Virus record (IMG/VR): IMGVR_UViG_3300022843_000005
Span: 1-34,975 of that record
Length of the DNA: 34,975 nt
From: a virus
Strand: one strand, 5' to 3'
Below are positions 1 through 34,975 of this stretch, one piece after another. The notes beneath the pieces are model-generated. The model saw only the letters and a program-made list of their open reading frames with translations. It was not told the DNA's origin and made no database searches. A program made the translations under genes and the position numbers. The first letter of the stretch is position 1. Every line of letters begins with the position of its first letter.

Positions 1-127
1 AGAACGTTAAACGCAAAGAAGCCTTAACTATTGATAAGTTCGATAAAGCAAAACTGTTTACACCAGAGCAGATTAAGAAAGTACTAGACACGTTTAGAAT
101 GTCAAGCGATCAAAGAAAAGATTTAAC
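1..127. repeat. Left copy of 127-bp terminal direct repeat
   Basis: These 127 bases are identical to the last 127 of the window (34849-34975). The Rad52-like reading frame continues in phase through the join, so the two copies are one locus. An overlap of exactly 127 matches a common maximum assembly k-mer, so this is more likely the overlap of a circular or circularly permuted assembly than a physical terminal repeat. Confidence 0.95.
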
Positions 128-140
128 AACATTGTTATGA
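1..140 (+). CDS. Rad52/Rad22-like single-strand annealing protein, C-terminal end
   Basis: This is the 3' end of the gene that begins at 34401. When the window is closed through the 127-bp overlap the protein is 195 residues. Only the C-terminal tail is encoded here: a basic stretch, a charged helix with TPEQIKKVLDTF, and the final residues before TGA at 138-140. The annealing domain lies in the other part. The stop overlaps the start of the next gene in an ATGA, which suggests translational coupling. The tail has no motif that I recognise and may mediate oligomer or partner contacts. Confidence 0.85.
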   Translation, partial: NVKRKEALTIDKFDKAKLFTPEQIKKVLDTFRMSSDQRKDLTTLL

Positions 141-355
141 GCCAAAAAGTTAGCATAGTATTAGAATTAGAAGATAGAACGCAAAGTTACTATTATGAAA
201 AGAAAATTAGAGGGGAGTTTAATGTGATAAGTTACGCTAATCTTCCAGACACCTCTAAGTTATACGAAGATAGCAGCACTTTTAAGAAGTTAGTTGCTAG
301 TGTTAAGAAAGCGCAATGGGAGAGAGATACATACATAAACGATAATAATAAATAA
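137..355 (+). CDS. Hypothetical protein (72 aa)
   Basis: I do not recognise this small protein. It is charged and rich in Lys, Glu and Tyr, with no membrane segment or cysteine motif. It starts in an ATGA overlap with the Rad52-like gene and is followed one base later by the next ATG, so it sits inside a tightly packed early operon of recombination genes. A role as a recombination accessory protein is only a guess from position. Confidence 0.75.
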   Translation: MSQKVSIVLELEDRTQSYYYEKKIRGEFNVISYANLPDTSKLYEDSSTFKKLVASVKKAQWERDTYINDNNK

Positions 356-356
356 A

Positions 357-530
357 ATGAAACCACAAATATTTTTCGCCACAATGACAATAATATGCGT
401 AATATTTTACATTGATACTTACAGGACTATGTATGATCCTATATTTGATATAGACGGAATTATTCTAGCAGGACTTATATTTATGTTTTGCTTTATTATA
501 ACGAGTTTAATGCCAGAAAGTAAAAAATGA
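357..530 (+). CDS. Small two-TM membrane protein (57 aa)
   Basis: An ATG one base after the preceding stop opens a 57-codon frame. It has two hydrophobic segments, at about residues 5-19 (FFATMTIICVIFYI region) and about residues 35-52 (IILAGLIFMFCFIITSL region), separated by a short acidic loop. Its TGA at 528-530 overlaps the ATG of the next gene (527), so it fits the operon exactly. The function is unknown; small early inner-membrane proteins of phages often act in superinfection exclusion or host takeover, but nothing here shows that. Confidence 0.7.
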   Translation: MKPQIFFATMTIICVIFYIDTYRTMYDPIFDIDGIILAGLIFMFCFIITSLMPESKK

Positions 531-940
531 AGTTTGATTTAAACAACACCTTAGAAAGAAACAAATACGACACTTACTCCGACAAACTAAAACTAGCGAA
601 CAGCAAAGTAGAGTTAAAGAAGTTAGGAGGTAAACGTTCAATATCTATAAACAGTTACTTACACGTGTGTATATCCATCTACTCAATTGAATTTGGTTAT
701 ACCTTAGCAGAATCTAAGACCATGTTAAAAAGAGAATGCGGGTTTATGGTGTACGAAAAGAATAATTTAAAATTCTTAAAAGAGACTTCTAAGCAGACTA
801 ATGAGGAATGTAGTAAGTTTGTAGAGTGGATTAGAAACTACGCAAGTAAGCAAGGCTTATACATTGCTGACGCGGACGAATACAAACAGAATAAGTTTGC
901 AATTGATAAAGAAATAGACAAACATAAAGCATATTTATGA
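527..940 (+). CDS. NinB/Orf-like recombination accessory protein (tentative)
   Basis: This 137-residue protein has the pattern KRSISINSYLHVCISIYSIE near residues 36-55, followed by a C-terminal stretch with TSKQTNEECSKFVEWIRNYA and GLYIADADEY. That layout (a basic residue, N-x-YLH, then a helical core, then an E-x-x-x-F-x-x-W-I segment and GLYI) is one I associate with small phage proteins that sit beside ninG and are compared with lambda NinB/Orf, an SSB-binding recombination mediator. The neighbours, Rad52-like upstream and NinG downstream (ATGA overlap), fit. The assignment is from memory of the family, not from a search. Confidence 0.45.
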   Translation: MKFDLNNTLERNKYDTYSDKLKLANSKVELKKLGGKRSISINSYLHVCISIYSIEFGYTLAESKTMLKRECGFMVYEKNNLKFLKETSKQTNEECSKFVEWIRNYASKQGLYIADADEYKQNKFAIDKEIDKHKAYL

Positions 941-1548
941 TAACTCACAAGCCCTGCAAAGGAAACGGTAAATCAAAAGGATATGGCTGTGATACTATTA
1001 CAGATGTTAAGTTTAGAAAGTTTGGTTTATGTATGAATTGTTATGCAAATTGGCTTTACACATCTAAAGATGGTAAGGATATGATTGCTAAGGCTACTTT
1101 AAAGGCTTCTAAGCCACGAACAGAATTAAACAAGGCAATCAACTTAGACAAAGATAGAAAGCGTTTACCTGTAGTTTTAAAACAAACTCAAATAGTATTC
1201 AATTCTTACATTAGAGAGAGAGATAAAAACAAGCCTTGTATATCTTCTGGATTTCCTTTAGGAGTTCAATACGATGCTGGGCATTGTTTTTCAGTAAAGC
1301 AGTTTAGCGGGTTAAGATTCAATGAATATAACGTACACGCTCAAAGTATTGGGGATAATAGATTCAAAGAAGGTAATTTTGAAAGTTATATTTTAAACGT
1401 TCAAGACAGAATAGGATCAGAAGCGGTGAATGAATTAAAAGCACTTGCTATTTTATTTAAAAGAACCCCTAAGAAATGGAGTATTGAAGAAGTAGAAGAG
1501 ATTAAAAAAGAATATCAATTAAAAATAAAAACAATAAAGAATGACTAA
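937..1548 (+). CDS. ninG: NinG/Rap-like recombination endonuclease
   Basis: NinG (Rap) of lambda is a Holliday-junction and D-loop nuclease that helps phage recombination. This 203-residue protein has its hallmarks: an N-terminal cysteine cluster (C7, C18, C32, C35) of zinc-ribbon type, a central basic helical region, a C-x-S element at 101-103, the DAGH motif at 113-116, and the conserved LRFNEYNVHAQ block at about 126-136 followed by GDNRFKEGN. Length is normal for the family. It overlaps the NinB-like gene by four bases and lies two genes downstream of the Rad52-like annealing protein, forming a recombination module. Confidence 0.85.
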   Translation: MITHKPCKGNGKSKGYGCDTITDVKFRKFGLCMNCYANWLYTSKDGKDMIAKATLKASKPRTELNKAINLDKDRKRLPVVLKQTQIVFNSYIRERDKNKPCISSGFPLGVQYDAGHCFSVKQFSGLRFNEYNVHAQSIGDNRFKEGNFESYILNVQDRIGSEAVNELKALAILFKRTPKKWSIEEVEEIKKEYQLKIKTIKND

Positions 1549-1933
1549 ATATCAATTAATAATTAACACAGTTCAAAATGTATCTGGAATTGAAGATATA
1601 ACCTCCCTTAATAGAATGCGATTTGTAGCAGATTGTAGACACGTTTGTTATGGACTTGCTAAAAAGTACTACCGTAAAAGATATAACGGTTATGTAATGT
1701 CTAAAATAATGAAACGAACACACGCAGCAGGTATAAACTCCATAAATTCTTTTGAAAACAACATTAACAAATCTTGGTTTGAAGCAAACGAAGTTTATAA
1801 TAAATGTGTTATAATCTTAGATGATGTTTTAGGCATTGAGAACGAAGAGATTAAAAGAGAGATTGAAAGACTAGACGATAAAAGAAAGTTTCTTATCGGT
1901 AAAATTAAAGTTAAACATGAAGTAATTAATTAA
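1541..1933 (+). CDS. DnaA domain IV-like DNA-binding protein
   Basis: This 130-residue protein looks like a free-standing copy of the DnaA C-terminal DNA-binding domain. The stretch RMRFVADCRHVCYGLAKKYY (about residues 25-44) matches the DnaA helix that begins with an arginine-rich segment before the helix-turn-helix. KIMKRTHAAGINSINSF (about 55-71) aligns with the DnaA signature around RDHxTV, with RTHAA in place of RDHST. There is no AAA+ part. The C-terminus is a charged coiled-coil-like helix. It overlaps ninG by eight bases. It could recognise DnaA boxes in the phage or host origin. The homology is inferred by eye. Confidence 0.6.
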   Translation: MTKYQLIINTVQNVSGIEDITSLNRMRFVADCRHVCYGLAKKYYRKRYNGYVMSKIMKRTHAAGINSINSFENNINKSWFEANEVYNKCVIILDDVLGIENEEIKREIERLDDKRKFLIGKIKVKHEVIN

Positions 1934-1946
1934 CATATATTACAAA

Positions 1947-2540
1947 ATGAAAATATTAAATTTATATGCAGGAATAGGAGGGAATCGTAAACTTTGGGGG
2001 AACGATCACGAAATTACAGCAGTTGAGATCGACCAACAAACAGCAGATATTTATAAAAAAAAATTTCCAAACGATACAGTAATCGTAGGCAATGCTCATC
2101 AATACTTGTTAGACCATTATACAGAATATAATAAAGGATTTATTTGGGCGTCCCCGCCTTGCCCTTCTCATTCTACAACTAATCATTTTTTAAACGCTCA
2201 AGGAGTTGTTCGTTATCCAGATATGATGTTATGGCAAGAAATAATATTTTTGAAGCATTTTTTTAAAGGTAAGTACTGTGTTGAAAATGTTAAAAGCTAT
2301 TACGATCCAATGTTTAACCCCAAACAAATAGGAAGGCATTATTTATGGAGTAATTTTATCATTTCTACAATAGATCAACCAAAAAAAGACATTGGTAGAA
2401 TGAACGGAAAAAGACAAACGGCATCAAAAAAAACAAAACAGGAAAGAAATATGGTAGATCACAAACTAGGACAGCACATTTTAGATTGTGCTATGAATGT
2501 AATAAGAAAACAAGATATATCACAAACAGAATTATTCTAA
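1947..2540 (+). CDS. DNA cytosine-C5 methyltransferase (short)
   Basis: The enzyme would transfer a methyl group from SAM to cytosine C5 in phage DNA. Motif I is LNLYAGIGG (residues 4-12), the catalytic Pro-Cys of motif IV is in SPPCPSHS (Cys72), motif VI is ENV (113-115), and GRHYLWSNF (129-137) corresponds to motif VIII. At 197 residues it is much shorter than typical 300-400-residue enzymes; little is left for a target-recognition domain and motifs IX-X are not evident. The last residues, QTELF, resemble a beta-clamp-binding peptide. No restriction enzyme gene is nearby, so it is an orphan, probably protecting against host restriction. Confidence 0.85.
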   Translation: MKILNLYAGIGGNRKLWGNDHEITAVEIDQQTADIYKKKFPNDTVIVGNAHQYLLDHYTEYNKGFIWASPPCPSHSTTNHFLNAQGVVRYPDMMLWQEIIFLKHFFKGKYCVENVKSYYDPMFNPKQIGRHYLWSNFIISTIDQPKKDIGRMNGKRQTASKKTKQERNMVDHKLGQHILDCAMNVIRKQDISQTELF

Positions 2541-2560
2541 ACACACACCAATAAAACAAA

Positions 2561-2579
2561 GCAACTAACAATGTTTTAA
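2561..2579 (+). repeat. 19-bp direct repeat, copy 1 (relic of a methyltransferase 3' end)
   Basis: GCAACTAACAATGTTTTAA occurs here downstream of the C5 methyltransferase stop and again at 4130-4148, where it encodes the last residues (QLTMF plus stop) of the DPPY methyltransferase. Here, read in the matching frame from 2550, it also gives a short tail ending KQLTMF and a stop, but no upstream gene reads into it. It is probably a scar of recombination between methyltransferase genes. Confidence 0.7.
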
Positions 2580-2611
2580 TTTGGTTTATAAATAAATAAT
2601 ACTTACTTTTG
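2580..2611 (+). promoter_or_regulatory. Host-type (Bacteroidota) promoter
   Basis: TTTG at 2580-2583 is followed after 20 nt by TACTTTTG at 2604-2611, which fits the Bacteroidota primary-sigma pattern of a -33 TTG and a -7 TAnnTTTG. The expected start is near 2617-2619, at the first strand of the pseudoknotted leader. It would drive the replication block from 2665 onward. Confidence 0.65.
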
Positions 2612-2618
2612 TATCATA

Positions 2619-2692
2619 GTTGGCGTTCGACAATATACCAACTTAACAATATAATATAACTCTTATGAGGAAAACGAAGTCGAACGCGTTGG
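2619..2692 (+). promoter_or_regulatory. Pseudoknot-capable 5' leader RNA
   Basis: GTTGG (2619-2623) can pair with CCAAC (2638-2642). CGTTCGAC in the intervening loop (2624-2631) is complementary to GTCGAACG (2679-2686), giving an H-type pseudoknot. A second GTTGG (2688-2692) competes for the same CCAAC. The start codon of a short leader reading frame (2665) lies inside the structure. The arrangement looks like a cis-acting control element at the start of the transcript; no known riboswitch family is recognised. Confidence 0.45.
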
Positions 2693-2730
2693 AATTGTGG
2701 GAGTTTTTTTATACCTATATTTTATTATGA
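2665..2730 (+). CDS. Candidate 21-aa leader peptide
   Basis: An ATG at 2665 opens 21 codons, MRKTKSNALELW followed by an aromatic-rich tail, and stops with TGA at 2728-2730, overlapping the next ATG at 2727 as ATGA. Its start lies within the pseudoknotted leader, so translation here could be coupled to the structure and to the downstream gene. Short frames arise easily by chance; the exact ATGA overlap is the main support. Confidence 0.35.
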   Translation: MRKTKSNALELWEFFYTYILL

Positions 2731-3014
2731 AACAATTAAAAGAGTATTTTTCAGGAAGAGGACAAGTGAAAGGATATGTATTTAACCAAATCAGCCAGAC
2801 TAAGTACGGTTTCTTGTACGAAGTTAAAGGAAAGGACACAATACACTACGAAATATTTAAACGCAAAGAAAACGCTATGTATGATTGTATTAGTTATCCA
2901 TCAAATAAAGCGTTTGGCGTTTGGGCTTGGACGACTCCAATATTAGAAAGGGCTGAAACTTTATTAAAAGAAATAGATTTAAAAGGATTAGATTTGGAGG
3001 CGGCTAATGTTTAA
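2727..3014 (+). CDS. Hypothetical protein (95 aa)
   Basis: I do not recognise the family. The protein begins MKQLKEYFSGRGQVKGYVF and has a beta-rich middle (YGFLYEVKGKDTIHYEIFKR) and an amphipathic C-terminal helix. I chose ATG 2727, because an upstream in-frame GTG at 2697 would add ten hydrophobic residues lying in the leader, and ATG 2727 forms an ATGA overlap with the leader peptide stop. The 3' end overlaps the next gene by eight bases. The position at the head of the replication block suggests an accessory replication role, by inference only. Confidence 0.7.
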   Translation: MKQLKEYFSGRGQVKGYVFNQISQTKYGFLYEVKGKDTIHYEIFKRKENAMYDCISYPSNKAFGVWAWTTPILERAETLLKEIDLKGLDLEAANV

Positions 3015-3522
3015 GAAAACTAAACGAAAAGGCTTTAATTTCTTTAGATCGTACTTTGACGTGTACAATGAATTGAGCGACAAAGATAAAGTTTGCTTTA
3101 TGGACGCTTTATTAGAACGTCAATTTATAGGTGTTAAGCCAGAAGGTTTAAAAGGAATGGCTAACTTTGCGTATATTAGCCAAACAAATAGCATTGATAG
3201 TCAGGTTAAAGGGTATGAGGACAAGACAAAAACAACACTTTTGACCCCCCCTACCGTAGGGGTAAATAAAAAAGTTTTAACCCCTACCGTACAAGTACAA
3301 GAGAAAGAGAAAGTACAAGACGTACCCAGCGAATCTATTTTTATGTTATTCCTAAAAGATGATTACTTAAAAGACAACCCGCAAAGATATGACTTTGTAA
3401 GACAGCGAATGATAGACACGTATAACGCTTGGAAGTTAAACGACTGGAAAGACGGAAATGATAAGCCTATTACAAACTGGAAGGTAAAAGCAATAAATCA
3501 ATTAAGATATATTACAAAATGA
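3007..3522 (+). CDS. Phage replication protein, DUF6291-like
   Basis: The N-terminal FNFFRSYFDVYNELSDKDK, then FMDALLERQFIGVKPEGL and an ISQTNSIDSQVKGYEDK element, is the pattern of a family of DnaD/replication-initiator-like phage proteins. A low-complexity linker of repeated TP and V/Q/E/K (about residues 75-105) leads to a C-terminal domain, PQRYDFVRQRMIDTYNAW and WKVKAINQLRYI. The two-domain layout is typical of helicase-loader or origin-binding proteins. It overlaps the downstream methyltransferase (ATGA) and precedes a RepA-like ATPase by two genes, so a role at the phage origin with that ATPase is plausible. Family assignment is by eye. Confidence 0.5.
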   Translation: MFKKTKRKGFNFFRSYFDVYNELSDKDKVCFMDALLERQFIGVKPEGLKGMANFAYISQTNSIDSQVKGYEDKTKTTLLTPPTVGVNKKVLTPTVQVQEKEKVQDVPSESIFMLFLKDDYLKDNPQRYDFVRQRMIDTYNAWKLNDWKDGNDKPITNWKVKAINQLRYITK

Positions 3523-4148
3523 ATATCACAAACGAGTGCAACATGGAACTAATGGCTAGGTATGAAGATAACCATTTTGATTTGGCTATTGTAGACCCGC
3601 CTTATGGGATTGGTGAAAGCGGGGGAGATAAAAAAAGGAATAGAGGTCATAAAAGAATAGTTAAACACGTAAAAAAAGAATGGGATTTAAGTACTCCAAA
3701 CCAAGAGTATTTTACAGAACTTAGAAGAGTTAGTAAAAATCAAATAATCTGGGGTGCAAACTACATGATAGACAAAATACTAACACCTAAGATGTGTTGG
3801 ATATTTTGGGACAAAAGGATTGGAGGTGATTTTTCAGATGGGGAATTGGCTTGGACTTCATTTGATAAAGCATTACGTATGTTTAAATATAGTCACGTTG
3901 GAGATACAAAAGGCGGTCATACAAGAATACACCCAACACAAAAACCAGTACCTCTATACGAGTGGTTATTAATGAACTATGCAAAGGAAGGTGACAAGAT
4001 ACTAGACACACACCTTGGGTCTGGCTCAATAGCCTTAGCGTGTCACAATCTTAACTTTGATTTAACAGCGTGTGAGTTAGATACTGAGTATTACAACGCA
4101 GCAATGAAAAGAATAAACGAACATAAGCAGCAACTAACAATGTTTTAA
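3519..4148 (+). CDS. N6-adenine/N4-cytosine DNA methyltransferase (DPPY, beta class)
   Basis: The enzyme methylates an exocyclic amino group in DNA using SAM. The catalytic DPPY is at residues 26-29, HPTQKP at 138-143 and the SAM-binding DTHLGSGS at 163-170, so the catalytic motif precedes the SAM motif as in beta-class enzymes. At 209 residues it is compact. Its C-terminus is QQLTMF, close to the beta-clamp-binding consensus QLxLF. No restriction partner is visible; with two other methyltransferases in this genome it probably modifies phage DNA against host restriction. The start overlaps the previous gene as ATGA. Confidence 0.88.
   Translation: MNITNECNMELMARYEDNHFDLAIVDPPYGIGESGGDKKRNRGHKRIVKHVKKEWDLSTPNQEYFTELRRVSKNQIIWGANYMIDKILTPKMCWIFWDKRIGGDFSDGELAWTSFDKALRMFKYSHVGDTKGGHTRIHPTQKPVPLYEWLLMNYAKEGDKILDTHLGSGSIALACHNLNFDLTACELDTEYYNAAMKRINEHKQQLTMF
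4130..4148 (+). repeat. 19-bp direct repeat, copy 2
   Basis: Identical to 2561-2579. Here it is the natural 3' end of the DPPY methyltransferase gene, encoding QLTMF and the stop. Confidence 0.7.
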
Positions 4149-4149
4149 A

Positions 4150-4602
4150 ATGAAACCCTACAAACTCATAGAAGAACAGAAGAAAGTAATTAACGAATTA
4201 ACTTATAAGTTACAATTCTCAAAGGATAAAGTAAAAGATGCTAAAGTTATAAATACTTTGATAACCACAGTTAATGGATTTGAAAAGATGCTATTAAATA
4301 AATACTTTACCGATGCTATTGAAACTTTACTTTATTCCAACATAAAAGAATGGTTAATGCAATCAAAAGTATATGACGGTTCACCAATACCTCTACAAGA
4401 AATGTGTTCTGGATTAGACTTTGATATATTAAACGGATCTAAACAAAAGAAATTAGAAATATTAAGCGTATTAAAATCTCACGAAATGCAAAATATAATA
4501 AAAAACAAAACTAATTTAAAAAATCATACATTTACAGACTTCGATAAGTTACTAACTGATTTGATTAACGAGTTCAAAAAAGGAATTGTATGGAGCAGAT
4601 AG
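4150..4602 (+). CDS. Hypothetical protein (150 aa)
   Basis: I do not recognise it. It is mostly helical, beginning MKPYKLIEEQKKVINELTYK, with a coiled-coil-like first 25 residues and a charged Lys-rich C-terminal half. It begins one base after the methyltransferase stop and overlaps the start of the RepA-like ATPase by 13 bases, so it is cotranslated with replication genes. It could be a loader or partner of that ATPase; this is inference from position. Confidence 0.75.
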   Translation: MKPYKLIEEQKKVINELTYKLQFSKDKVKDAKVINTLITTVNGFEKMLLNKYFTDAIETLLYSNIKEWLMQSKVYDGSPIPLQEMCSGLDFDILNGSKQKKLEILSVLKSHEMQNIIKNKTNLKNHTFTDFDKLLTDLINEFKKGIVWSR

Positions 4603-5426
4603 ATATAAATAAGATAGAAAACTTATCTACTGGATTAGATTTTAACCAAATGAGAGCCGAGGCTTTCGTCGATGTTACTAAAAAACTATCACACCCACCA
4701 GTTGCTATTAGTATCGGAACACACGAGTACAGAGGGGAATCAATACCTAATGCCTTTGGAACGTTTGGTAACTTTAGTTGTATTGTTGGAGCGTCAAAGG
4801 CTAGAAAGTCCTTCTTTAAATCACTTACGGTTGCAGCATACATTGGAGGGAATACTAATTCCTTCGCACCAGACTTTAGAAGTCATAGAAAAGGAGAGGG
4901 TTTTGTTTTAGATTTCGATACAGAGCAAAGTGCTTATCATTCTCAAAGAGTATTTAAACGTGTTTGTGATATGGTTGGAGGTAATGCAGAATTTTATAAA
5001 CCTTTCTCTTTAAGAAAATACACGTTTAGAGAGCGTTTAGATTTTATTGAATGGTGTATATTAGAAAGTGACTTTAAGTCCAACATAGGGCTTGTGAGTA
5101 TAGATGGCTTCGCTGATTTGGTTTCAGATGTAAATGATTTAGCACAATGTAATGAGTTGGTGCAAAAATTACTATCTTGGACGGACATAAGCCAATGCCA
5201 TTTAACAGGAATATTGCATACTAATTTCGGGAGTACAAAGGCAACGGGTCATTTAGGGAGTGCGGTAATGAAAAAGGCTGAAACTGTGTGTGTTTTAGAA
5301 TACGGACAAGATGCGACCTCTGTAAAGTTTGCATACACTAGAGGCTTTCCGGTAGATGACTTTCAATTTTCAATAGGTGGGGATGGATTGCCAAGGACAA
5401 ACGAAATAAAAGGACTTTCATATTAA
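4590..5426 (+). CDS. RecA/RepA-like AAA family ATPase (replicative helicase-like)
   Basis: This 278-residue protein is of the AAA_25/RepA type found in phages and mobile elements. A P-loop-like segment is GASKARKSFF at 67-76, in which Arg stands where the usual Gly precedes Lys-Ser. FVLDFDTEQ (105-113) matches the acidic motif after the second strand, VSIDGFADL (169-177) is the Walker B strand, and GILHTNFG (207-214) is the sensor region. The fold suggests ATP-driven translocation or unwinding of phage DNA. It lies among replication genes. No primase domain is fused and no polymerase gene is seen, so the phage probably uses the host polymerase. Confidence 0.7.
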   Translation: MEQIDINKIENLSTGLDFNQMRAEAFVDVTKKLSHPPVAISIGTHEYRGESIPNAFGTFGNFSCIVGASKARKSFFKSLTVAAYIGGNTNSFAPDFRSHRKGEGFVLDFDTEQSAYHSQRVFKRVCDMVGGNAEFYKPFSLRKYTFRERLDFIEWCILESDFKSNIGLVSIDGFADLVSDVNDLAQCNELVQKLLSWTDISQCHLTGILHTNFGSTKATGHLGSAVMKKAETVCVLEYGQDATSVKFAYTRGFPVDDFQFSIGGDGLPRTNEIKGLSY

Positions 5427-5442
5427 CTAAAATAAATAAACA

Positions 5443-5688
5443 ATGGACAAATTACTAGAAGAATTTATTAAAGATTGGAGATTAAAAAACAATACTAAAG
5501 ATGCTATTTACTCATCGTATCACTATGACGCTATGATAGAATTTGCTAAACAATACCACCAAGAGCAATTAATTTTATCTAGTGTTAGTCGTACTTTTTC
5601 TACTGAACAAATGGAAGAATCATTTAATGACGGTATTGCTTGTGAAAAGCAAAGATGCGGTTACTTCGATATAGACAATTACTGCTAA
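5443..5688 (+). CDS. Hypothetical protein (81 aa)
   Basis: I do not recognise it. It is acidic and helical, with a C-terminal MEESFNDGIACEKQRCGYFD region containing two cysteines and one more at the very end (DNYC). The leader AAAATAAATAAACAATG (5429-5445) is repeated exactly before the next gene, suggesting a common translation-initiation context in this host group. The protein follows the RepA-like ATPase and precedes the phosphoesterase. Confidence 0.7.
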   Translation: MDKLLEEFIKDWRLKNNTKDAIYSSYHYDAMIEFAKQYHQEQLILSSVSRTFSTEQMEESFNDGIACEKQRCGYFDIDNYC

Positions 5689-5724
5689 CACTAATATAAA
5701 ATTAGTAAATAAAATAAATAAACA

Positions 5725-6996
5725 ATGAGAAAATTAAGGAAAAGATTAAATAATTCAGAGGCTGTGATTTTAGGAATTAAACCCAAGCCTCAAGACAAAA
5801 ATGGAGAAAATACCAGATACATGATAACCTTTAAACAATTTAAAGTTATAAAAGACTATAGAAGTAGTTTAACTCCTTTAAAAAATAAAGTAAAGTCTAA
5901 AACGAGCGCAAACGATTACGAATCTAAACCTTTTGTATTGTCTGCTTTTAGCGATGATGGTAAAATGATGGGTATAAATGAATATTGTACTGCGTATAAT
6001 TTAGTGAGGAAAGACATTTCTAGTTGGAAGTTGATAACTCACACAGGAACGCCCTATTATAACATAGTGTTTAAAGAAAATAAAGAGGACGTATCTAGTA
6101 TTATAGACATTGAGTTTATAGAAGAGATTGCTAAGAAGCACATTAAGCCAGTAGAGTTAAAGCAAGTTTTTAAATTTATAGACTCTAACAAAATAGATAG
6201 GATTGTTTATACAGATGTACATATTGGAATGAGTACAGACAAGGTTGGGACTGCTTTATATGCAACACCTTGGAACAAAGACACCTTAATGGATAGAATG
6301 ATAGAAATGTGCGAGTACACTATATCAAGACAGAGCAGTCAAACGCTACACATAGATGAATTAGGGGACTTACTAGATGGATGGGATGGATATACAACCA
6401 GAGGAGGTCATAAGTTACCTCAGAACATGACAAACAAAGAAGCGTTCGATACTGCAATTGATTTTAAAGTAAAAATGATTGACTATTTAACCCCTTACTA
6501 TTCTAAGATTGTATGTAATAACATATGCAATGATAACCATGCAGGAGACTTTGGATATATTGCAAACCAAACGTTTAAACATATCATTGAACAGAAGTAT
6601 CTAGGTAGTGTTGAAGTAACTAATCACGTTAAATTTATCAATCATTACAATATCGGTAAACATGGGATTGTTATAACTCACGGTAAAGATGACAAGTCTT
6701 TAAAATTTGGATTCAAACCACATTTAGACGCTAAGCAAATTGAAAAGATAGACCAGTACCTAAAACAATATGGAGTTTATAAGTTTGATTTTATAGAGAT
6801 AGGTAAAGGAGACAGCCACCAGTTACTATTAGACTATTCAACAAGCGATGACTTTGATTATTTTAACTTTCATGCTTTTAGTCCAAGTTCGGAATGGGTG
6901 CAGACTAATTTTAAGAAAGGCAGAAGCGGGTTCACTCATATAAGCATGAGTAAAGAATCTAATGTTAAGATCGTAACGCCTTACTTCTTTAATTAA
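5725..6996 (+). CDS. Calcineurin-like metallophosphoesterase (possible DNA nuclease)
   Basis: This 423-residue protein carries the metal-binding motifs of calcineurin-like phosphoesterases: DVH at 164-166, GDLLDG at 214-219, NDNH at 269-272 in place of GNHD/E, THG at 318-320 and GDSHQ at 362-366. The first 150 residues form a separate, less conserved domain. In phages such proteins sit in replication and recombination blocks and are compared with SbcD/Mre11 nucleases; that substrate is inferred from the context here. It ends the early block and is followed by a 13-bp inverted repeat. The last motif lacks the second His of GHxH, so activity should not be assumed. Confidence 0.75.
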   Translation: MRKLRKRLNNSEAVILGIKPKPQDKNGENTRYMITFKQFKVIKDYRSSLTPLKNKVKSKTSANDYESKPFVLSAFSDDGKMMGINEYCTAYNLVRKDISSWKLITHTGTPYYNIVFKENKEDVSSIIDIEFIEEIAKKHIKPVELKQVFKFIDSNKIDRIVYTDVHIGMSTDKVGTALYATPWNKDTLMDRMIEMCEYTISRQSSQTLHIDELGDLLDGWDGYTTRGGHKLPQNMTNKEAFDTAIDFKVKMIDYLTPYYSKIVCNNICNDNHAGDFGYIANQTFKHIIEQKYLGSVEVTNHVKFINHYNIGKHGIVITHGKDDKSLKFGFKPHLDAKQIEKIDQYLKQYGVYKFDFIEIGKGDSHQLLLDYSTSDDFDYFNFHAFSPSSEWVQTNFKKGRSGFTHISMSKESNVKIVTPYFFN

Positions 6997-7009
6997 CTAA
7001 AAAAAGAAA

Positions 7010-7050
7010 CTATGAAACGTCAGTAAACACCTATTAGTGACGTTTCATAG
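7010..7050. promoter_or_regulatory. 13-bp perfect inverted repeat after the early block
   Basis: CTATGAAACGTCA (7010-7022) and TGACGTTTCATAG (7038-7050) are perfect inverted arms with a 15-nt spacer. On the plus strand no T-run follows the hairpin. On the minus strand it is followed by a T-rich stretch, but no minus-strand gene ends here. It could be an operator, or a terminator/processing hairpin for the early transcript. Confidence 0.6.
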
Positions 7051-7135
7051 TAAATAAAAATATACATATAACGCTTAAACGTATAAATAAAAGAACGCAA
7101 GTCAGTTTTAACCTGACAGTAAAACTACAAAAAGC

Positions 7136-7405
7136 ATGAGAAAATTAACAATTGTTTTAATACTATTAATTAGTACGACAGTATTTAGTCAAACAGGTAA
7201 CAGATACACAAATAAATTTAAAGAAGCCGACAAAGTATTTAATGCTAGTGAATTAAACATTGAAACTTTCGCTTTATCTGATAAGGAAATGGAATTAATT
7301 GTAATAAAAACTACAAATGATAAAGTTATAGATTTAAAACCTAAATGGTATAAATTTAAAAAAATACGTAAATGGAAAAAAATAGTAAATAAGCCTGTTA
7401 ATTAA
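7136..7405 (+). CDS. Small exported protein (89 aa)
   Basis: Residues 1-19 form a signal peptide: MRK, then a hydrophobic core LTIVLILLISTTVF, then SQ, a common Bacteroidota cleavage context (FSQ). The mature part is about 70 residues, Lys-rich at the C-terminus (KWYKFKKIRKWKKI), so it would be a basic periplasmic or envelope protein. I do not recognise the family. An exported early or middle phage protein might alter the host envelope, but this is a guess. A short hairpin (GTCAG/CTGAC, 7101-7117) precedes the start. Confidence 0.7.
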   Translation: MRKLTIVLILLISTTVFSQTGNRYTNKFKEADKVFNASELNIETFALSDKEMELIVIKTTNDKVIDLKPKWYKFKKIRKWKKIVNKPVN

Positions 7406-7424
7406 AATAAAAATACTATATTTG
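7395..7424 (+). promoter_or_regulatory. Host-type promoter for candidate small RNA
   Basis: A perfect -7 element TATATTTG is at 7417-7424, with CTG (one mismatch to TTG) 19 nt upstream at 7395-7397. The predicted start is near 7431. Confidence 0.5.
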
Positions 7425-7430
7425 TACTCG

Positions 7431-7512
7431 GGTCATTCATTCCCGATTTTGGATTTATAGTTAATTTTAGTTTAAGTGAGCAGGTTTGTAAGGTTTCCTG
7501 CTCACTTTTTTT
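7431..7512 (+). ncRNA. Candidate ~80-nt phage small RNA
   Basis: The segment begins about seven bases after a TATATTTG promoter element, folds an initial hairpin (TCGGG/CCCGA, 7428-7446) and ends at a strong intrinsic terminator (7474-7512). It has no convincing reading frame. A promoter, a short non-coding body and a terminator are the expected layout of an autonomous small RNA. The alternative is a promoter not used in vivo plus a terminator for the gene at 7136. Confidence 0.4.
7474..7512 (+). terminator. Rho-independent terminator
   Basis: AAGTGAGCAGG (7474-7484) pairs perfectly with CCTGCTCACTT (7497-7507) around a 12-nt loop, and a run of T follows to 7512. It separates the early and sRNA region from the next unit. 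Confidence 0.9.
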
Positions 7513-7540
7513 GTGCATCAGATTTAAAGTTGTATATTAG
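7511..7540 (+). promoter_or_regulatory. Host-type promoter upstream of structured leader
   Basis: TTG at 7511-7513, 19 nt, then TATATTAG at 7533-7540, one mismatch from TAnnTTTG. It lies directly after the terminator and would start a transcript near 7547, carrying the structured leader 7557-7689. Confidence 0.5.
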
Positions 7541-7556
7541 CCAAGAGTAATAGATT

Positions 7557-7689
7557 AACCGTCTTTGATTGTGGGGATTGGAGGCGGTTTTAAAATAGTG
7601 GTGTCGGTTCAAACGCCTAGTCGATGAGGCAAAAAGAAAGATTTGATTTAACTAAATGCTTCGGCAGTTGGTACACACCACTTTTAAAC
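7557..7689 (+). ncRNA. Structured leader RNA (multi-hairpin)
   Basis: AACCGTCT (7557-7564) pairs with AGGCGGTT (7582-7589), with one G-U. A second, long imperfect helix joins about 7587-7604 with 7675-7689; its core is AGTGGTGT (7597-7604) with ACACCACT (7675-7682). Enclosed are GCCT/AGGC (7615-7618/7627-7630) around the ATG of a short frame, ATTTG/TAAAT (7641-7657), and a UGC-UUCG-GCA tetraloop hairpin (7657-7666). A branched fold closed by a long helix suggests a functional RNA, either a cis-regulator or a stable RNA. No family recognised. Confidence 0.45.
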
Positions 7690-7692
7690 TAA
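7624..7692 (+). CDS. Candidate 22-aa leader peptide
   Basis: ATG 7624 opens 22 codons beginning MRQKERFDLTKC and ending just before the next small frame at 7698. The ATG sits in the loop and 3' strand of a GCCT/AGGC hairpin inside the structured leader. It resembles the 2665 leader frame in length and basic start (MRK/MRQK). It may equally be non-coding RNA. Confidence 0.25.
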   Translation: MRQKERFDLTKCFGSWYTPLLN

Positions 7693-7697
7693 ACAAG

Positions 7698-7796
7698 ATG
7701 AAACGAGATTTTAACGAATGGATTAACTACATACAAATACCTACAATAGACATACTAATTGTAGAGCAAATGAATGTGGTGTATTATTATAACTAA
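7698..7796 (+). CDS. Small hypothetical protein (32 aa)
   Basis: The frame encodes MKRDFNEWINYIQ followed by a hydrophobic/acidic segment and an aromatic end. It begins five bases after the leader frame stop and ends one base before the ATG of the next gene (7798), so the spacing fits an operon. It is too short for a family judgement. Confidence 0.4.
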   Translation: MKRDFNEWINYIQIPTIDILIVEQMNVVYYYN

Positions 7797-7797
7797 T

Positions 7798-8022
7798 ATG
7801 AGAAATTATAAAGATTTAATAAAAGACTTAAACAGTATAACAAATAATTTTTGTTGTATTGATACGGAAAGGATACAAATATTAGTTAATCATTCAGACA
7901 TGAAACTGTTAGATAATGAGGTTTTGCATCCAGAAAAAAAGCATTGCATCTATGGAATACCAATCGAGTTAGGGTATGTTGAAACTCCTTCGATTGGTCT
8001 AATAAAAAAAGCCACCCGCTAA
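7798..8022 (+). CDS. Hypothetical protein (74 aa)
   Basis: I do not recognise it. The start at 7798 (MRNYKDLIKDLNSITNNFCC) is preferred over an in-frame ATG at 7774, because the latter overlaps the preceding small frame and adds a non-polar WCIII stretch. The protein has three or four cysteines, CC near residue 19 and another in KKHCIYGIPIELGY. It is followed by a 135-bp gap leading to the sigma-like gene. Confidence 0.6.
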   Translation: MRNYKDLIKDLNSITNNFCCIDTERIQILVNHSDMKLLDNEVLHPEKKHCIYGIPIELGYVETPSIGLIKKATR

Positions 8023-8142
8023 GATGACTTTTAACTAAAATTACACATAATTCTTATCCTATTATTTTATGTTCAGTTCATTCTGACGAGCCAAATATAT
8101 AAAACTTTTTGATATAAACAACCTTTTTACAGAAAATATTTA

Positions 8143-8150
8143 TATATTTG
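8143..8150 (+). promoter_or_regulatory. -7 element TATATTTG just before the sigma-like gene
   Basis: A perfect TATATTTG ends seven bases before ATG 8158, so the predicted transcript would begin at or next to the start codon (leaderless). A good -33 TTG at the expected distance is not visible, so the promoter may be weak or activator-dependent. Confidence 0.5.
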
Positions 8151-8157
8151 TAAAAGA

Positions 8158-8619
8158 ATGTTAGAAGAACTATCAAAGAAAGACAAAATATGGAGGGAAA
8201 TAGCCTTCAATATCTGTAAGAATAAAGACTTAGCAGATGAATTGACGAACTTAATGTATCTACGGATATACAATTACAAGATTCCAGAAGATAAACAAAC
8301 AGAAAGTTACATCGGTTTTGTAATTTACAACCTATTTAGAGACCATTGTAAGAAGCAACCACACATAAGTATAGATGACTTCTACGATATAACGGAAGAG
8401 GTTTTAGTACATGGCTTTACGGATTACGATATGTCTATACTAGAGAAAGCAAATGAGTTGAAATGGTGGGAACGTCAATTATTAATACTCTCTTACGACA
8501 AGTCATCACATCAAATACAAAGAGAGTATCACATAAACTATCAATACACGCTTAGGCATGTAGACAAAGCAAAGAGAAAGGTGTTAGGTGATAATTATAA
8601 AACAATTAAAAACATATAA
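8158..8619 (+). CDS. Sigma-70/ECF-like RNA polymerase sigma factor (candidate late regulator)
   Basis: This 153-residue protein has the outline of a minimal ECF sigma factor. Residues about 10-40 (WREIAFNICKNKDLADELTN followed by LMYLRIYNY) resemble sigma region 2, which binds core polymerase and the -10 element. The C-terminal part, WWERQLLILSYDKSSHQIQR then YQYTLRHVDKAKRKVL, resembles a region-4 helix-turn-helix for the -35 element. The linker is short and divergent. It has its own promoter element and starts a middle operon. It is the natural candidate to read the four GTAACAAA-N10-TTTAGTTATA late elements; the link is inference. Confidence 0.6.
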   Translation: MLEELSKKDKIWREIAFNICKNKDLADELTNLMYLRIYNYKIPEDKQTESYIGFVIYNLFRDHCKKQPHISIDDFYDITEEVLVHGFTDYDMSILEKANELKWWERQLLILSYDKSSHQIQREYHINYQYTLRHVDKAKRKVLGDNYKTIKNI

Positions 8620-8621
8620 AC

Positions 8622-8816
8622 ATGGGGATAGCAATAATAATATTATGGTATTTAATAGGAGCGTATGGATTTTACTATTGGTGGACTAAAGAGAGCGATA
8701 TTGAAACTACAGATTTAATTCTAATGATTCTTTCTGGTTTTTTTGGTGTTTTTATTTGGGTTTTATATTTCTTATACAAAGGAGAAAGTAAAGTAATATT
8801 CAAAAAAAGAAAATAA
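8622..8816 (+). CDS. Two-TM membrane protein (64 aa)
   Basis: There are two hydrophobic segments, at about residues 3-20 (IAIIILWYLIGAYGFYYWW region) and about 32-51 (LILMILSGFFGVFIWVLYFL), with a short acidic loop and a basic C-terminal tail (KVIFKKRK), which suggests both ends are cytoplasmic. It starts two bases after the sigma-like gene stop. The function is unknown; it lies far from the lysis genes, so a holin role is less likely. Confidence 0.7.
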   Translation: MGIAIIILWYLIGAYGFYYWWTKESDIETTDLILMILSGFFGVFIWVLYFLYKGESKVIFKKRK

Positions 8817-8818
8817 GA

Positions 8819-8992
8819 ATGGAATGTAGCGCATTAATAAGTAGAGGAGAAAAATCTTGTGAAAACATACTAAAAAAAGACTCTAGTATTTTTCTTGAAA
8901 CAAAAACAATGAAGGTATATAATAAATATGGAGACTTGTTGGGTGTGGCTGGGTTTACAGCTAATGGATTAAGTGTTAAAAATTTTAAATAA
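8819..8992 (+). CDS. Hypothetical protein (57 aa)
   Basis: ATG 8819, two bases after the previous stop, opens a 57-codon frame beginning MECSALISRGEKSCENILK and ending NGLSVKNFK. The next gene starts at 8995, so the spacing on both sides is tight. Two cysteines lie near the N-terminus. The C-terminal half looks beta-rich (VYNKYGDLLGVAGF). No family recognised. Confidence 0.6.
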   Translation: MECSALISRGEKSCENILKKDSSIFLETKTMKVYNKYGDLLGVAGFTANGLSVKNFK

Positions 8993-8994
8993 CA

Positions 8995-9459
8995 ATGGAA
9001 CTACAGAGCAAAACATTAAAAGAGTTAAGAGAAATGTACCCAAGTATTAAATCCACTTCTAAAGATGGGTTTATAAGGCAGATACCAAGTGAGGGATTAG
9101 GGGATACTATTGAAAAGGTACTACATTCTCCTGTACTAAAACCAATAACAGAAGTAATAAAGAAAGTGATGTTTAAAGATGGTGAAGATTGCGGGTGTAA
9201 TAAAAGAAAGGTGGCTTTAAATAAAGAGTTCAAGTATAAACTAAAACCTAGGTGCTTTACTGAATCAGAATATAAAGAGTGGGGAGTATTTAAAGAAGGT
9301 CTAACTCTTAGTATAGCAAATAGTGATATAAAGTATATTTGTTTATTGTACTCGTCTGTCATGAATCGCCAGTACTTTGAGCCATGCAGAAACTGCTCAC
9401 CTAAACCACTGATCTACATGATAGATAAACTTAACGTAGTTTATGATAGTTATAAATAA
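8995..9459 (+). CDS. Conserved-type phage protein with Cys motifs (154 aa)
   Basis: The protein has a segment GLGDTIEKVLHSPVLKPITE followed by EDCGCNKRK (about residues 64-72) and a C-terminal CRNCSPK. I have an impression of the same GDTIE...DCGCxKRK layout in other Bacteroidota phage proteins of unknown function. The cysteines (CGC and CxxC) could bind zinc or iron. It is the last gene before the repeat-containing intergenic region, so it could be a DNA-binding protein acting there; this is speculation. Confidence 0.65.
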   Translation: MELQSKTLKELREMYPSIKSTSKDGFIRQIPSEGLGDTIEKVLHSPVLKPITEVIKKVMFKDGEDCGCNKRKVALNKEFKYKLKPRCFTESEYKEWGVFKEGLTLSIANSDIKYICLLYSSVMNRQYFEPCRNCSPKPLIYMIDKLNVVYDSYK

Positions 9460-9520
9460 CGGTTTGAGTATGGTTAGAAAATTTAACGATTAAATAAAAA
9501 TAGAACAAAATGAAAGCAAT

Positions 9521-9607
9521 ATGCACAGTGAGTTTCTATCTGGAACATATAATGCTTATGATGATATAATATTTGCTATTAAAAACAATGTAGTTAAAGC
9601 ATTGTAG
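9521..9607 (+). CDS. Doubtful small ORF (28 aa)
   Basis: The frame MHSEFLSGTYNAYDDIIFAI and onward to TAG at 9605-9607 has plausible composition but is very short and isolated. An overlapping 19-codon frame from 9510 looks worse. Listed for completeness. Confidence 0.2.
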   Translation: MHSEFLSGTYNAYDDIIFAIKNNVVKAL

Positions 9608-9630
9608 TTAACGTTGAGTATATGAATAGT

Positions 9631-9663
9631 TATCCGGCAACTATCCGGAAACTTCCGGGTAAC
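9631..9663. repeat. Iteron-like array A: three 11-bp units
   Basis: TATCCGGCAAC (9631-9641), TATCCGGAAAC (9642-9652) and TTCCGGGTAAC (9653-9663) are direct, contiguous units with consensus TATCCGGnAAC. The 11-bp period puts every unit on the same face of the helix, as in arrays bound by replication initiators, repressors or small terminases. Confidence 0.75.
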
Positions 9664-9700
9664 TAAATTACTCATTATCAGCGAAATGATACATTTAAAC

Positions 9701-9730
9701 GGTAATCTCCGGTAATCTCCGGTAATTGTT
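9701..9730. repeat. Iteron-like array B: 10-bp units
   Basis: GGTAATCTCC is repeated exactly twice (9701-9710, 9711-9720) and begins a third time as GGTAATTGTT (9721-9730). Read in a shifted register the units are CTCCGGTAAT, sharing TCCGG(n)AA with array A 38 bp upstream. The period is close to one helical turn. Confidence 0.75.
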
Positions 9731-9740
9731 TATATACATT

Positions 9741-9763
9741 GTTGTGGGTGGTTAGCCTACGAC
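9741..9763 (+). promoter_or_regulatory. RNA hairpin before the 54-aa gene
   Basis: GTTGTGGGT (9741-9749) pairs over all nine positions with GCCTACGAC (9755-9763) when G-U pairs are allowed, with a five-base loop. The wobble pairing suggests an RNA hairpin rather than a DNA palindrome. It ends 13 bases before ATG 9777. Confidence 0.4.
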
Positions 9764-9776
9764 TTAAATAAATTTT

Positions 9777-9941
9777 ATGACTGAAATAGATAAAAAGATT
9801 CAAGAAGTGAAAAACCAAAGACAAAATGTTAAAAATGATATTGCTGAAAAAATGACAATACTAAGAATTAGAGAAGCTGAACTTAGAGCGATTGAATCGT
9901 TTGTAGACCAATTAAATGATTTGAAAGAAAAAACTAAGTAG
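9777..9941 (+). CDS. Small coiled-coil protein (54 aa)
   Basis: The frame from ATG 9777 to TAG at 9939-9941 encodes a protein that is almost entirely helical and charged (MTEIDKKIQEVKNQRQNVK, then AEKMTILRIREAELRAIE), with heptad-like spacing of hydrophobic residues. It is probably a dimeric coiled coil. It follows the repeat arrays directly and precedes the packaging genes. No family recognised. Confidence 0.6.
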   Translation: MTEIDKKIQEVKNQRQNVKNDIAEKMTILRIREAELRAIESFVDQLNDLKEKTK

Positions 9942-10032
9942 GTTTATTACCTACAACACCGTATAACAGTAACAAACAAAATACAAAACAATACATATAA
10001 GTATATAAATAACCACAGTAAACAAAATACAA

Positions 10033-10152
10033 ATGATAGAAGAGAACTTAGAGATACTTTTAGATAGTGAGTTAGGGCAATTGGAAATGCTTTTTACAGA
10101 CCACAATATAGTGTACTATGAGTTTTGTTTCTATTCGGAAATATTAAACTAA
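10033..10152 (+). CDS. Small acidic protein (39 aa)
   Basis: MIEENLEILLDSELGQLEML and an aromatic-rich tail, ending at TAA 10150-10152, six bases before the next ATG (10158). The spacing suggests it belongs to the packaging operon. The composition is protein-like but the frame is short; function unknown. Confidence 0.45.
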   Translation: MIEENLEILLDSELGQLEMLFTDHNIVYYEFCFYSEILN

Positions 10153-10157
10153 AACCA

Positions 10158-10598
10158 ATGGAGGACGGTAGAAGAAACAACGGGGGTAATAGAAACGCAG
10201 GAAGGAAAAAAGGAATAGGTGTTGCTAATGATATAAGAAAATATTGCGAATATTTTATAAAGGAATTATTACAGGACGATGCTATAAAATTAAAAGCAAC
10301 AAAACAATTAAGTGTTAATATAATAGATCAAACAGAAGATTATTTTTATATTTTAAAGAATGAAAACAAGTACAAACTAGGGTTTACTTCTGATATAAAA
10401 AAAAGACACAGTAATTATAAAGCGCACTTAGGTTATGTAAACATTATATATATTTATAAAGGTTATGATGCAAATGATATAGAGTCTTATCTACATTCTA
10501 AATACAATAGTAAAAGAATTGTTGGTGAGTATTTTCAACTATCTAAAGATGATATACTTAATATTATATCTTATTGCTCTTTACTAAATATAAAATAA
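10158..10598 (+). CDS. Terminase-small-like N-terminus fused to GIY-YIG (T5orf172/MUG113-type) nuclease
   Basis: Residues 1-20 contain NNGGNRNAGRKKG, nearly the same as the start of the terminase small subunit encoded next (NNGGARVGAGRKP). Residues about 22-52 are a helical DNA-binding-like segment. Residues 62-135 are a GIY-YIG-type domain: YFYILKNENKYKLG (Tyr and Gly positions at 62-75), Arg83, the likely catalytic Glu109 in NDIESYLHSKY, and GEYFQL at 123-128. I chose ATG 10158; an upstream in-frame start at 10125 overlaps the preceding gene. It may be a homing endonuclease targeted to the terminase locus, or a packaging-linked nuclease. Confidence 0.65.
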   Translation: MEDGRRNNGGNRNAGRKKGIGVANDIRKYCEYFIKELLQDDAIKLKATKQLSVNIIDQTEDYFYILKNENKYKLGFTSDIKKRHSNYKAHLGYVNIIYIYKGYDANDIESYLHSKYNSKRIVGEYFQLSKDDILNIISYCSLLNIK

Positions 10599-10636
10599 AA
10601 AGATAAAAACAAGTTGAATAATCAAGTTATTTCAAT

Positions 10637-10921
10637 ATGGGAACAGTAAAAAATAACGGAGGGGCTAGAGTAGGAGCAGGGCGTAAACCTAAAGCCGAAG
10701 AACAAAAACTAATAGAGAAACTCACTCCTTTAGTTGATTCTGGATATAAGGCGCTAGAGAACGCTTTAAAGGATGAACAAGGCTGGGCGGTTAAACTGTT
10801 CTTTGAGTACATGTATGGTAAGCCTAAGCAGCAGATAGAACAAACTACAGTTACTTTAGATAAAGAAGTGACACCAGAAGATATAAAAGCAATTAAAGAA
10901 GAGTTTTTTAAAAAGTATTAG
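10637..10921 (+). CDS. terS: Terminase small subunit
   Basis: At 94 residues the protein begins with the GGARVGAGRKP motif often seen at the N-terminus of phage small terminases, followed by a helical domain (EEQKLIEKLTPLVDSGYKAL, then ALKDEQGWAVKLFFEYMYG) and an acidic C-terminal helix. The small subunit recognises phage DNA and presents it to the large subunit, whose gene begins immediately after its stop. The iteron-like repeats about 0.9 kb upstream are a possible binding site. Confidence 0.8.
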   Translation: MGTVKNNGGARVGAGRKPKAEEQKLIEKLTPLVDSGYKALENALKDEQGWAVKLFFEYMYGKPKQQIEQTTVTLDKEVTPEDIKAIKEEFFKKY

Positions 10922-12304
10922 ATGACTGAGAAAGATGTGTTAAGGACAGCACTCGAAAGCAGTTTACTTTTGTTTGCAATGTATTTGTATAAAGAGAATC
11001 ATAATAGAAACTTTATACCTGCACCTCATTTAGATAAAATATGTGATACATTAGAGCGTGTTTATAATGGTGAGATTAAACGCCTTATAATAAACATGCC
11101 ACCTAGGTATGGAAAGACAGAGTTAGCCATTAAGATGTTCATAGGTTGGTGTCTTGCTCGTAATCCTTCATCTAAATTCCTACACTTATCTTATTCCGAT
11201 TCATTAGCCTTAGACAATTCAAGTCAGACAAAAGAGTATATTAATTCAGAGCCATATCAGAACCTTTGGAGTATGAACTTAAAGAAGGACGCACAAAGCA
11301 AAAGTAAATGGTTTAACGATGACGGTGGAGGAGTTTATGCTACATCATCAGGTGGTGCAATCACAGGATTTGGAGCAGGGTCTACAACTCTAGGAGGGTT
11401 CGGTGGTGCTATTATAATAGATGACCCATTGAAACCAGATGACGCATTCAGTGATGTTAAGAGACGATCAGTAAACGAACGATACAACAATACAATACGC
11501 TCAAGGGTAAACAGTAGAGACACGCCTATCATCTTAATCATGCAAAGGCTACATGAGGATGACCTAAGTGGGTATTTATTAGGGGGTGGCTCTGGTGAGG
11601 AGTGGGAGCATCTTTGTCTGCCTGCATTGAGTGAAGATAATAAACCATTGTGGAAACAGAAGCATACGTTTAAAGAACTCGAGAGCATACGCCAAGCAAA
11701 TGCATACACATTCGCAGGACAGTATCAACAGAAGCCCGCACCAGATGAAGGGGGTGAATGGAAGAAAGAATGGTTTGAGATTATAAATATAAAAGACATA
11801 CCTTTAAATACTCTTAAATGGGAGTTTATAATTGATGGTGCATATACAAAGAACACTGCAAACGATCCTACAGGGTATCAAGTGGGTGCTAAATACAAGA
11901 ACGATTACATTATACTTAGTTCGGTAGATAAGTACTTAGAACTTCCTGAACTATTAAAAGACATACCCAAATACATAGAAGCGTTACCTGTTAAAATTGG
12001 ATTGATAAAGATTGAACCAAAGGCAAGTGGTAAATCTTTAAAGCAAATGATTAAGGCGAGTACTAATTATAATGTTACTGAAATTAAAAGCGACTTTGTA
12101 AACAATTCTAAGATTGAGAATGTACGTGCAACTTCTAATTATATCGAAGGTGGTCGTGTTAAGATAATCAAAGGGAGTTGGAATCAGCACTTTTTAGACC
12201 AAGTAGGAACGTTTCCTAATGCTAAACATGATGAACATATTGATTTAACGTGCTATGGTATTGAGTCAAATCTAATGAATAACAATAGAATAGAAATAGG
12301 ATGA
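10922..12304 (+). CDS. terL: Terminase large subunit
   Basis: This is the packaging motor ATPase and nuclease. The Walker A segment is PPRYGKT at residues 60-66, Walker B is IIIDDP at 164-169, and the nuclease domain starts near IIDGAYT at 303-309, with its first acidic metal ligand and later KHDEHID near the C-terminus. RLHEDDLSGYLL (209-220) is the conserved stretch after the ATPase core. At 460 residues it is of usual length. It begins directly after terS and ends in an ATGA overlap with a methyltransferase gene. Confidence 0.92.
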   Translation: MTEKDVLRTALESSLLLFAMYLYKENHNRNFIPAPHLDKICDTLERVYNGEIKRLIINMPPRYGKTELAIKMFIGWCLARNPSSKFLHLSYSDSLALDNSSQTKEYINSEPYQNLWSMNLKKDAQSKSKWFNDDGGGVYATSSGGAITGFGAGSTTLGGFGGAIIIDDPLKPDDAFSDVKRRSVNERYNNTIRSRVNSRDTPIILIMQRLHEDDLSGYLLGGGSGEEWEHLCLPALSEDNKPLWKQKHTFKELESIRQANAYTFAGQYQQKPAPDEGGEWKKEWFEIINIKDIPLNTLKWEFIIDGAYTKNTANDPTGYQVGAKYKNDYIILSSVDKYLELPELLKDIPKYIEALPVKIGLIKIEPKASGKSLKQMIKASTNYNVTEIKSDFVNNSKIENVRATSNYIEGGRVKIIKGSWNQHFLDQVGTFPNAKHDEHIDLTCYGIESNLMNNNRIEIG

Positions 12305-13029
12305 TAGATTTAATATTAGGAGATTGCCTAGAAGTGATGAAAACGATTAAAGATAATAGTATTGATGCTATTATTACAGACCCACCTTACGGAACTACCG
12401 CCTGTAAATGGGATAGTGTTATTGATTTTGATTTGATGTGGGAACAACTTAACAGAATCATAAAGGCTAATGGTGCAATTGTTTTGTTTGGTAGTGAGCC
12501 TTTTAGTTCTGCTTTGAGAATGAGTAATATAAAGAACTACAAATATGATTGGATATGGGAAAAAACGAAAGGAAGTAATTTCCAAATATTAAAGCATCAA
12601 CCGTGGAAAATGCACGAAAATATATTAATATTTAATGCTAAAGGAGTTTATAATCCTATTAAATACAATGTTGATAAATCGAAAATAGATAAAAGAATAA
12701 ATGTAAACCCACCAATAAGTAATAAAGATGGGGTTTATGGTAAATTAAACAGAACAAGGAAAAAGGATGATGGCACACGTTACCCTTCGTCAATTCAAAA
12801 AATTAGTAATCCAAACAATAAAAGCTTACACCCAACACAAAAACCCGTTCCATTAATGGAGTACTTAATAAAAACCTACACCAACGAAAAAGAAACGGTT
12901 TTAGATTTTACAATGGGTAGCGGTACAACAGGAGTAGCTGCAAATAATCTTAACAGAAACTTTACAGGAATAGAAATGGATGAAACGTATTTTGATATAG
13001 CACAAAATAGGATAGTAACAAATAATTAA
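12301..13029 (+). CDS. N6-adenine/N4-cytosine DNA methyltransferase (beta class)
   Basis: DPPY is at residues 27-30, HPTQKP at 177-182 and the SAM-binding DFTMGSGTTG at 202-211, in beta-class order. At 242 residues it has an insertion of about 60 residues between the motifs (NPPISNKDGVYGKLNRTRKK) that may act as a target-recognition region. It differs clearly from the enzyme at 3519. It overlaps terL by four bases, so methylation may be made at the time of packaging. No restriction enzyme is adjacent; protection of packaged DNA from host restriction is the likely role. Confidence 0.88.
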   Translation: MIDLILGDCLEVMKTIKDNSIDAIITDPPYGTTACKWDSVIDFDLMWEQLNRIIKANGAIVLFGSEPFSSALRMSNIKNYKYDWIWEKTKGSNFQILKHQPWKMHENILIFNAKGVYNPIKYNVDKSKIDKRINVNPPISNKDGVYGKLNRTRKKDDGTRYPSSIQKISNPNNKSLHPTQKPVPLMEYLIKTYTNEKETVLDFTMGSGTTGVAANNLNRNFTGIEMDETYFDIAQNRIVTNN

Positions 13030-13042
13030 AAATTTAGTTATA
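13015..13042 (+). promoter_or_regulatory. Candidate late promoter, copy 1
   Basis: GTAACAAA (13015-13022), 10 nt, TTTAGTTATA (13033-13042). The element ends seven bases before ATG 13050, so the transcript would be nearly leaderless. It is one of four copies with identical spacing, and lies at the start of the tail block, inside the 3' end of the methyltransferase gene. Confidence 0.75.
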
Positions 13043-13049
13043 ATAGTAT

Positions 13050-13700
13050 ATGAAGTTAAAAGCAATCATTCCAGAAGATATAAGCGATATAATTCTAAGC
13101 CAATACCAAGAGTATGAAGCCTTGAATGATAAGTTGCTAGATGAGAGTATTGAAGTGGAGGAGTATAACAAACAAAAGATTTCTTTATTCTCTGGAATTC
13201 CTTATAATAGAATGAGTCAAGTATCATACAAAGACTTTGCAAGTTTGCTTACAGATATAGATAAAGCAATAAGTCAAGAATGTAAGTTTGTAGATAGGTT
13301 CTTTTTAGATGGTATTGAGTTCGGTTTTATTCCAAACTTTGACAAGGTGTCAAGTGGAGAGTACTTTGATATGCAGGCATATAGTAAAGAGTTAGAAGCG
13401 GGTAAAGGAATGCCAGTTGAAACACTACATAGTTTAATGGCTGTTATATTTAGACCTGTTAAAAAGAAGGATAAGTTAAAGAACTATAGTATAAAAGAAT
13501 ACAAAGGGACAGAGAAGTATGGGGAGTTAATGAAGCAAACACCTATGCATATAGTAAAGGGTGCGATTGTTTTTTTTTTGAGTTTGTCGAAGGAATTACA
13601 GAGGCATATCCTGAAGTGTACAGTGGAGGCTCAAGCGAAGGAGCACAAGCAAGCGACTTCTTTGGAAAATGGGGATGGTATGATACCCTCAACGAATTAG
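13050..13700 (+). CDS. Tail assembly chaperone-like protein, 0-frame product
   Basis: The 216-residue product matches a Bacteroidota phage family with LSQYQEYEAL near the N-terminus, VDRFFLDGIEFGFIPNFDKV in the middle and a block EYKGTEKYGELMKQTPMHIV then KGAIVFF. I compare it with gpG-type tail chaperones, which prevent tape-measure aggregation. The last 39 residues after T10 (13570-13579) look non-native. The -1 frame continues with family-like sequence to 13822, so a shorter and a frameshifted longer product are likely, as in lambda G/GT. The tape measure is 8 kb downstream, which is unusual. A late promoter element sits just upstream. Confidence 0.6.
   Translation: MKLKAIIPEDISDIILSQYQEYEALNDKLLDESIEVEEYNKQKISLFSGIPYNRMSQVSYKDFASLLTDIDKAISQECKFVDRFFLDGIEFGFIPNFDKVSSGEYFDMQAYSKELEAGKGMPVETLHSLMAVIFRPVKKKDKLKNYSIKEYKGTEKYGELMKQTPMHIVKGAIVFFLSLSKELQRHILKCTVEAQAKEHKQATSLENGDGMIPSTN
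13570..13579 (+). other. T10 slippery tract (probable -1 frameshift or slippage site)
   Basis: Ten consecutive T lie in the 0-frame as codons GTT TTT TTT TTG. A -1 slip on T-TTT-TTT moves reading into the frame that runs to 13822. Alternatives are transcriptional slippage on T10, or a miscounted homopolymer: 8 or 11 T would give one continuous gene. Confidence 0.7.
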
Positions 13701-13822
13701 CAAAGGGTAAGCCTTGGAAGTATAAGTTTATAGAAGAGTGGAATGTCCATGAAATGCACGTGTATCTAGCACATAAAATTGATAAGCAGAAGTTGAAAGC
13801 ACAATTAAGGAATAAGAAATGA
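13577..13822 (+). CDS. -1-frame extension of the tail chaperone-like protein (GT-like C-terminal part)
   Basis: In the -1 frame relative to 13050, reading from the T10 tract gives FEFVEGITEAYPEVYSGGS, then FFGKWGWYDTLNELAKG, a Trp-rich segment, and a Lys-rich tail ending at TGA 13820-13822. The FGKWGWYxTLxELAxG pattern is what I expect at the C-terminus of this family, and the stop overlaps the next ATG (13819) as ATGA, so this frame is the translated one. A GTG at 13616 could serve as an independent start but would drop conserved residues. The frameshift fusion would be about 257 residues. Confidence 0.65.
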   Translation, partial: FEFVEGITEAYPEVYSGGSSEGAQASDFFGKWGWYDTLNELAKGKPWKYKFIEEWNVHEMHVYLAHKIDKQKLKAQLRNKK

Positions 13823-14241
13823 TAAAATTAACAAAAACAAGATTAGTGTCTGCGTTTCCAGGAGCAGGTAAAACATACTTTTACGGTCTTGGTTTATCAT
13901 GTATTGATAGCGACAGTAGTACATTCAATAAAGTGGACTTTCCAAGTAATTATATTGAGAATATAAAAAACAATATTGGAAAATTTAATTATATTCTTAT
14001 AAGTTCTCACGAAAATGTGAGGGAAGCGTTAGTTGATAGTGGGTTAAACTTTACATTAGTTTATCCTGATATATCTTTAAAAGATGAATATTTAAAAAGG
14101 TATAAAAATAGAGGTAGTGCAGATGGGTTTATAAATTTATTAGATAAGAACTGGAATGAATGGATTACACAGTTGCAAAATCAAAAAGGATGTACTCATA
14201 TAGTTTTGAAAAAAAATCAATTTATTAGCAACGTTATATGA
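13819..14241 (+). CDS. P-loop nucleotide kinase-like protein
   Basis: The Walker A motif is in SAFPGAGKTYF (residues 11-21, with G15, G17, K18 and T19). It is followed by SCIDSDSSTF, KVDFPSNYIENIK, ILISSHENVREAL, LVYPDISLKDEYLKRYKNRG and a C-terminal NWNEWI block. I recognise this order as a small phage P-loop NTPase family resembling adenylate or nucleoside kinases. At 140 residues it lacks an obvious lid domain. It overlaps both neighbours as ATGA. Its place among tail and neck genes is odd for a metabolic enzyme; it may act on nucleotides late in infection or have another role. Confidence 0.65.
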   Translation: MIKLTKTRLVSAFPGAGKTYFYGLGLSCIDSDSSTFNKVDFPSNYIENIKNNIGKFNYILISSHENVREALVDSGLNFTLVYPDISLKDEYLKRYKNRGSADGFINLLDKNWNEWITQLQNQKGCTHIVLKKNQFISNVI

Positions 14242-14693
14242 ACCACTACACAGAACTATTAAGATACGTTAGAAGTCTCTCGGATGAAGATCCTTTTGTG
14301 AACACAACAACGCAAGGGATTAATGAAGAGATGGATTTAGACAAGGGTAATATCTTCCCATTGTTTAATATTGAATTGTTCGACGCTACTTTTCCAAATA
14401 ATACAGTTACTTTTCAATTAGAAATGACTTGTTTACAGCAAAGAGATACAAATAAAACTATTGATGTTGATAAGTTCTGGCTACAGGATAACAAGGTAGA
14501 TAATTTTAACGAAACTTTAGCAGTACTCAACAGGGTAGTCGGTAAGATGCGAAAGGATTTTGGTGACACTAATATATCAATCGACGAGCCAAGCATTGGG
14601 AAGTTAGAAGATTTCGGAGTGAACAATTTAGACGGTTGGAGTTTAACCACTACGGTGACCATGCCGAATGTTAATATAGATTTATGCAGTTAG
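14238..14693 (+). CDS. Neck/tail completion-type structural protein
   Basis: The 151-residue protein starts MNHYTELLRYVRSLSDEDPF and contains INEEMDLDKGNIFPLFNIEL, TFQLEMTCLQQRD and a C-terminal LDGWSLTTTVTMPN. The mixed beta pattern and the position before an HK97 gp10-like gene suggest a tail terminator or completion protein. In siphoviruses this slot joins the tail tube to the head connector. The exact role is inferred from gene order. Both ends overlap neighbouring genes, which suggests coupled translation. Confidence 0.55.
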   Translation: MNHYTELLRYVRSLSDEDPFVNTTTQGINEEMDLDKGNIFPLFNIELFDATFPNNTVTFQLEMTCLQQRDTNKTIDVDKFWLQDNKVDNFNETLAVLNRVVGKMRKDFGDTNISIDEPSIGKLEDFGVNNLDGWSLTTTVTMPNVNIDLCS

Positions 14694-15217
14694 GTGTAAA
14701 GAATGCTTTAGACAAGTTTGGTAAGTCGGTTGTAAAGCAATCAAGAACGCAGCTGTCAAAGAAGAAAAAGAATGCAAGTAAAGCGTTGTATAATTCTATT
14801 GACTACGATCTAAAGGTTAGTAAGAATAGTTTTCAGATGTCTTTTAGTATGGAGAATTATGGAACGTTCGTAGATAAAGGAGTTAAAGGTGTTGGAGGTA
14901 CAAAGGCAGACGGTACTCAATGGAAGAAAAAGAGAGTTGTGGGTAGTAAGTTCAAGTACACAAATAAGAAGCCACCAGCAAGCGCATTTGATAATTGGAT
15001 AGTTAGAAAAGGAATAGCACCAAGAAACAAAGGAGGGCAATTTACAACAAGAAAAGGTTTGCAATTTGCTATTGCTAATAGTGTTTATCATACAGGATTA
15101 GAAACTACTAACTTTTTTACACGCCCCTTTGAAGTTGCTTTTAAACAATTACCAGATGAGTTAGTTGAGGCTTACGGTTTGGAGGTTGACACGTTAATAG
15201 AAAAATTAGTATTATGA
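14684..15217 (+). CDS. HK97 gp10-like neck/tail completion protein
   Basis: At 177 residues it has the pattern of HK97 gp10-like proteins: a basic N-terminal helix (KSVVKQSRTQLSKKKKNA), MENYGTFVDKGVKGVGG around residues 56-72, a basic loop and a C-terminal helix. The YGTFVDKGxxG element is the most telling. In siphoviruses this protein sits at the head-tail junction. It overlaps the previous gene by ten bases and the next by four. Confidence 0.65.
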   Translation: MQLGVKNALDKFGKSVVKQSRTQLSKKKKNASKALYNSIDYDLKVSKNSFQMSFSMENYGTFVDKGVKGVGGTKADGTQWKKKRVVGSKFKYTNKKPPASAFDNWIVRKGIAPRNKGGQFTTRKGLQFAIANSVYHTGLETTNFFTRPFEVAFKQLPDELVEAYGLEVDTLIEKLVL

Positions 15218-16287
15218 TTAAATCACTTTCCCCTTATTACGTTACTACATCATTTGTAAGTCCATTGACTTCTGTGACATGTACGTCTTATAAGTTACAA
15301 ATATACGTTTGGAGTGGAGACAAAGCAAGCGTTCCATCTACGGCAACTTATGAAGAGACTGTATTAAATACAAACACTTCGATAGGCGATAGTAAGTTAA
15401 ACATATCAAGATTAGTAAATGATTTAATAACATTCACAACTACCGACTCAGCGAGTACAGCAACCTTAGACGGTAACAATCAAATGTGGGTGCAACACGA
15501 TGTAATTTATACTACAACTAACGCAAGTGATGACGATGTAAAGCAAAGCACAGCAACCGTTCTAATGGTTAATGGTTATACTTACGGCTTAGAAGGTGTT
15601 AACGCACAGACACCGACTAACAAAGTGTTTATGAGTGGTACAGAGTTTAATGTAAATAGATCGGGATTCTTTAATATACCTGTTTTAATTACAGAGGATA
15701 CTGGGTCGCAAATTGCGACCGCAACAAGTTATCCAGATAATGAAATTAACACAACTTTAACACTACCTAATACAAATGATAGTGCTGAATTAGTTCAATA
15801 CTTATGGATAGATTGCTCTGAAACAACAACAGACACCACTATACAGGTTGTTTATAATAGTGTGACGATCACATTATACATTACAGCAGAATGTAGATAT
15901 ACCCCTATAGATATAGCATTTCAAAATAAAGAGGGTGCGCTGCAATTGTTCACTTTCTTCAAGGTTAAGAAAGATACTATAGACGTAACAAGTGAAACGT
16001 TTGAAAGTGACAGAGGGCAGCCGAGTGAAACGAACCACCAGTTTGTAAAATACAATGTACAAGCAAAAAGTAAGTTTACAGTAAACACTGGATTCGTAAG
16101 CGAAAGTATAAACGAAACAATTAGACAATTATTATTGAGTGAGAGAGTTTGGCAATATGATGGTGCTGATTTCATACCGTTAAACGTAAACACTAAGAGC
16201 CAAGAATTTAAGACTAGACAAAACGACAGGTTAATAAACTATCAGATAGGTTTTGATTATGCCTATAATAAAATTAACAATATTTAA
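15214..16287 (+). CDS. Tail structural protein (357 aa)
   Basis: The protein is beta-rich and Ser/Thr-rich, with a distinctive segment ECRYTPIDIAFQNKEGALQL followed by FTFFKVKK, then NTGFVSESINETIRQLLLSE and a C-terminal DRLINYQIGFDYAYNKINNI. I associate this layout with Bacteroidota phage tail proteins encoded upstream of a large baseplate or hub protein. It has no enzyme motif. It lies between neck genes and the 769-residue tail protein, so a distal-tail or tail-tip role is likely. Confidence 0.55.
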   Translation: MIKSLSPYYVTTSFVSPLTSVTCTSYKLQIYVWSGDKASVPSTATYEETVLNTNTSIGDSKLNISRLVNDLITFTTTDSASTATLDGNNQMWVQHDVIYTTTNASDDDVKQSTATVLMVNGYTYGLEGVNAQTPTNKVFMSGTEFNVNRSGFFNIPVLITEDTGSQIATATSYPDNEINTTLTLPNTNDSAELVQYLWIDCSETTTDTTIQVVYNSVTITLYITAECRYTPIDIAFQNKEGALQLFTFFKVKKDTIDVTSETFESDRGQPSETNHQFVKYNVQAKSKFTVNTGFVSESINETIRQLLLSERVWQYDGADFIPLNVNTKSQEFKTRQNDRLINYQIGFDYAYNKINNI

Positions 16288-18596
16288 TGAGGGTTGACAT
16301 CTACATAGGTACGGATCAGGTAGATTTATTTGAAGATGAGAATCTTGAGATAAATAGTTCGGTGAATGACATTGAAGATATAACAAAGAACACTACGGAT
16401 TATAGTAAGACCTTTACAGTACCAGCATCTAAAGAAAACAATATCCTTTTCAAGCATTGGTATAATGCTGATGTAGATAACTCATTTGATGCACGTATAA
16501 AAGTAGATGGTAAAATTAACCTAGACGGAATGCTATTCAGAAAGGGTAAGTTTAGGCTTACCAAAGTATCTGTTAAACATGGCGCACCAAGTTCTTATAC
16601 TATTAATTTCTGGGGGAACTTATTAGATTTAAAAGACACATTAGGAAAAGACGAACTAGGTGATTTGGATTTAGCAACATATAACCATACTAAGAACAGT
16701 TTGAATGTATCTAAAGGATTAACGACCTCTTTAGTAAGTGGCGATCTTATTTATAGTCTATTAGCAAAGAAACAATACTTTTACGATTCCGATATTACAG
16801 AGCAAACCATGACAGACACCCGAGCAAATATAGCGTGGGGTGACGGCAGTGGTTCAAATGGAGTTGCTTATACAGATTTACGCCCATCTTTAAGAATCAT
16901 TAGAATAATTGAAGCAATAGAAGCGGATTACTCTTTAACTTTTAGTAGGGATTTCTTTGGACGTACTGAATTTACTGATTTGTTTTTATGGTTAAACAAA
17001 ACAAAAGACGATAGTGTAGGAGGTGGTACGCAAATAGTTGATTTTGATGGTGGAGATTCTCCTTATATGAATCTAGCGTCTGACATAGCCTATTATCCTT
17101 TAGCAACTTTATCCTTGTCTTTTGTTGTTACTCCAATTGCAGGATATGAATCTGTAACATATACCGTAAAGACTTATGTTAATAGCGTCTTGTTTTCTAG
17201 CCTTACCTCTTCAGGGCAATCAAACCCTTACTTTACATTATCAGAAGCGTCTTATGTATATTATACTGTAACATCTTCGGACGAGTTTAGATATACAGCA
17301 GATTTAGCAGAAATAGGAGTAGATCCAACAACTAACGCAACGGCAACTCAGAACGAAATAGGCGGGGAGTTTTTAACTTCTGATAATATGCCTAAGATTA
17401 AAATTTTAGACTTCTTAAAAGGGCTGTTTAAGATGTTTAAATTAGTAGTGATTCCGCAAGATGACGGAACACTTTATATTAATACTTTAAATTCTTATTA
17501 TGCAGAAGGAGGTGTTTATGATATTACTAATTATGTTGATTTTGACAATTACGATGTATCAAGAGGGACGATTCTAAACGAGATAAATTTCTTGTTTCAA
17601 GAACCTACGACAATTTTAAATAAAAAGTTTGAGGAGAATAATGGTGTTGCTTATGGCGACGCTGAAATAAAACTAAAAGATGATAACGGTGTTATTTTAG
17701 ATGGGGAAACTTTAGAGTTTACTTTACCATTTGAACAGGTACTTTATGAGAGGTTAACAGATGTAAATGATTCAGTACAGACCAATATACAATATGGTGC
17801 GATAATAGATGCTGAACTACAACCAGTCAACCCTAAAGGGGTAATTCATTACAATGTAGTGGAGGCATTAGACACTAAACATATTGCGTTTATAGACGAT
17901 TCGGGTACAAAGGTAGAATTATCAGGAGACATAAACACACCTTCAAGTACTATCGATTTTGATTTGATGAATTTTAGCACTGTGTTTAATACTGAGTTTA
18001 GTACATGGAACGGATTGCAAATAAATAAAACACTCTATAAAAACTATCACGAAAAATATATCTTATCTATTTTTAATATAAAAAAAAGAGAGTTTAATTA
18101 TAAGACTAAAGAGATTCCTTTAAGGGTTTTATTGAAATTACAGTTAAACGATTTACTACAGATAAAAGAAAGGTACTATCGTATAAGTAACTTTAAATCA
18201 AACGTGGTTACAGGTGAAGTTGATTTTAATTTGACTAATTCATTTGATGATGTTGTTAACGCATTTGATGCGTCACCGACTAATTTTACAACAGACCAAA
18301 CAGCGCAACAACTAAGCACCTATGTAACAAATCTCGGTAATTTTAGTTATAATAAAGTAGACGCAGGTTATGGTGTTGCATGGGTATCGGTTACAAGTTC
18401 ACTTAATAATGTGTTATTTGATTTAGACGGTAATTCAAGTGGAGTAGAAAGAAATGTAATTATAGATTTGATTCAAGCGGTAACATTAAAAGAAGAAAGA
18501 ATCTACATAAGACAAGGAACAGGCACAGGAATTGCAACTTTTGACAGTGATTCAGTAACTTTTGATAGTACGACATTAACATTTGATAACGGGTAA
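16287..18596 (+). CDS. Large tail/baseplate protein (769 aa)
   Basis: This is the largest gene in the window. It begins MRVDIYIGTDQVDLFEDENL and continues with NTTDYSKTFTVPASKENNIL and LFKHWYNADVDNSFDARIKV, a signature I associate with Bacteroidota phage tail proteins. The middle contains KIKILDFLKGLFKMFKLVV, and the end is a Thr/Asp-rich tail of short repeats (FDSDSVTFDSTTLTFDNG). It probably forms the tail hub or baseplate. The 3' part also holds a copy of the late promoter element (18324-18351). It starts at the last base of the previous stop codon. Confidence 0.6.
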   Translation: MRVDIYIGTDQVDLFEDENLEINSSVNDIEDITKNTTDYSKTFTVPASKENNILFKHWYNADVDNSFDARIKVDGKINLDGMLFRKGKFRLTKVSVKHGAPSSYTINFWGNLLDLKDTLGKDELGDLDLATYNHTKNSLNVSKGLTTSLVSGDLIYSLLAKKQYFYDSDITEQTMTDTRANIAWGDGSGSNGVAYTDLRPSLRIIRIIEAIEADYSLTFSRDFFGRTEFTDLFLWLNKTKDDSVGGGTQIVDFDGGDSPYMNLASDIAYYPLATLSLSFVVTPIAGYESVTYTVKTYVNSVLFSSLTSSGQSNPYFTLSEASYVYYTVTSSDEFRYTADLAEIGVDPTTNATATQNEIGGEFLTSDNMPKIKILDFLKGLFKMFKLVVIPQDDGTLYINTLNSYYAEGGVYDITNYVDFDNYDVSRGTILNEINFLFQEPTTILNKKFEENNGVAYGDAEIKLKDDNGVILDGETLEFTLPFEQVLYERLTDVNDSVQTNIQYGAIIDAELQPVNPKGVIHYNVVEALDTKHIAFIDDSGTKVELSGDINTPSSTIDFDLMNFSTVFNTEFSTWNGLQINKTLYKNYHEKYILSIFNIKKREFNYKTKEIPLRVLLKLQLNDLLQIKERYYRISNFKSNVVTGEVDFNLTNSFDDVVNAFDASPTNFTTDQTAQQLSTYVTNLGNFSYNKVDAGYGVAWVSVTSSLNNVLFDLDGNSSGVERNVIIDLIQAVTLKEERIYIRQGTGTGIATFDSDSVTFDSTTLTFDNG
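18324..18351 (+). promoter_or_regulatory. Candidate late promoter, copy 2 (intragenic)
   Basis: GTAACAAA (18324-18331), 10 nt, TTTAGTTATA (18342-18351), the same bases and spacing as the three other copies although this one lies inside a coding region. It is about 250 bp upstream of the fibre gene at 18599 and could boost fibre expression. Confidence 0.6.
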
Positions 18597-18598
18597 AC

Positions 18599-20056
18599 AT
18601 GGCAAAGCAAACAATAGATTTAGGTTCAACGGCAAACGACGGAACAGGTACTACTCTGAGAGCGGGGGGTGATATGATTAACGATAATTTTACGGAACTT
18701 TATAATGCAGCAAGTGGTGGAGATGTAACAGGTTCGGCAAGCTCTACTGATGAAGATATAGTAATCTTTGACGGTACTACTGGAAAGGTTATAAAGGATA
18801 GTGGAATTAATAAAACTGCTATTACTGCTAACACTGCTAAGGTTGGAATCACACCAACTCAAGCAAGTGATATTACTACTAATAATGCTAAAGTTACAAA
18901 TGTTAATACAAATTTAACAACCTCAACATCTACAACAACTTTAACTGTTAATAGTTCTGATGGTACTGATGCAATATTACCAGCAGCTACTACTACTATT
19001 GCGGGTGTTTTAACAGGATCAGATAAAACTAAATTAGACGGCATAGAGGCTTTGGCTGATGTAACAGACGCTACTAATGTGGCTTCATCAGGCGCAGTTA
19101 TGGAAGCAGATTCTACTACGGCTTTAATGCAGTTTGTTATTGATGAAGATACTATGGTATCTAATTTAGCAACAAAAGTACCTACACAACAAAGCGTTAA
19201 GACTTATGTAGACACTTCTGTTGCGGGAGCAGTTGCATCTGAAGTATCTTATAAAGGCGGTTACAATGCAGCAACAAATACACCAAACTTAGACGCAACA
19301 CCTATTACTACAACCATTGGAGACATGTACACTGTTACAGTAGCGGGGACATTCTTTACTATTGCGGTAGAGGCGGGTGATGTTCTTATTTCTGAAATAA
19401 ACAGTGCGACAATAGAGAGTGATTGGACTATTGTAAATAAAAACTTAGACGCTGCATCTATTAAGGTATTATACGAAAGCAACGCAAATACAAATGAATT
19501 TGATGATGCAGAACAAACTAAATTAGGGTTTATATCAGCAACACAATCAGTAGATTTAGACACAATAGAGAGTGATACAGCAACAAATAACGCTAAGGTG
19601 GGTATTACTCCTAGTCAAGCAACTATTTTATCAAATACAAGCGGAACAAATACAGGTGACCAAGATATAAGTGTAAAAGCAGACAAAACAAACGTTTTAG
19701 AATTAGACAATACAACATCTTTTACACCAGATGCAGACTACGAACCTGCTACAAAAAAATATGTTGATGATAATGCTGGCGGTTCTTATTCAGCCCCTTC
19801 TCTTATATCAACTAATACAACAGCAGTCACACTTAATTCATATGTAATGACTGCTTCATTAACTTTAACACTCCCCTCCTCTCCAAGTTCAGGAGATAAG
19901 GTAATGGTTTCAAATATGAGTGGAACTTTAACTTGTGTAATAGCAAGGAACGGTCAAAATATAGTAGGATTAGCAGAGGATTTAACAATAGATGTCCTTA
20001 ACTTAGGGATAGAATTAATATTCTCGGGTGCAACAAAAGGATGGGTAATATTATAA
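18599..20056 (+). CDS. Tail fibre-like protein (485 aa)
   Basis: The N-terminus, IDLGSTANDGTGTTLRAGGD then MINDNFTELYNA, is a common attachment motif of Bacteroidota phage fibre proteins. The body is Thr/Ala/Asn-rich and repetitive, with recurring NNAKVGITPxQA segments (near residues 80 and 335) and SDKTKLDGIEALADVTDATN, typical of trimeric fibre shafts. QQSVKTYVD and EPATKKYVDDNAGG are further shaft motifs. The C-terminal 95 residues are beta-rich. It probably forms the fibre shaft, with tip proteins from the following genes. Confidence 0.75.
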   Translation: MAKQTIDLGSTANDGTGTTLRAGGDMINDNFTELYNAASGGDVTGSASSTDEDIVIFDGTTGKVIKDSGINKTAITANTAKVGITPTQASDITTNNAKVTNVNTNLTTSTSTTTLTVNSSDGTDAILPAATTTIAGVLTGSDKTKLDGIEALADVTDATNVASSGAVMEADSTTALMQFVIDEDTMVSNLATKVPTQQSVKTYVDTSVAGAVASEVSYKGGYNAATNTPNLDATPITTTIGDMYTVTVAGTFFTIAVEAGDVLISEINSATIESDWTIVNKNLDAASIKVLYESNANTNEFDDAEQTKLGFISATQSVDLDTIESDTATNNAKVGITPSQATILSNTSGTNTGDQDISVKADKTNVLELDNTTSFTPDADYEPATKKYVDDNAGGSYSAPSLISTNTTAVTLNSYVMTASLTLTLPSSPSSGDKVMVSNMSGTLTCVIARNGQNIVGLAEDLTIDVLNLGIELIFSGATKGWVIL

Positions 20057-20073
20057 ATAAAAAATAGAAGATT

Positions 20074-20742
20074 ATGAGTACAGTATTAGGATTATTTGGA
20101 TCAGGTGGAGGCGGTGGAGAAATATATATTACAAACCCTTTTCATTTACCACGAACTTTAGTTGCTGGAGGTAGATTATATTATAAAAAGAGTATAACTA
20201 CGTTAAATAGCATTCAAGATAACAATGGTTATGGCACTATAATGGATGGTCCTGGTAATATGGCTACTGTTGAGGCTGTAACGGACGATACGTATGTCAC
20301 ACTATTAGATATAACTGGGTCTGGTTTTATGAATACATTAGTTGGGCTAGGTGCTAATACTGGTACTACATCTACTATTAAGATTACAGTTGATGGTACT
20401 GTTTATAACATGATACACGATTATGCAGGTGTAGCTGGTTCTAAATTGCTAATAGGCTCTTATCTAAATACAATAGGAAATACCTCACAAACAACTAATT
20501 ATGACCCTTTAAATTCTTCAGTTAGTTATGGGTTTTACGATGGTTTCACTCTATCAGATACAACAAATAATAACTATGGTATGAATGTAGAAAATAAATT
20601 ATTGATACCTTCTTATGTCTCTGAAGCTATAGGTTTACCAAGATTAAGATTTAATGAATCAATAAAAATAGAAGTTAAACAAAATACTATATACTCGTCA
20701 GGTATAAGTAGTAAAGCTTTTGTTCAATACACACTAGGATAA
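20074..20742 (+). CDS. Glycine-rich virion/tail protein (222 aa)
   Basis: It starts MSTVLGLFGSGGGGG, a glycine linker, then a beta-rich domain with many Thr, Asn, Gly and Tyr residues. No enzyme motif is visible. Its place directly after the fibre and before a tail-fibre-assembly-like gene suggests a fibre tip or receptor-binding domain. I do not recognise the family. Confidence 0.55.
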   Translation: MSTVLGLFGSGGGGGEIYITNPFHLPRTLVAGGRLYYKKSITTLNSIQDNNGYGTIMDGPGNMATVEAVTDDTYVTLLDITGSGFMNTLVGLGANTGTTSTIKITVDGTVYNMIHDYAGVAGSKLLIGSYLNTIGNTSQTTNYDPLNSSVSYGFYDGFTLSDTTNNNYGMNVENKLLIPSYVSEAIGLPRLRFNESIKIEVKQNTIYSSGISSKAFVQYTLG

Positions 20743-20753
20743 AATAAAATATT

Positions 20754-21302
20754 ATGATTATAAAAAATTTAACAGAACCTACAAGAGTTACTGATTTTGA
20801 AAATGGTGACTATTTAGAGTACACTCACGATAATGGAATGATTGAGAAAAAATATTACTATACACCGACAATTCCATCTCCTACTGAAATATTAGAAGAA
20901 AAGACAACACAAGAAAAACAATGGCGAGATTCAGAACTAGAAAGAACTGATAAACTAGCTAGTATAAAAGACTACCCTTATTATTACGCGACAATTTCTT
21001 ATAGAGAAAATTTAAGAGATTACCCTACATCAGTAGATTTTCCAAATGGGGAAAGACCTGCTTTGGACAAAACTATTAAGAACTCATTGAGTAAGTATGA
21101 ATTTATTTCAAGATTTACTCAAGAAGAAAGAAAATCAATAACAGCTTTGACAAAAAGTAATGCAGACATAGAAGATTGGATGGCATTATTTGAATTAACT
21201 ACATATATTAGTTTGAATGACCCGCAAACTATAGCAGGAGTTAAAATGTTAGAAGCGGGAGAAATTATTGGAGTCGGTAGAGCAGCGGAAATTTTAAAAT
21301 AA
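20754..21302 (+). CDS. Tail fibre assembly-like protein (182 aa)
   Basis: The N-terminal half has a basic/aromatic beta segment (DYLEYTHDNGMIEKKYYY), then a helix EEKTTQEKQWRDSELERTDK, and then DYPYYYATISYRENLRDYPT. The helix and RDSELxRTD pattern resemble fibre-assembly chaperone and DUF4376-like proteins encoded after fibre genes. The C-terminal half (ISRFTQEERKSITALTKSNA, then GEIIGVGRAAEIL) resembles a small helical domain also seen in Bacteroidota phage proteins. Fibre folding or attachment is the likely role. Confidence 0.5.
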   Translation: MIIKNLTEPTRVTDFENGDYLEYTHDNGMIEKKYYYTPTIPSPTEILEEKTTQEKQWRDSELERTDKLASIKDYPYYYATISYRENLRDYPTSVDFPNGERPALDKTIKNSLSKYEFISRFTQEERKSITALTKSNADIEDWMALFELTTYISLNDPQTIAGVKMLEAGEIIGVGRAAEILK

Positions 21303-21304
21303 AT

Positions 21305-21457
21305 ATGTTAGGAAATACAATAGCAATATTACAAAGCGATAAGTTCTACGGAGCGGGTGAGTTCACTGAATTAGCCAAGGGAAAGAATGAACTTGTAACT
21401 GATTGGAGAGGTTTTAAAGACAAAATAATTAGGATATGGCGATCGTTAAAGAAATAA
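21305..21457 (+). CDS. Small protein overlapping the tape measure start (50 aa)
   Basis: ATG 21305, two bases after the previous stop, opens 50 codons beginning MLGNTIAILQSDKFYGAGEF and ending RIWRSLKK. Its last 22 bases overlap the start of the tape measure gene in another frame. Composition is protein-like, and it closes the gap between two genes, so it is probably real. Function unknown. Confidence 0.5.
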   Translation: MLGNTIAILQSDKFYGAGEFTELAKGKNELVTDWRGFKDKIIRIWRSLKK

Positions 21458-23094
21458 TAATCAAAGCAGATGCAGAAGATGCAATGACTGAAACCGAAAA
21501 ACTAACCAACGCTATAGATAAGTTGTCCGGAGAGGTTAGTGGATTAGGAAAAGACTTTGAAGAAACGGCTGATAAATCAAAAAAATCAACCAGTAAAATA
21601 TCTAAAGGATTTAAAGCGGTAGGCACTGCATTTAAAACTATAGGGCTAGGGATTGTGATTGCTTTATTTGCTAAACTTACAGAGGTTTTAAGTAAAAACC
21701 AAAAGGTAATGGATATATTTTCAAACGTAATGAAGTCTTTAGAGATAGCCTTTAAAGATTTGTTTGATTTCGTTACTTCTAATTTTATACCAGCATTTGA
21801 AAAAGTTAAGGCTTTCTTTGAAAATCTTACTTTTGATAAAATAAAAAAAGCAATACAAAAGGATTTAATTGAAAGATTTCAATCAGCACTAGAGGTTGTG
21901 GGATTCTTAGGGGATGCCATGGTGAAATTTTTTAAAGGTGATTTTGCTGGGTCGTTAGATTCTGTTAAAGAAGCAGGAAAAGAACTTGTAGACGTTGTAA
22001 CGGGTGTTGACGATACAGTAGGTAAAGTTACTGAAACAGTTACAAAAGCGGTTAAATCAATAACCAGTTACGCTAAAGAAACATATAGCGCAGCCGATGC
22101 TATTACAGAATTAGGTAATAGAGCGTTACTTGCTCAAGCAGTTAATCAAGGATTGATTGAGAAATACGATAGACAAGCAGAGCAACAGAGACAGATAAGA
22201 GATGACGAGTTTAGGTCGATGGAAGATAGAATTGCAGCCAATAATAAACTTGGTGAGATTTTAGAAGAGCAAGAGAAAACAATGCTTAAAAATGCCGAGT
22301 TATCAATCGCTGCTGCTGCTAATGAGTTAGCTTTAAATGATAATATAGAAAATCAAATCGCTTTAATAGAAGCCAAGAATGAGAAAATGGCTATTCAGGC
22401 GCAAGTCGAAGGATTCAGAAGTGAGCAGTTAATAAATACAAACTCCTTATTAAGAGAACAAGGCGAAATTGAACAGGCTGCTTTAGATGCTATAATTGCA
22501 AATGAAGCTGAAAAGAAAAAAATAAGAGACAAGGCAGCAGCAGAAGAAATAGCACAAGATAAAGCGGTGGCTGCTGCTAAAAAAGGAATACGAGAAAGTA
22601 ACATAAGCAGCGTCGCAGGGGGGTTGAGTTTATTAGCAGCATTAGGTAAAAAAAGTGCTGCTTTACAAGCTGCTGCGTTAATAGGTGAGCATGGTGCAAA
22701 TATAGCAAAGCAAATAATATCAACACAAGCAGCAAACGCAGGAGCATTAGCAACACCTCAAGCAATATTAACAAGTGGCGCATCAGCAATTCCAGTAATA
22801 GCAGCAAATAAATTAAACTTAGGGTTAGGATTAGCAGCTAGTGGAATTGCTTTAGGAAAAGGATTAGCCTCTTTAAAACAAAGTGGTGGAGGTGGATCGA
22901 GTTCTCCGAGTGGAGGAGCATCTGGTGGAGGAGCACCCGCGCCATCATTTAGTTTGGTTGAGGGAACGGGCTCTTCTCAAATAGCCGAATCTTTACAAAA
23001 TCAAAAAACTCCACTGAAAGCATATGTTGTTTCTGGAGATGTATCTAACGCACAAGCTTTGGATCGAAACATAATAAATAATAGTAGTTTATAG
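21436..23094 (+). CDS. Tape measure protein
   Basis: The protein, 552 residues, sets tail length. The N-terminus is a coiled-coil region (DAMTETEKLTNAIDKLSGEV), then a hydrophobic stretch (GLGIVIALFAKLTEVLS), long Lys/Glu/Ala-rich coiled coils (about 225-400), a small-residue-rich hydrophobic segment (about 400-475), a Gly/Ser/Ala linker, and a C-terminus AYVVSGDVSNAQALDRNI that I associate with Bacteroidota phage tape measures. At about 0.15 nm per residue this implies a tail near 80 nm. The 3' end overlaps by six bases the convergent homing endonuclease gene. Confidence 0.82.
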   Translation: MAIVKEIIIKADAEDAMTETEKLTNAIDKLSGEVSGLGKDFEETADKSKKSTSKISKGFKAVGTAFKTIGLGIVIALFAKLTEVLSKNQKVMDIFSNVMKSLEIAFKDLFDFVTSNFIPAFEKVKAFFENLTFDKIKKAIQKDLIERFQSALEVVGFLGDAMVKFFKGDFAGSLDSVKEAGKELVDVVTGVDDTVGKVTETVTKAVKSITSYAKETYSAADAITELGNRALLAQAVNQGLIEKYDRQAEQQRQIRDDEFRSMEDRIAANNKLGEILEEQEKTMLKNAELSIAAAANELALNDNIENQIALIEAKNEKMAIQAQVEGFRSEQLINTNSLLREQGEIEQAALDAIIANEAEKKKIRDKAAAEEIAQDKAVAAAKKGIRESNISSVAGGLSLLAALGKKSAALQAAALIGEHGANIAKQIISTQAANAGALATPQAILTSGASAIPVIAANKLNLGLGLAASGIALGKGLASLKQSGGGGSSSPSGGASGGGAPAPSFSLVEGTGSSQIAESLQNQKTPLKAYVVSGDVSNAQALDRNIINNSSL

Positions 23095-23595
23095 TTTTAA
23101 CAGTTCTTTTTGATATGCTAAATGCGCCTTATACTCGTCATAAAACATTCCTAAGTTTTTCTTTTTTTTATTTATTACAATGGACGCTCTCCATTTTTTA
23201 GATTCATTAACCCATCTAACCCCAGTGTACACAGAAGAACCTTTAATAGTCCTAGAGCAATTTTGTCTATTTGTTATTATTTGTAAATTAACAGCCCTAT
23301 TGTCTGTTTTAGTGTTATTTATATGATCCACTACTAATTTATATCCGCAAGGAGTGTGGTCTAAAAACTTTTCAGCAACTAATTGATGTATGGTTCTTGT
23401 TTTTCTTATTTTGTTTTTATAAACATTAACAACTAAATACCCCGTGTTACTTACTACTTCTTTTAAGATCTTACTCTTAACTGTAAGTTTAATATTGTTT
23501 TTACGGTTCACTATTCTACTAAGACTTTTAACCCTACCTAAATTAGAAACTTTATACATTTCTTCATAACCTTTAATATCTTTCCAAATTTCCAT
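23089..23595 (-). CDS. NUMOD4-HNH-AP2 homing endonuclease
   Basis: This 168-residue protein has a NUMOD4 start (WKDIKGYEEMYKVSNLGRVK), an HNH_3-type nuclease with LVVDHINNTKTDNRAVNLQI, and an AP2-like DNA-binding end (YTGVRWVNESKKWRASIVIN then LGMFYDEYKAHLAY). Such free-standing endonucleases cut phage genomes lacking them and spread by repair. It is on the minus strand, convergent with and overlapping the tape measure gene. Its leader forms a pseudoknot (23606-23675). No intron is apparent. Confidence 0.88.
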   Translation of the reverse strand: MEIWKDIKGYEEMYKVSNLGRVKSLSRIVNRKNNIKLTVKSKILKEVVSNTGYLVVNVYKNKIRKTRTIHQLVAEKFLDHTPCGYKLVVDHINNTKTDNRAVNLQIITNRQNCSRTIKGSSVYTGVRWVNESKKWRASIVINKKKKNLGMFYDEYKAHLAYQKELLKL

Positions 23596-23605
23596 AAAAT
23601 AAAAA

Positions 23606-23675
23606 CCTATAATATCAGAGGTCGCACGCTCGTCAATTATAGGCTTTGTTTAAAGTTGTTTTTGTGGTGCGACTC
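23606..23675 (-). promoter_or_regulatory. Pseudoknot/attenuator-like leader of the homing endonuclease
   Basis: CCTATAAT (23606-23613) and ATTATAGG (23636-23643) form an 8-bp stem. The loop contains GAGGTCGCAC (23618-23627), complementary with one bulge to GTGCGACTC (23667-23675), so the two helices interlock as an H-type pseudoknot. On the minus strand the first stem is followed by a T-rich run just before the ATG, as in an attenuator. Confidence 0.5.
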
Positions 23676-23681
23676 ACAAGG

Positions 23682-23689
23682 CTAATATA
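23682..23689 (-). promoter_or_regulatory. Possible -7 element for the homing endonuclease gene
   Basis: CTAATATA on the plus strand is TATATTAG on the minus strand, the same -7 variant as at 7533-7540. It lies directly upstream of the pseudoknotted leader. A matching -33 TTG is not clear. Confidence 0.35.
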
Positions 23690-23770
23690 CGCTTTTTTTA
23701 TTTAATAACACTATCATAATATTTATTTTACGCTCGTTTATTTTAATTAGTGCTTAATTGCGTGCCGAAT

Positions 23771-23820
23771 TATAACAGTGCGTATGACACATTAAAACGA
23801 TGTCATACGCATTTGTTATA
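23771..23820. promoter_or_regulatory. Long interrupted inverted repeat at the end of the minus-strand operon
   Basis: TATAACA (23771-23777) pairs with TGTTATA (23814-23820), and GCGTATGACA (23780-23789) with TGTCATACGC (23801-23810), around an 11-nt loop. It spans the stop codon of the minus-strand gene 23816-23974. No T-run follows on either strand, so it may be an mRNA-stabilising hairpin or protein-binding site rather than a classic terminator. Confidence 0.6.
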
Positions 23821-23974
23821 CCCTATTTGCCCAACGCTCCCATAAATCTAGAATGTATAGCAACCTCTTAACTTTTCGTTCGTATTTTTTAGGTATTTTA
23901 TTCGGTCGTATAGAGTTATCTGAACCGCTTAATTTACGGCTCAGTTCACTCCATTTTATCAAGTCGTTACTCAT
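23816..23974 (-). CDS. Small basic phage protein (52 aa)
   Basis: The frame, read on the minus strand from ATG at 23974, encodes MSNDLIKWSELSRKLSG, then RPNKIPKKYERKV, then a helix LLYILDLWERW. The WSELSRKLSGSxxxIRxNKIPKKY pattern is one I have an impression of in other phage proteins of unknown function. The start overlaps the stop of the upstream gene as ATGA. It is basic in the middle, possibly nucleic-acid-binding. Confidence 0.7.
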   Translation of the reverse strand: MSNDLIKWSELSRKLSGSDNSIRPNKIPKKYERKVKRLLYILDLWERWANRV

Positions 23975-24168
23975 TTTCTTATTATTTGAAAGTCTGAAAA
24001 TGATTTTTCATAATCTGCTAAAGTTCCGTAACTGTTTCGGCTTGGGGCATACCAACTTTTTTCTTCAACCCTTGTTATTTCTTTTTCTACCTTATAATCA
24101 GCATTATTTGTAAACGTGATTTTGTCTCCTACTTTTAAATTCCAGATGTTTGTTTTTACAGTTGCCAT
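23971..24168 (-). CDS. Hypothetical protein (65 aa)
   Basis: The protein begins MATVKTNIWNLKVGDKITFT and looks like a small beta-barrel (VGDKITFTNNADYKVEKEIT), with a C-terminal SDFQIIRK. No known family is recognised. It has its own minus-strand -7 element (TATATTTG, 24195-24202) 27 bases upstream of the start and is translationally coupled to the 52-aa gene downstream. Confidence 0.7.
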   Translation of the reverse strand: MATVKTNIWNLKVGDKITFTNNADYKVEKEITRVEEKSWYAPSRNSYGTLADYEKSFSDFQIIRK

Positions 24169-24194
24169 TTTCTTTTGTTTTAATTATTATACTA

Positions 24195-24202
24195 CAAATA
24201 TA
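24195..24202 (-). promoter_or_regulatory. Minus-strand -7 element TATATTTG
   Basis: CAAATATA on the plus strand reads TATATTTG on the minus strand, a perfect -7 element upstream of the genes 23971-24168 and 23816-23974. A -33 TTG at the usual distance is not seen. Confidence 0.5.
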
Positions 24203-24267
24203 CAGTATTATGTATTAACTACTAAATAAAAATACACTTTTCTGTAAATTATTTTATCCAACGCTCA

Positions 24268-24321
24268 AAAAAAGGTATAACACCGTATAAAATCCATTGC
24301 GAAAAGCAACGTATCTTATAC
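24268..24321 (-). terminator. Candidate terminator of the upstream minus-strand pair
   Basis: On the minus strand GTATAA...TTGC pairs with GCAA...TTATAC (24285-24321, with an internal loop), followed by a shorter GGT/ACC hairpin and a run of seven T. It lies directly after the stop of gene 24327-24542 and before the promoter at 24195. Confidence 0.5.
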
Positions 24322-24326
24322 AAACG

Positions 24327-24542
24327 TTATAAAACAGCAAAACGAATTGCCTTTTCATCATCAGTATAAGGTCTAGCCTTGACTCTCTTATCTCCTTTTA
24401 ATAATTCGTGGTGAGTGTACCCGTTCCAAAATGCCATCCATTTAGGAACGAATATTCCGTCTCTTTCAAGTACATGACCAGATAGTTCTCTTTGAAAAAT
24501 GTAATAATCTTTGCCTGTTTGTGTTGGTTCTTGTTTTTTCAT
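24327..24542 (-). CDS. Hypothetical protein (71 aa)
   Basis: The protein begins MKKQEPTQTGKDYYIFQREL and contains VPKWMAFWNGYTHHELLKGD with many aromatic residues, then a basic/acidic C-terminus. No family recognised. The 18 bases around its start (CATAATTTATATTTAATT on the plus strand, 24540-24557) are repeated exactly at the start of the next gene upstream. Confidence 0.65.
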   Translation of the reverse strand: MKKQEPTQTGKDYYIFQRELSGHVLERDGIFVPKWMAFWNGYTHHELLKGDKRVKARPYTDDEKAIRFAVL

Positions 24543-24556
24543 AATTTATATTTAAT

Positions 24557-24763
24557 TTAAGTTATTGCTATAATTTGAGCGTTTACAAATTGGGAGTAAG
24601 TGTATCTGTTAAAGTTAAAGATTTCTTTATTATTAAAATAACTAAGATAACTTTTTTTACATTCTTCTGCCCAATCATTAAAAGACATATTTCCATAAGC
24701 CCCTTTAGTATGTGAGAAAAGTACTTTTAAATCGTTTTGTTCAATTTTTAAATCTGCTTTCAT
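24557..24763 (-). CDS. Hypothetical protein (68 aa)
   Basis: First gene of the minus-strand cassette. It begins MKADLKIEQNDLKVLFSHTK and has a helical C-terminus rich in Asn, Phe and Tyr. No family recognised. Its leader carries two exact 15-bp direct repeats (24775-24789 and 24803-24817), suggesting its own control. Confidence 0.65.
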   Translation of the reverse strand: MKADLKIEQNDLKVLFSHTKGAYGNMSFNDWAEECKKSYLSYFNNKEIFNFNRYTYSQFVNAQIIAIT

Positions 24764-24774
24764 AATTTATATTT

Positions 24775-24817
24775 AATTGTTAATATCGGTTTATAATACG
24801 ATAATTGTTAATATCGG
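24775..24817. repeat. Two 15-bp direct repeats in the divergent control region
   Basis: AATTGTTAATATCGG occurs at 24775-24789 and 24803-24817, 28 bases apart start to start. A small inverted repeat ATCGG/CCGAT (24813-24830) follows. They lie in the leader of the minus-strand cassette, in the 206-bp gap shared with the divergent late promoter, and could be operator sites. Confidence 0.65.
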
Positions 24818-24885
24818 GTTTTAAGCCGATTTGTCTATTTGTGATTGTAATAGTGTTTTAGTTATGCTTATACGGTGTTGTACTA

Positions 24886-24893
24886 CAAAACTA
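24886..24893 (-). promoter_or_regulatory. Possible -7 element for the minus-strand cassette
   Basis: CAAAACTA reads TAGTTTTG on the minus strand, matching TAnnTTTG. It lies about 120 bp upstream of the gene 24557-24763 and close to the divergent late promoter. Spacing to any upstream TTG is poor. Confidence 0.35.
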
Positions 24894-24913
24894 CATACAA
24901 AATTCGTGTTTTT

Positions 24914-24941
24914 GTAACAAAACTTATTCTTTTTAGTTATA
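24914..24941 (+). promoter_or_regulatory. Candidate late promoter, copy 3
   Basis: GTAACAAA (24914-24921), 10 nt, TTTAGTTATA (24932-24941). It precedes the protease-scaffold gene by 28 bases and so would drive the capsid genes. Same spacing as the other copies. Confidence 0.78.
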
Positions 24942-24969
24942 GTATTATACATAACAATAGTTTTTATTT

Positions 24970-26061
24970 ATGAAAGTCTACGAGGCTGTATTTAATGAGG
25001 CAAAGAATAAGGGTGTTTGGGGCGTTTCGCTTGTGGAAGATCCTGCAATGGAAGGGCACTTTATCACACTATCAAAAGAGACTAAAATAGAATTAAAGAC
25101 TTTAGATGAGGAGCAAAGAATTATTATAGGTTTAGTATTAGAGCCTAATAAAAAGGTTTACAGGAATCAAGGCGGTGAAGAATTTGAAATATTCTTTTCA
25201 GAAGATACTGTAAAAGACTTATCACACAATTTTTTCAAACAAGGCTATCAAACTAATTCAAGTTTAGAGCATGGTGATTCAATCGAAGGTGTTTCATTCG
25301 TGGAAAGTTGGATTGTATTGGATTCTAACAATGATAAATCTAATGCCCTAGGATTTGATTATCCGAAAGGTAGTTGGGTTGCTACTATGAAAGTAGATAG
25401 TGATGAGGTTTGGGAAAGTTATATTAAAGATGGTAAAGTAAAAGGCTTTTCAATAGATGCTTTTGTTGAATTGCAGGAAGTTAAATTAAATAAAGATAAA
25501 CAAATGGCAAAAACAATTTTAGAAGAAATCAAAGACATTTCTAATTCTATTATGTTGACATTGAATCCTAAAAAGGAAGAGGTGAAACTAGGTAGTATTA
25601 ATTCAGTCGATGGAATGGCTTTTATGTATGACGGTGAAACACCAGAAGTAGGCGGGGCTGTATGGCTTATGGCTGAGGATGGTGAAACCAAAGTACCTGT
25701 TCCAGTAGGAGAACACGCTTTAGAAGGCGGTGGTATTCTTTCAGTAGTAGAAGAAGGCGTAATTGCTGGAATCGGAGTAAAAGAAGAAGAAGCACCAGCA
25801 GAATTAGCAGACCCTGCACCAGCAGCAACAGCAGCAGACGTAGCAGCAGAAATCAAAAGTGTATTGATTAAATATACAGAAGATTCTAAAGCAGAAAGAC
25901 TTGAATTTGAAAAGTCAATCAAGGCAGAACTTAAAACTTTCAAAGGTCAATTAGTAGAATTTGCTAATGAGCCAGCTACAAGTAAAACAGTTAGCAAACC
26001 AACTGTAAAAAAAGGGACAAAACAAAATTATATTGAATTTTTAAATAACAGTTTACAATAA
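24970..26061 (+). CDS. Prohead protease fused to scaffold (XkdF-like)
   Basis: The N-terminal 170 residues have the XkdF/S78-like protease pattern: VSLVEDPAMEGHF at 19-31, SSLEHGDSIEGVSFVESW at 97-114 with likely catalytic His101, and PKGSWVATMKVDSDEVWESY at 132-151 followed by GFSIDAF with likely Ser161. After KEEVKLGSINSVDGMAFMYD comes an Ala/Pro-rich linker (about 275-295) and a coiled-coil C-terminal part, as expected for a scaffold made as one protein with the protease. It directly precedes the major capsid gene. The late promoter element is just upstream. Catalytic residues are inferred by position. Confidence 0.75.
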   Translation: MKVYEAVFNEAKNKGVWGVSLVEDPAMEGHFITLSKETKIELKTLDEEQRIIIGLVLEPNKKVYRNQGGEEFEIFFSEDTVKDLSHNFFKQGYQTNSSLEHGDSIEGVSFVESWIVLDSNNDKSNALGFDYPKGSWVATMKVDSDEVWESYIKDGKVKGFSIDAFVELQEVKLNKDKQMAKTILEEIKDISNSIMLTLNPKKEEVKLGSINSVDGMAFMYDGETPEVGGAVWLMAEDGETKVPVPVGEHALEGGGILSVVEEGVIAGIGVKEEEAPAELADPAPAATAADVAAEIKSVLIKYTEDSKAERLEFEKSIKAELKTFKGQLVEFANEPATSKTVSKPTVKKGTKQNYIEFLNNSLQ

Positions 26062-26963
26062 TGGCAACAACAGTTAGTATAACAACAAACTTCGTAGGTG
26101 AAGTGGCTGGTGAGTACATCGCTCAAATGATACAAGAAGCGAATACGATCAGTGAGAATTTAATTACAGTGAGACCTAATGTGGTTTCACCAGAATTTGT
26201 AAGAAAGATACAAACGGCAGACGGGTTTGTAGATTACGCATGTGGATGGAATCCATCAGGCTCAACAACTTTAACAGAAAGAGAATTAGCACCTAAAAAA
26301 ATTAAGTGGGATTCAGAGTTTTGTAAAGAAGATTTCAGAAGTCTATGGACTGCTCAAGAAATGGGCTTTTCTGCACACAACGACAATTTACCTGCAACAG
26401 AACAGGCTGCAATTTTAGCTGATTACGGGCGTAGAGTGGCACGTAAGATTGACGTTGATATCTGGGAAGGTGATAACTCAGATGGTAGTTTGGCAGGAAT
26501 TATTCCAGCACTAGTAGCGGACGCAGATGTAATTGACGTAGCAGCACCTCAAGTAATTTCAGCAGCGAACGTTGAAGTGCAAGTAGGTAATTTCTTTGAT
26601 GCAATTCCAGACACAGTTTTAGAATCTGACGGAGTAGTTTACGGTGTATCTACAAACGTAATAAGAGCATTACGTAGAGCATACGGAGCACAAGCAAGAT
26701 CAAACGGAACTTTCTTAAAGCCAACTGAATTTGAATTTGAAGGGTATCTTTTAACAGAGATCAAAGCATTAAATGCTAACACAATGGTTGCTTACAACAA
26801 AAACCAAGTATTCTTTGGAACTGGTCTTTTATCTGATTTAAACGAGGTAAAAATCAAAGATATGGATGAGGTTGATTTATCTGGACAAGTAAGAATGAAG
26901 TTAGTAATGACAGGTGGCGTTCAATACGCTTACGGTGCTGAGATCGTTTTATACAGAGGTTAA
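26061..26963 (+). CDS. Major capsid protein
   Basis: At 300 residues this has the features of an HK97-fold capsid protein of the Bacteroidota phage type: an N-terminal arm without a long delta domain, KIKWDSEFCKEDFRSLW (about 92-108), a segment ADYGRRVARKIDVDIWEG (about 120-138), PDTVLESDGVVYGVSTNVIR, and a C-terminal GGVQYAYGAEIVLYRG. It begins at the last base of the protease stop codon and is followed by a strong terminator, the usual setting for the most abundant virion protein. Confidence 0.8.
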   Translation: MATTVSITTNFVGEVAGEYIAQMIQEANTISENLITVRPNVVSPEFVRKIQTADGFVDYACGWNPSGSTTLTERELAPKKIKWDSEFCKEDFRSLWTAQEMGFSAHNDNLPATEQAAILADYGRRVARKIDVDIWEGDNSDGSLAGIIPALVADADVIDVAAPQVISAANVEVQVGNFFDAIPDTVLESDGVVYGVSTNVIRALRRAYGAQARSNGTFLKPTEFEFEGYLLTEIKALNANTMVAYNKNQVFFGTGLLSDLNEVKIKDMDEVDLSGQVRMKLVMTGGVQYAYGAEIVLYRG

Positions 26964-26976
26964 GAAATAATATCAT

Positions 26977-27000
26977 AAAGGGGTGAGATTCCCCTTTTTT
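26977..27000 (+). terminator. Rho-independent terminator after the capsid gene
   Basis: AAAGGGG (26977-26983) pairs with CCCCTTT (26991-26997), with a seven-base loop and a T-run ending at 27000. It may be partly read through to supply the next gene, because no new promoter is visible before 27017. Confidence 0.85.
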
Positions 27001-27016
27001 AAAAAATTTATAGAAA

Positions 27017-27529
27017 ATGGCATGTGATATTACAGCAGGAAGAGCGAAAAAATGTTCTGATACATCAGGAGGTGTTGCTAAGTTATATTTGTACAATTAC
27101 GTAGAAGATCCTTTTACCATTAGTTCAAATCAGGCGACAGCAATGAATGTGGCTCTCGATGAGGCTTTCGAATACGATTTAGAGGGTGACGGGCATATCT
27201 TAGACGAGCAGTTAGTACCAAGCCGAGACGCAGGTACGAGAGTAAACACGCAAACGATTACAGCAATCCTTCAAAAGATAGACGCTGCAACGAGCGCGGA
27301 GATGAATTTAATAGCAGCAGGAACACCACAAGCAGTGGTTAAAGACAGAAACGGAAACTACTTTGCAGTAGGAATTACAGACGGTCTTAAATTTACAGTA
27401 GCAGTAAATACAGGAAGCGCAAAAGGAGATTTAAACGGCTACACTTTAACGGGTGTTTCAGAAGAGTCTTTATTAGCACCTTTATTAGATGCGTCAACGG
27501 TAACTGCATTTTTAGCAGTAGTTGCATAA
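27017..27529 (+). CDS. Virion protein of the MxCxITAGRAK type (possible tail tube)
   Basis: The 170-residue protein begins MACDITAGRAKKCSDTSGG and contains AVVKDRNGNYFAVGITDGL and DLNGYTLTGVSEESLLAPL. The N-terminus of the protein at 30141 is related (ITAGRAKRCSD, then AIVSDRNG), so the two are paralogues. It stands alone between two terminators, after the major capsid gene, as an abundant structural protein would. A tail tube or capsid-associated role is inferred from position and beta-rich composition. Confidence 0.6.
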   Translation: MACDITAGRAKKCSDTSGGVAKLYLYNYVEDPFTISSNQATAMNVALDEAFEYDLEGDGHILDEQLVPSRDAGTRVNTQTITAILQKIDAATSAEMNLIAAGTPQAVVKDRNGNYFAVGITDGLKFTVAVNTGSAKGDLNGYTLTGVSEESLLAPLLDASTVTAFLAVVA

Positions 27530-27551
27530 TCTAATCATTAATAATTTAAAG

Positions 27552-27582
27552 CCCTTTTCATTAATTTGTTAAGGGTTTTTTT
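27552..27582 (+). terminator. Rho-independent terminator
   Basis: CCCTT (27552-27556) pairs with AAGGG (27571-27575), followed by seven T. It closes the 27017 gene and is followed at once by the fourth late promoter element. Confidence 0.75.
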
Positions 27583-27589
27583 GTTTAAA

Positions 27590-27617
27590 GTAACAAATTA
27601 ACCGTTTTTTAGTTATA
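27590..27617 (+). promoter_or_regulatory. Candidate late promoter, copy 4
   Basis: GTAACAAA (27590-27597), 10 nt, TTTAGTTATA (27608-27617). It ends five bases before ATG 27623 and lies directly after a terminator, the expected place for a true promoter. It would drive the portal, fibre and lysis unit to the terminator at 33144. Confidence 0.8.
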
Positions 27618-27622
27618 AAGGT

Positions 27623-27955
27623 ATGAAGGTAATATCACCAACAGACACGACGCACGTAATTAAGATGATTCCTAGATTTTACACAGTAGGGACTGATTTG
27701 ACTTTGAACATAAAAGACGAGGCTGGGCGTATAGATGAGAGTGCAACTATAACAGACTTCACTTTATTAAATAGATACTTGAATTTAACGTTTACAGATG
27801 CGCAATTTTCTACATTGGACTTTTATGAAAACGGAAAGTATCAATTAAAAATTACAGATGTAGATTCTGGTGATATTCTTTATAGGGGGAAAATGATTGC
27901 CACTACACAAACAACGCAATCATATAAATTAACAAACGGATTATACACGGTATGA
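27623..27955 (+). CDS. Small virion-associated protein (110 aa)
   Basis: A beta-rich small protein with an Ig-like pattern (GTDLTLNIKDEAGRIDESAT, then YQLKITDVDSGDILYRGKM). It starts five bases after the late promoter element and overlaps the portal gene start by four bases. No family recognised; a structural role is likely from location. Confidence 0.6.
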   Translation: MKVISPTDTTHVIKMIPRFYTVGTDLTLNIKDEAGRIDESATITDFTLLNRYLNLTFTDAQFSTLDFYENGKYQLKITDVDSGDILYRGKMIATTQTTQSYKLTNGLYTV

Positions 27956-29607
27956 GCGATATACAATTAATAACACTAAAAAATTACGTTCGTCCTTCAC
28001 TTGAAGAGAACAAAGCGAAAGATTGGGTTTTAAACGGCAAAAATAACTCATTCTATCAGACTATTATAGATAGGGTAAACGGATCACCGACGAACTACGC
28101 AATAATCAGTTCTTATATAGATTTAATCTATGGTAAAGGTTTACGAGCAAAGAATGCAAAGTCTAACTTAGAAGCATGGACTAAGTTTAAATCGGTTATA
28201 ACTAAACAAGACATTCGTAAGATTATATCAGATAGAGAGTATTTCGGTGAGGCATCAATGGAGGTTATCCAGAGCAAAGGAAAAGGATTAAGTTCTATTA
28301 ATCACATACCTAAGAATTTAGTAGTCCCTGCGATTGAAAATGAAGATGGAGAAATCGCAAACTATTGGTTTAGTAGAGATTGGAGTGACATAACTAGAAA
28401 CAAACCCGATCCAATACCTGTATTTGAGGGTAAAGTAGAAAAAGAAATATTTGTTATTGCGCCATATAAGGCTGGTAAGAATTATTTTTCTGATCCAGAT
28501 TGGTTGGCAGCAATGCCTTACTGTGAGATGGAGGAGGAAATTGCAAATCTTAACATTAACGCTATTAAAAAAGGGTTAAGTGCTGGTTACATTATAAACA
28601 TTCCAGACGGTAACTCTTATGATGCTGAACAAAAAGAAGAGTTTAAAAGACAAGTTAAATTAAAGTTAACAAGCACAACGAATGCAAGTGATTTTATTAT
28701 ATCATTTAACGGAGTTGAGGAGCAAATTACTATAACTCCTTTTCCTGTAAACGATAATATCCATAAACAATGGCAATTCTTAACCGAGGAAAGCCGTCAA
28801 CAAATAATCACAGGGCACAAAGTAACAAGCCCAATGTTATTCGGCATAAAAGACAATACAGGATTCGGCAATAATGCAGATGAATTAGACACAGCCGAGG
28901 CTCAACTAATGAAAAGAGTGGTTGCACCTAAACAGCAACACATCATTGAAGCCTTAGAGACTATTTTAATTCAATACGGTATTAATTTAGAATTAGAGTT
29001 CATTCCTTTAACTGAAATTAAAGAAGAGCCTAAAGCGGTTGAGTTAAGTAGTGTTGAATGTTCGCATGATGATTTCGACGGAGTATTAGAGATGTACGCA
29101 GAAGAAGCACCAGAAGGTTACAGTTTAACAGATGGAGCAGAATTTGATTTACAACTAGCAGCAACATCTAAAAGTGACCAAGACACCGATAAATGGATAG
29201 TAAGGTATGCATACGATAAAGGTACAAGTAAAACGCCAGAAGGTAAAAGCAGAAGTTTCTGCAATAGAATGATGCGCCTTTCTAACGGTGGTAAAGTATT
29301 TAGAGAAGAGGACATTATAAAGATGGGCGATGATGGCGTAAACGGCAAATTTGCGCATACAGGCGGAACATACTCTATATGGTTATACGCTGGAGGTGTA
29401 AACTGTTATCATGTATGGCAAAGACGTATCTTTAAGAAAAAAGAACAGGAAAATGGAGACCTTTTTAAAGGAAACCCGATGCAAAATGTAAATCCTGTAA
29501 ACGTAAGCGAAGCAAAAAGACAAGGATGGAAGCACAAAGGCGATCCAAACGCAAGAGACGTATCAGTTCCAGAGATAAATAAGCCAAATAAAGGCAGTTT
29601 AAGATAG
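27952..29607 (+). CDS. Portal protein with extra C-terminal domain
   Basis: The N-terminal 350 residues resemble portal proteins of Bacteroidota phages: SSYIDLIYGKGL near the start, REYFGEASMEV, INHIPKNLVVPAIENEDGEI, and EESRQQIITGHKVTSPMLFG in the clip/stem region. The remaining ~190 residues form another domain with FCNRMMRLSNGGKVFREEDI, FAHTGGTYSIWLY and GGVNCYHVWQRR. The Cys and His spacing recalls minor head (MuF-type) proteins, so this may be a portal fused to a head-morphogenesis domain. The total of 551 residues is longer than a typical portal. Confidence 0.72.
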   Translation: MSDIQLITLKNYVRPSLEENKAKDWVLNGKNNSFYQTIIDRVNGSPTNYAIISSYIDLIYGKGLRAKNAKSNLEAWTKFKSVITKQDIRKIISDREYFGEASMEVIQSKGKGLSSINHIPKNLVVPAIENEDGEIANYWFSRDWSDITRNKPDPIPVFEGKVEKEIFVIAPYKAGKNYFSDPDWLAAMPYCEMEEEIANLNINAIKKGLSAGYIINIPDGNSYDAEQKEEFKRQVKLKLTSTTNASDFIISFNGVEEQITITPFPVNDNIHKQWQFLTEESRQQIITGHKVTSPMLFGIKDNTGFGNNADELDTAEAQLMKRVVAPKQQHIIEALETILIQYGINLELEFIPLTEIKEEPKAVELSSVECSHDDFDGVLEMYAEEAPEGYSLTDGAEFDLQLAATSKSDQDTDKWIVRYAYDKGTSKTPEGKSRSFCNRMMRLSNGGKVFREEDIIKMGDDGVNGKFAHTGGTYSIWLYAGGVNCYHVWQRRIFKKKEQENGDLFKGNPMQNVNPVNVSEAKRQGWKHKGDPNARDVSVPEINKPNKGSLR

Positions 29608-29610
29608 ATT

Positions 29611-30141
29611 ATGGCAATTAAATTATTTGAAACACCACAAGAAATAGCAAATACCACCATTTTAGGGGGGAATATTGATGTAGATAAGTACGCATTTGTC
29701 ATAAATAGCGTTATGATTACAACACTAGAGCCACTTTTAGGTAGCGAATTGTACGATAAGATACTAACAGACTGGACAGCCGACACTTTAGCAGGCGATT
29801 ATTTGACAATGTTCACAGAATTTATTAAACCGATAACAAAAAATGAATCTGCTGCTGAATATATAGAAATGTCTAGTTATACACTAGGCAATGGAGGTCT
29901 ATTTAAGCACTCACCAGATAACGCAGAAGTAGTAGACAAGGACGAAGCGCAGTTTTTAAGCGGTAAATATCATAATATCGCACAAATGTATATCCAAAGG
30001 TTTAATAAATGGATATGTAAAAATCCTATTACGGAATATAAGACCTCACAAGATGAAGTAAACGCCTCTAAAAGTTTAACGGTTCGGTCTGGTTGGTTCT
30101 TTGGCGAAGAGAACAAGAATTGTGATGATCTTTCCTGTTAA
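29611..30141 (+). CDS. Head-tail connector/adaptor protein
   Basis: The 176-residue protein begins MAIKLFETPQEIANTTILGG and has a helical body (EPLLGSELYDKILTDW, then YLTMFTEFIKPITKN) typical of adaptor proteins that stack below the portal. In Bacteroidota phages this place after the portal is held by such connectors. The last 20 residues contain a Cys pair. It starts three bases after the portal stop and shares a base with the start of the next gene. The family was not confirmed. Confidence 0.6.
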   Translation: MAIKLFETPQEIANTTILGGNIDVDKYAFVINSVMITTLEPLLGSELYDKILTDWTADTLAGDYLTMFTEFIKPITKNESAAEYIEMSSYTLGNGGLFKHSPDNAEVVDKDEAQFLSGKYHNIAQMYIQRFNKWICKNPITEYKTSQDEVNASKSLTVRSGWFFGEENKNCDDLSC

Positions 30142-31343
30142 TGATTTGCGGAATTACAGCAGGCAGGGCTAAAAGATGCAGCGATAGTATTGCAGGGTTC
30201 GATATTGTTTATCTATTTCCTTTTGTTAGTTACGATAGGTCTCAAATTATTTTGAATACTAATATTATAACTACATTTCCAGACACGCAGATATTTAAGT
30301 TTGAAGTATTAAACGCTAATTTGTCAGAAGAAATGAGTGAGGACGATGGAGGTACGTTTTACGATCAAAATTTAAGTTTTGACTTATCTAAATCTACGGT
30401 AGAGGACAATTTAGAATTAACTAAACTAATGGACAAGGATTATATGGCTATTGTATCAGACAGAAACGGTATATTTAGATTGTTAGGGACTTATAACGGA
30501 TTACAAACAGAGGTTACAAAGGTAACAGGGGGCGGTATGGCAGACTTTAATGGGTATAAGGTAACAATGGAAGGAAAGGAATCTTTGAACTCCTTATTCG
30601 TGTCTAATTTAGCAGACGCAGGATTTATAATAGATGAGGAATATTCATGTACTCCCTTTATGGTTAGTGCGGAGGAGTTGTCGTATAATCCTGTTAAATA
30701 CGGTTATTTGTATAACCATTACACAATTCAAGATGTTAGAAATATAGCAAATACAGGGTGGGGTGTTGCAGACAAATCAGAATATGAAGCATTAATGCTA
30801 TACTATGATTCTTCAGGAACTTATTTAAGTAATACTGCATCTACATTTTTAAAAGATGCGGACACTTCTAAATGGAGTGTTCCTTCAAATGGAGAGAACC
30901 AATCAAATCTTAACCTTGTAGGTTCAGGGTCAAGAAACGCATCAGGTGCATTTGCAAACTTGTTGAGTGTTTGTAGATTATGGAACAATGATACAGCAGT
31001 AGGTCAAGGTGTTGTTTCTCAAACTTTAGCAAATGAAGCTTATTTTTTAACATCAGTTGGAGCTGATGTATGGACAGTTGCTTTTGAAGAAGGTTATTCA
31101 ATAAGATTAATAAAAGACACCACAACTCTTTCAAATGGAGAATCTAGTACTTACACAGGTAATGATGGTAAAACATATCGCACTATCTGTATAGGAACTC
31201 AAGAATGGTTAGCGGATAACCTTGTAGAAACTTTATATAGAAATTTAGATTCAATACCAATAGTAACAAATAATATTACTTGGGCAGGTTTGTCAACAGG
31301 GGCAAGATGTAGTTATAATAATGATGAAGCCAACGCAATATAA
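30141..31343 (+). CDS. Virion protein with a circularly permuted FISUMP domain
   Basis: Residues 1-160 are paralogous to the 27017 protein (ITAGRAKRCSD, AIVSDRNG). Residues about 186-330 match the second half of a FISUMP (Fibrobacter succinogenes major paralogous) domain: YGYLYNHYTI, then WSVPSNGENQSN, then GYSIRLIKD. Residues 336-395 match the first half: GNDGKTYRTICIGTQEWLAD, then TGARCSYNND. The halves are in reversed order, so the domain is circularly permuted. FISUMP is lectin-like, so a cell-surface-binding role at the virion tip or capsid surface is plausible. Confidence 0.7.
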   Translation: MICGITAGRAKRCSDSIAGFDIVYLFPFVSYDRSQIILNTNIITTFPDTQIFKFEVLNANLSEEMSEDDGGTFYDQNLSFDLSKSTVEDNLELTKLMDKDYMAIVSDRNGIFRLLGTYNGLQTEVTKVTGGGMADFNGYKVTMEGKESLNSLFVSNLADAGFIIDEEYSCTPFMVSAEELSYNPVKYGYLYNHYTIQDVRNIANTGWGVADKSEYEALMLYYDSSGTYLSNTASTFLKDADTSKWSVPSNGENQSNLNLVGSGSRNASGAFANLLSVCRLWNNDTAVGQGVVSQTLANEAYFLTSVGADVWTVAFEEGYSIRLIKDTTTLSNGESSTYTGNDGKTYRTICIGTQEWLADNLVETLYRNLDSIPIVTNNITWAGLSTGARCSYNNDEANAI

Positions 31344-31346
31344 AAT

Positions 31347-32021
31347 ATGATAGTAAAACTAACATTAAATGCAGGAGCGGGAACAGGTTTAGGGGGATTT
31401 GACTTATACTCAAACTCTACAGGTTCTTTTGTTAAATTTAACACGAGCTCTATAACGAGACAGCAAATATTGAACGGCTACATAACTTCTTTAGCTCCTG
31501 ATGGGACTACGGTTGTAAGAATAACCTCTCTAGGAGATTGTTCAAACTCTTATGATTCTACAGTATCTTTCTTGTCTATTGGTAATATTTTCGATGAAGG
31601 AGTTGGAGAGCCTAACGAGTGGAACTCGGAAAGTTTAATAAACGCATCCGTTGTAAGTAGCAATCCTTACAACGGAATAAAATCACTAGATTTAGCCTCG
31701 TCTTTTACGGCACAATACAAGACTACGAATTCTATTACAGACACAAGTTCATCAACTGTAACAATATGGGTTAAATTAAAAGCAACAGCTCCTACAAACT
31801 GGAGGCTTCACATGAGTGTTAGTTTAAACGGTTCTGGAATTGGAACTTACGATTTGTTCGAGGCAAATTCAGGTGGATTTGACAGAAGTAGTTTAGTTTA
31901 TCAAGAGGTAACTTTTGACTTATCAGGATTTTCGCCCTTCACTTATAACGAGTTAGAGTTTCACTCTTCTAATTTTACAGATGGTATGTACGCTGACGTT
32001 TGGAACTTATCATATGTATAA
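31347..32021 (+). CDS. Virion protein with jelly-roll-like domain (224 aa)
   Basis: The N-terminal part (GAGTGLGGFDLYSNSTGSFV, then VRITSLGDCSNSYDSTVSFL) and the C-terminal part (SLNGSGIGTYDLFEANSGGF, then YQEVTFDLSGFSPFTYNELE) are beta-rich, like carbohydrate-binding jelly rolls. No enzyme motif is visible. It follows the FISUMP protein, so it could be another surface adhesin or decoration. Assignment is by composition only. Confidence 0.5.
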   Translation: MIVKLTLNAGAGTGLGGFDLYSNSTGSFVKFNTSSITRQQILNGYITSLAPDGTTVVRITSLGDCSNSYDSTVSFLSIGNIFDEGVGEPNEWNSESLINASVVSSNPYNGIKSLDLASSFTAQYKTTNSITDTSSSTVTIWVKLKATAPTNWRLHMSVSLNGSGIGTYDLFEANSGGFDRSSLVYQEVTFDLSGFSPFTYNELEFHSSNFTDGMYADVWNLSYV

Positions 32022-32032
32022 AAATTAAAAAA

Positions 32033-32329
32033 ATGACAGCAAAAGAAAACGAAGAGTTCATAATACTCAAGCAAGATGTAAAATATATAAAGTCAGAAGT
32101 TACAGAGATTAAAAGAAATAGCAAGCAATTAAATGACAGCATGTTACTTTTAACTTCTAAAATGTTTACCGATGAATCTACAGGCGAAGATGGATTTTTT
32201 GAAATAACTAAACGGCATGGTATTCGATTGACTAAATTAGAGAACTTTAAAGCGGTGGGTTACGGTGTTATTATGGCGGTTGGAATATTAGCAGGATGGT
32301 GGTTAAAATTTAAACAAGAGGTGTTATGA
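32033..32329 (+). CDS. Coiled-coil protein with one TM segment (possible lysis protein)
   Basis: The start at 32033 (MTAKENEEFIILKQDVKYIK) is preferred over an upstream in-frame codon that would overlap the previous gene. The first 75 residues are a charged coiled coil (TEIKRNSKQLNDSMLL), and residues about 76-92 are one hydrophobic helix (AVGYGVIMAVGILAGWWL). A coiled coil plus a C-terminal TM helix just before the endolysin is a layout seen in XhlA-type holin partners. Its stop overlaps the endolysin start. Confidence 0.6.
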   Translation: MTAKENEEFIILKQDVKYIKSEVTEIKRNSKQLNDSMLLLTSKMFTDESTGEDGFFEITKRHGIRLTKLENFKAVGYGVIMAVGILAGWWLKFKQEVL

Positions 32330-32664
32330 AATATTTTAAAGAAGATGAGTTTTTAATGGATGGGGTAATTGTGTTCGATAAAATGGATACTAATTTATTA
32401 AAAGACTTAGACCTACTCAGGGAACTTGTAAGAGAGCCTTTACACGTTACTAGTAGTTACAGAGATGAAGAGAAAAATGATGCTGTGGGTGGGAGTTCAC
32501 GAAGCCAACATTTAAAAGGTAAAGCGGTAGACTTGTCGTGTAACAACGGAACATTAAGAGCAAAAATTGTTAGACAAGCGTTAGTATTAGGTTTAACGTG
32601 TGGAGTGGCAAAGACTTTTGTGCATATAGACAACAGAGATAATCAAGTAGTATTCACATATTAA
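32326..32664 (+). CDS. Endolysin, M15 peptidase (D-Ala-D-Ala carboxypeptidase type)
   Basis: This 112-residue enzyme has the M15 metal ligands: SQHLKGKAVD at 60-69 (His62 and Asp69) and VHIDNRD around His100 and Asp102. VTSSYRDEEKNDAVGG precedes the first ligand, as in the M15_3 family. It would cut peptidoglycan stem peptides or cross-links at lysis. No signal peptide is visible, so a holin must release it. It lies between the TM coiled-coil protein and the holin, with overlapping ends. Confidence 0.85.
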   Translation: MKYFKEDEFLMDGVIVFDKMDTNLLKDLDLLRELVREPLHVTSSYRDEEKNDAVGGSSRSQHLKGKAVDLSCNNGTLRAKIVRQALVLGLTCGVAKTFVHIDNRDNQVVFTY

Positions 32665-33134
32665 TGGGAGATTATAAAAAAGAAAACGGATCATCCAGAG
32701 TTGGTGATTTCTTACGGTCTTTAGATTTAAAGCAAAACTTACCAAAAGCGTTAGGATTAGGTGTTAGTATTTTAAAGGGTGATATAGAAGGCGTTAAAAG
32801 TTTCATAAGCGGAAACAACGAAATGACTTTAAAGCATCAAGAGTACGCTTTAAAACTGTTAGAGTTAGACGCAATTAACGAACAGGAGAAAACTAAAAGA
32901 TGGGAAGCGGATGCTCATTCAGATTCATGGCTAAGTAAGAACGTAAGACCTCTAGTTTTAATATACCTTATTTTCTGCACTACTGTTTTAATAGTTGCTG
33001 ATAGTATGGATAACGCTTTCATTGTTGCGGATCATTGGGTTAGTCTTTTATCAAGTCTATTGATTACGGTTGTAGGTGGGTATTTTGCTCTTAGAGAGTT
33101 CGGTAAATTCACTACAAAGAAGTACAAAAACTAA
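32664..33134 (+). CDS. Holin (3TM-type)
   Basis: At 156 residues, the C-terminal half contains hydrophobic segments at about 97-112 (LVLIYLIFCTTVLIVAD) and 125-143 (VSLLSSLLITVVGGYFALR), preceded by KRWEADAHSDSWLSKNVRPL, a block I know from 3TM-type phage holins. The N-terminal half is amphipathic, with one weak hydrophobic stretch. It lets the endolysin reach the peptidoglycan. It is the last late gene and is followed by a terminator. Confidence 0.75.
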   Translation: MGDYKKENGSSRVGDFLRSLDLKQNLPKALGLGVSILKGDIEGVKSFISGNNEMTLKHQEYALKLLELDAINEQEKTKRWEADAHSDSWLSKNVRPLVLIYLIFCTTVLIVADSMDNAFIVADHWVSLLSSLLITVVGGYFALREFGKFTTKKYKN

Positions 33135-33143
33135 ATTAATTAC

Positions 33144-33174
33144 AAAGCACTTTCCTTACAGTTAGTGCTTTTTT
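33144..33174 (+). terminator. Rho-independent terminator at end of late unit
   Basis: AAAGCACT (33144-33151) pairs with AGTGCTTT (33164-33171) around a 12-nt loop, followed by a T-run to 33174. It ends the portal-lysis unit before the early promoter. Confidence 0.85.
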
Positions 33175-33206
33175 GTGTTTAATCGGTAAATAATATAAAA
33201 TATATC

Positions 33207-33236
33207 TTGTATATCTAATATAGTTTTGTATATTTG
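33207..33236 (+). promoter_or_regulatory. Strong host-type early promoter
   Basis: TTG (33207-33209), exactly 19 nt, then TATATTTG (33229-33236): a consensus Bacteroidota promoter. The expected start is near 33243. It lies after a terminator and before the small early genes, so it is the main early promoter of the phage. Confidence 0.85.
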
Positions 33237-33264
33237 CTTAACATTAATAATTTAATATATTAAA

Positions 33265-33399
33265 ATGAAGAAATTAATTGAAATAAAAGAAGAAGATAAC
33301 GCTGTAATTAAATTAAAAAAATTAGCAATTGATGCAAATTTAAGTTTTACCGAGTATCTTACAGATGTATTGTTTAACCATTCTAAAAATTATAAATAA
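33265..33399 (+). CDS. Ribbon-helix-helix-like small protein (44 aa)
   Basis: The frame begins MKKLIEIKEEDNAVIKLKKL and continues with AIDANLSFTEYLTDVLF, the beta-strand/helix/helix outline of a ribbon-helix-helix (CopG-like) DNA-binding protein: a short strand, then a helix of Lys/Leu, then a helix after a polar turn. As the first gene after the early promoter it may be an autoregulator. The family is inferred from the pattern only. Confidence 0.6.
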   Translation: MKKLIEIKEEDNAVIKLKKLAIDANLSFTEYLTDVLFNHSKNYK

Positions 33400-33400
33400 A

Positions 33401-33658
33401 ATGAGAAGAGTAACACAAAAATTATTAAACAAGGCTTTAAAAGAGGCTACTGTACATTACCAAGGAGAAGATACTTATATAGAATATGATAGTGCTGGTT
33501 TTTATTTATTTGGCAGTTGTCTTTCTTGTTCTGCGTTCGATGTAGATGATGAAGAGGTACAACTAACAGAAGAACAACAGACGATCGTGTATAACTTTAT
33601 AAAAGACTTACAAGACACTGAACAAGAAAGACAAACAGAATTAGAAAATCAATTTTAA
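33401..33658 (+). CDS. Hypothetical early protein (85 aa)
   Basis: ATG 33401, one base after the previous stop, is chosen over an upstream in-frame start lying inside the previous gene. The protein begins MRRVTQKLLNKALKEATVHY, has a Cys pair (SCLSCSAFD) and a long acidic C-terminal helix (QQTIVYNFIKDLQDTEQERQ). No family recognised. It is part of the dense early block. Confidence 0.65.
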   Translation: MRRVTQKLLNKALKEATVHYQGEDTYIEYDSAGFYLFGSCLSCSAFDVDDEEVQLTEEQQTIVYNFIKDLQDTEQERQTELENQF

Positions 33659-33659
33659 C

Positions 33660-33764
33660 ATGTATTTAACATATTTTATATCATTAGCAGGAGTAATATC
33701 AATAACTTTAACAATTGTTTATAAAATAATTATGCAATTCAAAAAACACATTAAAACTAAATAA
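33660..33764 (+). CDS. Small single-TM protein (34 aa)
   Basis: ATG 33660 opens 34 codons: MYLTYFISLAGVISITLTIV forms one membrane helix and the rest, QFKKHIKTK, is basic and cytosolic. Spacing to the previous gene (one base) and to the next (two bases) fits an operon. Function unknown. Confidence 0.5.
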   Translation: MYLTYFISLAGVISITLTIVYKIIMQFKKHIKTK

Positions 33765-33766
33765 CA

Positions 33767-33934
33767 ATGATTAAAACAATTTTACCAACAGGAGTAATAG
33801 TAAAACACAGACAAGAAGGTACTATAAAAGTACACAGCCAGATATTAAAAGATGAACCTATCTACAACGAGGTAACATTAGAAACGGCTCTTAAAAATGA
33901 ATTAAAAGATAATCTTATAAAACTACACAAATGA
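33767..33934 (+). CDS. Hypothetical early protein (55 aa)
   Basis: The protein begins MIKTILPTGVIVKHRQEGTI, continues with a beta-rich first half and ends in a helix (LETALKNELKDNLIKLHK). No family recognised. The stop overlaps the next ATG as ATGA. Confidence 0.55.
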   Translation: MIKTILPTGVIVKHRQEGTIKVHSQILKDEPIYNEVTLETALKNELKDNLIKLHK

Positions 33935-34068
33935 AAGAATTAGAATTAACACCGAGACAGGCACAAATGATACAAAGAGCAATAGTTTGCTACAAAGTTG
34001 TAGATGACAAACTACTATCAGAAGAGGATCAAAAAGAATTAGCAAATTTATACATAGAATTAGCATAA
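33931..34068 (+). CDS. Small helical early protein (45 aa), paralogue of 34267
   Basis: MKELELTPRQAQMIQRAIVC and LLSEEDQKELANLYIELA resemble the 43-residue protein at 34267 (MKGIQFSNKE, then ISLEEAKELKSLYIKIK): both have a short strand, a helix, and an S-x-E-E...EL-x-x-LYI end. They look like a local duplication. Function unknown. Confidence 0.55.
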   Translation: MKELELTPRQAQMIQRAIVCYKVVDDKLLSEEDQKELANLYIELA

Positions 34069-34080
34069 AACTAAATCGCC

Positions 34081-34260
34081 ATGGAATTTAAAGGAACAAA
34101 AGAAGAGTGGAAAGTAAGAGAAGCAGCGCCACAGTTGTTAAAGGCATTAGAATGTATTATTGACCCTCTAACTGGAATGGTCTGTAACCATGTAGCGAAT
34201 TACATTGGTACAAGTAAATCATATCAAATAGAACGAGCGATTAACAAGGCATTAAACTAA
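34081..34260 (+). CDS. Hypothetical early protein (59 aa)
   Basis: It begins MEFKGTKEEWKVREAAPQLL, followed by KALECIIDP and a C-terminal SYQIERAINKALN. The start with GTKEEW and A-x-x-LLKAL resembles small phage proteins of unknown function in which a TKGEW element precedes an A-PELLEAL helix. No role can be assigned. Confidence 0.6.
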   Translation: MEFKGTKEEWKVREAAPQLLKALECIIDPLTGMVCNHVANYIGTSKSYQIERAINKALN

Positions 34261-34266
34261 AACATT

Positions 34267-34398
34267 ATGAAAGGAATACAATTCAGCAACAAAGAGTTAA
34301 TTATGCTAGAGAAAGCGTTAGTAAAATACATACTAGACGATAACATCTCACTAGAAGAGGCGAAAGAATTAAAATCTTTATACATTAAAATTAAATAA
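34267..34398 (+). CDS. Small helical early protein (43 aa), paralogue of 33931
   Basis: The frame encodes MKGIQFSNKELIMLEKALVK, then YILDDNISLEEAKELKSLYI, and ends KIK. It is related to the protein at 33931 (same length class and SxEE...ELxxLYI end). It ends two bases before the Rad52-like start. Confidence 0.55.
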   Translation: MKGIQFSNKELIMLEKALVKYILDDNISLEEAKELKSLYIKIK

Positions 34399-34400
34399 AA

Positions 34401-34975
34401 ATGAATTTACAAGACTTAAAAAAAGAAATGCCTTTTAAATGGCGAGTTCAAAGTACAAATGAATACGGTTCTAATTGCGTTGCTTACATAGACGCAAGAG
34501 ATGTACAGGATATACTAGACGATGTTTGCGGTGCTGAAAATTGGCAAGTAAAGTATTCAGAACACAAAGGAAATTTATTTGCAAGTATAGGGATTGACTG
34601 TAACAAAGACGATGGTTGGGTTTGGAAGTCTGATTGCGGAACTGAAAGCCAAGTTGAAAAGCAAAAAGGAGAAGCCTCAGACGCTTTTAAACGTGCTGCG
34701 GTAATGTGGGGAGTTGGTAGGTTCTTATACTCATTAGGAATTATTAAAATAAAAGAAGTTATAAAAGTAGGTAACAAGTTGTACCCAGCAGATAAAGGAC
34801 AAAGAATTTGGAACATAAATGAATACTGTAATAAGATACATAATTCAAAGAACGTTAAACGCAAAGAAGCCTTAACTATTGATAAGTTCGATAAAGCAAA
34901 ACTGTTTACACCAGAGCAGATTAAGAAAGTACTAGACACGTTTAGAATGTCAAGCGATCAAAGAAAAGATTTAAC
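34401..34975 (+). CDS. Rad52/Rad22-like single-strand annealing protein, main part
   Basis: Single-strand annealing proteins pair complementary ssDNA in phage recombination. Residues about 5-115 match the Rad52/Rad22 core: FKWRVQSTNEYGSNCVAYID with a strand-rich start, WQVKYSEHKGNLFASIGIDC, and the hallmark KQKGEASDAFKRAAVMWGVG followed by RFLYSLG. The reading frame runs off the window end and is completed at 1-140 (stop at 138-140), giving 195 residues after removal of the 127-bp overlap. It opens the recombination module with NinB-like and NinG proteins. Confidence 0.85.
   Translation, partial: MNLQDLKKEMPFKWRVQSTNEYGSNCVAYIDARDVQDILDDVCGAENWQVKYSEHKGNLFASIGIDCNKDDGWVWKSDCGTESQVEKQKGEASDAFKRAAVMWGVGRFLYSLGIIKIKEVIKVGNKLYPADKGQRIWNINEYCNKIHNSKNVKRKEALTIDKFDKAKLFTPEQIKKVLDTFRMSSDQRKDL
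34849..34975. repeat. Right copy of 127-bp terminal direct repeat
   Basis: Identical to positions 1-127; see there. The overlap shows that the sequence closes into a circle of 34,848 bp. Confidence 0.95.

Follow-up and report, generated by a model that had tools for sequence, protein, structure and literature searches.

The locus described here raises the question of whether a viral gene that appears to change its reading frame at a long run of T's is one damaged gene, two neighbouring genes or a single gene with two products, and, in the last case, which enzyme slips on the run. The window, by which we mean the whole stretch of DNA that was analysed, is the IMG/VR virus record IMGVR_UViG_3300022843_000005 (34,975 nt, positions 1 to 34,975). 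Comparison of homologous genes from marine phages leads us to suggest that the gene has two products and that these probably arise by transcriptional slippage at the T run, with the ribosome perhaps contributing.

The slip-site gene and its reading frames

The 0-frame open reading frame extends from the ATG at 13050 to the stop at 13698-13700 and encodes 216 aa (unless stated otherwise, the features described below are on the + strand). Its N-terminal, 'G-like' domain occupies 174 codons (13050-13571) and was assigned by alignment, by AlphaFold2 modelling and by a match to PHROG 32199 (E 8e-8). Where this domain ends, a T10 slip site at 13570-13579 is read in the 0 frame as GTT TTT TTT TTG, and it encloses the in-frame heptamer T_TTT_TTT at 13571-13577 (0-frame codons TTT 13572-13574 and TTT 13575-13577). 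Past the site, the 0 frame continues as the tail of the unshifted product (13578-13700, with the stop at 13698-13700), and the -1 frame has no stop from the tract until the TGA at 13820-13822. The -1 frame encodes a C-terminal, 'T-like' extension of 81 codons plus the stop (13577-13822), which was recognised from alignments and has its relatives in PHROG 38404. The TGA overlaps, as ATGA, the ATG at 13819 of the next open reading frame (13819-14241), which belongs to PHROG 4182 and looks P-loop-like by eye. As computed, a -1 slip at the heptamer would give a fusion of 176 + 81 = 257 aa. The original prediction had proposed a T10 tract within a 0-frame gene, a -1 frame that continues past the tract until its stop overlaps the next ATG, and a fusion size of ~257 residues; all three agree with the sequence, and the coordinates of the tract are exact.

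Runs of at least nine T's on the + strand of the window are confined to the slip site. The only other T8 on this strand (23162) falls in an open reading frame of the - strand (23089-23595) that lies among structural genes and resembles an HNH homing endonuclease (MEIWKDIKGYEEMYKVSNLGRVKS...). A run of nine A's at 2055-2063 is located inside the open reading frame 1947-2540 (IYKKKFPND), away from any gene junction.

Conservation of the run and of the frame relation

Homologues were collected by scanning viral contigs with both parts of the gene and with their alignments, and by scanning genome contigs once, which gave several hundred loci; the scan of genome contigs contributed two Bacteroidetes MAG contigs. 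Iterated profiles of the N and C parts yielded 290 distinct N+C sequences, which form 141 clusters at 80% at the nucleotide level. One further homologue (L031), whose C part is degraded, was excluded from the counts.

In 289 of the 290 distinct homologues, the C part lies in the -1 frame relative to the N part and a run of T8-T10 is found at the junction, the place equivalent to that of the slip site in the window. The run is T9 in 258 of these, T10 in 29 and T8 in two (at least nine T's in 287/289), and an in-frame T_TTT_TTT is present in 289/289, at most four bases from where the aligned C domain starts. Counted by clusters, a run of at least nine T's sits exactly at the frame junction in 139 of 141. 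Since runs of this length are rare elsewhere, occurring outside the slip site 10 times per 594 kb of related loci, the run at the junction is not due to chance. The C domains of these homologues diverge to about 25-30% identity. That the tract might programme a -1 shift, to be checked by comparing homologues for a conserved slippery site, had been put forward in the original prediction, and the frame relation in 289/290 strongly supports it. The sole homologue with another frame relation, L282 (around 1460-1500), has kept T10 and has its N frame broken about a dozen codons upstream, probably by an indel or an assembly error.

Long homopolymers are error-prone and mutable, and it is conceivable that the run is a sequencing or assembly error, such as the miscounted T-run that had been considered from the start, or a phase-variable (contingency) DNA tract in an otherwise single gene. 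However, both domains share one frame in none of the 290 distinct homologues, and the -1 relation is identical in runs of T8, T9 and T10, with agreement among many samples, independent assemblies and two isolates. As the relation is constant across the three lengths, the runs differ by substitution at their edges (e.g. TTG vs TGG after the run) and not by indels. The 0 frame, moreover, is kept open past the site. We reject the miscounted run, and consider an error or a contingency tract to have next to no probability.

The two isolates are the Nonlabens phages P12024L and P12024S (Inhavirus), whose domains are 24-30% identical to those of the window protein. Both domains, an exact T9 (12443-12451 in L194 and 3443-3451 in L195, respectively), the -1 relation and a position beside terL are found in each of them. 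Where we read one gene in the window, the records of these phages list the halves as two adjacent and separate hypothetical proteins (gp40/gp41 in P12024L, gp38/gp39 in P12024S), and a joined gene is absent from them. No isolate beyond these two was found in the phage collection that we queried with distant family members. P12024L and P12024S offer a culturable system for checking slippage.

That gene callers annotate P12024L and P12024S in this way would fit a C domain that is a separate gene with its own start (GTG at 13616 in the window, the ATG of gp41 in P12024L), the T run being incidental, and an open reading frame of 68 aa beginning at that GTG (13616-13822) fits it too. On the other hand, the conserved part of the -1 frame starts right at the tract, where an FFxxF motif shows little or no variation, and precedes any such start codon; the run is present in every relative. 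We therefore regard a separate gene as very improbable.

Two apparent products and the enzyme likely to slip

The fate of the 0 frame past the site bears on whether the unshifted product is used. In 99% of 139 clusters this frame has no stop within 20 codons of the site, compared with 42% expected, and in 60% it has none within 40 codons, compared with 18%; the expectation takes the -1 amino acid sequence and the gene's codon usage as given. Over the dozen or so codons 3' of the site, both frames are conserved; beyond them, the -1 frame alone carries conserved residues, consistent with the earlier proposal that the family-like sequence shifts to the -1 frame. That the 0 frame is kept open and that both frames are conserved near the site argue for dual coding rather than for a broken gene rescued by slippage, and the 0-frame and fusion products both appear to be in use. 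At the level of sequence, the run, the frame relation and both reading frames are conserved. A stop that comes early in the +1 frame after the run is nearly universal and was considered as a means of cleaning up after slippage. It is fully explained by the amino acids of the other two frames once both are fixed, and is not counted as evidence.

A frame change of this kind could be made, as in lambda G/GT, by programmed -1 ribosomal frameshifting alone at U_UUU_UUU, the T's flanking the heptamer being set by the encoded amino acids (hydrophobic-Phe-Phe-Phe/Leu). The heptamer is a legal one and in frame in all 289 homologues, the layout and the -1 direction match those of G/GT, and U_UU.U_UU.U is shift-prone in E. 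coli (PMC4066793). In most members, amino-acid constraint alone explains the T at p-1 and at p+7, and the Bacteroidetes ribosome may prefer UUU over UUC.

What speaks against this explanation is the final T of the heptamer (base p+6). When the -1 residue is Leu, a T→C change at p+6 alters neither encoded protein (Phe TTT→TTC; Leu TTR→CTR); it would turn the heptamer into U_UUU_UUC and break the run. This heptamer falls in the class H_HH.U_UU.Y, on which the ribosome is efficient in E. coli (PMC4066793), and should serve a ribosome equally well, yet it is found in 0 of 79 eligible clusters compared with the 37% expected by codon usage. Elsewhere in the gene, 37% of Leu codons are CTN, and control columns of Leu and Phe vary freely, having undergone 11-39 changes on the tree. 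As a signal read by the ribosome only would have no obvious reason to forbid U_UUU_UUC, the absence of the change favours the polymerase. A doubly synonymous site of this kind provides a comparative test that helps to separate transcriptional from ribosomal recoding.

The run is conserved in length more than its coding role would require. Relative to the codons, the run sits in three registers, and at least 10 register changes on the tree have kept its length at 9-10. The clusters (n=141) comprise 123 with T9, 2 with T8 and 16 with T10, compared with 88, 17 and 33 expected. The loss of one flanking T is matched by the gain of another, which again does not fit a ribosomal signal confined to the heptamer: where the two bases before the heptamer are TT (14 clusters), 13 of the 14 have no T after it, and 126 of the other 127 do. 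For this compensation Fisher's test gives p 2e-16, uncorrected for kinship. The independent events behind it number about five of each kind, which is not enough for a pairwise sign test.

A structure 3' of the site is a common but not obligatory stimulator of -1 ribosomal frameshifting. Among the 141 clusters, no pseudoknot-free RNA structure was enriched on either side of the site, and the mean z is about 0 downstream. The lack of a downstream structure tells against ribosomal frameshifting, but weakly, since ribosomal frameshifts without a stimulator have been reported for some tailed phages (PMC5009743). An intrinsic terminator at the T run was also looked for, and none was found. RNA polymerase slips on runs of more than eight T's (PMC3711429), nine A's or T's in a run give rise to mRNAs with extra nucleotides (PMC5009743), and the slippage of E. 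coli RNA polymerase is biased towards runs of T (PMC6260861).

It is the missing synonymous interruptions, together with the shifts of register in which 9-10 T's are kept, that lead us to favour transcriptional slippage over ribosomal frameshifting. Slippage by the polymerase had been one of the options in the original prediction, and from the 0/79 it is now the likelier of the two; frameshifting by the ribosome alone is possible but rather unlikely. The enzyme that slips and the ratio of the products are what we infer from these patterns. In the mechanism that we propose, most transcripts would have as many U's as the template specifies and be translated into the 216-aa 0-frame protein, made of the N domain and the dual-coded tail. 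In a fraction of transcripts, RNA polymerase would realign at the T9-T10 run, so that one U gained (or two lost) in the mRNA brings the -1 frame into register. Ordinary translation of the slipped mRNA would then fuse the N domain to the conserved 81-residue C domain, giving a protein of about 257 aa. Some ribosomal slippage at the enclosed U_UUU_UUU could add to this product, and both machines may act at one site.

Transcriptional slippage at this run would resemble the cases known from bacteria, namely Shigella mxiE/spa13, Citrobacter tssM1 (A11), Thermus dnaX (A9) and IS elements, in that a long A/T homopolymer lies at the frame junction, both products are in use and a ribosomal stimulator was not found. 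Unlike those cases, it would occur in a tailed-phage gene family that is conserved in hundreds of divergent phages. Recoding of the G/GT type is known already, and we rate the transcriptional mechanism as the novel element. In the open literature that we searched, we found no earlier report of the frameshift, or of any phage tail-chaperone gene that uses transcriptional slippage; many subscription papers lie outside that search, as does Xu et al. 2004 (Mol Cell), the main survey of frameshifts in phage tail genes. Slippage by the polymerase, if true, would be the first conserved case in tailed phages within the literature searched, a claim to which we give an even chance. If it is RNA polymerase that slips, tailed phages would have a second route to a product ratio of the G/GT type, set by the length of the homopolymer and by the polymerase.

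The gene product and its genomic setting

Given the layout, it is natural to compare the gene with lambda G/GT and its analogues in long-tailed dsDNA phages. As in those systems, a short open reading frame is overlapped by a -1 open reading frame, and a slippery site close to the end of the short one joins the two; there appears to be a use for both products, and the gene is part of a tailed-phage gene block. The differences are that a T9-T10 homopolymer takes the place of a plain heptamer at the slip site, that the 0-frame tail past the site is about 25-70 codons long, that the gene adjoins the terminase gene and precedes the probable tape-measure gene by about 8 kb, and that neither the sequence nor the fold of the family is significantly similar to known chaperones.

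With their N domains, 27 of 27 diverse members match PHROG 32199. PHROG 38404 matches the C domains of 7 of the 27 members (best E 6e-44); the C domain of the window falls short and has no convincing match to any PHROG. These two PHROGs, which are listed separately, appear to correspond to the two parts of a single recoded gene that hundreds of phages carry, and annotation is systematically incomplete there. The AlphaFold2 model of the N domain has a mean pLDDT of 89.5, and that of the C domain is poor (pLDDT 59). A fold search of the PDB with the N domain gave no convincing match. The viral matches of the N model are uncharacterised proteins, P12024S itself and, weakly, gp10 of Flavobacterium phage 6H and one BFVD model named tail assembly chaperone (E 0.09). 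In one or two members there are weak Pfam matches to Phage_TAC_7 (E 0.062) and Phage_Gp15 (E 0.022), and one member matches PHROG 166, 'tail protein', at E 1.5e-4. Alignment by hhalign to the chaperones of A118, TP901-1, lambda and HK97 gave a probability of at most 5%, and no significant match to known chaperone families was obtained in Pfam, in the PDB or with profiles.

The gp10 of phage 6H (L358, 10030-10927, - strand) is a weak relative of the N domain (profile E 0.0029), with the annotated tape measure gene ~2.6 kb downstream of it. It is followed by an unannotated open frame; it has no T run, and the frames at its junction are confused.

The neighbours of the gene are themselves conserved. 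The terminase large subunit is encoded at 10922-12304 (PHROG 38, E 5e-91), and terminase-like open reading frames lie upstream of the slip-site gene in 113 of 139 loci. On the other side, a neighbour of PHROG 30964 (14238-14693), for which neck or tail-terminator gene would be our guess, has a relative at most two open reading frames downstream in 130/139 loci. It is followed by a neighbour of PHROG 29822 (14684-15217), with a downstream relative in 119/139 loci, which we guess to be HK97 gp10-like. The probable tape measure gene, picked out by eye, begins at 21436, ~8 kb past the slip-site gene (virion structural protein by PHROG). The slip-site gene thus does not occupy the usual place of a chaperone gene, with the gene for the major tail protein on one side and that for the tape measure on the other, but has terL upstream and the relatives of PHROG 30964 and 29822 downstream.

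The original prediction had described the gene as a tail chaperone of the lambda G/GT type. The layout, present in 289/290 homologues, stands; the matches to chaperone families are not significant and the gene lies beside the terminase. A G/GT-like tail assembly chaperone pair is a plausible reading, and from layout and gene context we infer, as our best guess, such a role in Bacteroidetes phages.

Elsewhere in the window, the open reading frames 27017-27529 and 30141-31343 have the N-terminal family PHROG 19091 in common, the second with a long additional C-terminal part, and are possibly paralogues of the major tail protein. The head genes (protease, capsid-like, portal; 24970-30141) come after tail-like genes, which suggests that the order of the modules is unusual or that the record is circularly permuted.
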